Virus record (IMG/VR): IMGVR_UViG_3300031787_000103
Location: 1 to 64,000 of that record
DNA from: a virus
DNA: 64,000 bases
Direction: 5' to 3' (one strand)
Part shown: positions 1-64,000 of the stretch, piece by piece
Layout of the letters: each line of letters opens with the position of its first letter
How positions within the stretch are numbered: position 1 is the stretch's first letter
Translations under genes and position numbers: made by a program
The notes under the pieces: generated by a model
What the model saw: only the letters and a program-made list of their open reading frames with translations
Databases searched by the model: none
What the model was told of the DNA's origin: nothing

Positions 1-1129
1 CGGCATCGAAGTATGGCTGTGCAACTGTCTTTTCGGCGGGTTTATCGCGTCTTACAACCTCTCCTCCGTTGTGAGCCTCGGCTACAACTTTCTCCTTAAT
101 CTTTCCTTCGATTTGCGTCCGATACGCTTTCATCACATCTTGAAGTTGTGTACTCACAACCCTGTTCTCGATGTACTTCTGTACGGTTTCTTTCGCTTTG
201 TCGGCGGGAATTGTAAGGAATCCGGTAGAGATTTCCGATTTGATGGCTTGTCGAAGTTCAGGGCTAACCGCCACTGATATTTTTTCTCCGTCCACCTCCA
301 CGGTGAATTGGCTTAGATTGCTAACCGCTTTCTCCGCCTCACCGCTCCAAAAAGACTTCGCCTTTTCAAGGGCGCTTGCATGAGCCGCTTCGCTCTGCTG
401 TCGTTGTTGATACAAAATTGAGAAACTTTCGTTTCCTTTTGTCGGGATTGAATTGACTTTCTCTGATACAGATTTAATCGCAGAAGCAAGTTCAAGCTTT
501 AGACTTGGTGGGTATTGCTCCGGCCTGTCAGATAGGTCGATGTTGAAACGCTCGGCAATGGCCTGTTCGATTTCACGAACATTCATTACCTCCAAAATAG
601 ACGGGTCTTTTACCACCTGTGCAAGTGCAATAGTGTGGATAGGGTCGCCGCTCTTGAGCGCTTCGGGTGTGATTGACGCGATTTCCGCAGCAAGGCCCAC
701 ATCGCTTACGCCAAGGGTCTTAACCACGCCGTTAATCTTTGCGATTGTTTCGTTTGCATACGGCACTTCCAAATCTCCCTTGATCTTCTCAAAGGCAAGA
801 AAGTTCTCCTCAAGTTCCTTTAGCTTGCGATACTCGTCAATTTTGGCCTTGAGTTCGTCTTTGTCCATGACGCCAAACTCCGCGAAATCAAATGACGGTG
901 CGGGCTGTGGCTCAGGATTGGGTTCGGGTTGAGGCTCAGGCTGAGGTTCGGGGTCTGCAACCGGAGCGGGTTGAGGTTCGGGTTCAACTTTGTCCGCAAG
1001 GGGTTTATCCTCCCACGTCGGATACTTTTCGTTGAGATACTGCAAAGCCTCCGCTTGGGTAGCGATACCGCTTTCAATCATCGTGCTTACATCGCCGGGC
1101 AAGTTTTCCGGCAGGGTTTCAAAAGCCAT
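1..1129 (-). CDS. Scaffold-like head protein, C-terminus beyond the left edge
   Basis: An open frame starts at ATG 1129 and runs off the left edge (376 codons visible). Residues about 50-75 are a repetitive Pro/Glu tract built from PEPQPEP-type units, followed by a charged helical region rich in Lys, Glu and Ala. It begins 21 bp after the portal stop, and the capsid gene enters from the opposite edge of the window. A helical, acidic, low-complexity protein between portal and major capsid protein is what a scaffolding or capsid-assembly protein looks like. This role is inferred from position and composition; I recognise no conserved motif. Confidence 0.6.
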   Translation of the reverse strand, partial: MAFETLPENLPGDVSTMIESGIATQAEALQYLNEKYPTWEDKPLADKVEPEPQPAPVADPEPQPEPQPEPNPEPQPAPSFDFAEFGVMDKDELKAKIDEYRKLKELEENFLAFEKIKGDLEVPYANETIAKINGVVKTLGVSDVGLAAEIASITPEALKSGDPIHTIALAQVVKDPSILEVMNVREIEQAIAERFNIDLSDRPEQYPPSLKLELASAIKSVSEKVNSIPTKGNESFSILYQQRQQSEAAHASALEKAKSFWSGEAEKAVSNLSQFTVEVDGEKISVAVSPELRQAIKSEISTGFLTIPADKAKETVQKYIENRVVSTQLQDVMKAYRTQIEGKIKEKVVAEAHNGGEVVRRDKPAEKTVAQPYFDA

Positions 1130-1149
1130 TGTTTTAGCTGTTTTTATGG

Positions 1150-3501
1150 TTATACTTTTCCACTGATTTCATTGCCGTATTGGGCCTCCAAAGTGGCCTC
1201 AAGCTGTATTTGCTCAAGAATCTGCTCACCCTTAATCAACTCAATGTCGGTCTTTATTTGTCCCTCAAGTTGCTTGAGTTTCATTTCTTTCATAAGGTCT
1301 ACATTGGCCTTTGCCGCATAGGTCTGAACGTCAACTTGCGCTAACATCTGTGCCGCTTGCATCTTGGCCTGTTCAACCTGAATAGCCGCCTGTGCCTGCG
1401 CTGCGGATTGTTCCTGCAACATAGCCGCTGCCTCAAGTGCCTTTCTCTGTGCCTGACGTTCCTCGCTAAGTGAGAGATACCACGCCGCAAGTTTTACTTG
1501 GTCTTGCGTGATGAGTTGAACGATGAACTGATAGTCGCTTTCGGTAATACCCGTTCCGCCACTCTTACCAACCTTCTTGCTCTCGTTTGCAGATTGAATA
1601 ATCTGCATCTTTTCGGCCTGTGACGGCAGCGCTTCGAGTTTAATAGCAAGCTGCTCAAGGGTTGTGTCGCCTACCGATAGGATTGCTTCTATTCTTTCGC
1701 GGCCAATGATACCCTCGTAGTACTCACGGCACTTTTGGTCGAAACGAATATTGAGAATAGTCTTGGCAATAACGACACGGGCTGCTTTTTCCTTGAACTT
1801 AACCATCGCGTCTTTGAGCGGGAAAAGTGCGTTGTTGGTCGCGTCAACTTCCAACTGACTAACGCCTAATCCTTTCTCCGAGGACACGTTTGGCGACGCT
1901 GCAAGGGCTTGTGTAATACCCGCAACGTCCAAAATCTTCATTAGGTAGTACTCAAGCATATTCGTCCATTCGGCTGCTTGCTTACCTAATCCTCCCTCCA
2001 ACTCTTGAATAGACGACGCTCCGGTTACAACCTTACCCATCACCATTGAGGACTTGTAAAGTTGCGTACCGTTCTGACGACGAATCTGAATAAGGTCAAG
2101 GGGCTTCATTACCCCGTCACCAAGTGAAATATTTTGAAGAGCTGTAACGTCAATCGCAAAACCTTTCGGTGCTGCTGCCCAAACCGCGGCTTGGAGTTTA
2201 AGCCATGAGTGCATTGTCGCGTCGTATAGCGGCAAACAACGCTCGGTAATACTCATGCCTTCTACACGCTCAACGAAGTAGGATGATTTAGCCTCGTCCT
2301 TAGTTTCCTTGACGATGTTCTTCTGACGACCGTAATCAAACAAGAACTGTGTGCCGAGGATATACTTACCCTCGTAAATCACCATGTTTGATACTATATC
2401 GGTCTTGCGCTTGCGACCGTCGGCATACGGGGCTTTTTCCTTGCGCTCGGTGTCTTTGTCGTAGATATACTTACCGTCTTTAGTCTCTCGGCCTGTGTAA
2501 TAGGTTAAGTCGTTAGACAAATACTCAAATTCAAGAACATCTACCTCGAAGTCTTCCCAACGGAATCTGTTTGTTACAGGGTCACGAACATCGTAGAACT
2601 CCCATGTATTGGTAAGTCCGAGGCTTGGGAAGTAGGTCTTTGCCACTTCTCGCACCTTTTCTTCCGAATACCCCTCGTCAACAAGTACGTTGCGAATTTC
2701 TGCAAGACGGTACTTTTCAAGGTGTCCTATGAAGTTCGGGGCTTTCTCGCGCAAATCATCTACCCATGCCATTACAAGCCTTTTGGGTGCGATGTGCTTA
2801 ATCTTTGTCGCTCCTGTCTTTTGGCAGACGTACTGCTTGCCGCAAATGAAGTTACACTCGATTAAGTCGTCAACGCTCTTAGTGCGAATATCCGGCCACG
2901 ACGAAATATCGAAAGTGTGCTGTGCGATGTCCTCAATAGCGGTTTCATACGCTAATTTGAAGCCCCCTAATTTATCGTAGAGTTCAAGTTCCTGCTCGTT
3001 CTGAGGCTCCCATTGGTTGTGTTTTACGGGAAGTCCTGCTTTGACTTTAAGTTGCTTGAACTTAGCCTCATAGAACATTCGCCACTTCATCGTCTTGCGC
3101 TCGGCAATACTTTGAGGGTTAAGGCTATTGGCTTCTACTTTGTAGTCCGAGGATGATAGTATGGACTGAATGATGGCCCGAACCTTTGGGGCGTAGGACA
3201 CGATACGAAAGTCCACGTTGGCGTATCCTTTTCTTGCAAAGTTCTTTCTCGCAAGTTCGGGCATATCCTTCGTCGCGCCCGTGAACCAATCCTTGTAAAC
3301 ACCGTTGTCCTGACGGCCTTCAAGGTATGAACGATACATAGTGAAGACGTTGGAATTATCGTAACCCCAATACGTTGCGTTAGTCGAAAAACGCGACCAA
3401 ATCGCATCTGCCACACGTTTGCCCCACTCTTTTTTCTCTTTCTTTTCGGGGTCAATATCGTCGGGAGGAAACGTAACTGCTGTACCGGCGTAGCGTATCA
3501 T
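1150..3501 (-). CDS. Portal protein
   Basis: About 783 residues from ATG 3501, the size seen for portals of large podoviruses. It lies directly downstream of the terminase large subunit and upstream of the scaffold-like gene, the standard portal position. The C-terminal 130 residues are Gln/Ala-rich and coiled-coil-like, as in the portal barrel. I prefer ATG 3501 to the TTG nine bases upstream because a -7 box (TATCTTTG, 3515-3508 on the minus strand) ends six bases before the ATG, so the TTG would fall inside the promoter. The portal forms the dodecameric DNA channel at the head vertex. The family call rests on context, size and general composition. Confidence 0.75.
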   Translation of the reverse strand: MIRYAGTAVTFPPDDIDPEKKEKKEWGKRVADAIWSRFSTNATYWGYDNSNVFTMYRSYLEGRQDNGVYKDWFTGATKDMPELARKNFARKGYANVDFRIVSYAPKVRAIIQSILSSSDYKVEANSLNPQSIAERKTMKWRMFYEAKFKQLKVKAGLPVKHNQWEPQNEQELELYDKLGGFKLAYETAIEDIAQHTFDISSWPDIRTKSVDDLIECNFICGKQYVCQKTGATKIKHIAPKRLVMAWVDDLREKAPNFIGHLEKYRLAEIRNVLVDEGYSEEKVREVAKTYFPSLGLTNTWEFYDVRDPVTNRFRWEDFEVDVLEFEYLSNDLTYYTGRETKDGKYIYDKDTERKEKAPYADGRKRKTDIVSNMVIYEGKYILGTQFLFDYGRQKNIVKETKDEAKSSYFVERVEGMSITERCLPLYDATMHSWLKLQAAVWAAAPKGFAIDVTALQNISLGDGVMKPLDLIQIRRQNGTQLYKSSMVMGKVVTGASSIQELEGGLGKQAAEWTNMLEYYLMKILDVAGITQALAASPNVSSEKGLGVSQLEVDATNNALFPLKDAMVKFKEKAARVVIAKTILNIRFDQKCREYYEGIIGRERIEAILSVGDTTLEQLAIKLEALPSQAEKMQIIQSANESKKVGKSGGTGITESDYQFIVQLITQDQVKLAAWYLSLSEERQAQRKALEAAAMLQEQSAAQAQAAIQVEQAKMQAAQMLAQVDVQTYAAKANVDLMKEMKLKQLEGQIKTDIELIKGEQILEQIQLEATLEAQYGNEISGKV

Positions 3502-3507
3502 TGCTAA

Positions 3508-3515
3508 CAAAGATA
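3508..3515 (-). promoter_or_regulatory. -7 box of a predicted leaderless promoter for the portal gene
   Basis: Reading the minus strand, TATCTTTG is followed by six bases and then ATG 3501. This matches the Bacteroidota -7 consensus TAnnTTTG and predicts transcription starting at or next to the start codon. Confidence 0.5.
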
Positions 3516-3566
3516 GTTTAACACTTCATTAAGCATTTTTTGTTTCAAAGAATGTTTAGAGAAACG

Positions 3567-3574
3567 TATATTTG
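3567..3574 (+). promoter_or_regulatory. -7 box of a predicted leaderless promoter for the DUF3310-type gene
   Basis: TATATTTG lies four bases upstream of ATG 3579, with a TTTG-containing -33 region near 3540-3550. It is divergent from the portal promoter, and the two share about 60 bp. Confidence 0.55.
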
Positions 3575-3578
3575 GGGC

Positions 3579-3827
3579 ATGAGTAACAAGACTAACCCCG
3601 ACCACTACAAAAAGCACTCGAAAGAAGTGTGGCAAATGATGATTGACGTTTATGGCGTGGAGAAAACCGTAGCGTTCTTTGAGGTTTCAGCGTTTAAGTA
3701 CAGAATGAGGGCAGGGCTTAAAGGAACTGAGTCAATCACTGATGATATTGAAAAGGCTCTTAAATGCGAAAGCATGATTGAGCAAATCAAAAGTCAATAC
3801 TCAAACGTCCCAAACGGACTGTCGTAA
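3579..3827 (+). CDS. DUF3310-type small protein
   Basis: An 82-residue protein containing NPDHYK near the N-terminus, then EVWQMMIDVYG and a segment with FKYRMRAGLKG and EKALKC. This matches the NPxHYxxG...EVWD...KYLxRAGxKG...DLxKA layout of DUF3310 proteins, which are common in phages and sometimes fused to nucleotide kinases. The start is ATG 3579 because a -7 box abuts it. It is the only plus-strand gene inside the minus-strand packaging block, and its 3' end overlaps the end of the terminase gene by 34 bp on the opposite strand. The biochemical function of the family is not established. Confidence 0.7.
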   Translation: MSNKTNPDHYKKHSKEVWQMMIDVYGVEKTVAFFEVSAFKYRMRAGLKGTESITDDIEKALKCESMIEQIKSQYSNVPNGLS

Positions 3828-6202
3828 TCCTTCGGTCTTTGGTCGTCGAAACTTTGAGGGTACTTGGAATAAGCGCCTACCAAAGCAACACCACTCGCAG
3901 CAGTTAAATCTCGGTTGGTCATATCGTCCGGCCCGTTAAGCGCATACCAATCCTCCAAAATGTTAAGGTGGTTTTCGTATTGTCCGTAACGCTGAATGTA
4001 CTCTTGGACACGGCTCAAAATATCGGTCTTACTTGCTCCGGTAGTCTTTATGCCGGGCATTGAAAGTGGCGCGCCGAAGTGGTCTATAAGGTGCAAAAGG
4101 TAGCCATGATAACCCCAATCTCTGAACTTGTCGGCAATAAGCGGCCAGTTCATTTCGGGAAACGCAAAAGCACCGTACAAGATACAAGCCTTTAGCATCT
4201 CCTCTGCAAACTGCTCAGGTTCAGGTGGACGGTTTACATAGTCCAAAACAAACTTATTGGACGACCATTGTTCGATAGGTTTATCTTCGTCGTCAATCAG
4301 ATAATCACGGCGATAGAACATTGCACCCGCGCCTTTTGAGCCGTCGGACACAATATCTTCTTCCCTAAAGCCATAGGGGTCAATACCTAAGATGAACTTT
4401 CCACACACCGAAGGGTCAGGCATCCATCCGTCAATCGTGGGGTCGTAGACCTTCTTATTTCTAAGTTCCGGCTCAGGGATAAACGACACATGGAACATTC
4501 CCGTTGGGTCGTCCACAACTCTCACGTCACCGCCAAAGTCTGCCTTCCATTCAAGACTCACGGTTCGGGTCAGCGATGATCGGCGTGTAAATCTGAGATA
4601 AGAAATACGATTACGAAGGATAGCCACGTTAAAGCCCGACGTTGAGCGGCCCGTTGTCATACCCTCGCGCAAGGTGTTTGGAAAGTCGCGCATTTCGCTT
4701 ATCAACCTTTCCTCGTCACCCGCAGCGCTCAAAGCACTTCTCTTGTTTTCTAAAGCCGTCTTTGCGCCTACGCTTGTAAATGTCCCGTCGGTTGTTTCCA
4801 CGGGTTTTTTCGGGTCGTCAATAATCGGCATACCGAACTTATCAAAGAACCCGTCAAGTCCGTCAAAGGCCGGTTCCATATACACCAAAAGACCTGAGCG
4901 CGTCTGCCCGTTTCTATCCCTGTCCTCAAAGTATGAGTCCTTAATCAAAGACTGAAACTGACGACCACCGCCGCTATCCATTTCACCAAACGTCGAGGAT
5001 ATAAGCGATAGGCCGTGGTAGCGGAAACCCTGTGAGATACATTTACGGTGAATACTCCACCATTCGTTGAGGTCGTAGACCGAGTTTTCAATCTTACCGC
5101 CCTCATCCCTCATACAGAAGTGTAGCATAGTTCCGTCGAACGCCCTTTCGCCACTTGCACGGGGTTCTATCCATCCTTCGTGGGCTAAAACTTGCCTGTC
5201 CGTTACACCTAAGTTTGTCCTATCTGCCGGAAACTGAAAGTTCAATCGCTCTTTTGGATTACTCGAACCGTCGTGTGCGGGTTTGAAAAAGAACGGTAAC
5301 TTTTGCCACGGCTTAATCACTTGGTCAAGGTAAACCGTTGTTGCTTTCTCGTCGTTCAAACTCTGAATACCCCCGTTTCTCTGACGGGCCTCGGTGACAA
5401 TACAATACCCAATCGCGCAGTCCATTGACGTCGAACCTTTACGTCTACGCTTGGGGTTAATCATCCCCGCAACCGTCCGTGTGGGCATTTCCACATAGAA
5501 TCCTTCCTTAGAGTCCTCGCCGCGAACCGTGAAGTCTATTCCGGCGTCCGATAACTTCTTGCAGAAATCATTTACCCCGTCCTCGCCGTATAGCTTGGAA
5601 AAGTATCGAATCTTTGGCGACCCTTGTTCACGGTAATATACCGCGTACTGATACCATGCTTCATGCGTAGTATAACAATACCGGACAAAATGAAATCGTC
5701 TGCGGTCGTTGTCGCGGTAATCGGGCCGTCCGTTTGAACCCTTTCTATTATTGGTAATCGACCAATAGTTGAGGTAGAAGTAATGCCACGGGTCAATGTA
5801 CGTTGGCTTGCCGTTGATAAACGTCCAATAGCCTACATACCTCCTTTTAATCTCCCGCTTAATCCATTCTATCTCGTCGGCGTAGTACTTCTTGTTGTCG
5901 CGGAGTTCTTGATACACGGTTTCGACCGATACCGTTTTACCCTTAGACACCCCGTACTTTCTCTTGATAACCGGAATGATATTGGCAATCTTGTCCGGCA
6001 TTGTCTGATACCGGAATACCTGTTCTTCGGGCTTTAACCCATACCCGTCAACGTACTTAATGGCTTCATCCCATGACACGGGGTGGCCTAATTGTTCGGA
6101 GTAGAAGTCAGTAAGCGACGGCAATAGTATTCGCTGCGGTCGCAAAATGTCGTCATATTGGTTGACTAAGAACTGACTATCTTCCTGAACGTAATCACTC
6201 AC
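3794..6202 (-). CDS. terL: Terminase large subunit
   Basis: An 802-residue packaging motor candidate. A basic loop RRRKGST near residue 255 could be a divergent Walker A. A hydrophobic stretch followed by MRDEGGK near residue 365 looks like Walker B with the catalytic acid. ILGIDPYGFREED near residue 615 resembles the first acidic motif of the RNase-H-like nuclease domain. The protein would cut concatemers and pump DNA through the portal. The gene sits just upstream of the portal, as usual. No separate small terminase subunit is obvious; the unknown genes immediately upstream (6211-7381) are candidates. It overlaps the plus-strand gene 3579-3827 tail to tail. Confidence 0.82.
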   Translation of the reverse strand: MSDYVQEDSQFLVNQYDDILRPQRILLPSLTDFYSEQLGHPVSWDEAIKYVDGYGLKPEEQVFRYQTMPDKIANIIPVIKRKYGVSKGKTVSVETVYQELRDNKKYYADEIEWIKREIKRRYVGYWTFINGKPTYIDPWHYFYLNYWSITNNRKGSNGRPDYRDNDRRRFHFVRYCYTTHEAWYQYAVYYREQGSPKIRYFSKLYGEDGVNDFCKKLSDAGIDFTVRGEDSKEGFYVEMPTRTVAGMINPKRRRKGSTSMDCAIGYCIVTEARQRNGGIQSLNDEKATTVYLDQVIKPWQKLPFFFKPAHDGSSNPKERLNFQFPADRTNLGVTDRQVLAHEGWIEPRASGERAFDGTMLHFCMRDEGGKIENSVYDLNEWWSIHRKCISQGFRYHGLSLISSTFGEMDSGGGRQFQSLIKDSYFEDRDRNGQTRSGLLVYMEPAFDGLDGFFDKFGMPIIDDPKKPVETTDGTFTSVGAKTALENKRSALSAAGDEERLISEMRDFPNTLREGMTTGRSTSGFNVAILRNRISYLRFTRRSSLTRTVSLEWKADFGGDVRVVDDPTGMFHVSFIPEPELRNKKVYDPTIDGWMPDPSVCGKFILGIDPYGFREEDIVSDGSKGAGAMFYRRDYLIDDEDKPIEQWSSNKFVLDYVNRPPEPEQFAEEMLKACILYGAFAFPEMNWPLIADKFRDWGYHGYLLHLIDHFGAPLSMPGIKTTGASKTDILSRVQEYIQRYGQYENHLNILEDWYALNGPDDMTNRDLTAASGVALVGAYSKYPQSFDDQRPKDYDSPFGTFEY

Positions 6203-6210
6203 GGGTTAGT

Positions 6211-6375
6211 TTATTTTCTGAATATGACGGGTTCTATCCCAAAGAAAACACCGTTTCGGTAGTAGTGTATTTCGCCGTTAGTCTTTTCCTTAGACCAATC
6301 AAAGCCAAATTGTACGTTGAAGTGCATTTTATTGTCGGCGTTTAGGTTGTGATGTGGGTTTTGGGTGCAATCCAT
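6211..6375 (-). CDS. Hypothetical small protein upstream of terminase
   Basis: A 54-residue frame starting at ATG 6375, which shares one base with the stop of the preceding gene (TAATG). It ends 9 bp before the terminase start, so it fits tightly into the operon. The sequence is rich in aromatic and charged residues (FGFDWSKEK, EIHYYRNG). I do not recognise it. Confidence 0.6.
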   Translation of the reverse strand: MDCTQNPHHNLNADNKMHFNVQFGFDWSKEKTNGEIHYYRNGVFFGIEPVIFRK

Positions 6376-7019
6376 TACGGTAATACTTTATCAAACACGT
6401 TTCCATTGTTGGCCCATTCGACCATGTACTCCTCCGGCATAATGCCCAAATTCTCGTCGGCCAAAAACTGCATCAAATCGCCCTCTAACTCACGGGACTT
6501 CTCACCCATCAAAATGCGGTCACGGGCTGAAACAAGTTCCTCCCTACACATCGTAATGGCCTCTTGCAAGGTCTTGGCTTCCTTAATGTCCGATACGTCC
6601 TCTAAACTCTTTTGGAGTAAGTTGTAGTAACGAAGTTCCTGAGTACGCGCAAGTGACCAATCCTCTGAGTTTTGAAGCCGGAGGAATAGGATAGCCATTC
6701 GACGAAACGCCGCGTTCTTAAACAAGGCAATATCGTTGACGTACTCAGGATACTCGTTGTTGTGGTTAGGGTTAATGTTCAAAAATCTCAAAGCCCAATC
6801 CTTACGCTTGGAAAGGTCGGGATAGACCTCAATGCCCGGCGAACCCGGCCCGTACATAAGGCACAAATACCGCATAGGCAACTCGTAGTTAATCCCATGC
6901 GGCAATCCTTCGTTGTTGGCAAAGACTCCCGAGTGTCGCCAAAGGTCGGCATACCTCGTCACAACGCTTGTTTGGTCGTCGAGTTGGTCTACACGGTATT
7001 TGGCTTTCGAGAAGTCCAT
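6375..7019 (-). CDS. Hypothetical packaging-operon protein
   Basis: 214 residues, mostly helical and acidic, with no signal or membrane segment. It lies two genes upstream of the terminase large subunit and is coupled to the genes on both sides by overlaps of one base. Position would suit a terminase small subunit or another packaging factor, but I see no DNA-binding motif that I can name, so the function is left open. Confidence 0.65.
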   Translation of the reverse strand: MDFSKAKYRVDQLDDQTSVVTRYADLWRHSGVFANNEGLPHGINYELPMRYLCLMYGPGSPGIEVYPDLSKRKDWALRFLNINPNHNNEYPEYVNDIALFKNAAFRRMAILFLRLQNSEDWSLARTQELRYYNLLQKSLEDVSDIKEAKTLQEAITMCREELVSARDRILMGEKSRELEGDLMQFLADENLGIMPEEYMVEWANNGNVFDKVLP

Positions 7020-7381
7020 TACTTACGGTTAGGCTTGTTGCGCGGGTTTTTCTTAATCGGCTTCTTGCCCGTGGCTTTTGACTTGATATTCTGCTTGGAA
7101 TTTAGGCTGTCAAGTCGGGATTGAAGACCGATAATCTTCTGCTCAAGTCCGTTTGTATAGTCCTCAAGTTCTTTAATGCGTCTTATGGTTTCAATCTGAC
7201 GGTCTTCGAGGTTTGTTGTCCTCGCTTGAAGGGCCGCAATCTGAGCCGTGATCTTACCGAACTCGTCGCGCCAACTTTTTAGTGTCTCTTTGAAATTGAG
7301 TTCAAGCGCGTTGAAACTTGCCTTAATATCCGTGACTTCTTTGCCGACGGAAAACCAATTACCCATCTTTCCTAGACCCAT
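7019..7381 (-). CDS. Hypothetical coiled-coil protein
   Basis: 120 residues. Residues about 20-95 form one long heptad-patterned coiled coil (IAALQARTTNLEDRQIETI and following), and the C-terminus is a strongly basic tail with repeated Lys/Arg/Asn (KKPIKKNPRNKPNRK). The basic tail could bind DNA and the coil could make it oligomeric. It is one base upstream of the next operon member. Role unknown. Confidence 0.65.
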   Translation of the reverse strand: MGLGKMGNWFSVGKEVTDIKASFNALELNFKETLKSWRDEFGKITAQIAALQARTTNLEDRQIETIRRIKELEDYTNGLEQKIIGLQSRLDSLNSKQNIKSKATGKKPIKKNPRNKPNRK

Positions 7382-7392
7382 TGTTTTGAGTG

Positions 7393-7659
7393 TTAAAGTG
7401 TTAAAATTTCTTTCGCGTCCGCTAATGTAATACCTTTTTGCTGCATTCGGTACAACAATTCGTCGTTAAAGTTGTTAACAAAGCGCACGAACAAGGGGTT
7501 GACCATAAACGTGTTACCATGCTTGTCCTCCACATAAGCCCTGTGTATTATAGCGCCTATCTCCTCCTCGAAGGATAGGAATAACCCGTGGAAATAGCCG
7601 TCCGAGCCGTGGACTAAGACATCTATAATCTCGCCGTCCCACTGATAGTCCGGTGGCAT
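7393..7659 (-). CDS. Hypothetical protein
   Basis: 88 residues from ATG 7659, starting 5 bp after the stop of the preceding small gene. GTG 7680 in the same frame is an alternative start overlapping that gene. The sequence is mixed beta and alpha with many aromatic residues (GYFHGLFLSFEEEIG). No recognised family. Confidence 0.6.
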   Translation of the reverse strand: MPPDYQWDGEIIDVLVHGSDGYFHGLFLSFEEEIGAIIHRAYVEDKHGNTFMVNPLFVRFVNNFNDELLYRMQQKGITLADAKEILTL

Positions 7660-7663
7660 GAAC

Positions 7664-7828
7664 TTACACGGTCGTAACACGGGGCTGTATGCTGAAAAAT
7701 TCGCCTTTCTTTCCTTTCTCTATCGCTTCCAATCTCTTTCTCTCGCAGTCTTCCCACGATAGGCACGGCTCGATCACCTGCTCACCATGCTTGTTGAACC
7801 TTACAAGGTCGTACATAATCTTGTTCAT
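7664..7828 (-). CDS. Hypothetical small protein, first gene of the packaging operon
   Basis: A 54-residue frame from ATG 7828, with Cys, Trp and basic residues in the middle and a charged C-terminal half. A -7 box (TATCTTCG on the minus strand, 7840-7833) ends four bases before the ATG, predicting a leaderless transcript and supporting the start. One copy of the dispersed motif (7764-7773, one mismatch) lies inside the frame. Function unknown. Confidence 0.6.
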   Translation of the reverse strand: MNKIMYDLVRFNKHGEQVIEPCLSWEDCERKRLEAIEKGKKGEFFSIQPRVTTV

Positions 7829-7832
7829 GGGG

Positions 7833-7840
7833 CGAAGATA
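7833..7840 (-). promoter_or_regulatory. -7 box for the packaging operon
   Basis: On the minus strand TATCTTCG is followed by CCCC and ATG 7828. The same box-CCCC-ATG arrangement occurs at 22962, 34228, 35957 and 36242, so it appears to be a class of phage promoter. Confidence 0.55.
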
Positions 7841-7881
7841 GTTAATCCTTTGTTAAAAGCAACAAAATTGGAAATTCAGTC

Positions 7882-7889
7882 GTATCTTT
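7882..7889 (+). promoter_or_regulatory. -7 box for the SSB-like gene
   Basis: TATCTTTG sits 19 bases upstream of ATG 7909. Just upstream, 7840-7870, is AT-rich with TTTGTTAAAAGC and AAATTGG as -33 candidates. It is divergent from the packaging operon promoter about 45 bp away. Confidence 0.55.
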
Positions 7890-7908
7890 GGCGAACAATT
7901 ACGAGAAA

Positions 7909-8247
7909 ATGAAAGTACAACTCAAAGGCACTGTTGTAAGTGTCGACATCAAAAAAGGAACTTCCAAGAAGGGTTCTGAATGGAAGTCAAAAACAATCGT
8001 CCTTGAAACAGGCGACAAGTACAAAGAGTATTACCCCGTTGAGTTCGGAGGCGACAACTTCGACAAAGCAGACGGTATTCGTAACGGCGACAACGTAGAA
8101 ATCGAAGGCTACCTCGGTGGTCGAAAATGGGAGAAAGACGGCAAGACTTCTTACTTCCTCAGTGTCCGTGGATTTGAGGTTGCTATTCAGGGTAGTGCGG
8201 CTAAATCAAGCGGTCAGCCTATGGAAGAATCGCCTCTCCCCTTCTGA
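7909..8247 (+). CDS. OB-fold single-stranded DNA binding-like protein (DUF3127 type)
   Basis: 112 residues with the beta-rich pattern of an OB fold (VQLKGTVVSVDIKKGTSKKG, later GDNVEIEGYLGGRKWEKDGK) and a disordered C-terminus ending in ESPLPF. The acidic-hydrophobic tail resembles the last residues of bacterial SSB (DDIPF), which recruit partner proteins. This layout matches the DUF3127 group common in Bacteroidota and their phages. ATG 7909 is chosen over an in-frame TTG at 7888 because the TTG overlaps the -7 box. It is transcribed alone, between its own promoter and a strong terminator, which suits a protein needed in quantity. Confidence 0.7.
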   Translation: MKVQLKGTVVSVDIKKGTSKKGSEWKSKTIVLETGDKYKEYYPVEFGGDNFDKADGIRNGDNVEIEGYLGGRKWEKDGKTSYFLSVRGFEVAIQGSAAKSSGQPMEESPLPF

Positions 8248-8271
8248 TGTAGCAATTATTCCTCTATTATA

Positions 8272-8324
8272 GCCCCTGCCTCACCTCGTATCTGCATTAC
8301 AGGTGACCGCAGGGGTTGTTTTTT
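8272..8324 (+). terminator. Intrinsic terminator after the SSB-like gene
   Basis: CCCCTGC (8273-8279) pairs with GCAGGGG (8309-8315), and an inner CACCT/AGGTG pair extends the stem. A run of Ts (TTGTTTTTT) follows. Confidence 0.8.
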
Positions 8325-8368
8325 GCAGATTTTTAACAAATAACTTTTGGTGGTGCAGTTTCTTTTAC

Positions 8369-8376
8369 TATATTTG
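8369..8376 (+). promoter_or_regulatory. -7 box for the replication operon
   Basis: TATATTTG with ACTTTTGG about 20 bp upstream as the -33 element. The first ATG (8391) is 14 bases downstream. Confidence 0.6.
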
Positions 8377-8390
8377 CCGTGCCACCAAGT

Positions 8391-8498
8391 ATGAACACAA
8401 CTAATCATACCCTCACCCGTCCCGCACACGCCGTAACAGGCGGCTTGGTGGCCCTTGCTCGCGGTTCGTGGTGGGGGTTCAACTTTTCAATCACATGA
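8391..8498 (+). CDS. Hypothetical 35-residue leader protein of the replication operon
   Basis: First ATG after the promoter. The frame encodes 35 residues, Thr/His-rich then with a Trp-Trp-Gly segment, and its TGA overlaps the ATG of the nuclease gene (ATGA). The overlap suggests translational coupling. It may be a short functional peptide or only a coupling leader. Confidence 0.45.
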   Translation: MNTTNHTLTRPAHAVTGGLVALARGSWWGFNFSIT

Positions 8499-9181
8499 AA
8501 AAAACAACAGGTGGTTTGCTTAAATTCAACAAGGAGGCGGTTCTTCGTGACTTCCTTTACGACTCAATTAAGTCTGCGATAGACAAAAAGGACAACAGCA
8601 TTATTCAACAAAGGGGACTTGAAGATTTGTTCTGCTTTATGGAGCGGACATCTAAAAATCCACTTGCAGAACTAAAGGTTTTTAAGGAGTTTGTAATACC
8701 TCATTATGGTGTTTGTGATGTCGTAGTAGTAAAAAACGATTTTCTGATTACAGGCAATGAAATACTTCCATACGAGCAGCAGGTGTCCATATACGCCATA
8801 GAAGTTAAAAATGATTACATTGAGCCTAAACACTACAATCAAATATTGAGATATGTAGTTGGTCTTTCCGATTCTTTTTCTTTTTACGAGATTAGGTCTT
8901 GTATAATTGGAACTGGAATGAAGGAGTCGCATTATCTGTGTACTGCTCTAAATCAGTTGTGGAGCGAATATGACGACTCAAAAAACATTCCACTCACATA
9001 TGAGGCATCGTTTGACTTGAACGGAGTTATGTTTAAGTTGCATGAAGGGTTTAGACCGTCTGCAATTCAAAACGAAGATGATTATTGGAGTTTTTGTATT
9101 GACCACTATCGCTCGATTGGGGCTATAAAGAACATTTCGGTTGAGGAAAAAGAAGAAATGCTAAAGACGTTAGAACAATGA
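8495..9181 (+). CDS. PD-(D/E)XK nuclease-like protein
   Basis: 228 residues. Asp75 in YGVCDVVVVKND and Glu103/Lys105 in YAIEVKND form the D...ExK core of PD-(D/E)XK nucleases, each on a predicted beta strand, with an upstream helix holding a Glu. Such proteins cleave or process DNA; in a replication operon it could be a structure-specific or exonuclease-type enzyme. The start ATG 8495 overlaps the preceding small frame, and the stop overlaps the next gene by four bases. The exact subfamily is not recognised. Confidence 0.6.
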   Translation: MKKTTGGLLKFNKEAVLRDFLYDSIKSAIDKKDNSIIQQRGLEDLFCFMERTSKNPLAELKVFKEFVIPHYGVCDVVVVKNDFLITGNEILPYEQQVSIYAIEVKNDYIEPKHYNQILRYVVGLSDSFSFYEIRSCIIGTGMKESHYLCTALNQLWSEYDDSKNIPLTYEASFDLNGVMFKLHEGFRPSAIQNEDDYWSFCIDHYRSIGAIKNISVEEKEEMLKTLEQ

Positions 9182-10122
9182 AGTACACAATCACAATTAA
9201 TCAACAGGCTTTGCACAAGATGGGATTGCTTGGTGAGGTCAAGGCTAACCACATGGCGGTACTTGAAGTTATCGCTCGGATGGTTTTTAGCAGAATGAAA
9301 AAGATGGTTGAAAACGACGTAGTGTACGTTGGGGTTAGCTACGAAACAATCGCCAACGAGATACCATTCTTTGAAATTAAGAAGGACAGAGTAAAGCAAA
9401 TTGTGCGTGAACTTGGCGACCTCGGTTTTCTTGTAAGATGGGAAAGAAACTCGGCTGAAAGAAGCATTTTCATAGGCTTAGGCCCTAAGTATCAGGAGTA
9501 TACAGGTATTATTGAGGGTGAAACCAAGGGGGCTTATTCAGGCGATAAGATTTTAGCGTCAAGGCGTCAAAATTTTGACGGTAATCAAGATACTTGTCAA
9601 GATACTCTTTCTAACTTAGAAAGTAATAATGTCTTGGTTGATGAATTTGTGGCGTACTTAAACCAAATCACAGGTAAAAAATGCAAGGTAATTGACCCTG
9701 TTCGCAAATCTTTCAAGGCTCGATTAAAGGAAGGTTACAGCTTGGAAGACATGAAAACGGCAACGCTGAATGCTTCAATGACTGAGTTTCATATCGAGCA
9801 CAAGTTTAGCTACATAACACCTGAGTTCATGCTTAGACCCGACAAACTTGAAAAGTTCCTAAACATCGACAAATCTCAGTTGAAGCGGAATATCGAAAAG
9901 GTGAAAATAGATTGTCCACCGGATAGTCGTGAAGAAAAGGCTCAAACTACTTACCTTGCGCTTTGGAAAGCAGGAGATGGGGATTGGTTACACCTTGACG
10001 ACAAAGAACTTGATTGGGTATGGCGCTTTCAAGGTTACGGCAAAACAGAAGGAGTTTACCCGCCGGAACAGAAACTCGTAGAATACCGTAAGTACACCAC
10101 AGAAGCACAACTGAATAAATGA
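9178..10122 (+). CDS. Replication protein with winged-helix N-terminus and phage conserved C-terminal domain
   Basis: 314 residues. The first 110 form a predicted winged helix (VSYETIANEI, KKDRVKQIVRELGDLGFLVRW), as in replication initiators and replisome organizers. A disordered linker follows. Residues about 155-240 (VDEFVAYLNQITGKKCKVID...RLKEGYSLEDMKTA...YITPEFMLRPDKLEKFLN) match the phage conserved C-terminal domain called Phg_2220_C, often found in such organizers. It sits directly before the primase-helicase gene (ATGA overlap), so it may load the helicase on the phage origin. That partnership is inferred. Confidence 0.7.
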   Translation: MKYTITINQQALHKMGLLGEVKANHMAVLEVIARMVFSRMKKMVENDVVYVGVSYETIANEIPFFEIKKDRVKQIVRELGDLGFLVRWERNSAERSIFIGLGPKYQEYTGIIEGETKGAYSGDKILASRRQNFDGNQDTCQDTLSNLESNNVLVDEFVAYLNQITGKKCKVIDPVRKSFKARLKEGYSLEDMKTATLNASMTEFHIEHKFSYITPEFMLRPDKLEKFLNIDKSQLKRNIEKVKIDCPPDSREEKAQTTYLALWKAGDGDWLHLDDKELDWVWRFQGYGKTEGVYPPEQKLVEYRKYTTEAQLNK

Positions 10123-12047
10123 ACGAAATCGCCGCAAAATACAGGTCGCTTGGGCTATCGGTTATGCCCATTGGAGAAAGTAAAAGGCCAATGGTGGCAT
10201 GGACTGAGGCGCAAAAAAGTATTGTGGAGTACGACTTTGACACGGCGCAATCGGTCGGTTTAATCTGCGGTGCGGTTAGCGGGAACTTAGAAGCCATAGA
10301 CTTCGACCTCAAATACGACCTATCGGGCGACCTAATGAAGCGTTACCGCAAAGAAGTAGAGGATATTTGCCCTGATCTTGTTAAAAGACTTCTGATTCAG
10401 AAAACCCCGTCCGGTGGTTATCACTTCATCTACCGCTGTGCAGTTATCGGTAAAAACACTAAACTTGCTCAACGCGAGGCAAATGAGGAGGAGAAGGCTA
10501 AGGGCGAAAGAGTTAAAGTGCTGATCGAAACTCGTGGCGAAGGAGGTTACATCGGTATCTATCCCTCGCAAGGGTACGAGCGGATTAACGGCAGCATAGA
10601 GGCTATTCCGATAATTTCAGAGCAAGAGAGAGAAGTGCTAATCGGAACTGCAATACGCTTTAACTCAGTGTTTAAGCACGTAGAACAGCATACCCCGCGA
10701 GAGTTTACAGGCACGGCAAAATCGCCTATCGAGGACTACAACGAAAGGGCTGACCCTATTTTACTTCTCGAAAGCTACGGTTGGAAGGTAGTTGGCACTA
10801 AGGGCCAAAAGGTTCACATGAGGAGACCGGGCGATACTTCGGCGCTAACGAGCGGTAATTGGGACATTGACAAGGGTTGGTTTTCGGTTTTTAGTACTTC
10901 AACTGAGTTTGAGCCGCAAAGAGCCTACAAGCCTTTTGATATTTACCACACCTTGACGAAGAATCGTAGCGTATCGGATAGTGTGCGTGAACTTGTTGCG
11001 ATGGGGTACGGTGAGAAGCGGGAGGTTGTGAAGAAAGAGGAGAAAGAGCCAATTCGCGCCGTGTCTATCGTGGAGTTAGACTATTTGGTAAGCCGCGAGG
11101 ACTTTCAGCAGGAGTTAGACGACTACGCCGCCGGACGACTTATACTTGGACGGTCAACGGGAATACATACTCTCGACCCCTATTTCCGCCTAAAGAAGTC
11201 CCATGTCAACATAGTGAACGGTTTTGACAACGTGGGAAAGACCACAATGCTACTTTACATCGCTCAACTATCATCCTGTCTGTACGGTGACAAATGGGGA
11301 ATGTTTATCGGTGAGAACACGGCTCGAAACTATATATCTACCCTACTACAACTCTACTACGGTGAGCGCGTTCAGCACATGAACAGCATGAAGATCAAGC
11401 AAGGTGTGGATAGGATTATGTCTCACTTTTTCTTTCTCAAAAGCGATAGGGTTTGGAACTATCAAGAGATATTGGAGGCGTCTGAGAACCTACGGGCCAA
11501 ACACGGTATATCGCAGTTCCTAATCGACCCGTGGAATAATTTGGCAACGGTCGGTGGTCAGAAAGTGAATAAGCACGACCACGATCATCAGGCTTTAACT
11601 GAGATAACGGTACACTCAAAGCAGACCGAAATGACTTACTTTATTAACACTCACTCGGTTACGGCAAGTTACCGCAACAAGGACGCTAATGGTAACTTAG
11701 AAGCCCCGAATAAGGGTGACACGGAGGGAGGAACAAAGTTCGCGTCAAAGGCGAGCGACTTCATGACATTCCATAGAAAGGTTCAGGACTCAACCGAGTT
11801 CCGGAAAATGGAGATTCACGTCCGAAAGGTTAAAGATACCGATACCGGAGGCCGACCGACACCTTTTGTTGAACCCGTGATACTCGAAATGCACGACGGT
11901 TGTAAGTATTTGGAGAGCACAGGCCGCGACCCAATGGCTGAGTGGCGAGGTAGGGATACGCAAGTCAAGATTACTGCAAACACCTCGTTTCTAAAGCCTA
12001 AGCCTTATGAGTTGCCTGAGGACGACCCGAATTATGTGCCGTTTTGA
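10119..12047 (+). CDS. Primase-helicase (prim-pol plus RecA-fold helicase)
   Basis: 642 residues. The N-terminal part carries the archaeo-eukaryotic prim-pol signatures: IDFD with metal-binding Asp61 and Asp63, and TPSGGYHF with the conserved His near 102. The C-terminal part is a RecA-fold ATPase: GFDNVGKTT (Walker A) near 367-375, FLIDPWN (Walker B) near 465, and INTHS near 505. This fusion primes and unwinds at the phage fork. The operon (SSB, nuclease, organizer, primase-helicase) contains no polymerase. Two dispersed-motif copies lie inside the gene in opposite orientations (11053 and 11318). Confidence 0.85.
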   Translation: MNEIAAKYRSLGLSVMPIGESKRPMVAWTEAQKSIVEYDFDTAQSVGLICGAVSGNLEAIDFDLKYDLSGDLMKRYRKEVEDICPDLVKRLLIQKTPSGGYHFIYRCAVIGKNTKLAQREANEEEKAKGERVKVLIETRGEGGYIGIYPSQGYERINGSIEAIPIISEQEREVLIGTAIRFNSVFKHVEQHTPREFTGTAKSPIEDYNERADPILLLESYGWKVVGTKGQKVHMRRPGDTSALTSGNWDIDKGWFSVFSTSTEFEPQRAYKPFDIYHTLTKNRSVSDSVRELVAMGYGEKREVVKKEEKEPIRAVSIVELDYLVSREDFQQELDDYAAGRLILGRSTGIHTLDPYFRLKKSHVNIVNGFDNVGKTTMLLYIAQLSSCLYGDKWGMFIGENTARNYISTLLQLYYGERVQHMNSMKIKQGVDRIMSHFFFLKSDRVWNYQEILEASENLRAKHGISQFLIDPWNNLATVGGQKVNKHDHDHQALTEITVHSKQTEMTYFINTHSVTASYRNKDANGNLEAPNKGDTEGGTKFASKASDFMTFHRKVQDSTEFRKMEIHVRKVKDTDTGGRPTPFVEPVILEMHDGCKYLESTGRDPMAEWRGRDTQVKITANTSFLKPKPYELPEDDPNYVPF

Positions 12048-12091
12048 TGTTAACCACCTGTTAAAAACCGAACACAACTTAAAAACACACT

Positions 12092-12099
12092 TAACTTTG
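12092..12099 (+). promoter_or_regulatory. -7 box in front of the 12.1-15.9 kb operon
   Basis: TAACTTTG is followed by five bases (GCGGT) and ATG 12105, predicting a leaderless message. Confidence 0.5.
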
Positions 12100-12104
12100 G
12101 CGGT

Positions 12105-12305
12105 ATGACAACGATTGAATTTATTGGATTGTGAATTGGATGCGGGCTTTTGGGTCTTTTTGGCTTTTGGCTTTGCGACAGATTCCTACACGGGTTTAGT
12201 GTTTGGAACGATATGCCGTTGTGGTGGTTTTTAGGGGTTATCATTATAGGGCCAACGGCAATAGGAAAAGCAATAGTTTACGCGTTAAACAACCATAAAA
12301 AATGA
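12105..12305 (+). pseudogene. Small membrane protein gene interrupted by an in-frame TGA
   Basis: A 66-codon frame starts at ATG 12105, meets TGA at codon 10 (12132-12134), and then stays open to the TGA at 12303-12305 that overlaps the next ATG. The region after the stop encodes two hydrophobic segments (IGCGLLGLFGFWL and WWFLGVIIIG), which makes random openness unlikely. The first five codons (ATGACAACGATTGAA) are identical to those of the next gene, so the two are probably duplicates. A TGG at codon 10 would restore a Trp, but TGA is an ordinary stop elsewhere here. It could be a recent nonsense mutation, readthrough, or restart at an internal codon. Confidence 0.5.
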
Positions 12306-12703
12306 CAACGATTGAACTCATAGCATATTGGCTGCTGTTTAGCGCGGGATGCGGTGCTTTTGAAGCATTGCTATTTCACCTTGCTAATCCGGTCAAGACA
12401 GACCTTTTCAATCAGAAGTACGGCGATATTCACGGGTATTTTACGATATTTCGAGCCGTGGGATTTCTGCCTATCCTTTTTACCGGATGGGGTGTTGTGG
12501 GATTATTGTTTGCTGTGCTGACGTTCCCTTTAATCCACGACGGAATGTATTACGAAGTCAGACATTTGCTCGACGAAAGGCTTTACGAATGTGGCTTTTG
12601 GTCAAACGAATCAAAAGACACCACGGCGAAAATATCGCTCACGTTGGAAGAACGCATATTCACTTTTGTAGGAGGCTTTGGGCTTCTGCTATTAACGCTA
12701 TGA
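12302..12703 (+). CDS. Hypothetical membrane protein
   Basis: 133 residues with about four hydrophobic segments (residues 5-25, 48-75, and the C-terminal FVGGFGLLLLTL). It is coupled to both neighbours by ATGA overlaps and begins with the same five codons as the interrupted gene upstream. A dispersed-motif copy (TTCGAGCCGTG, 12450-12460) lies inside. No family recognised. Confidence 0.65.
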   Translation: MTTIELIAYWLLFSAGCGAFEALLFHLANPVKTDLFNQKYGDIHGYFTIFRAVGFLPILFTGWGVVGLLFAVLTFPLIHDGMYYEVRHLLDERLYECGFWSNESKDTTAKISLTLEERIFTFVGGFGLLLLTL

Positions 12704-12831
12704 CAACATACATAAACATACAAACGAAAGAACGGTACGACTCTTTGCTAAAAAGCGGAATGTTTTGGGAATTTCACCCTGAGTTAACGGGTGATTGGGA
12801 AAAGGATAAGGAGGTAATACTTACGAAATGA
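12700..12831 (+). CDS. Hypothetical 43-residue protein
   Basis: ATG 12700 overlaps the stop of the membrane protein gene, and the frame's own stop overlaps the next ATG. The protein is acidic with several Trp/Phe (SGMFWEFHPELTGDWEKD). Tight overlaps on both sides support it as a gene; function unknown. Confidence 0.6.
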   Translation: MTTYINIQTKERYDSLLKSGMFWEFHPELTGDWEKDKEVILTK

Positions 12832-13475
12832 AAACAACAGGACAAAACGTAATTGTACGGCTTGACAAAGGGGTCGTAAGGGATGAGATTAGGTTCGGTG
12901 AAGGAACACTGAAACTCATGAGTCCCGATATGGAAAGCAAGATGAAAAACGGGGCAAAGTCAGGAGAAGTCGTCGCAGTAGGCACGGCTCAATCGCTTGA
13001 CTCGTTTCGCAGGGGAGGAAACTCTTTCGGTGTATTGGACAATTTTGCAGTCAATGTGGGCCATAGAGTTCATTTTAAGTACCTTGCAATAGGGGCGTAT
13101 CTTGACCATTTGGCTAACCCTGTAAATGTCAACCCCGGCAATGTGTTCGAGATTGAAGGCGAACTTTATGCCTCGTTCAACTACGGATTCATTTTCCTCA
13201 ACGAAACCACAAACAAGTGCCTTAACGGGTATGTGATCGGTGAGGTTATCAAGGAGGAGGTAAGTACGATTATCACCGTGCCTAACCGTGTGGAAACGAA
13301 TCAAATGATAGTATCATACGATAGCCCAAAAGCCTTATTCTACCGTGGCGATGGGTTAGAGGTTAAGGAGGGAGACATAGTTGAGTTCCGTGGCGACCAC
13401 ATTCCTTTCGACGCCCCGCTTTTCAACGACAAGTTAGTAGTAATCCAACAAAACCAAATTTTCGATAAAAAATGA
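12828..13475 (+). CDS. Possible GroES-like co-chaperonin
   Basis: 215 residues, all-beta in appearance. The first part (NVIVRLDKG..., SGEVVAVGTA..., VNVGHRVHFKY) follows the GroES order of an initial strand, a flexible loop, GEVVAVG and VGDRVLF. The second part repeats the idea (LEVKEGDIVEFRGDHIPFDAPL). It would fit a diverged phage co-chaperonin of the T4 gp31 kind that helps fold the capsid protein. The resemblance is by pattern only, and the protein is about twice the length of GroES. Confidence 0.4.
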   Translation: MKTTGQNVIVRLDKGVVRDEIRFGEGTLKLMSPDMESKMKNGAKSGEVVAVGTAQSLDSFRRGGNSFGVLDNFAVNVGHRVHFKYLAIGAYLDHLANPVNVNPGNVFEIEGELYASFNYGFIFLNETTNKCLNGYVIGEVIKEEVSTIITVPNRVETNQMIVSYDSPKALFYRGDGLEVKEGDIVEFRGDHIPFDAPLFNDKLVVIQQNQIFDKK

Positions 13476-13564
13476 CAGCAGGACAAGTTATGATTGCGAT
13501 AAGAGCCGCAGTGCTTGCGGCGCTTATTTGGATTGTTTTTTGTTTTTTCATGGGAAGTCAATAG
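13472..13564 (+). CDS. Hypothetical 30-residue single-pass membrane peptide
   Basis: ATG 13472 overlaps the previous stop (ATGA). Residues about 6-27 form one transmembrane helix (IRAAVLAALIWIVFCFF). It ends 3 bp before the next gene. Very short, but its placement in a fully overlapping operon supports it. Confidence 0.5.
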   Translation: MTAGQVMIAIRAAVLAALIWIVFCFFMGSQ

Positions 13565-13567
13565 TCC

Positions 13568-13738
13568 GTGGAAGCAGAAAACGTAGAGGTAACGCTAACA
13601 AACGAAGACCTTAATCTTCTGATTATTCACTCGTTTAGGAGTGGATATTTAAGCGGGGCAGCGCAAGAAGACCCCGACAGCGCTCTTTACGAGGTTACAA
13701 ATCACTACAAACCATTTATTAATCTTTTGAAGAAATGA
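13568..13738 (+). CDS. Hypothetical 56-residue protein
   Basis: GTG 13568 starts 3 bp after the preceding stop, and the TGA overlaps the next ATG. Acidic, helical (LTNEDLNLLIIHSFRSGYL). Unrecognised. Confidence 0.55.
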   Translation: MEAENVEVTLTNEDLNLLIIHSFRSGYLSGAAQEDPDSALYEVTNHYKPFINLLKK

Positions 13739-14037
13739 GCAAACAGTACGAAATTGACAGTTTTGAGAAACTGTGCAACGTGGTGAACAATGAGAACGTA
13801 GACAGGCTTGCGGTTGACTTAGCGCAATGGCTATTGGTGTACGCAAATACAGTGGAGTCAATCCGCGAAAGTTACCCTGAACTAACTAAAGACAAGCTAA
13901 ACACCCAAATTGCAAAAGGGGCTTTTGTTTGGGTTGACGACGGTAAAAACGACCTACTTGGCGTACAAGTGACAAATGAAGCAACCGGAGAAGTAACTAA
14001 AATTGACTACACGAAAGATGAACAAGAAGAAGAATAA
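13735..14037 (+). CDS. Hypothetical acidic protein
   Basis: 100 residues, largely helical, ending in a very acidic tail (YTKDEQEEE). The last 20 bp overlap the start of the DnaA-IV-like gene. No recognised domain. Confidence 0.6.
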   Translation: MSKQYEIDSFEKLCNVVNNENVDRLAVDLAQWLLVYANTVESIRESYPELTKDKLNTQIAKGAFVWVDDGKNDLLGVQVTNEATGEVTKIDYTKDEQEEE

Positions 14038-14560
14038 AGCATACCTTTTGACGCTTGCAGAGAGGGTTAAAAACGGCGAGAAACTTAGCCCTGAGCAGCG
14101 TCACATTTTCCTGTCAAACAACACCGTTGTCCGTAACGAAGTGAGGGGAAGGATACCAATGAACATTGACGCTTGGTTTGAACTTGCTGACAAGGCCACT
14201 CAAAAGACATTTGGGGTTACCTTGAGCGAGGCTTGCCGTAAGACAAGGGTTCGTGACTATACCGATATTCGTAAAATCGTTATGCACACGGCTTATTTTG
14301 CAGGATACCCCTCACATGGGATAGGTCAAAGAATGGGCAAACGTGACCACGCAACGGTACTTCACGGTCGCAGAATGTACGAACAGCACGTCGAAACCGA
14401 TAGTCATTTTAAGGCAATAGCCCGCGCATTTGTTGAAAACATCGTTGAACTTGAGGCTCATGTTGGGGCTTACTCATTATCTTTGCTCGGATTAGACAAA
14501 GAATATGAGCTTGAACCGCTTACTGAAATACATTCAAAAAGAACAGCAAGAGTCGTTTAA
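14018..14560 (+). CDS. DnaA domain IV-like DNA-binding protein
   Basis: 180 residues. The signature HGIGQRMGKRDHATVLHGRRMYEQH near residues 95-120 closely follows the DnaA domain IV motif (xIGxxFGxRDHSTVxHA), whose helix-turn-helix reads DnaA boxes. Upstream, RVRDYTDIRKIVMHTAYFAG matches the preceding helix (RxxVxARxIAMYL). No AAA+ domain is present, so it is not a full initiator. It may mark an origin, or bind host DnaA sites. It overlaps a second protein of the same type (14505-14933) by 56 bp. Confidence 0.6.
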   Translation: MNKKKNKAYLLTLAERVKNGEKLSPEQRHIFLSNNTVVRNEVRGRIPMNIDAWFELADKATQKTFGVTLSEACRKTRVRDYTDIRKIVMHTAYFAGYPSHGIGQRMGKRDHATVLHGRRMYEQHVETDSHFKAIARAFVENIVELEAHVGAYSLSLLGLDKEYELEPLTEIHSKRTARVV

Positions 14561-14933
14561 GGCCGACTTTTTTGACTTTTTAGCCTCGTTCTCCGACAAC
14601 AAAGTAGCGTTTATTGACAAGGGACGGTACGCCGACGATGTGATAGACGCTTGTGCTCAGGCTTACGAGGTCAACGCAAGCGATATTCGGGACAACAAAA
14701 AGAGGTCACGACAGATCAACAGCGCAAAACTTCATGCCGCGTTTTTTATGAGCAAGGTTGACCGTGAGGACGCTTGGAGTGCCGATAGACTTGGTGTGAC
14801 AAGGGGCACTTTTCTGTACCGGATGCGGCAATTTGCTAATCTTTTTGAGACCGAACAGGTTTTTAGGTCTTACTACTCAAAGATTGTGTTTATCCTCAAA
14901 GAGAGGGGTTACGGCTTTGAGTTTCCAAATTAA
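14505..14933 (+). CDS. Second DnaA domain IV-like protein
   Basis: 142 residues. VNASDIRDNKKRSRQINSAK followed by LHAAFFMSKVDRE and then WSADRLGVTRGTFLYRMRQF parallels the DnaA domain IV order: basic loop, helix, then the RDHSTV-like recognition helix, here changed to TRGTFLYR. The last helix is diverged, so its DNA site may differ from a DnaA box. Next to another DnaA-IV-like gene this suggests duplication. The assignment is weaker than for its neighbour. Confidence 0.5.
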   Translation: MSLNRLLKYIQKEQQESFKADFFDFLASFSDNKVAFIDKGRYADDVIDACAQAYEVNASDIRDNKKRSRQINSAKLHAAFFMSKVDREDAWSADRLGVTRGTFLYRMRQFANLFETEQVFRSYYSKIVFILKERGYGFEFPN

Positions 14934-14939
14934 GAAACA

Positions 14940-15059
14940 ATGGAAGAAAAGGTCAATATTCTATCCGAGTTGTTCCTAATGGTCGTGGACAACTCCGAGG
15001 ACAAACCGCGATTTAAGGAACTTGTTGAACGGCTTAAAACGCTGTGCAATGAAGATTAA
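14940..15059 (+). CDS. Hypothetical 39-residue protein
   Basis: ATG 14940, seven bases after the previous stop; its end overlaps the glycosyltransferase-like gene by 11 bp. The frame is an amphipathic helical peptide. Small, so only context supports it. Confidence 0.45.
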   Translation: MEEKVNILSELFLMVVDNSEDKPRFKELVERLKTLCNED

Positions 15060-15879
15060 AGTCCTAACCGCACTTTGGGGCAGAACTGAGATAACCCACC
15101 TTTTCGCGCTTGGTATTCAGAGGTTAAAGACTGAGTTTGACCTATCCGTAACCGCAACGGTCAGCACCGAGGAAGATGAGGCCATTGCGCTATACCACGG
15201 ATTTAAGCCTGTTTTTTGTGATAATCAACCTTTGGGCAATAAGTGGAACGAAGGGTATAGGTCAGTTAAGGACGAAGATTGGGATGCGCTACTGATTATG
15301 GGTAGCGATGATCTGATTTCCAATGAGTCCTTGTCCGCACTTGTAAACTCAAAGAAGCCTCACGTTGGCTTTAACTCCCTTATTTTCTTAGATAGCAAAA
15401 CGGGTCAGTCGTATAAGATGCAGTACGCCACGGGCCGATTGATAGGCGCAGGGCGGTTATTACTCCGATACGCCTGTGAGCAAGTTGACTCTTTATGCAA
15501 GGTTCAAATCATAAATACCGAGGAAAATGAGTACTTAACCGTCAAGCAGAAAATGCGAATGACGGCCACGAAAGCGTCGGCAGAGTTCATGCAAAAGGCC
15601 AAAATGTGTCGGATAGACGATGTTTTTCCAACCGGATTATGGGGTTCAGACCTAAATAAAGCCCTTGATAACAGCCTTGAAAATAGGTTCTCGATATTTG
15701 GCTACCCACCCGTTGCAATAGACTTCTTAGACGGCCTTGTGGACGTTAAAAGCGACACCAATATGTGGAAGATTGAGGACTTTGAAAGCCGTTCTCAGCC
15801 CTTCGAGTTTTCTAATCTTAATTGGCTGTCTCCCGCAGAGGTAAGCTATCTGTCGCAGTTGCGTAAAAGTACGAGTTAG
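15049..15879 (+). CDS. Glycosyltransferase-like protein (GT-A type)
   Basis: 276 residues. It starts with a Rossmann-like strand (KIKVLTALWGRTEITHLFALGI) and carries IMGSDDLIS near residue 87, a DxD-like metal and nucleotide-sugar site of GT-A family-2 glycosyltransferases. It could modify phage DNA, a virion protein or host surface sugars. The end overlaps the convergent gene 15818-16450 by 62 bp on the opposite strand. The call rests on the N-terminal fold pattern and the DD motif. Confidence 0.55.
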   Translation: MKIKVLTALWGRTEITHLFALGIQRLKTEFDLSVTATVSTEEDEAIALYHGFKPVFCDNQPLGNKWNEGYRSVKDEDWDALLIMGSDDLISNESLSALVNSKKPHVGFNSLIFLDSKTGQSYKMQYATGRLIGAGRLLLRYACEQVDSLCKVQIINTEENEYLTVKQKMRMTATKASAEFMQKAKMCRIDDVFPTGLWGSDLNKALDNSLENRFSIFGYPPVAIDFLDGLVDVKSDTNMWKIEDFESRSQPFEFSNLNWLSPAEVSYLSQLRKSTS

Positions 15880-16450
15880 TCTGCTCAGATACCCACCGAG
15901 CCATGCGCTCAACTGACGGGTGTTCGGTATCAACCTTCCAATCCTTTGCAGAGCCTTCTGATACCACAAAGTTCGGGTCATACCACTTTAGAATACGATT
16001 GTTTGGCTGTGCGAGAAGATAACCGTCCTCAGCCACAAGCACATGGGCGCATTTGTAGTCCGTAGGTTCTTCTGAATAGGCGTTGTCATACCAATCCACC
16101 GTAAATAGGTAATTGGCTTTAACTACCTGCCCGTTCTTTAGCTTAACGTCACAGGAGCGACCTTTCAGGTAGTCAAATGTAACAACCTCGGCATTGTGGC
16201 TAAAGCAGTTCCATAGCTGTTTGTAGTCGGCCTCGATGTCGGAAGAAGGTAAAGATAAATATACCTCAGATAGTGGCACTCTTGACCTAACAGCCCCGTA
16301 ATCCGTTACAATATGAAACGAGATCATCCGGTCGTCGTATGATTGCAGTCCAAAGGCGTAGCATGATTCAAAAGAACCGCTATCCTTTTGGTCTTTGGTA
16401 AACCACGACTTTCGTACAAAACACTTGAAATTAGGAATGTTGTGGTTCAT
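15818..16450 (-). CDS. Hypothetical protein
   Basis: 210 residues, beta-rich, with several Trp/Tyr/Asp clusters (FTVDWYDNAYSEEP, ILKWYDPNFV). It is the last gene of a four-gene minus-strand operon and its 3' end overlaps the glycosyltransferase-like gene by 62 bp. No recognised family. Confidence 0.6.
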   Translation of the reverse strand: MNHNIPNFKCFVRKSWFTKDQKDSGSFESCYAFGLQSYDDRMISFHIVTDYGAVRSRVPLSEVYLSLPSSDIEADYKQLWNCFSHNAEVVTFDYLKGRSCDVKLKNGQVVKANYLFTVDWYDNAYSEEPTDYKCAHVLVAEDGYLLAQPNNRILKWYDPNFVVSEGSAKDWKVDTEHPSVERMARWVSEQTNSYFYATATDSLPLRETAN

Positions 16451-16784
16451 CTTCTTGGAGTTTAATCTTTCCCTCTTGAAAAGCCTTCATCACGACAAAA
16501 AGTTCGGGCCACTTTTCGACCGGAGTTTCTACAATAACCTCCGTCATTTCACCTGCGGCTTTGACCATTGTGTTGTAATACTCATCCATTTCAGGTAGTG
16601 CGTAGACAAGTTTATACATTGGTTTGCAGTCGTTTTCAAGCGCTTCCAAAGTGTCGTTAATGCCTTTTTTAAGCCTCCGACGAATAACGTCTTTGTACTT
16701 TGATACCTTGACACCATCTACGGCGTCGGCAAATAGGTTTCCCGCAACAAGCAGGTTTAGGAATTGATGCCCTTCATGTTTCAT
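16431..16784 (-). CDS. Hypothetical helical protein
   Basis: 117 residues, helical, with a basic patch (KYKDVIRRRLKKGIND). It overlaps the next gene by 20 bp and starts four bases after the previous stop. Function unknown. Confidence 0.6.
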   Translation of the reverse strand: MKHEGHQFLNLLVAGNLFADAVDGVKVSKYKDVIRRRLKKGINDTLEALENDCKPMYKLVYALPEMDEYYNTMVKAAGEMTEVIVETPVEKWPELFVVMKAFQEGKIKLQEDEPQHS

Positions 16785-16787
16785 ATC

Positions 16788-16940
16788 TTAATCGTCGATT
16801 TCAAATTCATCTAAATATCCAATCTCCCAATCAATGTAGTGTTGGGTTTCGGGGTTGTACGGGTTAATTGCAATTTTACCCGTTCTCATTTCCGTCATTG
16901 CGGCTTCTCGACCTTGACGGTAAGCAAGTGTCTTTTTCAA
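16788..16940 (-). CDS. Hypothetical 50-residue protein, probable TTG start
   Basis: The frame begins with TTG 16940, which overlaps the previous stop (TTGA); ATG codons follow 14 and 17 codons later. It has a basic N-terminal half and an acidic C-terminus (YLDEFEIDD). Unrecognised. Confidence 0.5.
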   Translation of the reverse strand: MKKTLAYRQGREAAMTEMRTGKIAINPYNPETQHYIDWEIGYLDEFEIDD

Positions 16941-17188
16941 TTTTGATGCACTTTTGAGTAGTCAAACTTACGCCCGAATGTCTTTCTATCGTGTTCGATT
17001 AACTTTTCGTTAACGGTCTCGAACAGTATCCGTGCGCTTTGGTTGTGTTTTAGGATAGGGTAGATAACGTCCGCAATGAAGTCGTCGGATAGGTTGTATC
17101 TGTCTATTACGGTGAGAATTTCGTCTTTAAGCGTATTGCTTAAAGCCATGCTCACGGCAAAACCATCGCGGTATATCTCGTGTATCAT
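16937..17188 (-). CDS. Hypothetical protein, first gene of a minus-strand operon
   Basis: 83 residues, helical. A -7-like box (TACATTTA on the minus strand, 17201-17194) ends five bases before ATG 17188, so the message is predicted to be leaderless. It diverges from the plus-strand fibre operon. Function unknown. Confidence 0.6.
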   Translation of the reverse strand: MIHEIYRDGFAVSMALSNTLKDEILTVIDRYNLSDDFIADVIYPILKHNQSARILFETVNEKLIEHDRKTFGRKFDYSKVHQN

Positions 17189-17244
17189 GTGGGTAAATGT
17201 ACTTAAAAATGTGAACTAAGGCTTGCTTTTAACAAAGTGTTTAG

Positions 17245-17252
17245 TATTTTAG
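17245..17252 (+). promoter_or_regulatory. -7 box for the fibre operon
   Basis: TATTTTAG is followed by six bases and ATG 17259. TTAACAAAGTG about 15-25 bp upstream is the -33 candidate. Confidence 0.5.
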
Positions 17253-17258
17253 CCTCGT

Positions 17259-18014
17259 ATGAAACTCAATATCCCTAACTTTTTGATTCCCGAACAGAAG
17301 GAACTTGCTCGACTCTTGAAAGATATGCTCGAACAAGGCTACTCATGGAAACGCGAAAGCCTAAAGTGTATCAACGATGTCTACCATTGCAAGGGTCAGA
17401 TTATTAAGAACATCAACGAGGACACGATTGAGGAGAGAGGTATGGGCTTTGAAGGCTACTGCGATGTCTACAATACTAAGGTAGAGGGCATGACACGGGC
17501 CGAAATCGCGGCTATTCTGCTTGGACTATCGGAGTTTGGATTTGAGATTGAACTTACGGGTGAAGTTCCGGTGGTTGAGCCGAAAACAAGTGTTAAAGAG
17601 GCTACCGCCTTAACCTACGCCGACGTTATGCGCTGCACAAGTGTCAACGAAGTCCTGCACACCTTGAGAATATCCGGTCAAACCGAAAAGGCCGATGCTT
17701 TGGTCGCCTTTCAGGAGCGGGAAGTGAGCCATTCGCGCCGTCTAACGGTTAAAAAGGCCGCAGAGTTCTTGTTCCCCAAACGCCCCGCAAAAGAGGTTCA
17801 ACCCATAGGTCGACCTTCTGAAACCTATAAACGTAGCGCACGGTCTTCGGATGAGGCGATGAAACTCCTATCTGAGTTCTCTAAAATCGGTATCACAGAG
17901 GTAACTTACACGCAAAAAGTGTCAGCAGAAATTAGGCAAAAATTCAATTCTTTGGCCTTACTTTGTGCAAACGCACCCAAAGAACTGATTGATGAAGTCA
18001 AACTATCAAGTTGA
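17259..18014 (+). CDS. Hypothetical protein upstream of the tail fibre
   Basis: 251 residues, mostly helical, with a basic central region (RRLTVKKAAEFLFPKRPAKE) and no membrane segment. Its 3' end overlaps the fibre gene by 23 bp. I do not recognise it; position suggests co-expression with the fibre. Confidence 0.6.
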   Translation: MKLNIPNFLIPEQKELARLLKDMLEQGYSWKRESLKCINDVYHCKGQIIKNINEDTIEERGMGFEGYCDVYNTKVEGMTRAEIAAILLGLSEFGFEIELTGEVPVVEPKTSVKEATALTYADVMRCTSVNEVLHTLRISGQTEKADALVAFQEREVSHSRRLTVKKAAEFLFPKRPAKEVQPIGRPSETYKRSARSSDEAMKLLSEFSKIGITEVTYTQKVSAEIRQKFNSLALLCANAPKELIDEVKLSS

Positions 18015-20520
18015 TACTATATACCTGACAAACACCGAGTTAGTCGCTTTTGACTTTGGTGGTGTACGCCAATTTACGGCTAAAAGCACCGACTACGTTC
18101 AAATATCAGACAACCGTAACGAAATTCAAGTCTTTATTAGCAACGGTCTTGTTGTGACTTTTGGGGTTACTCAGATAACAACAATCGGTTACGGCTCAAC
18201 CACGACTACGTACACCGCCGACCCTTCGCTTATTAACTATGCGGCAAGCACTGGAACGGGCCGGAAGATTGACGACATATACAAGGAATTAACTGAAAAC
18301 GTATTTAAGGGTTGCTGCCGTCCGACAGGCCCGACGATTGTTGGTGGACTCTTGGTGAAATACGCCGACCTTGCCGCACTTCTTGCAAGCGCCCCCGGCT
18401 CGACTGACACGCTTTACCTTACCGAAGATACTTCGCTTATCTACCAATGGGACGGCGCAAACTTCGTTCTTGCAAGTGGTGTTCAGTATTACACCAATTT
18501 TGCTTCTTTTCCCGTTACTGGTGAGGAACGGGTTTTGTATTTCGACGAGGCCGAAAAGGAAATGTACGTTTGGCTTACATCTTCCTATGTGTCACTATGC
18601 TGCGACGCTACACAAGTCATTTACAAGCACTTTCAGGTAGCGCACGGGTTTTCGGTAGGGGACGTTATCTATGTTTCGGCTAATAACACCTTTGCAAAGG
18701 CTCAGGCCGATAGCTTGGTTACAAGTTACGTTGCGGGTTTTGTGATTGAGGCATCTGACCCTGATACGTTTCGATACGTAACGCACGGTACTGTGACGGT
18801 AGGCGTTCCTGCTGTGACCGGAGGTACTATTATGTACTTATCGGAAACAACTGCCGGAGCATTGACATCTACTGCACCGACCGCACCGGATATTGTTCGA
18901 CCCGTGATGATGGTCGTTGACAACGGCAATCAGGGCATTGTGTTTCTTAGCCTTGTTGACCCTGCGGCGGGTGGTGGCGGCGGCGTTGCAAGCGTAACGG
19001 GCGATTCGGTAGACAATACCGACCCCGCAAATCCCGTGGTCAATGCGATTCCACTCGCGGGTACTACCGCTGGCAATCCGGTGACGGGGGATGTTGAAAT
19101 AGCTGACGGCAATAAAATAATTAGCACGACACCCGGCTCTTCTGAATTGTATTTATTTTTTAGTGACCCTCAAATTGAAATTAAAGCCGCTGACTTAACA
19201 TCGTTGTTTAGAACTATTTTAAGCATTGGGACATCCAATATTACTGTGGATTCTAATGAGCCTACATTTCAAGGAATTAACTACGCTGCAAATTACAGGT
19301 CTCAATTTACCACCACCTCTCTCGTTGACCTCGGATACGTTAAGGGCTTTATTTGGCACGCAAACGCAGCGCCTACGGTAAATGATGATTCGGGCGATGA
19401 GTTTGAAGTCGGCACACTTTGGATTGACTACTCAGTATCGCCGCCGGAACTTTATGTGTGCGAAGACGCCACGCCAACGGCAGCGGTATGGACGCAAGTA
19501 GGAACAGGCGGCTCAACCTCACCCGCGGGTTCAGACACGCAAGTTCAGTTCAACGACGGAGGTTCTTTTGGCGCGGACGCAGGGCTGACATTTGACAAGA
19601 CCAATAATATCCTTTCGGTTAATGAGGCGGGTGCTGTAACGGTTAACGGTGTCGCAATAACCTCTCACATTCGCACGGCAGGAAACGACGGTCTTAGCGA
19701 GGTAGAACTCGAAGCCCACAGGCACACAAACACAGCAGCAGCCGGAGCGTCTATCCTTTGGACTCGCTCACGAGGCACATCAGCATCTCCTACAATCGTA
19801 CAAGACGGCGATAGAATAGCATCTATTACAGGCGCGGCATACGACGGGACGGACTACGCGACCGCAGCACAGATTGATTTTGAGGTAGATGGCAGTCCGG
19901 CGTCAAACGATATGCCCGGACGGATTATCTTCAAAACCTCCCCCGATGGCACACAGGCGCTCACCGAGCGTATGCGTATTAATGCTGCGGGTAACGTGAT
20001 TGTGACTAACGATTTGGACGCAAGCAATGTAACCGTGGACGACGAGGCTTATGGCGTAGCATGGAACGGTAGCGTAGAAGTCCCAACCAAAAACGCGCTG
20101 TACGACAAGATTGAAACTCTTGCGGCAAGAGAAACATGGAGCAACGGACAAGGCGCAGCAACCGTGGCCGCAGGAGCAACGGAATTTGGTTCGCTCTTTG
20201 GCGGTCAAGTCACGGACAGTACAACCGAATCCGCCCGTCAATCCGTTGTCGTATCAGCCGGAACTATGTCGAGGTGGTATTTCAGAACATCAAACGCTCA
20301 ACCTGCATCAGGCTCACTTGTGCTTCGCTCGCGGATTAACGGCGCAAATGGAAACCTAATTATCACAATCGCAGCCGGAAGCGGTGCAGGGACTTTTAGC
20401 GACCTTGTAAATTCGGACACAGTAGCCGCAGGAGACCTCGTAAATTACAGCGCACAAAACAATGCTTCGGGTGCATCGGCACAACAACTCACAACCTCAA
20501 ATCTATTCACATTCTCATGA
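17992..20520 (+). CDS. Probable tail fibre or receptor-binding protein
   Basis: 842 residues, Gly/Ala/Thr/Ser/Asp-rich and beta-repetitive. It contains modules typical of phage fibres and appendages: ADLAALLASAPGSTDTLYLTEDTSLIYQWDG, a poly-Gly hinge (PAAGGGGGVASVTGDSV), GTLWIDYSVSPPELYVCED, and GSDTQVQFNDGGSFGADAGL followed by an NxLSVNEAGAV shaft repeat. ATG 17992 is preferred to a TTG one codon upstream. Unlike all other virion genes it is on the plus strand, with a small downstream partner. Receptor binding is inferred. Confidence 0.7.
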   Translation: MKSNYQVDTIYLTNTELVAFDFGGVRQFTAKSTDYVQISDNRNEIQVFISNGLVVTFGVTQITTIGYGSTTTTYTADPSLINYAASTGTGRKIDDIYKELTENVFKGCCRPTGPTIVGGLLVKYADLAALLASAPGSTDTLYLTEDTSLIYQWDGANFVLASGVQYYTNFASFPVTGEERVLYFDEAEKEMYVWLTSSYVSLCCDATQVIYKHFQVAHGFSVGDVIYVSANNTFAKAQADSLVTSYVAGFVIEASDPDTFRYVTHGTVTVGVPAVTGGTIMYLSETTAGALTSTAPTAPDIVRPVMMVVDNGNQGIVFLSLVDPAAGGGGGVASVTGDSVDNTDPANPVVNAIPLAGTTAGNPVTGDVEIADGNKIISTTPGSSELYLFFSDPQIEIKAADLTSLFRTILSIGTSNITVDSNEPTFQGINYAANYRSQFTTTSLVDLGYVKGFIWHANAAPTVNDDSGDEFEVGTLWIDYSVSPPELYVCEDATPTAAVWTQVGTGGSTSPAGSDTQVQFNDGGSFGADAGLTFDKTNNILSVNEAGAVTVNGVAITSHIRTAGNDGLSEVELEAHRHTNTAAAGASILWTRSRGTSASPTIVQDGDRIASITGAAYDGTDYATAAQIDFEVDGSPASNDMPGRIIFKTSPDGTQALTERMRINAAGNVIVTNDLDASNVTVDDEAYGVAWNGSVEVPTKNALYDKIETLAARETWSNGQGAATVAAGATEFGSLFGGQVTDSTTESARQSVVVSAGTMSRWYFRTSNAQPASGSLVLRSRINGANGNLIITIAAGSGAGTFSDLVNSDTVAAGDLVNYSAQNNASGASAQQLTTSNLFTFS

Positions 20521-20801
20521 TAAAGTACGACTATTTTTTCGGTCAGGGAGTCTTAAAGGTCGCAACCCTTAACCACGGGACTATTCAATTCACTTTTTCG
20601 CAAGACGTAGTACCGGAACTTTCCGAGGACGCAAGCGAGGAGGAAATCGCCTACCGAAATCAGATTATTGCCGACAATACCATTCGAGCAGCAATACTTC
20701 AAGCCATTAGCACAGACGAGACTAAACTTGCTGAGTTCGTGAACCTAATCGGTCAAGACCCCAATACTGCCTTTAGCACATTCGCCTCGACAAAATTGTG
20801 A
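20517..20801 (+). CDS. Small protein coupled to the tail fibre gene
   Basis: 94 residues, ATG overlapping the fibre stop (ATGA). The N-terminal half is beta-rich and the C-terminal half helical and acidic. Position immediately after the fibre suits a fibre assembly factor or chaperone, but nothing in the sequence proves it. Confidence 0.55.
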   Translation: MIKYDYFFGQGVLKVATLNHGTIQFTFSQDVVPELSEDASEEEIAYRNQIIADNTIRAAILQAISTDETKLAEFVNLIGQDPNTAFSTFASTKL

Positions 20802-20840
20802 ATGATGTGTTAATTCGCGCCGTGCCTTAAGTAACCCACC

Positions 20841-20848
20841 TATATTTG
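20841..20848 (+). promoter_or_regulatory. -7 box for the 20.9-22.9 kb operon
   Basis: TATATTTG lies four bases before ATG 20853. A perfect dispersed-motif copy (TTCGCGCCGTG, 20814-20824) is 16 bp upstream of the box. Confidence 0.6.
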
Positions 20849-20852
20849 GAGT

Positions 20853-21275
20853 ATGATTTACTCCTACTTCCAACATTGGTGGACACGGCGTCCGGTTAGA
20901 ATGTACCTTGTGTCTATTATAGCCATAGGGCTGACGGTTAATTTATTCTACGCTCGTGAAGGTGAACTGACGTTTAATATCATAGCCCTTACGGCTTGGA
21001 TAGGCGTTAACTTAGCTTGGTCGTCGCCGCTTAACCCTGCTTTTCGGCATACGTTCAAGCCGTGGATTAAGTGGGAAATGGTCAATCAATACCTCTATCA
21101 GACCGAGTACAAGGGATACGTCCACTACGTCAAGTGCCAATGGGATGATACGGGACTAATTTGGTGGTCTTTTGTGTACGACAACGGTGTGCATCTTGAC
21201 TTCCGAAATGATACCATGATTCAAGCCGTGCTAACCGCAAACGAGAAAATCACGGAAATCTATGACAATAACTAA
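20853..21275 (+). CDS. Hypothetical membrane protein
   Basis: 140 residues with two hydrophobic segments in the first 60 (MYLVSIIAIGLTVNLFY and FNIIALTAWIGVNLAW) and a soluble, Trp-rich C-terminal half. First gene of an accessory operon; it overlaps the next gene by 14 bp. No family recognised. Confidence 0.6.
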   Translation: MIYSYFQHWWTRRPVRMYLVSIIAIGLTVNLFYAREGELTFNIIALTAWIGVNLAWSSPLNPAFRHTFKPWIKWEMVNQYLYQTEYKGYVHYVKCQWDDTGLIWWSFVYDNGVHLDFRNDTMIQAVLTANEKITEIYDNN

Positions 21276-21468
21276 GTACAACGATATATCGCTATTCCTC
21301 GAAAGACACGGCGCTTCTGCTACCACGGTCAAGAACATCACCGATATAGCCGTCGAGCCGTTTGAACTTTTCACTACAATCGGGCTAAAAGACGGTCGCA
21401 AGGTGAAAAAAGCGGTTATTGTAATGCCTAATCTAACTCAGGACTTTGTAATTTGTGAGGTGAAATGA
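21262..21468 (+). CDS. Hypothetical protein
   Basis: 68 residues, alpha/beta, overlapping neighbours at both ends. Unrecognised. Confidence 0.55.
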   Translation: MTITKYNDISLFLERHGASATTVKNITDIAVEPFELFTTIGLKDGRKVKKAVIVMPNLTQDFVICEVK

Positions 21469-21710
21469 CAAACAGAGAGAAATTCTTAGCCCTAATCCCC
21501 GAAGACGGTCAAAAATCCGATATTCACGGATACATGAGGGGCATTAAACGATGTGACGCAAATTATCAGATTGCGATGAGGCGTTATAGCGAACTTCTTG
21601 AGGCGGTTGTGCTATTTGCCGACCAAGTAGAACACAAAAGCGAGAACTTACAAGCCGCATACGACAATTTACTTGCCGTAGCGTTTGATAAATCACGCAA
21701 TAAACCCTAA
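21465..21710 (+). CDS. Hypothetical helical protein
   Basis: 81 residues, helical with heptad-like spacing in the second half (YSELLEAVVLFADQVEHKSE). ATGA overlap with the previous gene. Unrecognised. Confidence 0.55.
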   Translation: MTNREKFLALIPEDGQKSDIHGYMRGIKRCDANYQIAMRRYSELLEAVVLFADQVEHKSENLQAAYDNLLAVAFDKSRNKP

Positions 21711-21735
21711 AATCAACCTTAAAGAACGATAAGTC

Positions 21736-21837
21736 ATGCACGAAGCAATGTTTTGGATGGGAGTTTTGCTAATCGCAGCGTTACTGATTTGGAAGAGCAA
21801 TCAAAACGACAATGGCAATGAGAACTTGGAATCATAG
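21736..21837 (+). CDS. Hypothetical 33-residue membrane peptide
   Basis: ATG 21736; one transmembrane helix (FWMGVLLIAALLIW) followed by an Asn-rich tail. It overlaps the start of the next gene by 26 bp. Confidence 0.45.
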   Translation: MHEAMFWMGVLLIAALLIWKSNQNDNGNENLES

Positions 21838-22060
21838 GATACTCGCTTTCGACTCTCCGCACGGAGTCTACTTTGAAGCGCAAGAAGTCCATTACGCCGA
21901 CGGCGTTCCGCGAGCATACAGCGTTGATAAGCGTATTGGCGGAGAGTCTATCGAGGACATCCTTTGGACGTGCGACATGATAAAGAAAGCCTGTGAAAAA
22001 CCGATACTTTGGGGCGGAGATAGATTTCCGCAGGAGTATAAACCACAAGAAAATGGCTAA
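21812..22060 (+). CDS. Conserved small phage protein of unknown function
   Basis: 82 residues with the order MRTWNHRILAF, EVHYADGVPRAYS, GESIEDILWTCDMI, KPIL. This arrangement (WNxRxxxF...EVYYDxxGxPxxYS...GESxEELRWxLExM...KPVL) is widespread in phage and host genomes as a small conserved protein. Its function is not known to me. Confidence 0.6.
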   Translation: MAMRTWNHRILAFDSPHGVYFEAQEVHYADGVPRAYSVDKRIGGESIEDILWTCDMIKKACEKPILWGGDRFPQEYKPQENG

Positions 22061-22274
22061 ATTTGACGATTACCCATTCGGGTGGACGCCTTCAATAGAT
22101 AGGTGCGTAAACAAAAAAGTAAGGTGCATTAGACCTATTAACGGTTTTACAGAAGGCGAATACTACAAGGTTCATTGGGATTCATCAATAATTGACGACA
22201 AAGGAAAGCATATTTGGTTCATGTTTGAGCCGTTTGACAAATCATACTTTGACTTCAAAAACCCAATCGAATGA
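22053..22274 (+). CDS. Hypothetical protein with SH3-like beta pattern
   Basis: 73 residues from ATG 22053, beta-rich (VRCIRPINGFTEGEYYKVHWD, IWFMFEPFDKSYFDF). The pattern resembles small phage beta-barrel proteins, but the family is not certain. Overlaps neighbours on both sides. Confidence 0.55.
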   Translation: MAKFDDYPFGWTPSIDRCVNKKVRCIRPINGFTEGEYYKVHWDSSIIDDKGKHIWFMFEPFDKSYFDFKNPIE

Positions 22275-22429
22275 AAGAAAGAAAGCAACTCGCAGAATCA
22301 CTAAGGCTAATCGGAATGTATCTTGAGGGATATAGAACCGGAAGTAAAGAGGCTTTCCCGTTTGGCGATAACGTGATAAAAGACCTTTGGGCTGCTGTTC
22401 GTGAACTTAATAACCCGATTGAGCCATGA
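22271..22429 (+). CDS. Hypothetical 52-residue protein
   Basis: ATG 22271 overlaps the previous stop, and the TGA overlaps ATG 22426. Helical and charged. Unrecognised. Confidence 0.55.
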   Translation: MKERKQLAESLRLIGMYLEGYRTGSKEAFPFGDNVIKDLWAAVRELNNPIEP

Positions 22430-22620
22430 AAAAGATGTGCCGCAACTGCCTTTACTGCTCGACCCTATACAAACACCCGTCGAAAAAGAGGCTAAAGGGT
22501 CAAATATCCGAAGTCGCGGGTTTTGCTTGCCGTAATCCCGAACTATTCTCAAAGGAACAGGCGTGTTTTATGGAGAAAGACACAGGTGTATGCGAAACGT
22601 TCACCCCTAAATACACATAA
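22426..22620 (+). CDS. Small Cys-rich, probably metal-binding protein
   Basis: 64 residues with CRNCLYC near the N-terminus and further Cys residues at FACRNPE, QACFME and TGVCETF. Two CxxC-type clusters separated by about 30 residues suggest zinc or iron-sulphur binding. Function unknown. Confidence 0.55.
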   Translation: MKKMCRNCLYCSTLYKHPSKKRLKGQISEVAGFACRNPELFSKEQACFMEKDTGVCETFTPKYT

Positions 22621-22624
22621 CACA

Positions 22625-22879
22625 ATGAGAGAAACAGGTTTCTTAGAAGTGGCCGACGCAGAAAACGGCCAGTACACCGTGCGAATCGTAGCCGCTAATG
22701 GCAAAATACTCGCATCATCCGAAACACTTCGGACAACAAAAGCAGTCGAAAAAAACGTAGACGCAATCGTTGTAGGAGCGTTTAACGGCTCATGGCCCGA
22801 CCTTATGGACGGAACGAAAGAGAAATGGTTTGCCAAAAACCGTGGATGGACGGAGAAAAGGAAGAGAAGGTCTAAGTAA
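22625..22879 (+). CDS. DUF1508 (YegP-like) domain protein
   Basis: 84 residues from ATG 22625. GQYTVRIVAANGKILASSETLRTTKAVEKNVDAI follows the DUF1508 pattern (GxYRFxLKAxNGxxIxxSExYxSKAxAxxGIxxV), a short beta-hairpin plus helix fold of unknown biochemical role. The C-terminus is strongly basic. It is the last gene before a clear terminator. Confidence 0.65.
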   Translation: MRETGFLEVADAENGQYTVRIVAANGKILASSETLRTTKAVEKNVDAIVVGAFNGSWPDLMDGTKEKWFAKNRGWTEKRKRRSK

Positions 22880-22888
22880 AAAAAAAGA

Positions 22889-22916
22889 AGGGGCTGCAAC
22901 TTAAAGCCCCTTTTTT
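22889..22916 (+). terminator. Intrinsic terminator
   Basis: AGGGGCT (22889-22895) pairs with AGCCCCT (22905-22911), followed by six Ts. Confidence 0.8.
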
Positions 22917-22961
22917 ATGCTAATGAAGTGTTAATTATCACACAGGCGTTCGAGCCGTGCC

Positions 22962-22969
22962 TACCTTAG
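22962..22969 (+). promoter_or_regulatory. -7 box for the 23.0-25.8 kb operon
   Basis: TACCTTAG is followed by CCCC and ATG 22974. A perfect TTCGAGCCGTG ends two bases upstream of the box. Confidence 0.55.
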
Positions 22970-22973
22970 CCCC

Positions 22974-23177
22974 ATGTTATTCGAGCAACACTTCACCCGT
23001 GAGCGCATCAAGACAATCGAAAACGAGGTATATGTCCTCCACGAGCGCTACAACAACCTGTTCTACAACAAACCCGAACATACGGCTGACATCTTAATTT
23101 GGGAACTTACTCTTGCTGAGACCAATAGGGAGATTGTCGCCCGAACAACCGAGCTAAAAAGTCTGAAAGGCGCGTAA
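22974..23177 (+). CDS. Hypothetical coiled-coil-like protein
   Basis: 67 residues, helical throughout (ERIKTIENEVYVLHERYNNL). First gene after a terminator and promoter. Unrecognised. Confidence 0.55.
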   Translation: MLFEQHFTRERIKTIENEVYVLHERYNNLFYNKPEHTADILIWELTLAETNREIVARTTELKSLKGA

Positions 23178-23194
23178 ACACTACTTTACATAAT

Positions 23195-23500
23195 ATGAGC
23201 AAAGAACACACACCCGAACCGTGGGAAATATCACACGAAACTCCCGAAGGTTATTTTGCCTTATCAAACGAACATCTTTCTATCGGCGACATTTGGCGTA
23301 AAGAAGACGCCGAACGTATCGTCGAGTGCGTAAACTCCTGTGCAGCAATCAAACACCCCGAAAAGATATACAGGTGTCTTACACGGGTACAAGAAATCCT
23401 ATCCGCAGCACTCACAAACCAAAACCACATCGACACCGATTGCCAATTAGAACTCGCAATAGGACTTATCGAAGAAACCCTCGGTGAAAACGAGGATTAA
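23195..23500 (+). CDS. HTPxPW-type small phage protein
   Basis: 101 residues beginning SKEHTPEPWEIS and later containing DAERIVECVNSC. This matches a family of short phage proteins starting HTPGPW and carrying a DAxLIAAAPDLLEA-type segment; a closer relative lies at 31352. Function unknown. Confidence 0.55.
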   Translation: MSKEHTPEPWEISHETPEGYFALSNEHLSIGDIWRKEDAERIVECVNSCAAIKHPEKIYRCLTRVQEILSAALTNQNHIDTDCQLELAIGLIEETLGENED

Positions 23501-23514
23501 CAAACAATCGAGCC

Positions 23515-23760
23515 GTGAAACAAGAAAATGACTGGTTTCCAATAGACGAAACCCCAAGCAACCCACCAAGCTACTTTCCATCATCAGATGTCTACATATC
23601 CCAATCCATCTTCTTTCGAGAACTAGGGGGAGACGTAACGACGCTTCCAACCTACGAGCAATGGATGAAAGACTGCTGGCCGGAGTTCAAAAAGAGCAAA
23701 ATAGAAGAAGCAAAGAAATACGGAAGGCCCGAACCAATCTTCGCTGAAACCGACAAATAA
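23515..23760 (+). CDS. Hypothetical protein, GTG start inside the dispersed motif
   Basis: 81 residues, acidic and Pro-rich at the N-terminus (DETPSNPPSYFPSSDV). The GTG start (23515-23517) is the last three bases of ATCGAGCCGTG, and no in-frame ATG lies nearby. Unrecognised. Confidence 0.6.
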   Translation: MKQENDWFPIDETPSNPPSYFPSSDVYISQSIFFRELGGDVTTLPTYEQWMKDCWPEFKKSKIEEAKKYGRPEPIFAETDK

Positions 23761-23767
23761 TCGAGCC

Positions 23768-24001
23768 GTGAAACCCATATCCCAACAAGACCTAATAGAC
23801 CAAAAGTTCACGTACAACCCCCAAACAAAAACATGGACCTTATACCTTAGCGACAACAAAAAGGTCTTCGCAAAAGAAGAGAACGGTCTCAAGGCATGGG
23901 CATACGGTATCCTTAAGCACAAAATCGAACACCAAAACGAAGAAAAAGGAGGAGTAAGGTACACCCAAACCCTCGATAACCTCATACAAGCACTTAAATA
24001 A
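23768..24001 (+). CDS. Hypothetical protein, GTG start inside the dispersed motif
   Basis: 77 residues, charged. The GTG (23768-23770) ends ATCGAGCCGTG, and the motif's first base is the last base of the preceding stop codon. Unrecognised. Confidence 0.6.
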   Translation: MKPISQQDLIDQKFTYNPQTKTWTLYLSDNKKVFAKEENGLKAWAYGILKHKIEHQNEEKGGVRYTQTLDNLIQALK

Positions 24002-24012
24002 CCGTTCGAGCC

Positions 24013-24246
24013 GTGACAAGAGAACAACACTGCCTAAAAGCATTTGAAGGTATACAAAACCCAAGTGACTTTAACGTCCTTGAACTAATCTTCGAGATAG
24101 ATAGACTCACGGAAGATGCAATAAGGCTAAACACCGAACTGCTAAAAGCTAAAACCGAACTTAACCGACTGAAAATGAACTATCCAACACATTCGATGTG
24201 GGAACAGCAACGAGCGGAACAGGAATACTACAACAGCAACATCTAA
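24013..24246 (+). CDS. Hypothetical coiled-coil protein, GTG start inside the dispersed motif
   Basis: 77 residues with a central coil (IDRLTEDAIRLNTELLKAKT). GTG 24013 ends a perfect TTCGAGCCGTG. The next gene starts five bases after its stop. Unrecognised. Confidence 0.6.
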   Translation: MTREQHCLKAFEGIQNPSDFNVLELIFEIDRLTEDAIRLNTELLKAKTELNRLKMNYPTHSMWEQQRAEQEYYNSNI

Positions 24247-24250
24247 AAAC

Positions 24251-24856
24251 ATGGAACTAAACGAAGTAGTCAAGCTTGAGAGACAAAAAGAAGCGATCTT
24301 GAAAGAGCTTAAAAGTCAAGCGCAAGAAATTGATGGTAAAATACTTGAATCCGTAAAATCACTAAGCGACAAAGACCTTATACGATACAGAACAAAAGCA
24401 CTTGTAGAAAGGTCTAGAGAGCATGGAGTATACGGAAGCGTCATGTCTCCAATACTAATAAACGAGGATTTTTGTAACGAATTGGCTTTTTACATACTTG
24501 ATAACTTTCCGTCAACCGTTATGAAAGGACTTTACTTGATACTAAAAGACGGAGTTTTAACCAATCCAGCCGAACAAGAAGCAATTAAGTACCCTTCATT
24601 AGATCTGAATACGCCTGCCAACCTACTAAACGCATGGATGGACTATTACGCTAAAAAAAGCTACGAAGAAGAGGTCGGAGTTGTGGTAAATCGTTATAAC
24701 CTGTTTAAGTTTTCGGTAAGCAGCAAGTCAAACCCATCCCTAAACGACATAAAACAAAGCGTTGACAAATGGGCGTCTAAGTTTGAGCAAATATTCATAC
24801 ACGACATAACTTGGGCATATCACGATAACGGCCCAATAGTCAGCGGATTTGCGTAA
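24251..24856 (+). CDS. Hypothetical protein
   Basis: 201 residues. Residues about 1-40 form a charged helix, and the rest is mixed alpha/beta with no motif I recognise. It starts with ATG, not the motif GTG used by its neighbours. Confidence 0.6.
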   Translation: MELNEVVKLERQKEAILKELKSQAQEIDGKILESVKSLSDKDLIRYRTKALVERSREHGVYGSVMSPILINEDFCNELAFYILDNFPSTVMKGLYLILKDGVLTNPAEQEAIKYPSLDLNTPANLLNAWMDYYAKKSYEEEVGVVVNRYNLFKFSVSSKSNPSLNDIKQSVDKWASKFEQIFIHDITWAYHDNGPIVSGFA

Positions 24857-24872
24857 TATAAAAAGCCATAAC

Positions 24873-25013
24873 ATGGAACTAGCATACGTACACATAACCC
24901 ACCATAAAAAATCAGGGCATCAAAACATAAACATCGGTATAACTTGCATCACACTATGCCTAATTGCGTTCCTTTGGATGCTGTACCGAATATCAAAAGA
25001 TTTCCGTAAATAA
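24873..25013 (+). CDS. Hypothetical 46-residue membrane protein
   Basis: ATG 24873. His-rich N-terminus (HITHHKKSGHQN) then one transmembrane helix (IGITCITLCLIAFLWMLY). Stop followed by a motif copy and the next gene. Confidence 0.5.
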   Translation: MELAYVHITHHKKSGHQNINIGITCITLCLIAFLWMLYRISKDFRK

Positions 25014-25024
25014 CCGTTCGAGCC

Positions 25025-25528
25025 GTGAAAAAAGTAATCTTCCTTGACATAGACGGTGTACTCAACGTAATAACAAAAGACTTCGATGAGTACGGAGCAA
25101 TATTCCAAGAACCGTTCGTCTCAAACCTCAAAACCCTTATTGACCAAACAGGCGCTCAAATCGTCATATCCTCCACATGGCGACACTCAGGTCTTAAAGC
25201 CATGAAAGAAATGTGGCAGAAAAGAGGACTCGCCGGAGAGGTAATAGACATAACCCCCGACCTTGCCGAAATACAAGACAACGGACTTTGGCTTGGCGTA
25301 GTAAGAGGCGACGAGGTAAAAGCATGGATTGACAAAAACCCCGTGGACAGATATGTTATTATCGACGACGACAAGGACTTCCACGAAACCCAAATGCCGT
25401 TCTTTGTAAAGACAAGCGGAAACTACTCCCACTCAGGCAACGTCGAAGGATACGGACTTACTACACAATGCACCATAAAAGCCGTGTCTATACTCAACGA
25501 CTACTGCATGGAATTAACTGATAATTAA
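25025..25528 (+). CDS. HAD-superfamily phosphatase-like protein (SAK type)
   Basis: 167 residues with the HAD catalytic motifs in order: FLDIDGVLN (nucleophile Asp8, acid Asp10), VISSTWR near 47-53, a conserved Lys region near 95 (RGDEVKAWIDKN), and YVIIDDDKDF near 112-121. The layout matches the HAD domain seen in Swiss-army-knife RNA repair proteins and in many phages. A role in polynucleotide or nucleotide dephosphorylation is plausible. The GTG start (25025) ends a perfect TTCGAGCCGTG. Confidence 0.7.
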   Translation: MKKVIFLDIDGVLNVITKDFDEYGAIFQEPFVSNLKTLIDQTGAQIVISSTWRHSGLKAMKEMWQKRGLAGEVIDITPDLAEIQDNGLWLGVVRGDEVKAWIDKNPVDRYVIIDDDKDFHETQMPFFVKTSGNYSHSGNVEGYGLTTQCTIKAVSILNDYCMELTDN

Positions 25529-25542
25529 CAAATTTTCGAGCC

Positions 25543-25806
25543 GTGACACACACAACAACCATGATAGACACAATAAGAAAAGCACAAGAAGAGGCTAGAG
25601 AAAGACTCAAGGCAGAAACAATAGACGAAAACCGTCACGCAGTCCTTCTAATGGCCTCATATTGCCACAACAACCCAAATTGCACAGACCACCTTCCGTG
25701 TATAGAATGCCTCAAAATGTGCAACGTAGCCATAATAAACCTCAATAGCGTAAACTACAAAGATGTTATAGCGGGCTACGACTTTATAAAGGGTTACGAA
25801 GAATAG
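25543..25806 (+). CDS. Hypothetical Cys-containing protein, GTG start inside the dispersed motif
   Basis: 87 residues. GTG 25543 ends a perfect TTCGAGCCGTG; ATG 25561 is an alternative start. Cys residues at ASYCHNNPNCTDHLPCIECLKMC could bind metal. Unrecognised. Confidence 0.55.
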   Translation: MTHTTTMIDTIRKAQEEARERLKAETIDENRHAVLLMASYCHNNPNCTDHLPCIECLKMCNVAIINLNSVNYKDVIAGYDFIKGYEE

Positions 25807-25823
25807 TGTTTTGTGGGAAAACA

Positions 25824-25878
25824 GCAGTCTTTATATGAGGGTTGGCGGAAAAAGAAAAAAAAGGCAGTCTTTATATGA
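25824..25878. repeat. Pair of 15-nt direct repeats
   Basis: GCAGTCTTTATATGA occurs at 25824-25838 and 25864-25878, exactly 40 bp apart start to start, separated by a purine-rich stretch. Confidence 0.75.
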
Positions 25879-26073
25879 TGCTGTGTGGTCGCTCCACCCC
25901 ACCCCGTCCCATTTTTCCCGAAGTGAGTTTCGCGGCCCACCCCTACCCTAATGAAGTGACCTAATTTAGAATCGTTCTAAATAAAAGCTAGTCCGTCCTG
26001 TGCTGCCCGTGCGAGAATAAAGGCAAAGGTGTACACGGCACACTAAGGCAGCGCATAGACCGGAAAAGGCTAT

Positions 26074-26090
26074 TGCTAGTATTTTTAGCA
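26074..26090. promoter_or_regulatory. 17-bp palindrome, candidate operator (copy 1)
   Basis: TGCTAG-TATTT-TTAGCA, same 6-5-6 layout as the copies at 26874, 27048 and 38361. Confidence 0.5.
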
Positions 26091-26103
26091 CAACAAAATG
26101 TGT

Positions 26104-26202
26104 ATTCGTCGAAGGTATTGCGATGTTAGTCGAGGATATTGCGTAATTAGGCGAATAAATTAGAAAAGTCTTGCATACGTTCGCGCCGTGTGCGTATATT
26201 CG
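26104..26202 (+). promoter_or_regulatory. Early promoter region of the 26.2 kb genes
   Basis: Contains ATTCGTCGAAGGTATTGCG, a second GTCGAGGATATTGCG 21 bp later, TTAGGCGAA, the dispersed motif and the -7 box TATATTCG. Related boxes precede the ArdA gene (27853) and the 30.8 kb operon (30661). Confidence 0.5.
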
Positions 26203-26228
26203 CAGAAACAAACAAACAACACAAAGCC

Positions 26229-26456
26229 ATGCAAACTAAAGATTTTCCATGTTTCAAAGAAGTAAGCAACGAAAAGAGAAGAGCGCTAATATTCAGAAAA
26301 AAGTACGCCGCTGACAATCACTATACGTACCATATAGTCGGGCTAAGTTTAGGCCCTTTTGGGGGATGGGTTGTAAACGAAGGTATGAAGACAACAGCAC
26401 AAATGCACTCACTAGAGTCAGCGACATCAGAGGCGATAAAAATGGTTATAGCCTAA
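26229..26456 (+). CDS. Hypothetical early protein
   Basis: 75 residues from ATG 26229. The leader (AAACAAACAAACAAC) is nearly identical to that of the ArdA gene at 27971. A GTG at 26190 in frame is rejected because it overlaps the promoter. Basic N-terminal half; unrecognised. Confidence 0.6.
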   Translation: MQTKDFPCFKEVSNEKRRALIFRKKYAADNHYTYHIVGLSLGPFGGWVVNEGMKTTAQMHSLESATSEAIKMVIA

Positions 26457-26490
26457 CCCCCGAACAACAAACAACGAAAACACAAGCAAG

Positions 26491-26817
26491 ATGAACATCC
26501 ACCTTTCATTCACAGGTAACAAAAAAGAGTGTCCTAACCCGCACTATTCACCATACATATTGAAGGCAGATAAGGAACTACCAAAGATGTATAACGCGGG
26601 ATACAATTCATACACCTTTATAGGTGGTGAACCTGTATTCTCATGCGATATTCCCGACGAAGTTTTGACCGTTAAACTAGAGGGTGAAAACTACGTGTAT
26701 TACAATCCAATCCAAATAATAGTTGAAAGGAAAGACGGGACAACCTGCGGTGGGATTTTTTACAGGCACAAGGTAAAAGCAACCGGAGAAAACATAGACG
26801 GGTTTAACTTTAGCTGA
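26491..26817 (+). CDS. Hypothetical early protein
   Basis: 108 residues, beta-rich, few charged clusters, no known motif. It follows the preceding gene by 34 bp with an A-rich leader and is closed by a terminator. Confidence 0.6.
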   Translation: MNIHLSFTGNKKECPNPHYSPYILKADKELPKMYNAGYNSYTFIGGEPVFSCDIPDEVLTVKLEGENYVYYNPIQIIVERKDGTTCGGIFYRHKVKATGENIDGFNFS

Positions 26818-26836
26818 GAAGTACCAACCAAACAAG

Positions 26837-26862
26837 AGCGGGGCAATGTTCCCGCTTTTTTT
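26837..26862 (+). terminator. Intrinsic terminator
   Basis: AGCGGG (26837-26842) pairs with CCCGCT (26851-26856), followed by seven Ts. Confidence 0.8.
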
Positions 26863-26873
26863 GTGACCTGTCG

Positions 26874-26890
26874 TGCTAAAATTCTTAGCA
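26874..26890. promoter_or_regulatory. 17-bp palindrome, candidate operator (copy 2)
   Basis: TGCTAA-AATTC-TTAGCA, just after the terminator at 26837-26862. Confidence 0.5.
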
Positions 26891-27047
26891 TTGCATTTCA
26901 GCCCTTTTAAGCGCATGGAAAGGCTAAGGGTATACCTACGTACCACAGAAGCACTAATGTACGCCTATTGAGGCTGAAACTAAGCTATTCACGGCGCGAT
27001 TCATCCGGCTGCATTCAGTGTGGCAAGGGATAGCTATGGCCCTAACT

Positions 27048-27064
27048 TGCTAAATTCCTTAGCA
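27048..27064. promoter_or_regulatory. 17-bp palindrome, candidate operator (copy 3)
   Basis: TGCTAA-ATTCC-TTAGCA. An AAAGGTGTACA element follows at about 27083; the same element lies at about 26028, near copy 1. Confidence 0.5.
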
Positions 27065-27572
27065 TTACCGCGCATTCCCACACAAAGGTGTACAATCCGG
27101 TCATGTTTTTAGGTCACTTTTTAGACCCATTTTCAGAAGGCTAAAAAACAGAAAAACCCGAAAACACTGGTATCCTGCCTACGGCGAAAAGTGACCGACC
27201 TATTTTCAGCAGGTGTCAGAAACGGACGTAAAAGGGCTATAAAAAGGGGTGAGCAGGGATTGAAAAAGGGAGAGTTAACGCGCGGGTAGGCGCATTAAAA
27301 AAACCTTTCTTCTTACTTTTTCGTTTGATTTCCAAGGTTTTAACCTTAGTCAAAGTTCAGCACCCCTTTTTAGTTTGGTTTCAGCTAATAGACCTAGTTG
27401 TGTGTATCCGCTTCGCGTGGCCTTCTGTCTTGTTCTGTCTCTGTGTATGGGTGTGAGACGTGAGGCACGGCGCGAACGGTTAGTTAATCCATTCCGTGCG
27501 CCTGTGTACCGCTAAGTATGGACACAAAAAAGGCCGCAACTATGTGCAGCCCCTTTGTAGTGTGGTGTGTGT

Positions 27573-27749
27573 TTATTCCGGTAAGTATCCGGCAATTTCT
27601 TTTGCTCTTGCTTTGGTAATGGTTTCAGCGTTTACTTGCTTGTAATTTTCGGGGCTGAGGATTAGGAACTGAGCAAGGCAGGTTGCACCGGATAGTGTTC
27701 TGATAACCCATGAGGTTCCCTTTACTTTGTAGATGGCTTTCACTTGCAT
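27573..27749 (-). CDS. Hypothetical small basic protein
   Basis: A 58-residue frame from ATG 27749 (KAIYKVKGTSWVIRTLSG start). It has its own promoter (-7 TATATTTG, 27783-27776 on the minus strand, preceded directly by TTCGCGCCGTG) and a terminator just past its stop. It is therefore a single-gene leftward unit beside the putative origin. Unrecognised. Confidence 0.6.
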   Translation of the reverse strand: MQVKAIYKVKGTSWVIRTLSGATCLAQFLILSPENYKQVNAETITKARAKEIAGYLPE

Positions 27750-27775
27750 TGTGTGTAGTTGTTAAATGTTCGGGG

Positions 27776-27794
27776 CAAATATACACGGCGCGAA
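27776..27794 (-). promoter_or_regulatory. Leftward promoter with the dispersed motif abutting the -7 box
   Basis: On the minus strand TTCGCGCCGTG (27794-27784) runs straight into TATATTTG (27783-27776), with AAATTTGG about 20 bp upstream. The ATG is 26 bases downstream. Confidence 0.6.
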
Positions 27795-27852
27795 ACGTAC
27801 CTTCCAAATTTTGACCACTTTATTTTACATATTTCTGTCTACGATTTTAGGC

Positions 27853-27942
27853 AATTCGTCGAAGGTTTTAAGCGGTTAGGCTAATTTTTGAGGCTACACC
27901 AAAAATTTTTGTCGGAACAGGGGATTTTCGTATATACATTTG
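27853..27942 (+). promoter_or_regulatory. Early promoter region of ardA
   Basis: AATTCGTCGAAGGTTTTAAG with TTAGGCTAATTTTT (27853-27889), followed by the -7 box TACATTTG (27935-27942). Shares the box with 26104 and 30661. Confidence 0.55.
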
Positions 27943-27970
27943 CCTCACACAAACAAACAACAAAAGCACA

Positions 27971-28492
27971 ATGAACACAGCAGTTAACACCACGCCACGG
28001 GTTTACGTTGGCACCTACCACAAGTATAACAGCGGTTCTATCTCGGGCGCATGGATTGACCTTGATGGTCTCACTTATGATGAGTTTATGGACAAGTGCC
28101 GTGAACTTCATTCAGATGAGCAAGACCCTGAGTTTATGTTTCAGGATTATGAGGGATTCCCTGAACGTCTCTATTCAGAAAGTGACGTATCTGAGGTATT
28201 CCAATATCTTGAGGACACGGCAGAATTGAGTGAAGATGAGGCTGAGGCATTTGAGATTTATGTAAATGACGGCAATAGCCCTAACGTGGATGAGTTTCGG
28301 GATGCTTACGTTGGCTGCTTCACTTCTTACAAGGTTGCTGAGGAACTTGCTGAGTGGGAACTCGATCAGGATTGCGAGTTTCAGGCTATCCCTGAGCGTT
28401 TCAAATATCACTTTGATTATGAGGCATACGGGGAAGAGTTGTTGATAAACGAATTTTGGGAACATGGCGGATATGTATTTCGTCGTATGTAA
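27971..28492 (+). CDS. ardA: ArdA-type antirestriction protein
   Basis: 173 residues, very acidic. The start RVYVGTYHKYNSGSISGAWIDLDGL and the later FMFQDYEGFPERLYSE match the ArdA pattern (RVYVxxLAxYNxGxLxGxWID...EFFIHDYEGF). ArdA dimers mimic bent B-form DNA and block type I restriction-modification enzymes. The dense Asp/Glu pattern through the C-terminal half fits this. It has its own early promoter, as expected for a protein needed as soon as DNA enters. Confidence 0.85.
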   Translation: MNTAVNTTPRVYVGTYHKYNSGSISGAWIDLDGLTYDEFMDKCRELHSDEQDPEFMFQDYEGFPERLYSESDVSEVFQYLEDTAELSEDEAEAFEIYVNDGNSPNVDEFRDAYVGCFTSYKVAEELAEWELDQDCEFQAIPERFKYHFDYEAYGEELLINEFWEHGGYVFRRM

Positions 28493-28497
28493 CTAGA

Positions 28498-28575
28498 CAC
28501 GGCCCGAACGCCTGCCCCGCTACTGGAATGATACCCGCAGCGGGGGAGTGGCGTCAAAAGACTAACACTAAAGCA
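28498..28575 (+). promoter_or_regulatory. Intergenic region with motif copy and hairpin
   Basis: CACGGCCCGAA (28498-28508), then CCCCGCT pairing with AGCGGGG across a 17-nt loop (about 28516-28547). No T-run follows, so it is not an ordinary terminator. Confidence 0.4.
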
Positions 28576-28785
28576 ATGAAAAAAGCGAAAAACATCCTTT
28601 GTCTTATTGTGCTGATCGGTAGCCTCAGCGCGTCCGCCTATCTGCACAGAGAAACCCGAATTTTGAGAGGCGCGAACACCTTTGATAAGTGTGTTAATCT
28701 GCACGGCGAAGGTGACGCAGCCTGTGAAGGTTGTTACTTCCTACTGATTGAGAACGGAGTTACAAACGAACCTAAACCATTCTAA
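28576..28785 (+). CDS. Small membrane-anchored or exported Cys protein
   Basis: 69 residues from ATG 28576. Residues 6-24 form a signal anchor (ILCLIVLIGSLSASAYL), followed by DKCVNLHGEGDAACEGCYFLLIENG. The CV-x9-C-x2-C-x-F-LL spacing resembles the protein at 31131, so the two are probable paralogues. Confidence 0.6.
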   Translation: MKKAKNILCLIVLIGSLSASAYLHRETRILRGANTFDKCVNLHGEGDAACEGCYFLLIENGVTNEPKPF

Positions 28786-28788
28786 TAC

Positions 28789-28968
28789 ATGAAAAAGCTA
28801 TTTACACTTATTATCGTGGCCGTCCTGCTTATTGGCACGGCGCAAACGGCTGAGGCCAAACCCAAACGTCCCAAATCCGGCTACAATTACAAAGCGCACC
28901 ACAAAAAGAGCACGAAGTACAAGCGGGAGAATGAAAGAGGAAAGAAAAGAAAATGCGGAAGACAATGA
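28789..28968 (+). CDS. Small secreted basic protein
   Basis: A 59-residue frame from ATG 28789: a typical signal peptide (KKLFTLIIVAVLLIGTAQT, AEA cleavage site near residue 23) followed by a Lys/Arg/Tyr-rich tail. The mature part is about 36 residues and highly basic. The end overlaps the next ATG. Function unknown; it may act in the periplasm or at the cell surface. Confidence 0.55.
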   Translation: MKKLFTLIIVAVLLIGTAQTAEAKPKRPKSGYNYKAHHKKSTKYKRENERGKKRKCGRQ

Positions 28969-29177
28969 CACATGAACCTTGTCAGAAAGCCCGCATAGAC
29001 GTGTACGTAAACGGGCAAATTGAGCGGATTCCGTGTATAATTACACAAGTCCTACCCGCTGAGGATATACCGTTCCGATTGACGGTGTTTACCGATGGAG
29101 GACGAATGTACAAGAACGTTAACCCTGCTGCTGTGCATATTGAACCGGAAACGGGCGTCTATCACGTTGAGAAATAG
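28965..29177 (+). CDS. Hypothetical small beta-rich protein
   Basis: 70 residues from ATG 28965 (ATGA overlap). Beta pattern IDVYVNGQIERIPCIITQVLP and FRLTVFTDGGRMYKNVNP. Unrecognised. Confidence 0.55.
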   Translation: MTHEPCQKARIDVYVNGQIERIPCIITQVLPAEDIPFRLTVFTDGGRMYKNVNPAAVHIEPETGVYHVEK

Positions 29178-29210
29178 GGGCACGGCGCGAATTACTAACA
29201 ACGAAAGACC

Positions 29211-29465
29211 ATGAAAGTAAAAGGTAAAAGCCTGTTTGATATTACTATGGAGGGTATCAAGCTAAAGAAAAGCCGGATTCGCATAACTTGGCGTCCGGTA
29301 GGTAGCGAAAACTATCCCGAAATGAGCGCGACCAACCCTGAGTTAAAAAAGGCATTGGACACGTCTAACATCGGAGATTTTGACCTTAACGACCACGACG
29401 ATATGTTGTTCTTCGTGGGGATTAAGGCAAAGAAAAAAGACATCCTAAAAATGGAATGGATATGA
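29211..29465 (+). CDS. Hypothetical protein
   Basis: 84 residues, basic first half and acidic second half. A perfect dispersed-motif copy lies 20 bp upstream (29181). Unrecognised. Confidence 0.6.
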   Translation: MKVKGKSLFDITMEGIKLKKSRIRITWRPVGSENYPEMSATNPELKKALDTSNIGDFDLNDHDDMLFFVGIKAKKKDILKMEWI

Positions 29466-29713
29466 AGTACAAAGTAAGCACTATCGCAGTCCTTGAGGAC
29501 GGCACGGAGGTACACGGGCAATTCTACGACACAAGGAAAATAGAGGGGAAAGTGTATGTGTATTGCGTCCCGAATGATTCTGAGGCCGCAGCAGTTCGGC
29601 GACTTGTGGGAATCGGCCCTAACGTACAATGGGATGCGTACTTTAAGAAAAGGGGTGAATGTATGGAGCTGGCTAAAAAGCATTGGGAACTATTAGCGAA
29701 TATTGAAAGCTAA
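29462..29713 (+). CDS. Hypothetical protein
   Basis: 83 residues from ATG 29462, alpha/beta. ATGA overlap with the previous gene, and a terminator follows. Unrecognised. Confidence 0.6.
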   Translation: MKYKVSTIAVLEDGTEVHGQFYDTRKIEGKVYVYCVPNDSEAAAVRRLVGIGPNVQWDAYFKKRGECMELAKKHWELLANIES

Positions 29714-29739
29714 GTGTTGAGTTAGTTTGTTTACGGATT

Positions 29740-29768
29740 GCCCTGCCTTGTGCGGGGCTTTCTGTTTT
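29740..29768 (+). terminator. Intrinsic terminator
   Basis: GCCCTGC (29740-29746) pairs with GCGGGGC (29752-29758, one G-T pair), followed by TTTCTGTTTT. Confidence 0.7.
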
Positions 29769-29814
29769 AGTGGCACGGCTCGAATGGATGTGAAAAAAAA
29801 TGGCCGTACTTAAG

Positions 29815-30480
29815 TCAACATAGACTGAACTCAGACTTACGCACCCGCCATATCGAACCATAGGAGTAGAAACACTCAGACATAGAAAAGGGGTAATTCC
29901 ACCACATTTGACGGTGCGCCCATTCTTGAATAGAGGCACGTTTAACCCTTTGTTTCTTGTGGGTGGTCTTTTCTATCCCGATTAGGTCGGAACTAAGTTT
30001 CTGCATGGTTGATTTTGAAAGTCCGGTTAGCTTGGATAATTCGCGGGTACTGATTTCCACGGGGCGACCACGGTATTTTTTTAGCATTTTGCGCTGTGTT
30101 GACTTTGCTTGTGCCGCCTTTGTAGCATTGTAGTATGCCACGCGATTTATCTTGCTCCGAACTATTGCGGAGATTATTTCCTTTCTTACATCTTCTTCAC
30201 GGATTTTGAGGTATTGAGTTCCTTCTAAGTTACGTTTTGGGGTGAGAATGACACGGCCCGATTCTACGCGAGCAAATCCATTGTCAATTAGGTGCTGTAT
30301 CTTGTTTGCAATGGTTGAAGCCGACTTATACGGCAACCGTCCGGTTTTAAGGACACCCTTTGCCCCTTTGTGGTAAAAGATAACCCCGTTACGAAAAGCC
30401 CTTTTGAACACGGCGTAAACGACAAGCGTTTGCACTGGGTAGTTCGGGATGCTTTTGTACGGGATTACCGATAAATTCAT
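29815..30480 (-). CDS. Probable DNA-binding regulator with two HTH segments
   Basis: 221 residues, basic. Residues about 48-70 (YKSASTIANKIQHLIDNGFAR) look like one winged helix and residues about 145-170 (ISTRELSKLTGLSKSTMQKLSSDL) like a clear second helix-turn-helix. It is the only minus-strand gene in this early region, as expected for a regulator, and its leader looks like an attenuator (30481-30586). It could bind the TGCTA palindromes or the early boxes. A replication protein role is also possible. Confidence 0.6.
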   Translation of the reverse strand: MNLSVIPYKSIPNYPVQTLVVYAVFKRAFRNGVIFYHKGAKGVLKTGRLPYKSASTIANKIQHLIDNGFARVESGRVILTPKRNLEGTQYLKIREEDVRKEIISAIVRSKINRVAYYNATKAAQAKSTQRKMLKKYRGRPVEISTRELSKLTGLSKSTMQKLSSDLIGIEKTTHKKQRVKRASIQEWAHRQMWWNYPFSMSECFYSYGSIWRVRKSEFSLC

Positions 30481-30609
30481 AAAAAACGAAAAGCCCTGCG
30501 GGGAAACTGACAGGGCTAAAGCAAAAGGGGTTTATTCCTCTTTCTTTTGCCTTTCGCAGTGGTTTCCCCTTCACTACGAAAAGCATCGTACGTTTGAGCC
30601 GTAAATATA
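30481..30609 (-). promoter_or_regulatory. Promoter and attenuator-like leader of the regulator gene
   Basis: On the minus strand a -7 box TATATTTA (30609-30602) is followed by GGGGAAAC (30569-30562), then GCAAAAG (30550-30544) and its complement CTTTTGC (30527-30521). A terminator hairpin follows: AGCCCTG (30517-30511) pairing with CAGGGCT (30498-30492), then TTTCGTTTTTT directly joined to ATG 30480. GTTTCCCC in the terminator loop (30507-30500) is the exact complement of GGGGAAAC upstream, so two exclusive folds are possible. An ATG at 30586 opens a 65-codon frame across the hairpin into the regulator gene. Confidence 0.5.
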
Positions 30610-30660
30610 CAATCCTCGATTCGCAGATTGCAAACTTTTTTAGTAAGTGTTGAAAAGTAT

Positions 30661-30760
30661 TTTTCGTCGAGCGTTTTTTGACTTTCGTCGTGCGATTGTT
30701 ACAATTAGGCTAATTTCCAAGAAAATAGTTGATTTTGCCGTGTCCACCGCAGTACATTAG
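30661..30760 (+). promoter_or_regulatory. Early promoter region of the 30.8 kb operon
   Basis: TTTTCGTCGAGCGTTTTTTG, a second TTCGTCGTGCG and TTAGGCTAATTT (30661-30717) match the boxes at 26104 and 27853. The -7 box is TACATTAG (30753-30760). Confidence 0.5.
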
Positions 30761-30788
30761 CCGCCGTAATCAATAACAAATAACAACA

Positions 30789-30947
30789 ATGGAACAAGTA
30801 ATCGAAATCAGAGGGGCTTGGGATTTATCCGGCTCAGTGTTTATCGGGGACGTGCGTATCTGCGACCTCGAAACAGGTAAAATGAAATGGGTAAGCGGTG
30901 AGCATACTCAGGGCGACTATGACTGGTCAAACCTTTGGAGACCATGA
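30789..30947 (+). CDS. Hypothetical early 52-residue protein
   Basis: ATG 30789 after an A-rich leader (AATAACAAATAACAACA) like those of the other early genes. Trp-rich, acidic. The stop overlaps the next start. Unrecognised. Confidence 0.55.
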   Translation: MEQVIEIRGAWDLSGSVFIGDVRICDLETGKMKWVSGEHTQGDYDWSNLWRP

Positions 30948-31006
30948 TGAAGGTAATGATGTGGCTTGCGGCTTCACTATTCAGGGAGTATTGGAGCAAA
31001 CGATAA
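30944..31006 (+). CDS. Possible 20-residue peptide
   Basis: ATGATG 30944 overlaps the previous stop, and the TAA shares one base with ATG 31006. Hydrophobic with a basic end (MMWLAASLFREYWSKR). It may only couple translation of its neighbours. Confidence 0.3.
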   Translation: MMKVMMWLAASLFREYWSKR

Positions 31007-31161
31007 TGAAACTATGGAAGCTGACATATCGCGTGGGTAACACGGCTCAAACGCTTGTCGAAGGGCCGTACCCCGTGTGTGTCGCAAAGCAAAATCAACT
31101 CAAGGATAACTTAAATTATAGACTCGGAACATGGAAAATCGAATTTTCAAGATTGGCATGA
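31006..31161 (+). CDS. Hypothetical 51-residue protein
   Basis: ATG 31006; beta then helical, with a one-mismatch dispersed-motif copy inside (31041). The end overlaps the next gene by 31 bp. Unrecognised. Confidence 0.5.
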   Translation: MKLWKLTYRVGNTAQTLVEGPYPVCVAKQNQLKDNLNYRLGTWKIEFSRLA

Positions 31162-31352
31162 TAACCTTCCTACTCGCTGCGGCGGTCGGAACAGGAATGG
31201 CAGTCGAAAGACAAAGGGTAAAAGAGAACAACCGGAAGTACGTGGATTGTGTGCGTTTCCGCCGTTCACCCTTAGAGGTACGGTGCAAGGAGTGTGCGTA
31301 TCTGCTTGACGGACAAGAACAACAAACAAAAATGCCTAAAATCGCAAAGTAA
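31131..31352 (+). CDS. Small membrane-anchored Cys protein, paralogue of 28576
   Basis: 73 residues: signal anchor (IGMITFLLAAAVGTGMAV) followed by YVDCVRFRRSPLEVRCKECAYLLDG. The CV...CxxCxYLL pattern parallels the protein at 28576-28785. The three Cys could bind metal or form disulphides outside the membrane. Confidence 0.55.
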   Translation: MENRIFKIGMITFLLAAAVGTGMAVERQRVKENNRKYVDCVRFRRSPLEVRCKECAYLLDGQEQQTKMPKIAK

Positions 31353-31630
31353 TGAGCAAACACACAAAAGGGCCGTGGAGTTTAATTAAACAAAACGGAT
31401 GCAATTTATACGGAGGTAAATCACCGTCAAGCGATTGGTTCATCTTTGAAAACGCGCTTGAAAAAGACGCCAAACTAATCGCCGCCGCACCGGACTTGTT
31501 GGAGGCGTGTATTGAGGCAAAAATGGCGCTTGAGTATCTTGTGGATGAACTTATGCACTCATCCATTGCGAGTGAAGCTATTACCAAACTTGCTGCCGCC
31601 ATACAAAAAGCAGAAGGAGGTCAGCCATGA
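31352..31630 (+). CDS. HTKGPW-type conserved phage protein
   Basis: 92 residues beginning SKHTKGPWSL with DAKLIAAAPDLLEACIEAK in the middle, the hallmark of a widespread family of small phage proteins. Function unknown. It overlaps neighbours at both ends. Confidence 0.7.
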   Translation: MSKHTKGPWSLIKQNGCNLYGGKSPSSDWFIFENALEKDAKLIAAAPDLLEACIEAKMALEYLVDELMHSSIASEAITKLAAAIQKAEGGQP

Positions 31631-31848
31631 ACTACAAACTAATCGAACTGCACCTTAACTCAGCCATCGAAGGCTACATGAGGGAAATAATGCAAGTACG
31701 CGAAATGCGTACAAAAGGGCTTATTTCCGCTCAGGTTTTCGAGGCAGCGACCGCACCCCTGCAAAGCGCGGTGGATGAGGTGAACTCACTGTTAAAAGAC
31801 GTGAAAAAGGCGGCGAAAAAGCCTGAATTGCAACATCCTGAATTTTAA
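31627..31848 (+). CDS. Hypothetical helical protein
   Basis: 73 residues, helical (HLNSAIEGYMREIMQVREMR) with a basic tail. ATGA overlap with the previous gene. Unrecognised. Confidence 0.55.
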   Translation: MNYKLIELHLNSAIEGYMREIMQVREMRTKGLISAQVFEAATAPLQSAVDEVNSLLKDVKKAAKKPELQHPEF

Positions 31849-31941
31849 CAAGTTAGCTTTTTAACAGCCCGTTAACGTAACCCTGTGTTATTTTCGCGGG
31901 TATAACAACACAAAAAACACGACCGTTTAATACACACAAAC

Positions 31942-32229
31942 ATGAAAACAGACATCCCAAGATTCCCGTTTTACACGCTCCGTAATTACTCCACGGGTAA
32001 AGAATGGACTGTAACCTGCCACCTTTCACCTTTGAAATGCGTGTCGGTGAACGTAGCCAATTACAGCATCGAGGTTGAAGACCGATTGACCGTGACCACA
32101 ACCGAGTTTGACAACTATTGCGTAGGCAAATCCGAAGTCGTTGACCGTGAGTACTTCGACAGGGCTTTTGAGCAGACCTTGAAGAACATTGTAAACCTCG
32201 TAGAACCCACAAAAGAAACAGCGCAATGA
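31942..32229 (+). CDS. Hypothetical protein
   Basis: 95 residues, beta-rich first half, helical end. A TATTTTCG box about 60 bp upstream and an A-rich leader suggest a separate promoter. Unrecognised. Confidence 0.6.
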   Translation: MKTDIPRFPFYTLRNYSTGKEWTVTCHLSPLKCVSVNVANYSIEVEDRLTVTTTEFDNYCVGKSEVVDREYFDRAFEQTLKNIVNLVEPTKETAQ

Positions 32230-32771
32230 ACAAAGAAACAAGAGAAAACATCGAATGGATGAAGTCAGGCGGTATTGGTTGTGTTTTCGCTCAGGTGATG
32301 GCACGGAATCCTGAATCGGTTAATTGGCGAATAGATGCCATATCCGACTACTCAGGCGTAGCGAAAGACACTTTTATTCAATCAATCGTATTTCCAAGTA
32401 TGTCAGCCCAAGAAGTTAGGCAATGGGCATTGGACAACGGGTTTTACCTTGAAAACATAGACGATATGTACGATGGATTGCGAGTGAAAAGCGGGCAATT
32501 CGTGTCTTGGGTTCAATACTTCGGGCCGGATAGCCATGTGAAAACCCGTCAATCTCCCCATGCTATGCTTTCTTTCTGCATGAAACTTCCGGCTATCTAC
32601 CACGCAAAAGTGGGGTTTAGCGGCGTTCTACACCTTGCCCACGCATCGGTTCAGTCGCTTTCCGAAAAGGCCAAAGAAGCCATGTGGAAGCGAAGTTTTG
32701 TCCACACAGAGAGAATCTTAGGTCACAAACCAACGGTTGCAGAGGCAGCCAAAACAACATTTGTAAGATGA
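32226..32771 (+). CDS. Hypothetical protein
   Basis: 181 residues, alpha/beta, with Trp/Phe-rich segments (FVSWVQYFGPDSHVKTRQSP). Coupled to the UDG-like gene by ATGA. I do not recognise the family. Confidence 0.6.
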   Translation: MNKETRENIEWMKSGGIGCVFAQVMARNPESVNWRIDAISDYSGVAKDTFIQSIVFPSMSAQEVRQWALDNGFYLENIDDMYDGLRVKSGQFVSWVQYFGPDSHVKTRQSPHAMLSFCMKLPAIYHAKVGFSGVLHLAHASVQSLSEKAKEAMWKRSFVHTERILGHKPTVAEAAKTTFVR

Positions 32772-33196
32772 ACGAATACTTAATTATAGGCCAAGCACCA
32801 CCCGCTGTTAAGCAGCAAGTGCCATACGACACCACTATGCTTTACGATATGCTTGCGTGGTGCGGAATAAGTCAAATGGATGCCCAAAGTATCTTCGAGT
32901 TTGAGGCAATGACAGATGAGTTTCCCGGCTTTGGTCAGTCAGGGCATAAAGCGCCGGACAAAAAAAGGATGAGACAGTATTACGATGCTTGTTTGTATTT
33001 TAAGGGAGTACAGGCTAAAGGTGTAATAGTACTTGGTAACGTGGCTAAAGAAGCGTTAACTGAGTTCGGGTTTCAGCACGACAACATTTGTTACATCATT
33101 CACCCAAGCAAGAGGAATTATACAAGGATTATCGCTGAAAAAGAGAAGATAACCACAGCTATTAACAGTGTTTTACAAAAAGGAGGCTTCAAATGA
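32768..33196 (+). CDS. Uracil-DNA glycosylase-like protein
   Basis: 142 residues. LIIGQAPPAVKQQ near the N-terminus corresponds to the GExPGxxE loop of the UDG superfamily, VIVLGNVAKEAL to the central strand, and YIIHPSKRNYTR near residue 110 to the HPS motif that inserts into DNA. It would remove uracil or act on another modified base, or could be a catalytically altered relative, since the Asp or Glu of the first motif is replaced. UDG-like genes are frequent in Bacteroidota phages. Confidence 0.65.
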   Translation: MNEYLIIGQAPPAVKQQVPYDTTMLYDMLAWCGISQMDAQSIFEFEAMTDEFPGFGQSGHKAPDKKRMRQYYDACLYFKGVQAKGVIVLGNVAKEALTEFGFQHDNICYIIHPSKRNYTRIIAEKEKITTAINSVLQKGGFK

Positions 33197-33384
33197 CCAA
33201 AGAAACCGTAAAAATCGACACCCGTTACCCGAAATCGGCACGGTGTATTCAGTCCACATTCACGCCGGACGGATGGAAACAAGCCACATTCAACGACCTT
33301 GCACGGCATCACGCAGGGGCCAAAAAAGAGTCGCTGTTTCAGAGGATAGTCGCAGGGGTGAAAGAAACGATTGACGAGATATGA
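33193..33384 (+). CDS. Hypothetical small basic protein
   Basis: 63 residues, ATGA overlap on both sides. Unrecognised. Confidence 0.55.
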   Translation: MTKETVKIDTRYPKSARCIQSTFTPDGWKQATFNDLARHHAGAKKESLFQRIVAGVKETIDEI

Positions 33385-33614
33385 AAACCACTACCCCGAA
33401 GAAGATAAGGGCTTTCCCATACGAGCGTTTGAGCCGTGCCCTTGCCTACTTTGAGGACATCGACATGAACCCAAAGAGTGCTATCAAGACCTTCATGCCT
33501 ACAAAGAGAAGGTTAATGCAGAAGTTGGACTACGATACCTATGACATGGAAGTGCTTGAAGCGCTTGAGGCTGTTATTGAGAAGTTAAATTCATTGCACG
33601 GCTCGAACGGGTGA
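33381..33614 (+). CDS. Hypothetical helical protein
   Basis: 77 residues, basic and helical. The last codons lie within a perfect dispersed-motif copy (33597-33607), and the tmRNA promoter starts here. Unrecognised. Confidence 0.55.
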   Translation: MKTTTPKKIRAFPYERLSRALAYFEDIDMNPKSAIKTFMPTKRRLMQKLDYDTYDMEVLEALEAVIEKLNSLHGSNG

Positions 33615-33616
33615 TG

Positions 33617-33624
33617 TATATTTG
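33617..33624 (+). promoter_or_regulatory. -7 box of the tmRNA promoter
   Basis: TATATTTG, 19 bp before the mature tmRNA 5' end, with CATTGC about 20 bp upstream and a dispersed-motif copy between. Confidence 0.5.
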
Positions 33625-33643
33625 AGGCAGTTCTTTGATTTAT

Positions 33644-33949
33644 GGGGCTGACTGGATTTGACAGTCGGAAAGAAGAATGTAGTTCAGGCAGGTGGCGACC
33701 TTACGCACAAGTCAGAAACGACAACAATGTGATTCCTATGTTCCCTTCGTGGAACGGTGTTCAGGCAGCAGCGTAAGCTGTTCACGGCAACAGAAAACCT
33801 GAAAATGTTTGTCCGAACGTAAAACGGACTGGTGGACACCTCCGGCGATAAGTCGAGGCCCTGTTTGCGGGTATGTCAAACCCGATAAGCCTGTAAGAAA
33901 ATGAATTTTGGAAACCGATTGGACGTGGGTTCGACTCCCACCAGCTCCA
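33644..33949 (+). ncRNA. ssrA: tmRNA (transfer-messenger RNA)
   Basis: The 5' end GGGGCTGACTGGATTTGAC and the 3' end GTGGGTTCGACTCCCACCAGCTCCA are classic tmRNA termini. GGGGCTG (33644-33650) pairs with CAGCTCC (33942-33948), and GTGGG/CCCAC closes the T-arm with TTCGACT. The CCA end is not fully encoded. The tag frame starts after the conserved AGTC: AGA AAC GAC ... (33714) and ends at TAA 33774-33776, giving RNDNNVIPMFPSWNGVQAAA. It aligns with the ANDENYALAA type at NDxN and the terminal Ala run. tmRNA rescues stalled ribosomes and tags the unfinished proteins for proteolysis. Confidence 0.9.
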
Positions 33950-33954
33950 CTAAA

Positions 33955-34118
33955 GGACGGGTGTCGTGGATTAACACCCACAGACAGTGTATCGCGCGTA
34001 TGTTGCGGGGGGCCCAACTCAGGGATGACAGAGCACCAGAGGACAACCGTTAAGACAACCACTTCGCGTGAATGAGGAGACAGAGATGTTACCGTAGGCA
34101 GAACGCCCTACCCCGTCC
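33955..34118 (+). ncRNA. Candidate structured RNA downstream of tmRNA
   Basis: GGACGGG (33955-33961) is complementary to CCCGTCC (34112-34118), which would close a 164-nt domain five bases after the tmRNA. Inside, GGGTGT/ACACCC (33959-33979) forms an alternative hairpin. No convincing protein frame is present. A terminator follows at 34141. Confidence 0.3.
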
Positions 34119-34140
34119 AAAAATTAGTGTTTCACTGACA

Positions 34141-34160
34141 GCCGGAAAGACGGCATTTTT
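34141..34160 (+). terminator. Intrinsic terminator of the tmRNA region
   Basis: GCCG-GAAAGA-CGGC followed by ATTTTT. Confidence 0.65.
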
Positions 34161-34199
34161 ACAAGGCTTTTTGGTTAATAGGTTAATTTAGGTCGAAAG

Positions 34200-34235
34200 T
34201 CCCCGTGAAAAGTCGCGGGGATTTTTGTATATTAG
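34200..34235 (+). promoter_or_regulatory. Hairpin with T-run followed by a leaderless promoter
   Basis: TCCCCG/CGGGGA (34200-34221) with ATTTTT resembles a second terminator. It runs straight into the -7 box TATATTAG (34228-34235), then CCCCC and ATG 34241. Confidence 0.55.
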
Positions 34236-34240
34236 CCCCC

Positions 34241-34546
34241 ATGAGTATCAGAGATATAGTCAGAGAAAGTTATCGTGACGCAGGGCTAAACCGTTGGGTA
34301 GCAAGGAATAAGTCGGTACATCGGACAATCTTGTACTGCCTATTCACCGGAGCAATCGCAGGGGCTTTGCTTGAGTCGCCGGAAATGGTACTCTTGTGCG
34401 GCGGTTCTTTTGTCCTTTGGCTGTGGATTTTGGCACTTGAGCACATCTACATAGGCCACAAGATTGAGAAGATTATGGATAAATTAAGGGAGGCCGGATA
34501 TAACGTATCGTGGGAGGAAGCATGGAGTCAGGCGGGGATAGAGTAA
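34241..34546 (+). CDS. Hypothetical membrane protein
   Basis: 101 residues from ATG 34241 with two transmembrane segments (ILYCLFTGAIAGALL and MVLLCGGSFVLWLWILAL) and amphipathic ends. The -7 box five bases before the ATG supports the start. It overlaps the RuvC-like gene by 25 bp. Function unknown. Confidence 0.6.
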   Translation: MSIRDIVRESYRDAGLNRWVARNKSVHRTILYCLFTGAIAGALLESPEMVLLCGGSFVLWLWILALEHIYIGHKIEKIMDKLREAGYNVSWEEAWSQAGIE

Positions 34547-35001
34547 TAGTGGTCGGAATAGACCCCGGAACGTCTGAGTCGGCGTTCTGCCTGTTCGACG
34601 GCGAAAGGTTCGACTACCTTAAATGCTCTAACTCGGAGTTCCTGCCAACCCTTCACGACTACATCAGCTACAAACAGGTTGAAAGAATCTACATCGAGGG
34701 TATGCAGTCCTATGGCCGTGTAGGAGAAACCACCTTCCAAACCGCTTATTTCGTGGGTAGGTGCTTGGAGTACCTTGAAAGGATTGGCCATAAACCGGAA
34801 GTAATCAAACGGCACGAAGTCCTATCCCACCACGGCTGCAACAAAAAGAAGGGCTATGTAGGCCCGAAGTCTAAGGACGCGAGGATTAGAAAGGCTTTAA
34901 TCGACCGCTTCGGGAACAAAACCAAAGGAATCTACAAGGATTGTTGGTCGGCGGCGGCTATTGCGGTTATGGCTTACGATAGGCTCAAAGCGAGTTCCTG
35001 A
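34522..35001 (+). CDS. RuvC-like Holliday junction resolvase
   Basis: 159 residues. VVGIDPGTSESAFCLFDG gives the first catalytic Asp (Asp14), IYIEGMQSYG the Glu (Glu59), and KDCWSAAAIAVMAYDRL near 140-157 the C-terminal acidic motif, the order of RuvC-type RNase-H-fold resolvases. It would cut four-way junctions made by recombination and replication before packaging. Basic stretches (KRHEVLSHHGCNKKKGY) suit DNA binding. Confidence 0.8.
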   Translation: MESGGDRVIVVGIDPGTSESAFCLFDGERFDYLKCSNSEFLPTLHDYISYKQVERIYIEGMQSYGRVGETTFQTAYFVGRCLEYLERIGHKPEVIKRHEVLSHHGCNKKKGYVGPKSKDARIRKALIDRFGNKTKGIYKDCWSAAAIAVMAYDRLKASS

Positions 35002-35251
35002 TCTGATTCTGCCGTGCCTCAAGAAGCAGGGCCGAAAACGTCTCAAACTCACAGTCCGCAGTAATCGGGTATTCCTCGCCCGCCAAAAACACCAAAGTAG
35101 TGTTCTTTCGTTCCATGCCAAGCGCAATACGAGTTATCTGCGATACATGGATAAGGTGTTTCTGAGGAAGTATCCGTGATGGGTGGCCTTCTTCCGGTAC
35201 AAGACCGTCGAAAAGCAAGTCCTCGGAGTATATTTTGCGCCGTGTACTCAT
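34985..35251 (-). CDS. Hypothetical beta-rich protein
   Basis: 88 residues with HVSQITRIALGMERKNTTLVFLAGEEYPITADCEFETF. The beta pattern loosely resembles LytTR-type small domains, but this is not firm. Coupled to the upstream gene by ATGA, and its 3' end overlaps the RuvC-like gene by 17 bp. Confidence 0.55.
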   Translation of the reverse strand: MSTRRKIYSEDLLFDGLVPEEGHPSRILPQKHLIHVSQITRIALGMERKNTTLVFLAGEEYPITADCEFETFSALLLEARQNQIRNSL

Positions 35252-35529
35252 AGCCCAAGTTTTTCTCTTATCTCACGTTCAGAACCCCAAACCGTGTAAG
35301 TCCCGCAGTCGGTTTCGATAGTTGTCTTTTTTTCGGATACCGTGACCTTCTTTGTGTCGTTGTTAACAGCGATGTACGGATACACGGCTGAAACTTTGTC
35401 AATCCGCAAGGTCAACTTGTAGTCAAACGGAATATCAACGGCATCGTCACCGTCAGGCACGGTTGCAACGCTATGTGCGTCAAATGTTACTGATTTTACG
35501 ATGTGGATAGGCGACCGGAACTTAATCAT
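35248..35529 (-). CDS. Hypothetical beta-rich protein, possibly related to its neighbour
   Basis: 93 residues from ATG 35529. IDKVSAVYPYIAVNNDTKKVT with TIETDCGTYTVWGSEREI has a strand order like the next gene. Both could come from a duplication. Unrecognised. Confidence 0.55.
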   Translation of the reverse strand: MIKFRSPIHIVKSVTFDAHSVATVPDGDDAVDIPFDYKLTLRIDKVSAVYPYIAVNNDTKKVTVSEKKTTIETDCGTYTVWGSEREIREKLGL

Positions 35530-35945
35530 AGGTGTTTGTCTATTAGAAATGTGTACTTCGCGTATAATTCTTTGTCGTTGGCTGCAATATACGCCAATTT
35601 TCGCTCCCACGAGTGCTGCAACATCTTGTCTTTGAACTTTCCGTTACCCCACGTATTGTGGCAGTCCACGCACTCAAGGACAATATTATCGGGGTCAAGC
35701 CGGAGGTCTTTTCGCACCCCCTTAGCGATGATATGGCTAAAGTAGGATACGTTAAATTCCCTTAAATGCTTGCCGCAGCTTTCGCAAACGTGGGCTTTTT
35801 TGGCCCAAATGTCTTCAAACATGGCCTTTTCGCCTGTGGGTTTACGTTTTGCGAACCCTTTTGGCTTAGGTTTATCCGCACGGTAGTCTTTGCACAGGTG
35901 TCGGTTGAAATCGGTGCAAAAACATTCTTCTCTTTGGCACTTCAT
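35526..35945 (-). CDS. HNH endonuclease
   Basis: 139 residues. CESCGKH near residue 60 and CVDCHNTWG near residue 95 form two CxxC zinc pairs, and SYFSHIIAKG between them holds the His of the HNH motif. Such enzymes cut DNA in packaging, recombination or homing. The start ATG 35945 follows a -7 box (TATCTTAG, 35957-35950) and CCCC, predicting a leaderless message. Confidence 0.75.
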   Translation of the reverse strand: MKCQREECFCTDFNRHLCKDYRADKPKPKGFAKRKPTGEKAMFEDIWAKKAHVCESCGKHLREFNVSYFSHIIAKGVRKDLRLDPDNIVLECVDCHNTWGNGKFKDKMLQHSWERKLAYIAANDKELYAKYTFLIDKHL

Positions 35946-36020
35946 GGGGCTAAGATAAGTAAAGGGCCGTCTCGTTTGACAGCCCATCACTTTAAACAAT
36001 AAACAAAAAACACGGGACTC

Positions 36021-36230
36021 TCACCCCTTGAGAACATACAGAACGTCGTCCTCAAATACTATTCCTTTGGATACCGAGCCTCGGTAGGCGCTAAAAACGT
36101 CTCCGGCCTCTATCTTTTCGCACATATCGCCGACTTCGATAGCCTTGTACCGTGCTACGGGCTTTTTCTTGACCTGAATGAGTGAGTTTTCTTCTTGCAC
36201 CTCCTCGCAACGGATGAACCTGTTAATCAT
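36021..36230 (-). CDS. Hypothetical protein
   Basis: 69 residues, beta-rich. The -7 box TACATTAG (36242-36235) is followed by CCCC and ATG 36230. Unrecognised. Confidence 0.55.
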   Translation of the reverse strand: MINRFIRCEEVQEENSLIQVKKKPVARYKAIEVGDMCEKIEAGDVFSAYRGSVSKGIVFEDDVLYVLKG

Positions 36231-36268
36231 GGGGCTAATGTACTCTTTTTTGGACGGGTTGTCAAGAC

Positions 36269-36475
36269 TTAATCTGTTTTAAGTAGTGCTTTAACTCCCC
36301 AATCAAGGGTTAGCGTGTCTCCCTCTTTCACTTTAGCTGGAAGTCGCTTTTCCTCGTAGTTGACCTTCACGGTTTTCAGTTCTTCCAAGCCAAACGTCAC
36401 CTTAGTGATTGTTCCTCTTTCCGGCACAGGGAAGTCGGGGTGATTTATCGCAGACATTTCGTATTCCATCTTCAT
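36269..36475 (-). CDS. Hypothetical beta-rich protein
   Basis: 68 residues with GTITKVTFGLEELKTVKVNYE and KVKEGDTLTLDWG, a small beta-barrel pattern. Unrecognised. Confidence 0.5.
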   Translation of the reverse strand: MKMEYEMSAINHPDFPVPERGTITKVTFGLEELKTVKVNYEEKRLPAKVKEGDTLTLDWGVKALLKTD

Positions 36476-36554
36476 TCAGGTATAGCACCGTTCGCAGGTG
36501 TGGGTGGGTTATATGGGTGCAAAAGGTAGGGCTATCTGAGAATTAGCGGTAGTG

Positions 36555-36971
36555 CTACCTAATAGCATCCAAACAATCAAGCATTTTAGTCTTTGATTTG
36601 TTAGGGTTGCAATTTTTTGGGCCAAGCGAATATTTTATTTCTTCAATTTCAAGCCCAGTCAAACTAATTGTAAGGGTATGTGTTGACTTGTAATAAGGGT
36701 CTGAAACAAGCTCGAAATCGTCCCTTTTAAATGTCCCAAACCCACGATGTCCGTTAATAATTGATGCACCCATATACCCTTTTTCATAAGGCGCACCAAT
36801 GCCTTTGTTTTCAGTCCATTCAACTAAAGCAATATGGTTGCCGTCTGTAACTATGTCACCTTTTTCAAAGTGCTTATGTTCAGACGCTTCATACCTTAGT
36901 TTTTGCTCATTTTCGTAAACTCTTTTTAGTTCTTTTAGTTGAGCCTCTAATTTTTCGATTTGTTCTTTCAT
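36555..36971 (-). CDS. Hypothetical coiled-coil protein
   Basis: 138 residues: an N-terminal coil (IEKLEAQLKELKRVYENEQ), then a KOW/SH3-like stretch (HFEKGDIVTDGNHIALVEW). Unrecognised; 13 bp after the preceding gene. Confidence 0.55.
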   Translation of the reverse strand: MKEQIEKLEAQLKELKRVYENEQKLRYEASEHKHFEKGDIVTDGNHIALVEWTENKGIGAPYEKGYMGASIINGHRGFGTFKRDDFELVSDPYYKSTHTLTISLTGLEIEEIKYSLGPKNCNPNKSKTKMLDCLDAIR

Positions 36972-36984
36972 TTTTTTGATTTAG

Positions 36985-37203
36985 TTATTCAACATTACAT
37001 CGGTTACAAATTCCTGTGTTTTCATCCTTCCACGCCTCAATCAACACTGCGGCCTTGTCGTCGTCGAGTTCTTTGTCAAGAATCCTTTCCTCTTGGTTGA
37101 GGATTTCGGCGCTGTCGCAAAACACACAAAGGCGAGGCTCGTCTTGATTCCACGGGGCGGACGGGTGGAGGTCTGCCCCGGCGGGGAGTCGTGGGTCGGT
37201 CAT
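36985..37203 (-). CDS. Small zinc-finger-like protein
   Basis: 72 residues from ATG 37203. CVFC near residue 26 and CNRC at the C-terminus could jointly bind zinc. A TACATTTG box lies 17 bp upstream on the minus strand. Function unknown. Confidence 0.55.
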   Translation of the reverse strand: MTDPRLPAGADLHPSAPWNQDEPRLCVFCDSAEILNQEERILDKELDDDKAAVLIEAWKDENTGICNRCNVE

Positions 37204-37277
37204 GTTTATCGTATTTGTTCGCCAAATGTAGAACGGACATTCGGGTTTATTGTAAAACGAAATGTTAAAAATGCGGA

Positions 37278-37302
37278 CACGGCTCGAAATGTTGTATCTT
37301 TG
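37278..37302 (+). promoter_or_regulatory. Promoter of the exonuclease gene with dispersed motif
   Basis: CACGGCTCGAA (37278-37288), six bases, then the -7 box TATCTTTG (37295-37302), 16 bases before ATG 37319. Confidence 0.55.
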
Positions 37303-37318
37303 GTCAAACAAAACAACC

Positions 37319-38296
37319 ATGTCGCAATCAAAGTGGCCTAAGTTTTTCTTTGAAAACCCACGGGAAGAAGGTGAAGGCACGATGAGTTACTTGAGGAGAG
37401 TCCTCAAAAGAGCGCAGAAAATCAGCGAAGTCAAAGACGAATACGCGCTCAAGACAAAGTACAACAAGTTCGGAAAAGTCGAGTACGTAGAAGAAGTCCA
37501 AGACTACAAAAAAGCCGCAAGAATCCTTGTTTTTGACATCGAAACCGCGCCCTTGAAGGCATGGGTGTGGGGCAAGTGGAAACAGAACATATCCGACAGT
37601 CAGGTAATTGAAGATTGGTTTATGCTTTGTTGGTCGGCCAAATGGTTGTTTGAGGATTCAACTTTTAGTGCTGTACTTACGCCGGAAGAAGCCGTAAATC
37701 AGGACGATAGGCGCATTACTGAACTCTTGTGGGAGAAGATAAATGAAGCCTCTTGTGTTATAGCGCATAACGCCCACCGATTTGATGTAAAGCGCGTAAA
37801 TACACGGTTTCTCATCCACGGTATGCCGCCACCGATGCCGTACAAAGTCATTGATACCTTGCTACACCTTAGAAACCAATTTGCCAATTCGTCCAACAGG
37901 CTTGATAGCATCAATGAAAAGTTGGGACTAAGACGCAAGATTGACACCGGAGGCTTTGACCTTTGGGCTAAGTGCTGCGCGGGTGACGCCGAGGCGCTGA
38001 GACAAATGGAGGTCTACAATATCGGTGACGTTAAGGCTTTGGAGGAACATTACCTGAGAATCAGACCGTGGATTCAACCGCACCCGAATATCGGGCTTCA
38101 TATCCTTGACGGGGTTGAACGGTGTCCTTCGTGCGGGTCAAGCAAACTGCAATGGCAAAGCGATTACCACACCACTGTTAACATCTATTCGGCGTTCCGG
38201 TGTGGGGATTGTGGTTCAACAGGCAGAAGTCGTAAAAGCGCTATTCCGGTTGCCAAACGTGCAGCGATACTTTCCTCTTTGCCTAAATCCAAATAA
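37319..38296 (+). CDS. DnaQ-like (DEDD) 3'-5' exonuclease with C-terminal zinc ribbon
   Basis: 325 residues. ILVFDIETAPLK gives Asp73 and Glu75 (ExoI motif), CVIAHNAHRFDVKRV near 150 the ExoII motif, and YNIGDVKALEEHYLRI near 231 the ExoIII motif, typical of RNase-H-like exonucleases related to the proofreading domain of family B polymerases. The C-terminus has CPSC and CGDC pairs, a zinc ribbon likely to contact DNA. There is no polymerase domain. It may serve replication proofreading in trans or degradation of host DNA. Confidence 0.75.
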   Translation: MSQSKWPKFFFENPREEGEGTMSYLRRVLKRAQKISEVKDEYALKTKYNKFGKVEYVEEVQDYKKAARILVFDIETAPLKAWVWGKWKQNISDSQVIEDWFMLCWSAKWLFEDSTFSAVLTPEEAVNQDDRRITELLWEKINEASCVIAHNAHRFDVKRVNTRFLIHGMPPPMPYKVIDTLLHLRNQFANSSNRLDSINEKLGLRRKIDTGGFDLWAKCCAGDAEALRQMEVYNIGDVKALEEHYLRIRPWIQPHPNIGLHILDGVERCPSCGSSKLQWQSDYHTTVNIYSAFRCGDCGSTGRSRKSAIPVAKRAAILSSLPKSK

Positions 38297-38306
38297 GTCA
38301 AGTCCG

Positions 38307-38362
38307 AGGGCCAAAAAGTTTACTCGTTAGCGATAGAGGGCTGAGATTTTCTTGGCCCTTTG
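38307..38362 (+). terminator. Possible terminator after the exonuclease gene
   Basis: AGGGCCAA near 38307 pairs with TTGGCCCT near 38352, followed by TTTG. The loop is long (about 37 nt), so this is uncertain. Confidence 0.35.
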
Positions 38363-38385
38363 CTATTGTTTTTAGCATATATTTG
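38361..38385 (+). promoter_or_regulatory. Palindrome copy 4 overlapping the promoter of the spanin-like genes
   Basis: TGCTAT-TGTTT-TTAGCA (38361-38377) abuts the -7 box TATATTTG (38378-38385), and ATG 38390 is four bases further. A protein on the palindrome would block this promoter. Confidence 0.55.
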
Positions 38386-38389
38386 CTAC

Positions 38390-38761
38390 ATGGCAAAGAC
38401 GGCGCTATACATTATCATCGCTCTTGGAATACTGTTCCTAACAAGCGTAGGAGGTAATATCTACCTGTGGACACGGCTCGAACGTTCACGTATGGACATT
38501 CAAAACCTCCGTGAAATACCCACGGCACTTGAGCAGGAGATTAAATTACTCCGTGCAGACAGGGATAGTTCCGAGGCCGTAGTCGAAACATTACTCGAAA
38601 AGATAGCCCAAAGCGAGGCCGAAGTAGATAAGATTAACAAAGAATTGTCACGTTCAAAAACCAAAAGGAATGAAACACTTAGTAACGCTCGTACTATGTC
38701 TGCTGATGAGCGGCTCGATGATGTCGCAAAGCGGTTATCCAAAGTACCTAAAGCTCCCTGA
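38390..38761 (+). CDS. Membrane-anchored coiled-coil protein, possible inner-membrane spanin
   Basis: 123 residues: an N-terminal transmembrane helix (YIIIALGILFLTSVGGNIYL) then a periplasmic coiled coil (IPTALEQEIKLLRADRDSSE onwards). This is the layout of an i-spanin (Rz-like). It overlaps the next gene by 92 bp in another frame, as Rz and Rz1 do. It is, however, far from the amidase and holin genes. Confidence 0.45.
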   Translation: MAKTALYIIIALGILFLTSVGGNIYLWTRLERSRMDIQNLREIPTALEQEIKLLRADRDSSEAVVETLLEKIAQSEAEVDKINKELSRSKTKRNETLSNARTMSADERLDDVAKRLSKVPKAP

Positions 38762-39137
38762 TGGGACGGTAGTAGCGGCGTTTAATCTTGAGCAATTAGA
38801 GGCTATTCAGCGCGTCCTGATTATTTGGGAGGCACTTGAATTTGAAAACTACAAGTTAGAGCGGGCTAATAAGGAACTGACCGAACAGGTAGAGTTAAAG
38901 CAGGAAGTCATTGACGAAAAGGCCACTCAGATTGCCAAATTAGAGGCCGAGGTAAGGATTAGTCAGGGTGTTTCCGATCAGTACAAGGCGTTATACAACG
39001 AACAAAAGGCCGAGACTCAGAAGTGGTCTGTCATGTACAACAAAGAGGTTGTAAAAAAGAAAAGGTGGCGAACCATTGGTATAGTTGCCACCCTTGCTGC
39101 CGGAGTACAGACGGCTATTCTTGTGCTTTCGCGTTAA
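38670..39137 (+). CDS. Exported coiled-coil protein, partner of the spanin-like gene
   Basis: 155 residues: signal peptide (HLVTLVLCLLMSGSMMS), a long coiled coil (residues 50-125) and a C-terminal transmembrane helix (IGIVATLAAGVQTAILVL). A lipobox is not evident. Two membrane segments around a coil could span the envelope. Its 3' end overlaps the convergent exonuclease gene by 23 bp. Spanin function is an inference from layout. Confidence 0.4.
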   Translation: MKHLVTLVLCLLMSGSMMSQSGYPKYLKLPDGTVVAAFNLEQLEAIQRVLIIWEALEFENYKLERANKELTEQVELKQEVIDEKATQIAKLEAEVRISQGVSDQYKALYNEQKAETQKWSVMYNKEVVKKKRWRTIGIVATLAAGVQTAILVLSR

Positions 39138-39918
39138 CTAAGTTGTTAAGTATGTAATTCCGGCACAGTTCTACGCGAGACTTAATCCTGTCCTCGTAGT
39201 CGGTGTCACGGTTAATTGTGAATAGCAGCACCCGTTCCTCAAGAGGCATATCGTGTCTCCAAAGGTCACGGTTTAACACCTCAAGGTCGGTATTTGGGTT
39301 CTCCTTTCGGAACTGCGCCATGTCAAAGATCATGTTCTTTTCAATCTTGACAAGATGCTCGACAAATCTTTCGTTGTCCTCTGAGGGTTGTCCCATAGAA
39401 TACCAAACCTTCTCCTTCTCACGGGTAATCATGTATGCCGGAGCATTGACGAGGCAATAAGCCGTTGACCACTTTTTAGCACCCGTTAGCCACATATAGC
39501 CACGGTTCTGCCATTCGTAAGAGGCGTCTAATTTCTCGTCCGGCATTGGGAAAGAGTGAATATCCCACGAGCATTTGATGTCGAAACCTGCCGTTGCAGC
39601 CGTGATGGACTCACCGATGTAGCAGTCGGGGTGTCCTGAAATCCACTCATTCTCTACCCTTTCGTCGTTCTTCTTTAGCACGACCGGATTGCCTGTTAGC
39701 TTGAACAGGTATCGTGATAGCAGCGTAATACCGTCCTCCTCTGCCAATACCCCTTTTTCGGTGTACTTTGTGATGTATTCGGGTTCACGGTCGAAACGTA
39801 GGCTACGGTATGTCTTCCTACACTGCGTAATGTGTCCTTTTTGTAGTTCTGTGGCTTTCTCATGGGTCATAATGCTATACAACCCTGAGCAGCGGAATTT
39901 GATGTCTGAGGCGTTCAT
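39115..39918 (-). CDS. YqaJ/lambda-exonuclease-like recombination nuclease
   Basis: 267 residues. SGHPDCY (Asp98) and GFDIKCSWD (Asp113, Lys115) form the PD-(D/E)XK core of YqaJ and lambda Exo-type nucleases, and YEWQNRGYMWLTG matches the conserved Q-containing helix that follows. It lies in an operon with RecT. The pair makes 3' single strands and anneals them, for recombination and concatemer formation. Confidence 0.75.
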   Translation of the reverse strand: MNASDIKFRCSGLYSIMTHEKATELQKGHITQCRKTYRSLRFDREPEYITKYTEKGVLAEEDGITLLSRYLFKLTGNPVVLKKNDERVENEWISGHPDCYIGESITAATAGFDIKCSWDIHSFPMPDEKLDASYEWQNRGYMWLTGAKKWSTAYCLVNAPAYMITREKEKVWYSMGQPSEDNERFVEHLVKIEKNMIFDMAQFRKENPNTDLEVLNRDLWRHDMPLEERVLLFTINRDTDYEDRIKSRVELCRNYILNNLVNAKAQE

Positions 39919-40070
39919 TTTTCGTTTGTGTCGTTTATAGCGTGTATTAGTACAATCACAATCAATAAATCAAAGTTACTTGGTTGTATTTCAAAGAAAA
40001 AATACCTCACGAGAAGAATCCCGTAGTACAGAAGAAACGCTATTTTGGTTATTGTGTTGATTGTTATCAT
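39915..40070 (-). CDS. Hypothetical 51-residue membrane protein between RecT and exonuclease
   Basis: ATG 40070 overlaps the previous stop, and its own stop overlaps ATG 39918. Two hydrophobic segments (IAFLLYYGILLVRYFFF and FDLLIVIVLIHAI). A membrane peptide inside a recombination operon is odd. Unrecognised. Confidence 0.55.
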   Translation of the reverse strand: MITINTITKIAFLLYYGILLVRYFFFEIQPSNFDLLIVIVLIHAINDTNEK

Positions 40071-40315
40071 TTCTCACCTCCGTATGTTTGGTTGTAGTAT
40101 TCAGAACGATTAGAGCATCCGTGTCTGTGTTGGTTCAATGCGTCGCCAAAAGCATTTTCAATCTGCCCCCTCTCCATTTCCTTAGCCTTTTCAAATAACT
40201 CATCCATCATTCCTTGAGTTACCCGAACGTCACCCATTCCTAAGTGATGATTTGAGTCGTGAGCAAGTTTCCTTAATTCTTGCTCAAGCCACTCTACCGC
40301 CGTTTGGTTTTTCAT
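40067..40315 (-). CDS. Small conserved phage protein
   Basis: 82 residues with TAVEWLEQELRK at the start and FEKAKEMERGQIENAFGDAL, a segment recurring in many Bacteroidota phage proteins (KAKxMExxQIxxAY). Function unknown. Confidence 0.6.
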   Translation of the reverse strand: MKNQTAVEWLEQELRKLAHDSNHHLGMGDVRVTQGMMDELFEKAKEMERGQIENAFGDALNQHRHGCSNRSEYYNQTYGGEK

Positions 40316-40632
40316 TTGTTACCTCCTTCTTTTACTTTCAAAAACCCATTGTTGTAAAGATAGGCATAGACAGGCGCTTGATTAAAGTGAAGCGGCTGAC
40401 CTTCCCACCAAAATCCCAATTCACCATCTTTGTAGACGGTAAGTGTATACAGTCTTTCTCTCGAGTCAAACACCTTGAACTGTGCGCTGCTTTTGTTGTA
40501 CTCACACACTACAAAATCGCTTAATTGTGAAAGCGCTTCTTCTCCTTGTATTTCAGAGTAAACCATATCAAAAAGTTCATACATTGGAACTACTCCGTTT
40601 TTGTCTTTCGTACAAAGTTTTCTTAAGTTCAT
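40312..40632 (-). CDS. Hypothetical protein in the recombination operon
   Basis: 106 residues, ATGA overlaps on both sides, right after RecT. Alpha/beta with no known motif. Confidence 0.6.
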   Translation of the reverse strand: MNLRKLCTKDKNGVVPMYELFDMVYSEIQGEEALSQLSDFVVCEYNKSSAQFKVFDSRERLYTLTVYKDGELGFWWEGQPLHFNQAPVYAYLYNNGFLKVKEGGNK

Positions 40633-41489
40633 TTTGACACCTCCTTCATTTTAGCGTTGTACTCATCCTCGATGATGGCGAAAACATCTACGTCGGTTTG
40701 GGACTTAATCGCCTCTAACTCCTCTGCTTTAGTGCAGTCCGAAATCATTGCAAGCGCCCTATCTGCCTCTTTGTGAAGGTCAATGGCCTGATTGTCCATG
40801 TACTCTACTTGTTCGCCCGTATCGTCCTTAATTACGCCCTGATCGGTTTGGATAGCCTTCTGCATTTCGATACTCATAGGCCCGAAACGTCCGACAAGGA
40901 GTTTAAGCACGGTTTTCTTACCCATTGACGTAAATCCGTCCTCTCCTTCGGCCCAAATACCCTTGCCACGCTTGTACATTTGACTGTATTTCTTAGCGTG
41001 TGACTCCATTTCGTCACGGCTCATGTACATAGCCTTTTCAAACCCATTCAAAAGACTGAACCAAGCGTAGAATCCGGCAACCTTACCCTCACCACGGACG
41101 TTCTTGAACTTGACCTCTTTAGTGATGAAGTTGATCTCGTCAATCTGATTCTCATACACCTCTGACACCCCGATAGTCTTGTATTGACCGGAACGCTGTG
41201 CAAGCTGAATAAGCCCCTTGTAACCCATTTGGAACTGTGCCTGACCGCCGTAAGGGACGATGTACGCGAATCCCAAAGACGGGTTAACCGGAAGGTCAAG
41301 GGTTGCAGCCACAGCCGCAGCGTTATACACCGTTGTCGGGTCTGCTTTTTTCAGTAGATCATTATTATTGACCACCTGCAAGACCGTTGTGATAAACGCC
41401 GATGAACGCTTACCCAATAGTTCTTCAAACTTTGCCCGAACCGAGTTCTGAGCGAAAAAATCCTTTGCTTTTGCTACTTCTGTACTCAT
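40629..41489 (-). CDS. recT: RecT-family single-strand annealing protein
   Basis: 286 residues from ATG 41489, two bases after the preceding stop (an upstream in-frame ATG at 41513 overlaps that gene). LDLPVNPSLGFAYIVPYGGQAQFQMGYKGLIQLAQRSGQYKTIGVSEVYENQ is the RecT hallmark (L.p..lg.ay.vpy...a.f..gykg.iql.rr.g). RecT anneals complementary single strands, here with the exonuclease four genes on. The C-terminal 60 residues are acidic and helical. Confidence 0.9.
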   Translation of the reverse strand: MSTEVAKAKDFFAQNSVRAKFEELLGKRSSAFITTVLQVVNNNDLLKKADPTTVYNAAAVAATLDLPVNPSLGFAYIVPYGGQAQFQMGYKGLIQLAQRSGQYKTIGVSEVYENQIDEINFITKEVKFKNVRGEGKVAGFYAWFSLLNGFEKAMYMSRDEMESHAKKYSQMYKRGKGIWAEGEDGFTSMGKKTVLKLLVGRFGPMSIEMQKAIQTDQGVIKDDTGEQVEYMDNQAIDLHKEADRALAMISDCTKAEELEAIKSQTDVDVFAIIEDEYNAKMKEVSK

Positions 41490-41491
41490 TA

Positions 41492-41782
41492 TTACTTGTT
41501 TGATGTTTTCCAAATCCTTTCCATCGCGTCGGTATACTTTTCAAGCATAAACACGTACTTCTCGTACTTTTTGTTAGCCTTTCCGCGCAATACTTTTGAC
41601 ACAATACGTCTTTTCTGACGGTCGGATATATGTTCTCCGTACACACCCGTTGATTTTGAGTAAAGTATCTCAAAGTTCTTGAGGTGGTATCCGTCGTCCT
41701 TAACACCAAGTCTTTCAAGGCAGTCCGCTACCCTGTGTGCTAATTCGGCGTTTTCGAGGACTTTTATGGAACGGGTTTTCAT
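41492..41782 (-). CDS. Hypothetical protein upstream of RecT
   Basis: 96 residues, basic and helical, in the same operon as RecT (two-base gap). Unrecognised. Confidence 0.6.
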   Translation of the reverse strand: MKTRSIKVLENAELAHRVADCLERLGVKDDGYHLKNFEILYSKSTGVYGEHISDRQKRRIVSKVLRGKANKKYEKYVFMLEKYTDAMERIWKTSNK

Positions 41783-41797
41783 TTTGTGATAAATTAT

Positions 41798-42061
41798 TCA
41801 CCACCAACAAGAAACTTCAACAATAGTTTCGTCACCGTCTTTTACGGTGGCATAATTAAAGCCAAGTTCTTTTACCTTGTACTTTTTGTTTGGCTCAACG
41901 TCAAATCTATAAATATCATCCGAATTACCTCCAACCATTATGTTTATGGACTTTCCTTCAAGCTCACCCACAAACAAAAATGAATACTTGTAGTAATGGG
42001 CAAAAACGACTTCGGATTCACCATACACATCGTTGAATTGTTCTTCTGTCAGCTTTTTCAT
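41798..42061 (-). CDS. Hypothetical protein, first gene of the recombination operon
   Basis: 87 residues, beta-rich C-terminal half. The -7 box TACATTAG (42073-42066) is four bases before ATG 42061, predicting a leaderless message. Unrecognised. Confidence 0.6.
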   Translation of the reverse strand: MKKLTEEQFNDVYGESEVVFAHYYKYSFLFVGELEGKSINIMVGGNSDDIYRFDVEPNKKYKVKELGFNYATVKDGDETIVEVSCWW

Positions 42062-42116
42062 ACCGCTAATGTACGCCCAACTAAGTCACAAAACGGACAC
42101 TTTAACAACTAAGTAA

Positions 42117-42141
42117 CAAAAAAAGGAGGCTTTTGACCTCC
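42117..42141 (-). terminator. Terminator of the structural/lysis operon
   Basis: On the minus strand GGAGG-TCAAAAG-CCTCC is followed by TTTTTTTGTT. Confidence 0.75.
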
Positions 42142-42168
42142 CTCTTTCACCTTGTCGGGTTATGGTTT

Positions 42169-43242
42169 TTAGAAGAAGATTGCGTCGGGGTGTGGCTTGC
42201 GAATAAGCGCCGGAATCTGCTCACCTGTCTTGAGGTTGAAATACCCGTGCCAACGCCATTCTTTGCCGGTCTCAGGCTGTTCGCAGAATCGGAACTCCAC
42301 AACAGCGTGTTCTTTTGTCGGGTCGAACTCAACTGCAAACGGGAAAGATGTAATTCCTTTTACGATTGAACAAGCACCGAAATTTCCGGCCTCGAACCCT
42401 GCCGAAGCATCAGCGGTTTCAGCCGTGCAATCGTTGTAGACAACCGCGTTAAGACGAAGCGAAGTACGTGTGCCTTGCATTGTCGTGAAGTTGCCGTACT
42501 GTGATGGGGCTGTAAGTGTTCCGTTGACGTAGATACTTGGCTCAATCGTTCCGTTAACATTGCTGTCCACAACAACAAAAGCGTTTGCAATTTGACCCGC
42601 AGATACGTTAACACCATGCCATGTGGTTTTGACTTCCTCGTTTAATTGCTCAATCGTCATGCCTAAAGTCTCGGCCACTACATCGTCACTTACCACAATG
42701 GTTTGACGACGGCCATTAACAGTTCCAATGTAGTTGTATTGCTCAGGGTCGTTAAGCCATTCAACTATCACTTCATCGTTCTGCTCTGTTACAAAAAACG
42801 CGGACGGGTGTTGATAACAGATATAACCACCGTCAGGGTGTGGTGTGTATTGGTCGCGTTCAAATGGCGATTGGTCATTAATTCTTGCCGCTCGTTCTGC
42901 CGTAAGAACAAAGTTCGGAAGCCAAAACTCTACTTCGTCACGGAAGAAAATGTGACGGCCTTGTTCGTCCTGACCACTGTACTCGTATCCGTCCTCGTGG
43001 ACTTTTGAGTGAAGCCAATTCAAGGCATAGGCGTTGTTGTTCCTTTGCGTGGTTGTGAGATACGGCAATGTTTCACGCTTAAACCCCGTGATATACCTTC
43101 GTCCTGCGCGGTCGAAAGCATATTGCGGTGTGTTTTTCGTGTAGAACTTTACTGTTCTTTGTCGCTCGTTCCGCATTACGCGGTTCTTTGCGATGTCGAT
43201 TACCTCCTGTGGCAATCCTAAAAATTCGGGTGTGTAAATCAT
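42169..43242 (-). CDS. Hypothetical protein, last gene of the structural/lysis operon
   Basis: 357 residues, mixed fold with a beta-rich C-terminal half (VNGTIEPSIYVNGTLTAPSQYG and KEWRWHGYFNLKTGEQ). It may be a late structural or tail protein. It is 18 bp after the amidase gene and before the operon terminator. No family recognised. Confidence 0.6.
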   Translation of the reverse strand: MIYTPEFLGLPQEVIDIAKNRVMRNERQRTVKFYTKNTPQYAFDRAGRRYITGFKRETLPYLTTTQRNNNAYALNWLHSKVHEDGYEYSGQDEQGRHIFFRDEVEFWLPNFVLTAERAARINDQSPFERDQYTPHPDGGYICYQHPSAFFVTEQNDEVIVEWLNDPEQYNYIGTVNGRRQTIVVSDDVVAETLGMTIEQLNEEVKTTWHGVNVSAGQIANAFVVVDSNVNGTIEPSIYVNGTLTAPSQYGNFTTMQGTRTSLRLNAVVYNDCTAETADASAGFEAGNFGACSIVKGITSFPFAVEFDPTKEHAVVEFRFCEQPETGKEWRWHGYFNLKTGEQIPALIRKPHPDAIFF

Positions 43243-43259
43243 TGGGTGGTTATTTTCGG

Positions 43260-43814
43260 CTAAAATACTTGATTTTCAACCCACATCACAAGGTCGGCCA
43301 AATATTTTGCAACCTCTTTCTTTTTGGATTGATAGGCTTCCATGTCGTTAACATTGGTTATGAAACAGACCTCGACAAGTAGGTTTGTTCCGGCTTCTCT
43401 CATCACTGCTAAACGCTTACGGGCTGTCTTGGTTTCGTCCTTTACACCACGGCTGCGAATACCCATAATCGTCGCCAAACTCTTTGAGCAAGCCTCTGCG
43501 GACTTCCATTCAAGTTCGGTGTGTCTTTCCGGTACAATCACTTCTACCCCTGTGGCTTGGGGTGAGGCCGCGTTAAAGTGAAGGTCTAAGATAACGTCGG
43601 ATTCTGTCGAATTAATCTTGGCCAAAACTTGCGAGAGTGAATCGGCGTCGTGGTCTATGGAGTGTCTCACCTTTCGTGGCGTTAACTCCGCGCTAATTAG
43701 GTCACGCAGTTCACGGGTTAGTTCTGCCTCGGTGTAACCGTTGGCAACTGCTCCGGGGTCGTAATTACCTTTTGAACGGTCGGGTACGTGACCCCCTAAA
43801 ATGTACACTGCCAT
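43260..43814 (-). CDS. N-acetylmuramoyl-L-alanine amidase (Amidase_3), endolysin
   Basis: 184 residues. ILGGHVPD (His9), GYTEAELTRELRD (catalytic-site Glu near 29), VILDLHFNA (His near 78) and LLVEVCFITN (Glu near 148) are the zinc and catalytic motifs of Amidase_3 enzymes, which cut the MurNAc-L-Ala bond of peptidoglycan. There is no signal peptide, so export would need the holin. It shares one base with the preceding gene. Confidence 0.85.
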   Translation of the reverse strand: MAVYILGGHVPDRSKGNYDPGAVANGYTEAELTRELRDLISAELTPRKVRHSIDHDADSLSQVLAKINSTESDVILDLHFNAASPQATGVEVIVPERHTELEWKSAEACSKSLATIMGIRSRGVKDETKTARKRLAVMREAGTNLLVEVCFITNVNDMEAYQSKKKEVAKYLADLVMWVENQVF

Positions 43815-44284
43815 TACGCAACTAAGTTTTTGGCCCTATAACGGCCTGTGTGGTAAATGTGACGTGCGGTGTCCATATCAGGGGTATTCCATGTAACGTA
43901 AGACGTATCACGGCTGCAAATGACGCCATGCTTTTGACACGGCTCGACTATGTATATCTCCCCTTCGGAGTATCTATTTTTGGAAACAGGGTCGTAAATA
44001 CACCCTTTCACAACCCTCACAACACAATAATGATCGCCGTGGTCGTGGATAGGCACATACCCTCCGGCTGAGACTTCTACAAATAGTTCTTGGACTTCAT
44101 CGTCGCGGAACACTTGTTGGATAGTAACCTCTTTGCTCTGTCCGTTGAGCCGTGTCTTGTTTGACGGGAAATCGCGGGAAAAGTGGTTGACCGTTCCCTC
44201 ATTAGGCACTGTCTTTTCAAGCCAAAACTCTAAGGTTTGGTCAAGCTGTGCCACTTGAGCGTCGAAAAAACTGCGCTTCTTCAT
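43814..44284 (-). CDS. Cupin-fold protein inside the lysis cluster
   Basis: 156 residues. VSAGGYVPIHDHGDHYCVVRVVKG and later YIVEPCQKHGVI carry the two cupin motifs (G..H.H...Y and P...H) with a possible metal site at the three His. Cysteine-dioxygenase-like and other small cupins look similar. Its position between holin-like and amidase genes is unusual. Substrate unknown. Confidence 0.6.
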   Translation of the reverse strand: MKKRSFFDAQVAQLDQTLEFWLEKTVPNEGTVNHFSRDFPSNKTRLNGQSKEVTIQQVFRDDEVQELFVEVSAGGYVPIHDHGDHYCVVRVVKGCIYDPVSKNRYSEGEIYIVEPCQKHGVICSRDTSYVTWNTPDMDTARHIYHTGRYRAKNLVA

Positions 44285-44625
44285 CTTTTTATCAGTTCGT
44301 CTATCTTGGTTTCAAGGGTCAAATATGCGTTCTTCGCGGCTTCCATGACCTGATTGGTCTTAATAGCCATATCTGCCATGCGCTCGATGTATTTCTCCTT
44401 TTCGTTTCGTTCTTTGTATAAAAAGAACAGAAGAAAGACAATAATACCCACCAAAACCACGACAACAATCCCGACCTGACCTGTGAAAGCCTTGTCGATT
44501 ATGTTGTTTGTAACCGTGGGGTCAACAACGGTATTGGCGGGTGTCTCGGTAACAACGTCACCTATAACAGTCGGTTGAGCCGTGACCACTTGAGCGATTA
44601 GTAGCAAGATAAGTGTTAGTCGCAT
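44281..44625 (-). CDS. Probable holin or membrane lysis protein
   Basis: 114 residues from ATG 44625: an N-terminal signal-like segment (RLTLILLLIAQVVTAQ), one strong transmembrane helix (VGIVVVVLVGIIVFLLFFLY) and a charged coiled tail (ERNEKEKYIERMADM). Next to the amidase, this suits a holin or spanin component. The assignment rests on topology and neighbours. Confidence 0.5.
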   Translation of the reverse strand: MRLTLILLLIAQVVTAQPTVIGDVVTETPANTVVDPTVTNNIIDKAFTGQVGIVVVVLVGIIVFLLFFLYKERNEKEKYIERMADMAIKTNQVMEAAKNAYLTLETKIDELIKR

Positions 44626-44649
44626 ATCTCCCAAAGTTAAGGCTTACTT

Positions 44650-47600
44650 TTAATCCTCCGCATAGCCTTGTATCAACTCTTTTTCTTTTTTCAGGTACTT
44701 AGCCTCGGCATCGTAGTAGTTAATCGGCACACGAAGGTTGTTGTTAACATAGAACTGATACACGGCGTAATTTCTTGCCTTGGTATTGATGTCGTTAATA
44801 GTGGCTTTCATCTTTTCGCGGTAGGATTCCTCCTCCAAAATGTCCTGTGCCTTGCGACGGATATTCTCGTTGGTGAGCATAATACCCAAATCCGACAACT
44901 GCTCCTCGGCCATCCTTACAATCCTTTCCTGACGTGCGGGCGTGACCTCGTAATCCGACGTTGGCACGGGGTTCTCGGCCCAAATTTTAAGAAGGTGGTC
45001 TAAGTTTTCGCCTGTCATTTTGCTGACCTCGTAGAACTGCTCATCGCTCATCGGAACGTAATCTCCGTCCTCCATTATCCGGTATGCCTCACCGCCCCTG
45101 TTTGGCCCTGCAATCGAAGGGTTGTACGTGAAAACAAGCCTATCAACCTCATCCACCTTAATGGCGTCTTTGAACATCTTTACGAACCCGTCTGCACTTG
45201 AGGTGTAAATTTGGCCCGTGTCGTAGGTTTTGCCACGGTAATCAAGCGCCGGACGGTCAATCATAGGCTGCAAAAGCCCTGAGTATTTCATCAGTTGCTC
45301 GGCAAATGTCACGGGTTTTTTGGCCTCGGCGTCAACTAATTGCCCTGCCTGACGGAAGAACGAAGTCGCAGGAATGGTCATTCTCGTAGAATACTCCGCA
45401 GAAAGTCTCTTGAGCATTGCAGAAATCTTCCTGTCGTCTCCACTTTTCAGATAATTTGTAGCCTCTGTGAGTATTCGTCCCGTCTGCTCAAAGTACATAT
45501 TGTTCAGCGCCGCAGAAAGAACCGATAAGGCTATAAAACCTTCCTTGTTGTATCTCTTGGCATCTTCAAGCGCGGCCTTGGTTTTCAGGTTCACGGCAAA
45601 AGGCCCGAACCAATCAAGGCTGATGTTGTTGCCATTGATTCGGATGGTGTTAGCGGGGCGCATTTTGGATATATTCTGAGCCTCTTTCCAATTTTCCGGC
45701 CCTTCGCCAAAGATCATCTTCATTTTTTCTTCCTCGTCGTCGTCTGCAGCCGCAAGAATAAGTGCTGAAATAAGCGCCCCAACCGCCGCACGGTAGTAAT
45801 ACTGTCCGGCCCTGCGAAAATCGTAGTCGCTTTCAATACCCTTAGACTTATTGTATCCGGCCATCGCGGTGTATGCCGCCGCCTTAATACCTCCGTACAC
45901 AGGTGTTAACTCCATTGACTTCTCAAGGATATTCGACACCGACTTCACGAACGGAATAAGAAAGTCCATAGTGGCTTTCCACATGAACTCACCAAGTTCA
46001 AGCGCACGGATAGCGTTAGGGTTCTTTGTCTTGCTCTTAACCTTCCTGATCGCTCGTGAACCCGCTTGCTTAAACTCATTTACCGCAAGTCCGATACTTG
46101 AAAAAAAGAATGGGTCGGTTGCCTTGTAAGTCGTTCTATTTCCATAGAACTGCTGCGCCCGAAGAACATCCTCGCCCCTCTTTTGCTCTATAATCTCATG
46201 CACACGGCGGTTGTAGCGCGTCCGTCCGGCAAAGTCGGTAATGTCTATACCCTTTTCGGCGTATTCTTTTTCAGCTTGTTTCTCTGCTTCGTTAATCTCA
46301 ACGGCAAACGCGGCCTCGTAAGCCCTGCGGTTTAACTCCTTGTTGCTCATGTACGGGTTGGCACGGCGCAACTGAGCCTTAATGTAGGTGTAAGCCTCGC
46401 TTTCTTCGGCTATTACTTGGTTGAACGTATCGAAAGCCGACATAAACCGCATGAACGGTCTTTCCATTATGCCTGAGTACCCGCCCAACTTGTGAAACAG
46501 CCCAACGTCCTTAAACGCCATGCGCGGATTTTCCATGTAACGAACCGAAGGTGAACCCTCTTTGTTCTTGGTAATCTCACTCATTGCCGTTCCTTTGTCA
46601 ATGCCGCCACGCCAAAGAACGTCCATTGCCGTCCAAAAAGCCTTTTTATGTGCTTTTGTCACGGCGCGAAGTATCTCTTTGTCCCCGATACCTTGACGGC
46701 TAACCTGATTGACAAGCACGTTATATGTGGTGTCAATAACGGCGTCAATAGAACCCGTCATGTTCTTTAAGGCGGTCACAGGGCCACTCAAAAGACGGGC
46801 TTTCATGCGCTCAAGAAAAGCATTGGTCAAGAACTGCGGCGAACCCAAATATTCTAAGTACGCTTGCAGCCTCTCCTCAAGCCTTTCCTTTTCCGCTCCG
46901 GCGTCCATCGAGTCAATCTCCTCGACCAACTTTTCAATGCTCCGTTCATCTTCTTTTGAGAACGCAACAACCCCGAAGTCTGAGGCCAATTTTTCAAGAA
47001 CGTCCGCATCGGTTAAGCCACCCTGTTTCCATGTTTCCACAAGTCCTTGAATACGGGTGTTACGGCGCACGGCCTGACCGACGCCTCTCAAACGGCCTCT
47101 TTTGTAGGCTTCAACCTTTGTTTTAACCGCTCTTTTCTTCTTCTCAACCACAATCCTATTGGCCTCTGACTCAATAATAGGCATAATGGAAGCAAGAATA
47201 TCTGCGGGAATCCGGTCTTTCAACGCCTCTTTAATCTTTGCCACCACGGGCGCTGCGTCACGGCTATCGGTTGTTACTTTCTTCCAATCGACCTGCATTT
47301 TGCCGCCGACTTCTTTGCCGTAACCCGCATCAATCAAAGCTTCCTTAATCTGCTTTTCAAGCCCCTTTCCTTCCCATTTCTTTGCCTCGTCCTTAATCTT
47401 CTTCGCTGCCTCTCTTTCGGCTTTTTTAGCGGCTTTATCTAAGTCTAATTTGGCTTTCTTCGCGTTCTTCTCCTCCTCTAACTTAGCTTTCAGCGCCTCG
47501 CCTTCCTTATACATTTCCTCGGCAAGTTGAGTGACTACTTCCGGCGTATCGAATAGTTCGGCTTCAACCCCACGTTCAATCAAAGCCTCTTTAGCTTCTT

Positions 47601-50600
47601 CGTAGAGTTCCGCAAAATACTCCTCGTATTTACCCTTTGTGTCACGGCGCATTTTCTTGTAGAAGTCCGCGAACTTGTAGTATCCACTCTCAAGGTAGTA
47701 ACCCGAAGCGTAACTAAGGTACTCCCACACCTGCGGGTCAAGGAACGGGTTTGCGGCTGCTTTGCCAAATGCCTTTCGGCGAAGTTCGTCTAATTTCTCA
47801 CGCTTGAACGATCTTTGCTTCTGAGGTTTTCCTGCTTTTGGCTCGGACTGAATCTTCTTAATCTTGTCCTCAAGTTCCTTGATAATCCTGTCCTTTTCGG
47901 CAACGGTTTCACCCAAAATTCGGTTAACCGCCTCCTCGACCGCTTCGGCCATCTCGTCCTTGCTATCAAGGGTTTTAGCTACATCTTTGGCCGCTTTCTG
48001 AGCATTGGGCGCAAATATCTTGTTTCGCTTTTCAATTTCTTTTTTTGACTTGCGAACAATAGAATATGCGCTGTTTTCATAAATGCTTTCTATGTAAGAA
48101 TTGTAGCGACCGTATGCCGTGGCCTTAGCCGCCAACTTCTCTTTGACATCAAGTTGATAGTCGGCCCATTTATCCTTCTCGTTTACCGTCTTAGCCTTTT
48201 GGCCTTGTTCTTTGGCATAGATCAACGCCTCGCCGTAAACAAGCGACTGCAATTCTACCGGAACAGGTGAATTGGGTCTATCCGACAACGAAACCGCATC
48301 TTCTATACCTAAATCCGCAATAATTCCTTTCGCAAGGTCACGGGCGGCTTCGATGCCCAATGTTTCGTAGTAGGAACGGTCGTCGGCCAATAACGCATCT
48401 TTGGTCTCTTGGTCAAGATCGCTTCGGTTAACATAGGCTTCGATAACACCTCTTAGTTTGCGCTGTGGCGTTTCTTTCTTCTCCTCCTTCTCCGGTGTAG
48501 GCGGAACGTAATCGTCGCCGACCTTTTCGGATACACGGGATTCAATATTCTTTACATCGTCGGGTTCAAGCGCCTTGTACTCGTCGGACTTTCGCCACTC
48601 CGCAAGTGCTTGGGCCATGTTGTCAACGGAACGAAGAACTTTGGCAAGTGCCCTCGCCGCTGCTGCAACCGCCGCCGCATTTGCGCCTAACGAACCGCCT
48701 AATTCATCGGCAAACGAATCCAAGTCGTCGGCTAACTTTTGGAGTTTTGACGGCTTCTTTGGCTTTTCTTTTGAAACGGAAGGGGTCTCTCCCCCTCCGT
48801 CGGTCGCAGTCACCTCTACTGCGGGCTGCTCACTAATGTTTACTTCATCGACACGTTCTTCTTTCATGTCGATTTTTTCTCCTTTTTTCGACGCGTCCGG
48901 TGCAAGCAAATCCTCAACCGCCTTTACAAGTTCGGGGTTGCTTCCGTCTTTCTTTGCGGCGTGGTAGGCTTCGGCAAGTGCATTAGCATCGCCGTTATTA
49001 TTTTGGATGAACCTATAAAGATTAGTGCCAACTCTCCCTCCTTTTGTGTCAGTTAAAACAAACGCCCTGTCTAATGAAGGAGAATAAACTATTGGGTCTC
49101 CATTTGATTCACCAACCTTATACCATCCGTCCCCAATATCCTTAGCCCCCATACGAAGCGCCTTATCCCATGAGTTATTCTCATTGTTGGCGGCTATGAC
49201 ATCGTTGCTTTTTGGATTAAATTCCCGCGCGGTTGCTGTGTCTGTTATTTTTGTTTTTACGGGCACTTTTTTCAGCGCATTCGCCGTACTTTCAACGTCT
49301 TTAAGCGCGTCCGGTACACCTATACCTTGACCTTCTGCCTCTGTCGGTAAAGCTGTGGGTTGACTTTGTGCAAGAATATCGGCAGGACTCTTTTTGCCAT
49401 ACAATCCCAATGACTCAATCAACTCCTTTTTATCTAACTCAAACTGAGTCGGCTTGTTTTTGCTTCTTCCAGTTGGTTCAGTGTAATAAGAAGGGTCTGA
49501 TTTGAAACTTGGAAAGAAAACAGGGATAGACCTTTTTGCGTTACGCTTATTTTTTTCTCCTTCATGCAACTCGAAAGACACCGTTTTGCCCGCGTTATCC
49601 TTACGAACAAAAAGACGAGCGCCTGAAAATTGCCCTTTAATTTTATCAACAAAAGACTCAACATCCTTATCATAATCTATTTCAACCTCTCCTTCACCTC
49701 TTGCAACGTCAACGGCGGGTTGTACTCCTTCTCCCCCTTGTCCGACTTCACCTTCTGTAATCGTAGGTCGAACGCCTCCATCAACCTCAGTATCGCTTGC
49801 CTGTGCTGTTTCATTTGTCCTGTTTTTTAGTAAATTAACTGGACTTTCTTCGCCCTGTATTGCTTCTGTGGCGGGCATTTCAACGGCTTCACCTGCCTGT
49901 GGTCGCTCCGTTACTTGGTCGGTCGGTTGGTCGGTTACTTGGTCGGCAACCCCCTCACTTTCTTTGCTTGACTTTACCTGTTTTTCAATTTTTTCATCGT
50001 TGTAAATCGCAATAGTTTCAGGTGTTTCTTGAAACTTATTAGCCCCAAGGCCTAAATTGTCGGGATAGTAGTCCCAACTCTCCCAAACATCTTCCTTTAT
50101 CCTTATTCCATCGTATCCTAATTTTTTAGTAAGCCATTCAATGTGATTTCCCTCTATTTTTTTTCCGTATCTAAGAATGTCAGAAACATACTTGAAATCT
50201 GAAAGATTTTTGTCACTAAACGACAAAATAGTATCATCCCTTAAACCCGCTTCTTTCAGCAATGGTCTAATCAACAACGGATTTAGCTTATCGTTAGCGT
50301 TCAATATTCTTGCGTCAGGACTTATTGATACTTCGTATACGTTTCCAACACCCTCATCGACATCACCGTCTTTTGACTCCCTTAGTGCTTTGTTTTGCTT
50401 TGCAAGATGACTAAAAAGTTTAGCGGCATCTTTATTGTTTGTTAAGTAAACAGCGTCACCGAGAGTGCCACTATTCCAACCTACTGCTGAATTAGATTTT
50501 TGAGCGGTCAATTTGCCTTCTAACTCTACGGCAGTCCCGTGATAAAACACGTTGTCTTTCGCTTCTGTCTTATCCCCCTCACTTTCGAGGGGTTTAACTT

Positions 50601-53112
50601 CCATTTCTACCTCTACCGCCGCCTCTTGCGGTTCTGCTTTGGCTTTGTTTGCTTCTTCGGAGAGTTCGGTAGGCGTTTTGCCTGTGTCCAAAATAGTCTT
50701 GACCTCGGCCTCGATTGCGGCTATTTCGGCTAATGTGGAGTCGGGTTTTACACCCACTACTCGCATAGACTCCTCTAACTTTGCCTTACGGTCAAGTTCG
50801 CTTAATACATGGGCCTTTTTTTCACGGCTCAAACGCTCGAAATTCGGCTGTCCTTTCAACCCCTGCAACTTCTCGCTCAACTCATCGGCCATTTCCTGAG
50901 CCTTGACTTGAGTTTCAGCATCCGTCACATCGGCAACCGTGCCTATCATTTGAGGCGTTTCGGCCATTGTAAGCATTACATCTTCCGTCGCACCGCTTCG
51001 TGGCTTTTGAAATTGAGCCATAAACCTCATGCCGCCACCCGTTAAAAGACCCGCAAACGCTTGTTCTGCTATTTTTTCAGGGTTAAATGTATCCTTGTAA
51101 AAGTCCTCACTCTTAACGGCATCAAAAACCTCACGGGCTGCATCACCCGCAATAGCAATAGCGCCCTCTTCTCCAAACTCCTCTACCGCCCCCGCCGAAA
51201 TATCCTTCATCGCCGCAACCACATTGTCCTTGATAGCCTTTTGCATACTATCTCCGGCTTGTCTTTGAGCGATAATACCTTTTCTGAACTTCGGCGCATC
51301 AAAGAATTTAAGGTCGGACACGATATATCCTTCCAAAACAGCCTCAACGCCGCCTATTATTTTTGATGTTAGCTTAGCCTCTGTCACGTCCATTCCGGCT
51401 GCGATAGCTTCTTCGTAAGCCATTGGCTCACCCATAAGAAACGCTGTTGCCGAAGTAGCCGCCCGTGGAATACGCATAGCAGAACCCGCAACACCACCAC
51501 CCGCAAAAAGAGTAGCCGACCCAAGGCCTTGCCCCAAAAGGTACGGTGTCTTTTGAAGGATTGACATATTCTCCCACGTTTTCGGGTCGTAGGGCTGACC
51601 TACAATATCGGTTGCGTATTTGCCGTAATTGTCGGCGTAGTTGTATAACCTATCAACCCAAGTGTATTCACCGCGACCCTCTTCTCCTTCAAACATTGTT
51701 TTAGGGAACTTCATCGCGCTTGCAAGACCCGTGTTAATAGACTCGCTAAATGAATAGATGGTAGCCGGAACTGCACCCTCACCCTGTCTTTTCATTCTTA
51801 CAATATCGGCTCCCATTTCCTTTTCGGCAACATCGTAAAAATCGTCCGCTACACGCTCAAGTTCTATGTCTGTAGACCGCATTGAACGGTAGATGTTCTC
51901 TGCCTGATCTACAACGTCCGGCGTGACGCTTGTTTCCTTTTCAAGCGCCTTGTACTTCTGACTAAGCAAAGCAACCTCGCTTGAAAGAATATCGTATCTT
52001 TTCTTTGACTCAACCGTAAGCGGCGACTCCGAAATCTTGTTTAACTCGTCAACCTTTTGGTTTAGCTGCTCGATGATTAGCGGTGCTTTTGCAAAGTATT
52101 GGTTAATATCGTGGTTTGACTCAAGTTCATACAACTCGGCTTTTTTAGCGGCGTAGTAAGTCCCAAGCGCCTCCCTCTTGAAATCAACCATAAATCTTTG
52201 CTCGCCCTCACTGATACTACCCGTACCCTCTTTTTCCATTTTCTCCGAAATAGCACGGTACTGAGTTTCTTTGTCTTTGGCAAGTTCGGGCCGTGTAAAA
52301 CGGAGGTAATTAATATACTGCTCGTCAACGGCCTTGAGGGAACTGTTAATCTCTGATTCAACCGCTTGAGCCGTGACCATATCGTCTGCACCTTTAGCCT
52401 CTTTTAGCCTTTTTTGAGCGTCGACAATATCGAAGTCAACCATTATGTCCTGAGCGCGTCGATAGCTGTCTGCAAGTGGTTTTACGGCCTCGTAATCGGC
52501 TCTTTTTTTGGCTATAACCTGAGCCGTTGGGTCTCTTTCTATTTCGGCTTTGCGCTGTACAATACCCCTTACGACGGGTTCTGCCGCTGCGGATGCCTTA
52601 ACTGCCTCTTGTGCTGTTAGCTCTTTTCCTGCGGGCATGGTTTCAGCGCCTTCCATTTGTTCGGCCTCTGACATAAACCGTGGGCCTTGACCGGACGTTG
52701 GGACTTCCGTGACTATTTCGGTATCTACTACCTTGTCAACGGTCTTTTCGGGTGCCTTACGGCGTCTTGCTGCCTCTGCGGCCATTCGCATAAGGCGCAT
52801 TTCCTCCTTTGCGGAGTCGTCGCCTTGCGCTACACGGGTTGCTAATTCTGAAAACTTACGGGTATCAACCGTCGATACGGTCTGCGAAGCGCCTGAGCCA
52901 ACTTGCGAAACGGGCTGCGACGGTTCTTTTTTTTTTACAAGCGAATCGTAATCGGAATAAGCGCCAAACACTTTCTCGCCTCCGAGGTTATCGTACACGT
53001 CTTTTCGGTACGCGCTGTCCTCCGACATAAGCGATTTGAAATCATCGTACTTTCCGAATACGCCCTCACCTCCGAGGCCGTTGTAAATATCTTGCAGGTA
53101 CTTTTCGTCCAT
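44650..53112 (-). CDS. Giant polyvalent virion protein with ART-like domain
   Basis: 2,820 residues. Residues 8-58 hold two copies of an IYxxLGGExVFGxYxDxxSL repeat. Residues about 520-700 are Gly/Ala-rich and hydrophobic. Residues about 855-1045 look like an ADP-ribosyltransferase-type ART-PolyVal domain (VFYHGTAVELEG, LGDAVYLTNNKDAAKLF, LGYDGIRIKEDVWE, ETIAIYNDEKI). Long charged coils follow. The C-terminal third (near YKATDPFFFSSIGLAVNEF, a hydrophobic segment at about 2435-2456, and RMTIPATSFFRQAGQLVDAE) resembles domains of large polyvalent proteins. Such proteins are packed in the virion and ejected with the DNA. Enzyme activity is inferred from pattern. Confidence 0.65.
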   Translation of the reverse strand: MDEKYLQDIYNGLGGEGVFGKYDDFKSLMSEDSAYRKDVYDNLGGEKVFGAYSDYDSLVKKKEPSQPVSQVGSGASQTVSTVDTRKFSELATRVAQGDDSAKEEMRLMRMAAEAARRRKAPEKTVDKVVDTEIVTEVPTSGQGPRFMSEAEQMEGAETMPAGKELTAQEAVKASAAAEPVVRGIVQRKAEIERDPTAQVIAKKRADYEAVKPLADSYRRAQDIMVDFDIVDAQKRLKEAKGADDMVTAQAVESEINSSLKAVDEQYINYLRFTRPELAKDKETQYRAISEKMEKEGTGSISEGEQRFMVDFKREALGTYYAAKKAELYELESNHDINQYFAKAPLIIEQLNQKVDELNKISESPLTVESKKRYDILSSEVALLSQKYKALEKETSVTPDVVDQAENIYRSMRSTDIELERVADDFYDVAEKEMGADIVRMKRQGEGAVPATIYSFSESINTGLASAMKFPKTMFEGEEGRGEYTWVDRLYNYADNYGKYATDIVGQPYDPKTWENMSILQKTPYLLGQGLGSATLFAGGGVAGSAMRIPRAATSATAFLMGEPMAYEEAIAAGMDVTEAKLTSKIIGGVEAVLEGYIVSDLKFFDAPKFRKGIIAQRQAGDSMQKAIKDNVVAAMKDISAGAVEEFGEEGAIAIAGDAAREVFDAVKSEDFYKDTFNPEKIAEQAFAGLLTGGGMRFMAQFQKPRSGATEDVMLTMAETPQMIGTVADVTDAETQVKAQEMADELSEKLQGLKGQPNFERLSREKKAHVLSELDRKAKLEESMRVVGVKPDSTLAEIAAIEAEVKTILDTGKTPTELSEEANKAKAEPQEAAVEVEMEVKPLESEGDKTEAKDNVFYHGTAVELEGKLTAQKSNSAVGWNSGTLGDAVYLTNNKDAAKLFSHLAKQNKALRESKDGDVDEGVGNVYEVSISPDARILNANDKLNPLLIRPLLKEAGLRDDTILSFSDKNLSDFKYVSDILRYGKKIEGNHIEWLTKKLGYDGIRIKEDVWESWDYYPDNLGLGANKFQETPETIAIYNDEKIEKQVKSSKESEGVADQVTDQPTDQVTERPQAGEAVEMPATEAIQGEESPVNLLKNRTNETAQASDTEVDGGVRPTITEGEVGQGGEGVQPAVDVARGEGEVEIDYDKDVESFVDKIKGQFSGARLFVRKDNAGKTVSFELHEGEKNKRNAKRSIPVFFPSFKSDPSYYTEPTGRSKNKPTQFELDKKELIESLGLYGKKSPADILAQSQPTALPTEAEGQGIGVPDALKDVESTANALKKVPVKTKITDTATAREFNPKSNDVIAANNENNSWDKALRMGAKDIGDGWYKVGESNGDPIVYSPSLDRAFVLTDTKGGRVGTNLYRFIQNNNGDANALAEAYHAAKKDGSNPELVKAVEDLLAPDASKKGEKIDMKEERVDEVNISEQPAVEVTATDGGGETPSVSKEKPKKPSKLQKLADDLDSFADELGGSLGANAAAVAAAARALAKVLRSVDNMAQALAEWRKSDEYKALEPDDVKNIESRVSEKVGDDYVPPTPEKEEKKETPQRKLRGVIEAYVNRSDLDQETKDALLADDRSYYETLGIEAARDLAKGIIADLGIEDAVSLSDRPNSPVPVELQSLVYGEALIYAKEQGQKAKTVNEKDKWADYQLDVKEKLAAKATAYGRYNSYIESIYENSAYSIVRKSKKEIEKRNKIFAPNAQKAAKDVAKTLDSKDEMAEAVEEAVNRILGETVAEKDRIIKELEDKIKKIQSEPKAGKPQKQRSFKREKLDELRRKAFGKAAANPFLDPQVWEYLSYASGYYLESGYYKFADFYKKMRRDTKGKYEEYFAELYEEAKEALIERGVEAELFDTPEVVTQLAEEMYKEGEALKAKLEEEKNAKKAKLDLDKAAKKAEREAAKKIKDEAKKWEGKGLEKQIKEALIDAGYGKEVGGKMQVDWKKVTTDSRDAAPVVAKIKEALKDRIPADILASIMPIIESEANRIVVEKKKRAVKTKVEAYKRGRLRGVGQAVRRNTRIQGLVETWKQGGLTDADVLEKLASDFGVVAFSKEDERSIEKLVEEIDSMDAGAEKERLEERLQAYLEYLGSPQFLTNAFLERMKARLLSGPVTALKNMTGSIDAVIDTTYNVLVNQVSRQGIGDKEILRAVTKAHKKAFWTAMDVLWRGGIDKGTAMSEITKNKEGSPSVRYMENPRMAFKDVGLFHKLGGYSGIMERPFMRFMSAFDTFNQVIAEESEAYTYIKAQLRRANPYMSNKELNRRAYEAAFAVEINEAEKQAEKEYAEKGIDITDFAGRTRYNRRVHEIIEQKRGEDVLRAQQFYGNRTTYKATDPFFFSSIGLAVNEFKQAGSRAIRKVKSKTKNPNAIRALELGEFMWKATMDFLIPFVKSVSNILEKSMELTPVYGGIKAAAYTAMAGYNKSKGIESDYDFRRAGQYYYRAAVGALISALILAAADDDEEEKMKMIFGEGPENWKEAQNISKMRPANTIRINGNNISLDWFGPFAVNLKTKAALEDAKRYNKEGFIALSVLSAALNNMYFEQTGRILTEATNYLKSGDDRKISAMLKRLSAEYSTRMTIPATSFFRQAGQLVDAEAKKPVTFAEQLMKYSGLLQPMIDRPALDYRGKTYDTGQIYTSSADGFVKMFKDAIKVDEVDRLVFTYNPSIAGPNRGGEAYRIMEDGDYVPMSDEQFYEVSKMTGENLDHLLKIWAENPVPTSDYEVTPARQERIVRMAEEQLSDLGIMLTNENIRRKAQDILEEESYREKMKATINDINTKARNYAVYQFYVNNNLRVPINYYDAEAKYLKKEKELIQGYAED

Positions 53113-54563
53113 TACTTTTTACGTGCTGTTGCGTTTAGGTTTACCGATGGGGTTGAACCACTTGTCTTACCGTCCAAATTTACACCCTTTTCCCGCGCAA
53201 TAGTGTACGGGCTGATAAAATTCATGTGAGTGTCGAAATACTGCTTGTTCTCGTCGTATGGAATCACAATACTTGGAAGCTCCTTAAACCTAACAAGCTG
53301 ACCGTCAACCTCTCTAACTTCTTCACCCTTGCGATTTGCCTCTATGATAAACAGGTCTTTTTGCTCGTTGGAAGCGTTAATGCTAATCTCACCAACGCGC
53401 TTCATAGCCTTTCCACGGGCGAAGGCTTTTCCGTCACGGATAACAAAGTCCCTGAATGAGAAAGAAACGTCCTTGCCTTGATGCTTGACTTCAAACGGCG
53501 GGATATTCTTCCCCTCCTTTGAAACCGAAATAACAAATACCTCTTCCGGTTGAGCACTAACCTTTGGCTTTTCACGGAGTTCTTTGTCACGGCGCAACTG
53601 CTCCATTGCCATATCCGCACGAGCGCCACCCCTTGTTACTTGGGCTTGCAAGTCAATAATTTCTTCGCGTGTAAGCGGGGTGTAAGCCTCTTCTTGTGCC
53701 GGAGTTTCGGTTACAAAGCCCGAACTAATCGTGAAGTCGCCTATTTGCTGACCTCCGCCCGCCATGTTGATATTGAAGTCACCACCTTTCGGAACGGGAA
53801 CAACGGTTGTGCTTGACTTTGAACGACGGCGAATCTCCTCTTTAATCAAGTCTTTTGCCTTGGTCGCGTCTTTGGCCTGTCCGGTACGGATTAGATGCTC
53901 CAACTGCTTAGGATAAAGCGCACCGTATTGTTTGGCGGCTGCGTCCAAAGTTTCTTCTGCTACACCTGTCTTGGTAACGTACTCACCACCCTGACGTTGC
54001 TCGTTTGTAGCCGCTTCGGGAACGAATTTATCAAGTTCCTCAAACGGCGTTACTTTAGGCATGAGCGGGTTAGAATTAAGCACGAGTTTCGAGGCTTCTT
54101 CCGGTGAAGTTTTTTCCAAATCGTCAAGAAACTTCTGAAACACCTGTTCGTCGTACTTTCCGGTTTGATATTCTTTGATGATCTTACCGAAAGCATCACG
54201 GGCCAAAGTGTCTTGCTCGATGGCGTAGTTCACGTCGCGTTCCATTTTAAGAAACTCAGGCATTGTTTGTGGGTCGCCGCCTGCCGCTGCAATAGCCGCA
54301 CCCGCACCGATTAGCTTTTCAATCTGCTGTGAGCGCACCTCTTTTGTCTTGTCCCACGTAGGAACAATCTGCTGCAACTTCGCAAGGTTGGCATCACGTA
54401 GCTTTTTATCGGCCTCTGCCTTTTGAATCTTGTCCCATTCCCTATCCACGTACTTATTCAACAAAGGCTGCATAATAGCCTGTGGTGAGGGCTGTTGGTC
54501 GAGCACGGTTGCGTATCCCGTGTTGTCCTGACCTTGAAATACTAATCCTTTTGCCTCTGCCAT
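53112..54563 (-). CDS. Virion-associated protein upstream of the giant protein
   Basis: 483 residues, helical and charged, Gln/Glu/Lys-rich, without membrane segments. It shares one base with the giant gene. In this position podoviruses encode internal or ejection proteins; that role is inferred. A Gly-rich region (GDFNINMAGGGQQIGDF) is the only distinct feature. Confidence 0.55.
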   Translation of the reverse strand: MAEAKGLVFQGQDNTGYATVLDQQPSPQAIMQPLLNKYVDREWDKIQKAEADKKLRDANLAKLQQIVPTWDKTKEVRSQQIEKLIGAGAAIAAAGGDPQTMPEFLKMERDVNYAIEQDTLARDAFGKIIKEYQTGKYDEQVFQKFLDDLEKTSPEEASKLVLNSNPLMPKVTPFEELDKFVPEAATNEQRQGGEYVTKTGVAEETLDAAAKQYGALYPKQLEHLIRTGQAKDATKAKDLIKEEIRRRSKSSTTVVPVPKGGDFNINMAGGGQQIGDFTISSGFVTETPAQEEAYTPLTREEIIDLQAQVTRGGARADMAMEQLRRDKELREKPKVSAQPEEVFVISVSKEGKNIPPFEVKHQGKDVSFSFRDFVIRDGKAFARGKAMKRVGEISINASNEQKDLFIIEANRKGEEVREVDGQLVRFKELPSIVIPYDENKQYFDTHMNFISPYTIAREKGVNLDGKTSGSTPSVNLNATARKK

Positions 54564-54564
54564 G

Positions 54565-55317
54565 TTAGTTATTTATAGCATCAATGATTTGCTGAATCAA
54601 TGCGTTTTGTGCTTCAATAGACCCCATTCCTGAGCCTCCTGATTGAGTTAAAGCCCCAAGTGCTTCGGTGGCTTGTTGAGCGTCTATTCCGGTTGGGTTA
54701 GGCGAGTTCAAAGCGCCCATCATTCCGGTTGAACCGCCGGATAGTTGGTCAATTAGTTGCTTGTTCATGTAAGCCCCTCCAATCGCACCACCTACACCCT
54801 TAATACCCTCGTACATATTCTGCATACCGCCCGCGCCGAGTGCCGATGCCGCCGCTGCTTTATCCATGAACGGTTGCATTTCGTTGACCTCGAACTGTTT
54901 TTGTTCCCAATCGGCCATGCGGTTTAACTCCGCTTGTACGTTCTGCTGACGTTGCATATAACTCTGTGCGGCTTGTCCTGCAAGTTCGGTCTGCGATGTC
55001 ATGCGATTAGCGTAAACATTGCTAAGTGCCGCAAGCGCCTCTGCCGGAGAAGATGCCGTTTCTTGGATATTGCTCGCTGCTCCGGCTACTTGTTGGTCAA
55101 GCATCATTTCTGCTTGGTCTTGACCCGGCATATCAAACGAAGACCCAATGCTCTTAGCCTTTGAAAGCGCGGCCACGGCAGAATCGGGTATCTCCATTTC
55201 GGGACGCTTCAAGTCTTTGAGCATCTTTCGGCTTTGAACCATTTGAGCCGCACCCGTTATACCTTGAACCGCAGCGGGTATTCCTTGTGCAAGGGCGAAC
55301 ATTGTAATCGGATCCAT
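54565..55317 (-). CDS. Probable internal virion or ejection protein
   Basis: 250 residues, Ala/Gln/Met/Gly-rich, helical, with a start like AxAQGIPAAVQGITGAAQMV and a C-terminus of small amphipathic segments. Ala/Gln-rich helical proteins beside tail genes commonly form the ejected inner-core or channel proteins. No family signature is certain. Confidence 0.5.
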   Translation of the reverse strand: MDPITMFALAQGIPAAVQGITGAAQMVQSRKMLKDLKRPEMEIPDSAVAALSKAKSIGSSFDMPGQDQAEMMLDQQVAGAASNIQETASSPAEALAALSNVYANRMTSQTELAGQAAQSYMQRQQNVQAELNRMADWEQKQFEVNEMQPFMDKAAAASALGAGGMQNMYEGIKGVGGAIGGAYMNKQLIDQLSGGSTGMMGALNSPNPTGIDAQQATEALGALTQSGGSGMGSIEAQNALIQQIIDAINN

Positions 55318-55318
55318 T

Positions 55319-58300
55319 TTATACTATCGCTATTGAGTTTTGTGATTGCACCGTGCTTGACCAAATAATTACCTGTGAGGTCGAAGCCTGTGAAATCGTA
55401 TTGGTTATTTCGTATCCCCTCATCTGTCTGCCGTTAACCTCTGCAAGAGCGGTTGTGACAAAGTTAGGGGTATTTATGTCACGTTTGTAAGGGGCGTAGT
55501 AAAATCCCTCTCTCAAAGCCCAACTTGTCGCCGGAATGCTTGTCTGCATCGCTGTGTACGAAGCGTTGGGTAAGATGTTAGCCACAAGCGCCCAAACTGA
55601 ATTAGTTTTCAAGGCAACTGCCCGCCATATCTTCATAAGCGTTGGTTGACCTTTGGCGACATACTTCAAACTTTGAGTCTGAGGTTGACCTAAGAAGTTA
55701 AGATACGAACCCTGATTGTACTTGTAAAGCTGACCTGACACCCAACTAACAAGGTAATCACCTAAGTTCTGTGACCAATCCGATTGGTGACGCATAAGCG
55801 AAGTCCAACGGCCCTTGACGTAGTTGAACACGGCGTAAATGTATGTGAACTTACCCGACGGGCCTTCTTCCTTGTAAGCGAACTGAAACACAATCTCCCT
55901 ATTCACAACGTCGTGGTAAGGGTAGATGTAATATTCTTCCGCAGTATCGAGAAGCGCGTTAATATCCTGAAACAGTTTAACGCACTTGTATTTGCCGATA
56001 GTCAAGTCCTCCTGACCTCCGGCGTTGATGTAGATAACCTTAGCGTTCAAGCGGTCGTAGTAGTAAATACCCCAATCCACCTTAATTGCAGCCGATGAGT
56101 CTATACACCCGTAGGTTTGTTCTCGTGGTCTAACTTGTGCAAAGGTCGCACTCGTTGACGTTATTACGTTAGTATTGCCGTCACCGCCTAACACAAGCGA
56201 CTTTTGGTTGTAGATAGCCGAAACTTTGTTGTCTTGCAATACGTTAAGCGTATATCCGTCCTGAATGATTCGGCAAATCTCGCCGTTTTCATCCGATACC
56301 ACTACCCTGTTTTGAGCCTCCATTGTGTTGAGGCCGTTAATCAAGGTGTTGTCGAGTAACTTATTGGAGTGGATAACCGTTCCGATCAAGTGTTTCTGAT
56401 TGCCGTTAGGGTTGTCCGGTGCGAGTGCTCCACGGCTATAATCCTGTGATACGAAGTAATCGCTATAACTTTTTGACTCGCACCACCACATACCGTTGGT
56501 TAATGGAACTGACGACACATTTCCGGCGTCCATTTTTTTGACCCGAAGATACCAATCCCCGTCCTTTCGATAATCGTCGCTAAGAAACACCTCCGCGCCC
56601 GAAGGCGGGCTAAGTACCTGTGCTACATCACCATCATGACGCCTGTTTGCCGTATGCGGGTCGATGATTGAAAATGCGGTGTTTGTGACAAAAAACGGCC
56701 TGTTTTCGTCCTCGCCATACGGTCTGTAAACCTCAACAAGCGCTGATTTACATGCGAATAGGCCCACTACATCATCTATCGTAGACCAATCAAAATAATC
56801 TACAACACACAGGTCTGTTCCGTTAACTCCTTCACCCGGCCCGTACCGATAGATTTGAAGGTCTATATATTCAGTAAGGTATTCAGCCTGAAAATTAAAG
56901 GCAACATCCCAATCCTGAGACTTTCGGATAAATCGCATCCTGTCTCCGGGCTGCGGAGTAAAGTCAAGAGTTGCGCCTACGTTTTCTGTCGTGTATACAT
57001 TTTCAAGGCTAACAGCCAATCGTGTTGGGTTATCAACAATAGAATCTATACTGTAAACGGTTCTTTGATTGGCGTTAAATACCATTCCTGCGGGTTTGTA
57101 AACCACACGGTAATGAGTAGCCCAAGTCGGCGGAGGGTTGTCAATCGTTAACTTGATCTCGATGTAAAACGGCGCACGGGCGTTTGTGAATCCCGAAAAG
57201 TCAATATCTGTAATCCACGGAATATCAACGGTCAAATCCTCGGTCTGAAAAACCGTGCCGGGCCTATTGGCCCTGTCCTCGTATTGAATCGCAAAGATGT
57301 AGCGCGAGCCTAGTTTGAACGTGGTCTTAGGATGAACGGGTCGAATTACAGGTGCGCTTCCTGTTTGCAATGCTTCAAGAAACGCTTGCCTTGTGTTCGC
57401 TATGATAATTCGTCTGTTTGGCGCATCTGCGGTTACTGAGTACCCTTCCGCAGTTAAAAAAGCCGCCGTAGACGCCACAAGAAGCGAATAGTCTGTTTCT
57501 GTTGTTACCGTAAAAAAGTGAGTCTGAAATGCAGTTCCTAATGTGAAGGGATATATCTGAAACACGATAACATCGCCGGGTTGATATGCGTAATAACCAA
57601 CCGCGCCAAAAGTCCAAATAGATGCCGCGCCTCCGACAACTTGGTTGAACGTAACGACAATAGGCGCTAATCCGTTCTCATCCTCTATCTCAATCGGTGT
57701 GACCGAAACTGTAATGTCAGGTGTTACTTTGTCATATCCTTCACGGATATTTGCGTAGGCTATCTCAGAAGACGGCAAAAACTCCTGCGCCCTTGCCGTA
57801 ATCGGGAATGTATCGAACTGAAAAACACCCGAATTAACCGCGTTGCCAAGCGTGTCGTTGTAGAAGTTTACAATTTCCGTGGTGTTATCCGGCAACACTT
57901 CTGCGGCCTTGTCAATGCTTCGCCAAAGCCTCCAAATACCGTTATTGCCCTCGCGGTATAGAATCTCAATCCTATCCACGTACTCAGGGCCTGTGTTGTA
58001 CTGAATTTCAATGGCGTTGTCCTGCTGTGGGTTATTAGCCACAATACCACTCATCCAATACCCGTCCTCGTATAGCGCAAGGGCTGAAACGGGGCTAAGG
58101 GCCGACCGTTGGTTGTCGTCGTAGATATAACGGTAGCAGAACTGAAATAAGCGCCCGTAAATGAAGTTATAGGCGAAGTTGGTATCGGTCTGAGTCTGAA
58201 TGTCCGGCGCAAACCTCGGAGGCCAACGTACAGCGTCTAATAGGCGAAACGTAAATGCCGAATAATCCCCGTCAATAGCTTTCTGAATATCAAGTCTGCG

Positions 58301-58756
58301 TGGTGGGTTATAGCCGTAAATTTCAGTTGTGTTATTACCCAAGAAGCTACCAAAGAACCCGTCCGTCCAATAAAGGACTCCGTTAACCACAAACGGGTTA
58401 ACAATCTTTCGCTGCATTGAGAAGTTCAACACAGAATCCTGCATCACAAGGTCAAACGCCTCGTCCTCGGTATTGTACTTCCAAATTTGATGGTCAAGGT
58501 TGGAATTGTACAAAAAGAAGATAATACTCCTATCCTCAACCCATCCGCAAGAGCCAATGATTAGGTTCTGTCCGGCAGGCAGTCCCGCGTTATTTACCAA
58601 TGTTGTTCCGATCATCGACACCTGTGCGCCGTCGTAGCCGTGAGCACTCATGCCGCGGCAATAATAGGACTCACGGTAGTCGCCTTGTGCCACATACCGC
58701 GCATCGCTATCGGTGTCTATACCGCCAAAGAATAGTATTTCCTCTTTGTTGTTCAT
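55319..58756 (-). CDS. Large tail/stabilization protein
   Basis: 1,145 residues, beta-rich with aromatic repeats. The start FFGGIDTDSDARYVAQGDYRESYYCRG followed by GTTLVN and SCGWVEDRSIIFFLYNS is the pattern I associate with the P22 gp10-like stabilization protein described in crAss-like phages (large head-tail closure or tail hub). The gene lies between the connector genes and the internal proteins, as expected. The identification is by pattern and order. Confidence 0.6.
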   Translation of the reverse strand: MNNKEEILFFGGIDTDSDARYVAQGDYRESYYCRGMSAHGYDGAQVSMIGTTLVNNAGLPAGQNLIIGSCGWVEDRSIIFFLYNSNLDHQIWKYNTEDEAFDLVMQDSVLNFSMQRKIVNPFVVNGVLYWTDGFFGSFLGNNTTEIYGYNPPRRLDIQKAIDGDYSAFTFRLLDAVRWPPRFAPDIQTQTDTNFAYNFIYGRLFQFCYRYIYDDNQRSALSPVSALALYEDGYWMSGIVANNPQQDNAIEIQYNTGPEYVDRIEILYREGNNGIWRLWRSIDKAAEVLPDNTTEIVNFYNDTLGNAVNSGVFQFDTFPITARAQEFLPSSEIAYANIREGYDKVTPDITVSVTPIEIEDENGLAPIVVTFNQVVGGAASIWTFGAVGYYAYQPGDVIVFQIYPFTLGTAFQTHFFTVTTETDYSLLVASTAAFLTAEGYSVTADAPNRRIIIANTRQAFLEALQTGSAPVIRPVHPKTTFKLGSRYIFAIQYEDRANRPGTVFQTEDLTVDIPWITDIDFSGFTNARAPFYIEIKLTIDNPPPTWATHYRVVYKPAGMVFNANQRTVYSIDSIVDNPTRLAVSLENVYTTENVGATLDFTPQPGDRMRFIRKSQDWDVAFNFQAEYLTEYIDLQIYRYGPGEGVNGTDLCVVDYFDWSTIDDVVGLFACKSALVEVYRPYGEDENRPFFVTNTAFSIIDPHTANRRHDGDVAQVLSPPSGAEVFLSDDYRKDGDWYLRVKKMDAGNVSSVPLTNGMWWCESKSYSDYFVSQDYSRGALAPDNPNGNQKHLIGTVIHSNKLLDNTLINGLNTMEAQNRVVVSDENGEICRIIQDGYTLNVLQDNKVSAIYNQKSLVLGGDGNTNVITSTSATFAQVRPREQTYGCIDSSAAIKVDWGIYYYDRLNAKVIYINAGGQEDLTIGKYKCVKLFQDINALLDTAEEYYIYPYHDVVNREIVFQFAYKEEGPSGKFTYIYAVFNYVKGRWTSLMRHQSDWSQNLGDYLVSWVSGQLYKYNQGSYLNFLGQPQTQSLKYVAKGQPTLMKIWRAVALKTNSVWALVANILPNASYTAMQTSIPATSWALREGFYYAPYKRDINTPNFVTTALAEVNGRQMRGYEITNTISQASTSQVIIWSSTVQSQNSIAIV

Positions 58757-59520
58757 CGCAAGGTGAATCCGCTAACAGCCCACAATGCGTCAAGTATCTC
58801 GTCTGTCGTCGGTGCTATGCTTCCGGCAGCGTTATACATGGCGTCGTGATACTGTCGTTCTAAGTCTTGTTGGTTTTTGTAAAACTTATCCTCATCGCTA
58901 AAAGCCGCAACTTGCCAAATCATGTATTTACGGAACGGTTCGATAAAAGCAGGGTTAACCACGGTCTTACCCGTTACGTTACGGCCCGCCGATATGTACT
59001 CAATCCATACCTCACCGTTAGGCAAATGCTCGGCGTTCATTGAGAATCTAATCTGTCGCTGTGCACTATCGACCTGATAGTAGGCGTAGTTATAGCCACC
59101 CCCTGCTGTAAATCGCGGCGGGAAGTATTGACCTCCCCAAGAGTGACCCATAAACCATGTTCCCGTCACGTTGTCCGGCGACTGCTGCTCGTCCTTAGTG
59201 GGGGCGCAAACTTTGGTATCGTCCAAGGTGTAAAGGTTATCCACGCGGGTCAATGTCCACAGTCTCTCCCCTCTTTTAATCCCGACCTTTGAAACCGTTA
59301 TCATATCCGACGGCATCGAGAATATGCGGCTACCGTTGTCAACGACAAACCGCGTAACTTCAACACTCGGATAGGTGGTCGAAGTCCGTGCAAGTTCGGA
59401 GTACCATTCAATGCCGATCTGCTCGAAACGGTCGTACTCCTGCATATCAAGCCCCATTCGGTTAAGAGCCGATAAAACCACATACTCTATATTCTTAACC
59501 GGATTGTTCTCGTTAACCAT
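58753..59520 (-). CDS. Probable head-tail connector or tail adaptor
   Basis: 255 residues, ATGA overlap with the stabilization-like gene. The segments EYVVLSALNRMGLDMQEYDRF and SAGRNVTGKTVVNPAFIEPFRKYM suit a small neck/adaptor protein. Function by position only. Confidence 0.5.
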   Translation of the reverse strand: MVNENNPVKNIEYVVLSALNRMGLDMQEYDRFEQIGIEWYSELARTSTTYPSVEVTRFVVDNGSRIFSMPSDMITVSKVGIKRGERLWTLTRVDNLYTLDDTKVCAPTKDEQQSPDNVTGTWFMGHSWGGQYFPPRFTAGGGYNYAYYQVDSAQRQIRFSMNAEHLPNGEVWIEYISAGRNVTGKTVVNPAFIEPFRKYMIWQVAAFSDEDKFYKNQQDLERQYHDAMYNAAGSIAPTTDEILDALWAVSGFTLR

Positions 59521-60091
59521 CTACGTCGGGTTTTTGATTGTTCACTACTTCCATAGGCCGACCGTCCATCATGCGGATAGCCTGAAAAACAGCCATGAAA
59601 AACGTACTCTCCTTGCCCGTTAGCACAACCATATCGTCCTCGTCCATAGCGCTAATGTTTGGTATCAAAAACGCGGTCACGGTTGAATTGGGTTTGCGCG
59701 TGAACTTGAACACCTCACCTAACGGATAAAGGCTCACACGGCCTGAATAGGGTTTAAGCACGGTCATAATCGAGTGACCCAAAATGGAGTCCTGCACGTT
59801 ATACCAATCCGAAGGGTCGCAACCGTACACCAATATTATGCTTTTGGCGTTAATCGCAAGTGGAATCGGAATAGGCGCTTGCCACTCTCCGTTTACCTCT
59901 GTGGGCGTTAGCGTGTACGGAATAGCTAAATCCTTAGCCAAGTTCATGTCATTCGACACGAGTTCTGAGAAAACCATATCACAGACCCGCTCAAGCACTT
60001 GCGGATGATACTTACCCTTTATATCGTCGGGGCAATCGCCTCCTGACAATCTGTTTTGAAGGGTTACAATTAAGTCTCTTTTTGTTATCAC
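59513..60091 (-). CDS. Probable neck/connector protein
   Basis: 192 residues, alpha/beta, overlapping both neighbours. One of three consecutive 190-255-residue genes between the capsid side and the tail hub, the usual place for head completion and adaptor proteins. No motif recognised. Confidence 0.5.
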   Translation of the reverse strand: MITKRDLIVTLQNRLSGGDCPDDIKGKYHPQVLERVCDMVFSELVSNDMNLAKDLAIPYTLTPTEVNGEWQAPIPIPLAINAKSIILVYGCDPSDWYNVQDSILGHSIMTVLKPYSGRVSLYPLGEVFKFTRKPNSTVTAFLIPNISAMDEDDMVVLTGKESTFFMAVFQAIRMMDGRPMEVVNNQKPDVDG

Positions 60092-60753
60092 GGCTTCTCA
60101 ATATCTATTGTCTGCACGTTAAATTCTGAGTGAAGGTTAATCGCCATGTACTTGACAATACCCTCGAAAAAGTCTTTATGCGTCTGCTCCGGCCATTCAA
60201 GTTCGGTGCTTGTCGCAGGGTTGTAAATAACCTCTCCGTTGGTCACGGTAAACCCAAATACGGGCGTTACGGGTAATCTAAGGTAGGTTAGTTCCAACTT
60301 ATTGAACCCCGTCGGCTGAATGTAAAACTGATCGTTCTGAATCGTTCCAATGGGGTTTCTCTTTGTCAGCGCGTAAAAATCCGTAATCCGGTAGCCGAAC
60401 TTGTCGTTGTTGAGCATTTCAACCATACGCCTATTCTTAACCGAACCCTCGCAAGTCGTGTCTAACTCGTACACGTTGACCCTTGCGTACCGTACATAGT
60501 CGGTAGGGATGGGTGCGTACCCGTAAGAGTCAATGTCTATCGCGGGGTTACTATTATCCCCAAGCGTCTTGACAAACGGCAAAAGGTCGTCGGAATATTC
60601 CTGCGTGGCCTCATAGCCCTTCATGTAGTCGTTGAAGAACTCCAAATTAAAGGCTTCGAGCGCCGTGTTGAACTCAGACGGGGATACATACCCGCCAAAT
60701 TGGTCTTTGGCAAGTTTTAGCTGTACATATTTGTATCCTTCTCCTAAGTTCAT
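60088..60753 (-). CDS. Probable neck/connector protein
   Basis: 221 residues with aromatic, acidic stretches (ALEAFNLEFFNDYMKGYEATQEY). Overlaps both neighbours. Function by position only. Confidence 0.5.
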   Translation of the reverse strand: MNLGEGYKYVQLKLAKDQFGGYVSPSEFNTALEAFNLEFFNDYMKGYEATQEYSDDLLPFVKTLGDNSNPAIDIDSYGYAPIPTDYVRYARVNVYELDTTCEGSVKNRRMVEMLNNDKFGYRITDFYALTKRNPIGTIQNDQFYIQPTGFNKLELTYLRLPVTPVFGFTVTNGEVIYNPATSTELEWPEQTHKDFFEGIVKYMAINLHSEFNVQTIDIEKP

Positions 60754-62444
60754 GCAGGTTTCTTAATGGTTGTGAATTTCAGGCTATTGTAAATCACGTT
60801 GTTCACGTTGGTCGGAACAAAGTCGAACACAAGCGGCAAGGACTCACTCATCGCGTAAGTGGTCTCGGTCTCTGTTACGCTTGTTGCAGGTGTCGCAGTC
60901 AGTCGTGTAATGTTCCGTGTCACGGTGTAGCTGTCCACATCGGTACGCACGGCGCGAATGAAGATATTTGCAAACTGTCCGGTTGTAAGCGTTACCCCGT
61001 TAAGCAAGTCGTGACCGTTTGTCACATCTTCCATCTTGAGGTCGCACGTTGCGCCTACAAACTCTGCACGCATTTCGATTTCAAGGGCATCACCTACGCC
61101 GAAACTTGCCGTAGGAATCGTCACCGTGTCCGAAGCCGTCAGTTCTGCGCCGGTAAGTTCCTCAAACGTGAAGAAGATAACCTTTTGCTCTCCGGCTGTT
61201 CCAAGCAGTGTGTTTGCCGAATTTCCTACCCATGACACCGTGCCGTCCTCGCAACCCTCGCAGCCGCAGCCCGAAGTGCCGGAAGAACAACCGCAGTCGT
61301 TTGTAGCGGTCGAGCCTACAAGCCCTTTAATCGCCGCAACTGCCGCGGCCATAGAATCGGTATCGCCGCAACTCTGTGCGATTTGGAAGATATTGACGTA
61401 TGAGTTAAGTTGCCTTACCGTGTCGGCATAAGCGCTTGACGCACCGCATGAAATACTTGCGGCGTCGAGTGCCACGGTCTTTTCGATACAGTCAAGGTAC
61501 TTGCAAAGGTTGGTCTCGCATGACACCGCAGCGCTCACCGTGCCGCTGATCTGATACTGCACCACAAGCTCGTCGTCCTGCAAGCACTGAACCGTATCGG
61601 TAATAGTACCCTGCCACGGCCCGTTCGCCAAAACGTCAAGCGTAATAGCATTAACCGTCACATCGGTGTTTACAACCGGATTTGCGGGTGGCGGCGGCGT
61701 AAGTCCTTCGGGATAGAACAACTTTTGGCTTCTTGTGGTCACGGTCTGTCCCGACGGATAAACCGTGCTATTGACAAACGTAATGGTCTCGTCTGAGCAG
61801 GAAGACTGGATGCTAAGGCAAAGTTCGGCCTCGTCGCATCCGGTGTATGTGAATGAATAAGACTTCTCGTATTTGCGGCTAATGGAAATATCTACCTGTG
61901 TGCCGCTTGAGCCGTTTTCGTTGTTTGTAAACGAACCCGCAGCGAAAATAACTGAGGTTGTGTTTAGCCCTGAGTCAAACGTCGAACTCACCACGGTCTT
62001 AGTTCCGTTGTTCCCCGTGTTTGAACTACCTGAGAATACCACGGTGTTACCCGCGATAAGGTAGTCGTGATTGCCCGGAAGAATAACGGTCTGAGTCGTT
62101 ACCGTGATCTGCGATACCACAATGTCATTAGCGATAACGTCAAGTGACACAAAATAGGTAAAAGGATACGACCCGTTGAGAATCTGACCTGAATTAGTCG
62201 TTGGCAGGTTAAACCAAGCACTATTCACCGCGCTTGTCGAAAGGCTAATGAGTGGTGCGCTCACAACAAGTTTCTGAAAGACAATATCACTCACAGGGTC
62301 GTTCATCTGACCCAATCCCGTAAGATTGGCAAGGGGCATACCCTCAAAGTCTGAGTAATCCACGTTATCCGTTACCCGTACACGCTTGTTTACTGCGTCG
62401 AATACAACGGTTACGTCTATGTCTGAGTCGGTGAAAAGGGCCAT
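60750..62444 (-). CDS. Structural protein with a Cys-rich knot
   Basis: 564 residues, Thr/Val/Ser/Asn-rich, with two beta-rich halves. Near residue 395 lies a Cys cluster (CGCSSGTSGCGCEGCEDG) with more Cys residues scattered upstream (about a dozen in all). It could be a decoration, head fibre or tail protein. The cluster might bind metal or form disulphides outside the virion. A dispersed-motif copy (60948) is inside the gene. Confidence 0.5.
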   Translation of the reverse strand: MALFTDSDIDVTVVFDAVNKRVRVTDNVDYSDFEGMPLANLTGLGQMNDPVSDIVFQKLVVSAPLISLSTSAVNSAWFNLPTTNSGQILNGSYPFTYFVSLDVIANDIVVSQITVTTQTVILPGNHDYLIAGNTVVFSGSSNTGNNGTKTVVSSTFDSGLNTTSVIFAAGSFTNNENGSSGTQVDISISRKYEKSYSFTYTGCDEAELCLSIQSSCSDETITFVNSTVYPSGQTVTTRSQKLFYPEGLTPPPPANPVVNTDVTVNAITLDVLANGPWQGTITDTVQCLQDDELVVQYQISGTVSAAVSCETNLCKYLDCIEKTVALDAASISCGASSAYADTVRQLNSYVNIFQIAQSCGDTDSMAAAVAAIKGLVGSTATNDCGCSSGTSGCGCEGCEDGTVSWVGNSANTLLGTAGEQKVIFFTFEELTGAELTASDTVTIPTASFGVGDALEIEMRAEFVGATCDLKMEDVTNGHDLLNGVTLTTGQFANIFIRAVRTDVDSYTVTRNITRLTATPATSVTETETTYAMSESLPLVFDFVPTNVNNVIYNSLKFTTIKKPA

Positions 62445-62631
62445 TTCGTACTATGAGTTTAGCACAAAAATAAGCCTTGTGACACAGTATTTTGGGAGTG
62501 TATCTAAACACTTTTTACCAAACCAAAAGCCCCATCGTGTGACGGGGCTAAGTGGTTAATACTTCATTCTATGTCTAACGATTCAAATATACGCTAACCT
62601 TCGTGTCGCGTACAATTAATTTAACATCTCG
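62445..62631. other. Intergenic region before the structural block
   Basis: 187 bp. It holds the terminator of the capsid-side transcript (62528-62549) and AT-rich sequence that probably carries the promoter of the 62444-42169 operon, though no clear -7 box stands out. Confidence 0.4.
62528..62549 (-). terminator. Terminator after gene 62632-63537
   Basis: On the minus strand AGCCCC-GTCACACGAT-GGGGCT is followed by TTTTGGTTTGG. Confidence 0.65.
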
Positions 62632-63537
62632 TTAGGCTTTCGCGCTAACCTTCTCCATAGCGGTCAAAATCCGTGTGGCGGTTTCCTTGTTCTCGGAAAC
62701 ATACTTCGCAAACGAAAGTTCGGGTTCGTCCGCAGACTTCGGGACAATCACACGACCCGCACCTGCCTTGCCGACAAGTTTCCAACCTTCCTCGTCGCAG
62801 ATAAGCGCACCACATTCCAAAGCCTCACGAACAAGTTTCGCGGCATCGGCAATATTGCTATCGCCCTTGCAAATCTCATCGTATGTGCCAATGTACTTCG
62901 GGTTGGCAACAAGGAAGTCGTACAGGTTTGTACGGTCAACCTCCTCTGCCCCGTCAATATCCACGTCAAGGGCCACAAGGACTTTCTTAACCATGTCGTA
63001 TGACTTGCCGGACAACAGAACCTCGTTCTCAAGACGTGCGCGGTGACGTGCGGCCTCGATACGTGAAGCACTTGTAGCCTCCGGTGATGAAAACGTAAAC
63101 ACGGCGTTTTGGTTAGCCGTAAACCCGTTGTCAAAAAGACCTGAGTAGAAGTACAAAAAGTACAGCTTTTCAGTATCCTTCTTCGGGTAAAGCGCCATGC
63201 CGTGCATAATGTTCATCTTGGTTTCCATGCCCCACTTGATCTCGCCGTTCTTAATCTTCGGCGTCTGTGAAGCATAAACTACCTCGTCAAACGTACCGCC
63301 GTCGTTAGGTACATTCTTGATGCACTTAACGCCATAGGGCGGTGGGTAAAGGTCAACTTGTGAGTAAACGCGGCGTCCGGGGATACCCTTCACGCCTTTT
63401 TGCTTGTATTGCGCCGTGAAAAACAGCGTTACAGGCTTGGGGCTTTGCTTGTCGAAGAATCGCGGGAATCGCTTTTCGAGCAGTGCAAGTTTGTCTTCGT
63501 CGAGGCGGTTAGCCTTCTTTCCGTTAATGAAAATCAT
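62632..63537 (-). CDS. Head-region protein of unknown function
   Basis: 301 residues, mixed fold, beginning IFINGKKANRLDEDKLALL. The central part has a beta-rich domain (YKQKGVKGIPGRRVYSQVDL) and the C-terminal 80 residues look like a helical tail with a winged-helix flavour. It lies immediately downstream of the capsid gene, so it may be a capsid-associated or decoration protein. I do not recognise it. Confidence 0.55.
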   Translation of the reverse strand: MIFINGKKANRLDEDKLALLEKRFPRFFDKQSPKPVTLFFTAQYKQKGVKGIPGRRVYSQVDLYPPPYGVKCIKNVPNDGGTFDEVVYASQTPKIKNGEIKWGMETKMNIMHGMALYPKKDTEKLYFLYFYSGLFDNGFTANQNAVFTFSSPEATSASRIEAARHRARLENEVLLSGKSYDMVKKVLVALDVDIDGAEEVDRTNLYDFLVANPKYIGTYDEICKGDSNIADAAKLVREALECGALICDEEGWKLVGKAGAGRVIVPKSADEPELSFAKYVSENKETATRILTAMEKVSAKA

Positions 63538-63558
63538 GGTTTTGATTGATTAAAAGTT

Positions 63559-63585
63559 AAGGGGGAAGGCGTTTCCCTCCCCCTT
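63559..63585 (-). terminator. Strong hairpin after the capsid gene
   Basis: AAGGGGG (63559-63565) pairs with CCCCCTT (63579-63585). On the minus strand it is followed by AACTTTTAATC, a weak T-run. It may attenuate capsid transcripts or protect the mRNA 3' end. Confidence 0.55.
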
Positions 63586-63600
63586 TGGTTTTTGGTTCGA

Positions 63601-64000
63601 TTAAGATACCGCTGCCTTACGGAACAGTCCGCAGTGAGTGATATTGGTAAAGTCGAAACCGACTTCCGAAATCACGTGAACCTTAGACTCATCCTTCGCA
63701 GTGTTACGAGCAGGAGAAGCACCACCTGTCGGCCACATACGCATAAGGCGGTTCTGACCGTAATCCTTATACTTCATGGTTACATAGTTGGTGAACATCT
63801 CACGTCCGCTTGCATCCTTCGCAGTGGTCTTACCCGCTGGCATTACAAAACCGTAGTCTTGCAGCGAAGAAGCATCCAAAGCACCCGCCCACGCTACGTC
63901 GTCAAAGGTCAATACGCGCTTTGTACCGAATGAACGGCCATTTACGCTAAGACCCTGAATCGAGTAGTTGTAGTACAGTTGCTCTGCCTGTGGGCCGTTT
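63601..64000 (-). CDS. Probable major capsid protein, C-terminal part
   Basis: The frame is open from the right edge to the TAA at 63601, giving 133 C-terminal residues. FDDVAWAGALDASSLQDYGF, ASGREMFTNYVTMKYKDYGQ and the end SEVGFDFTNITHCGLFRKA have the feel of a capsid protein C-terminus, and the gene sits downstream of the scaffold-like gene if the genome is circular. The N-terminus is outside the window. No start can be given. Confidence 0.6.
   Translation of the reverse strand, partial: NGPQAEQLYYNYSIQGLSVNGRSFGTKRVLTFDDVAWAGALDASSLQDYGFVMPAGKTTAKDASGREMFTNYVTMKYKDYGQNRLMRMWPTGGASPARNTAKDESKVHVISEVGFDFTNITHCGLFRKAAVS

What the first reader, a model, noticed from the sequence alone, without database searches (positions are those of the whole stretch)
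33644..33949. Phage-encoded tmRNA with an unusual 20-residue tag
Both termini, the acceptor pairing and the T-arm are clear. The tag frame reads RNDNNVIPMFPSWNGVQAAA: it keeps the NDxN start and the Ala-run end, but inserts about ten residues including Pro, Trp and Met, and uses AGA (Arg) as resume codon where most bacteria use Ala or Gly. A longer tag with a non-YALAA end could alter recognition by host ClpXP or SspB, sparing or redirecting tagged proteins during infection.
Basis: partly seen in the sequence, partly recalled or inferred. Interest (0 to 1): 0.75.

Follow-up and report, generated by a model that had tools for sequence, protein, structure and literature searches.

The report
Phage tmRNA with extended degradation tag
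A freshwater virus of Bacteroidota-type bacteria carries its own ribosome-rescue RNA (tmRNA), which would add a 20-amino-acid tag to stalled proteins, about twice as long as the 8-10-amino-acid tags sampled from such bacteria, and it turns out to be one of many phage tmRNAs with stretched tags.

Summary
Window 33644-33952 scores 85.7 bits against Rfam tmRNA (cut-off 47); ARAGORN misses it. It is a one-piece tmRNA with a G3·U wobble in the acceptor stem and a perfect T-arm. Its tag frame is AGUC|AGA...GCA GCA GCG UAA (RNDNNVIPMFPSWNGVQAAA). A diverged homologue (L091, another IMG/VR phage) confirms both RNA and frame: 56 consensus pairs, 16 with compensatory double changes, none broken, and a 19-residue tag ending in the same Ala-Ala-Ala-stop through partly synonymous codons. 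The virus most likely infects a Bacteroidota host; 42 Bacteroidota-type host tags are 8-10 residues and start with Gly, Asp or Ala. No SmpB gene is present, so host SmpB must serve. Nothing shows sparing or redirection. Long tags recur in phage tmRNAs: relatives carry 19, 22 and 27 residues, and a separate family carries 34-43-residue tags (44 distinct) on a strongly folded reading frame, translated by codon evidence. The window tmRNA is a new variant of a known kind; why phage tags lengthen is open.

The parts
33594..33624 (+). candidate Bacteroidetes-type promoter TTG-N20-TATATTTG, ending 19 nt before the mature 5' end
   Evidence: Pattern found. Not enriched window-wide (6 seen, 5.65 expected); only the position is telling. 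Inference.
33644..33949 (+). one-piece tmRNA (ssrA), mature RNA up to the discriminator A; CCA not encoded
   Evidence: RF00023 85.7 bits; 16 of 56 consensus pairs compensated against L091, none broken
33644..33650 (+). acceptor stem 5' strand GGGGCUG (pairs with 33942-33948; contains G3-U)
33662..33668 (+). helix 2, 5' strand CAGUCGG (pairs with 33915-33921); three pairs compensated in L091
33691..33708 (+). short pseudoknot-1-like region GGUGGCGACCUUACGCAC
   Evidence: By eye; low pairing probability. Inference.
33710..33713 (+). AGUC, frame-setting sequence with A at -4 (A86 equivalent) directly before the resume codon
   Evidence: sequence; A at -4 in 42/42 host tmRNAs; A86 role, PMC2481249
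33714..33773 (+). tag reading frame, 20 codons: RNDNNVIPMFPSWNGVQAAA, resume codon AGA
   Evidence: homologous 19-codon frame in L091
33740..33755 (+). hairpin inside the tag frame (GUUCC-CUUCGU-GGAAC)
   Evidence: Pairing probability 0.92-0.94 in the constrained fold, but the tag frame alone is not more folded than shuffles, z +1.56: weak
33767..33782 (+). hairpin AGCAGC-GUAA-GCUGUU, with the tag stop UAA (33774-33776) inside a GUAA tetraloop
   Evidence: GUAA loop kept in L091 with a compensated pair
33811..33829 (+). conserved hairpin GUCCG/CGGAC followed by UGGUGG
   Evidence: 3 of 5 pairs change on both sides across window, L091, L105, L230; 100% of cells paired
33925..33941 (+). T-arm GUGGG-UUCGACU-CCCAC
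33955..34121 (+). GC-rich segment after the tmRNA whose ends pair (GGACGGG/CCCGUCC); perhaps a co-transcribed structured RNA; not part of the tmRNA
   Evidence: Fold z about -2.2; rank 7 of 201 windows; no Rfam match. Weak.

Best explanation
This is a working tmRNA gene of a tailed phage that most likely infects a Bacteroidota bacterium. Mechanism: the phage transcribes the RNA, probably from its own Bacteroidetes-type promoter. Host enzymes trim it, add CCA and charge it with alanine (G3-U). Host SmpB delivers it to ribosomes stalled on broken mRNA, which are expected to be plentiful when host mRNA and DNA are degraded in infection. The ribosome switches to AGA and adds A-RNDNNVIPMFPSWNGVQAAA, then ends at a UAA held in a hairpin loop. 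The ribosome is freed, and the tagged fragment is degraded by host AAA+ proteases that read the C-terminal Ala-Ala. The added middle residues are a loosely constrained spacer: both ends of the frame are kept between homologues while the middle has diverged. Shown here: RNA identity, fold, tag frame, homology, tag length against hosts, no SmpB gene in the record. Inferred: expression, charging, ribosome rescue, degradation, and benefit to the phage.
For: RF00023 85.7 bits. Diverged homologue L091 alignable end to end, with 16 compensated and no broken pairs out of 56. Shared hairpin covaries in four phage tmRNAs. L091's frame has the same codon count from the resume codon to AAT GTG and the same Ala-Ala-Ala-stop (GCG GCT GCG TAA against GCA GCA GCG TAA). 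Ala-Ala-Ala-stop is rare by chance, 4/4946. Bacteroidota host: the identical 31-nt 3' end occurs in 13 genome contigs, 12 labelled Bacteroidota; TerL is nearest to Flavobacterium, Cellulophaga, Maribacter and Tenacibaculum phages. No SmpB gene. Phage tmRNAs are known (PMC9004378; PMC4131195). The E. coli degron ends in Ala-Ala-COO- (PMC10638403).
Against: No RNA or protein data. At -5 the base is A, a change (U85A) that lowers activity and raises -1-frame reading in E. coli (PMC2481249). The AAA end is not LAA; changes at these positions can slow degradation in E. coli (AAV is slower; PMC9382460). Pseudoknots are not well defined. Host identity is indirect. The tag middle could be selected in ways that two sequences cannot show.
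Confidence: 0.68

Rival explanations
1. The longer tag redirects tagged proteins to another protease or adaptor (for example Lon, through the hydrophobic/aromatic VIPMFPSW stretch), as the long Mollicutes tags are read by Lon.
For: Long tags exist in Mollicutes and are read by Lon (PMC9382460). The insert is rich in hydrophobic and aromatic residues. The host-type YALAA end is replaced.
Against: No significant similarity to the M. florum tag (p 0.16; that tag sequence was from memory). The middle is not conserved in L091 (VPVIEMITEMR), which lacks Trp and Phe. The C-terminal Ala-Ala is kept.
Confidence: 0.13
2. The RNA mainly acts as a competitor: it occupies SmpB and stalled ribosomes and replaces the host tag, so that tagged products are stable or slowly degraded.
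For: A phage tRNA-like-domain-only molecule (DS6A type) resembles one that inhibits tmRNA, perhaps by titrating SmpB (PMC4131195). Non-LAA end and A at -5 could weaken normal function.
Against: The message domain is kept, with compensatory changes throughout and a conserved Ala-Ala-Ala-stop. A pure competitor would not need them.
Confidence: 0.1
3. The tag is long because an RNA element (a hairpin or small domain) is carried inside the reading frame for the RNA's sake; the extra peptide is a by-product. (Compatible with the best explanation; it concerns only why the tag is long.)
For: A hairpin can form in the tag frame of window, L091, L105 and L230. In the separate 34-43-codon family the tag frame is far more folded than shuffles (mean z -3.9, 44 of 44 negative).
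Against: In the window itself the tag frame is not more folded than shuffles (z +1.56). In the other family there is also codon-level selection.
Confidence: 0.25
4. A decaying remnant of a host tmRNA captured at an integration site.
For: Bacteroidota-type 3' end; ssrA is a common prophage attachment site (established knowledge).
Against: Full-length gene, compensated fold against another phage tmRNA, and a phage-lineage hairpin shared with L091, L105 and L230. No integrase was noted among the proteins scanned, but this was not searched exhaustively.
Confidence: 0.04

Closest known systems
Bacterial one-piece tmRNA (Rfam RF00023), Bacteroidota type
   Same: Ends, acceptor with G3-U, T-arm, helix 2, tag frame, stop in a hairpin; same 31-nt 3' end as 12 Bacteroidota genome contigs
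   Different: 306 nt against about 350-405 nt; tag 20 against 8-10 residues; Arg resume codon; AAA end; A at -5
Phage-encoded tmRNAs already reported (mycobacteriophages, Bacillus phage G, Streptomyces phages, Melnitz, crAss-like phages)
   Same: tmRNA carried by a tailed phage, host SmpB needed
   Different: Annotated Streptomyces phage tags are 11-13 residues with ALAA ends; Melnitz is a two-piece, Alphaproteobacteria-type tmRNA
L091, L105, L230 phage tmRNAs (IMG/VR, found here)
   Same: Shared covarying hairpin and ACTGGTGG; long tags of 19, 27 and 22 residues
   Different: Tag middles and resume codons differ (GGC, AAC, GGA)
Mollicutes tmRNA tags (Mesoplasma florum)
   Same: Long tag
   Different: End in NYAFA and are read by Lon (PMC9382460); no significant similarity

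Membership tests
tmRNA (RF00023) | Covariance-model score above the curated cut-off | tested here: met
   85.7 bits against 47
tmRNA (RF00023) | tRNA-like domain: acceptor with G3-U, T-arm, no anticodon arm | tested here: met
tmRNA (RF00023) | Internal tag frame with A at -4 before the resume codon and a non-polar Ala-rich end | tested here: met
tmRNA (RF00023) | Conserved fold shown by compensatory changes | tested here: met
   16 of 56 pairs, none broken (fold derived from the same two sequences); 3 of 5 pairs in the shared hairpin
tmRNA (RF00023) | Four pseudoknots | tested here: inconclusive
   PK1-like region by eye only; weak in the fold
tmRNA (RF00023) | Alanine charging, SmpB binding, ribosome rescue, tagging | not testable with these tools
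   needs experiment
tRNA-like-domain-only phage RNAs (DS6A type) | Message domain absent | tested here: not met
   full message domain and tag frame present
Two-piece (permuted) tmRNA | Permuted order, 3' domain first | tested here: not met
   RF04321 scores only 20-21 bits against 47; order is standard

The most novel reading that the evidence does not exclude
Phage tmRNAs as a class have evolved extended tags (18-43 residues) with a function beyond plain degradation, for example routing to another protease, carrying an in-frame RNA domain that controls how translation resumes, or giving the phage control over the fate of stalled products. The window RNA is one member of this class.
Probability: 0.2. 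Interest if true: 0.78.

Novelty: new variant of a known kind. Interest (0 to 1): 0.5.

Why it matters
Phages that bring their own ribosome-rescue RNA can replace the host's degradation tag during infection. If their tags are systematically longer and different, they give natural experiments on what ClpXP, Lon and the ribosome tolerate, and a testable question: does the phage want fast degradation, slow degradation, or another address? It also shows that a standard annotation tool misses or mis-frames these genes.

Tried and rejected
SmpB gene in the same virus: none. Close or intermediate relatives through TerL, the Holliday junction resolvase and the primase/helicase in IMG/VR: only near-identical copies of the same virus. 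Same tag or tmRNA in 50,697 phage records: essentially short T-arm/acceptor matches and no tag match. Similarity of the tag to known structures: none convincing. Similarity to the M. florum tag: not significant. Apparent similarity of the tag to L100 (NNVI) and L091: not significant as peptides; the L091 link rests on RNA homology. The L230 tag similarity (p 0.006, one of nine tests) was not relied on. Promoter motif: not enriched in the window, so only its position is used. Hairpin in the tag frame: kept as a rival only, because z is +1.56 in the window. Permuted tmRNA: rejected. A generic terminase search in long-tag contigs was uninformative.

Full report
CHECK OF THE OBSERVATION. Rfam's tmRNA model matches window 33644-33952 (+) over its whole length at 85.7 bits (cut-off 47), the only gathering-level Rfam hit in the window and the only tmRNA in the 65,391-bp virus record in which the window lies. 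ARAGORN calls nothing. The 5' end GGGGCUG pairs with CAGCUCC including the G3-U wobble that marks alanine acceptors (established knowledge), and the T-arm is perfect. Forcing the canonical acceptor, helix 2 and T-arm costs only 3.5 kcal/mol relative to the unconstrained minimum. CCA is not encoded (CUA follows), so host CCA addition is implied.

TAG FRAME. AGUC directly precedes AGA, as UAGUC precedes the resume codon GCA in E. coli; A at -4 is the base that sets the frame there (PMC2481249) and is A in 42 of 42 host tmRNAs. The frame reads RNDNNVIPMFPSWNGVQAAA-stop. An open run of 20 codons is expected often by chance, so length alone proves nothing. An Ala-Ala-Ala end does carry weight: 4 of 4946 stops in the window have it. 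One caution: the base at -5 is A, which in E. coli (U85A) lowers activity and raises -1-frame reading.

A HOMOLOGUE CONFIRMS RNA AND FRAME. In the IMG/VR scan for Bacteroidota-type 3' ends, locus L091 (IMGVR_UViG_3300050821_001709) holds a tmRNA that aligns with the window's from end to end. A consensus fold of the two gives 56 pairs, 16 of them changed on both sides and still paired, none broken. That fold was derived from these same two sequences, so it leans towards them, but the number of double changes is large. L091 reads GGC AAA ACT AAA AAT GTG ... GCG GCT GCG TAA, that is GKTKNVPVIEMITEMRAAA. It has the same number of codons from the resume codon to AAT GTG, the same Ala-Ala-Ala-stop by partly different codons, and the stop in the same GUAA loop; the middle has diverged. 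Two further loci, L105 (27-residue tag by eye, NTEKSTVMFVNREGDLIDTRTELKVAA) and L230 (22 residues, GSTKTEGRVISFRPTYATALAA), share a downstream hairpin with both, in which 3 of 5 pairs covary across the four sequences. L091 is a phage: the ORF next to its tmRNA is a terminase of PHROG 6681, the family of the window's terminase (direct BLAST 21% identity, E 2e-6). L091, L105 and L230 each carry a PHROG 298 exonuclease on the same locus.

HOST AND CONTEXT. The exact 31-nt 3' end occurs in 13 genome contigs, 12 labelled Bacteroidota; the thirteenth, labelled Competibacteraceae, has a near-Bacteroidota tag, GNTDNYALAA, and may be a mis-binned contig. The terminase is nearest to phages of Flavobacterium, Cellulophaga, Maribacter and Tenacibaculum. 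A Bacteroidetes-type promoter (TTG-N20-TATATTTG) lies just upstream, though the motif is no commoner in the window than chance. The virus has portal, terminase, RecT, exonuclease, Holliday junction resolvase and primase genes and no SmpB. The host therefore is most likely Bacteroidota, but is not named.

HOW UNUSUAL IS THE TAG? Forty-two host tmRNAs (13 with the same 3' end, one of them the doubtful Competibacteraceae contig, and 29 from the Bacteroidota phylum sample) have tags of 8-10 residues and resume codons GGC, GAC, GCG or GCA. So the window's tag is about twice as long and is not the tag of any host examined. Among phage contigs long tags recur: 18 (L100), 19 (L091), 23 (L101, L103, L108, L127, L143), 25 (L148), 27 (L081, L125) and 39 (L071) residues. 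Some of these contigs were not shown to be phage beyond their place in IMG/VR. A separate family carries 34-43-residue tags with a conserved core GDxSLxGLxIDWHLA and a QPxYAYAA-like end: 44 distinct tags. There ARAGORN usually reports a start inside the frame or nothing. These look translated: every length variant stays in frame, the other two frames are closed in 44 of 44, and on the 23 tags not selected by their core, pN/pS is 0.64 in frame against 1.13 and 1.28 out of frame. The frame is also strongly folded (mean z -3.9, all 44 negative), so part of the peptide conservation may reflect RNA. Two relatives of that backbone (L035, L082) have 9-residue tags.

MECHANISM. The best-supported reading is ordinary trans-translation by a phage-encoded RNA using host SmpB, with an extended tag that still ends in Ala-Ala, the terminal dipeptide bound by ClpX (PMC10638403). 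Redirection to Lon, sparing, or a competitor role are not excluded. A structural reason for the extension is plausible for the 34-43-residue family but weak for the window, where the tag frame is not more folded than shuffles (z +1.56).

PRIOR KNOWLEDGE. Phage tmRNAs are known: 402 of 18,146 phage genomes in 2021 (PMC9004378), and earlier mycobacteriophages and phage G (PMC4131195). Streptomyces phage tags seen in annotations are 11-13 residues. Seven literature searches found no report of systematically extended phage tags; the library holds only open-licence papers. I therefore rate the window RNA as a new variant of a known kind, with the wider pattern as the more interesting lead.

Noticed in passing
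L009, L011, L012, L047, L073, L075, L079, L088, L120, L146, L156-L191 and others: A family of phage tmRNAs whose tag frames encode 34-43 residues (44 distinct) with core GDxSLxGLxIDWHLA and end QPxYAYAA; strongly folded (mean z -3.9) yet with codon-level selection in one frame. ARAGORN mis-frames or misses them. Deserves its own study.
   Followed up: partly
L071 (tmRNA at about 8246-8630, - strand): tmRNA with a 39-residue tag ending ...AVVAEELELV, i.e. no Ala-Ala end; possibly a non-degradation tag.
   Followed up: no
L101, L108, L127: Related phage tmRNAs with 23-residue tags GENPF(F/Y)(V/I)LAGL..VE.AEVAL(A/V)A, conserved in sequence; two of the contigs are over 100 kb.
   Followed up: no
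L035 and L082 against L146 and L079: Same tmRNA backbone with either a 9-residue tag (GNTANYAYA) or a 38-residue tag, suggesting gain or loss of a whole in-frame module.
   Followed up: no
window 33955-34121: GC-rich segment right after the tmRNA with pairing ends (GGACGGG/CCCGUCC) and no evident gene; perhaps a second co-transcribed RNA. Fold z about -2.2; no Rfam match.
   Followed up: partly
L232, L233, L235-L237, L239, L241: Permuted (two-piece) tmRNAs with GK/GE/GA-type tags (e.g. GEQVEMAMAA) called by ARAGORN in phage contigs that share the Bacteroidota-type 5' end GGGGCTGACTGG.
   Followed up: no
L021 (JACSSC010000017.1): MAG labelled Competibacteraceae carries a Bacteroidota-type tmRNA; likely a mis-binned contig.
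   Followed up: no
window 44650-53112 (-): 2820-residue ORF with no Pfam or PHROG match; large virion- or injection-type protein candidate.
   Followed up: no
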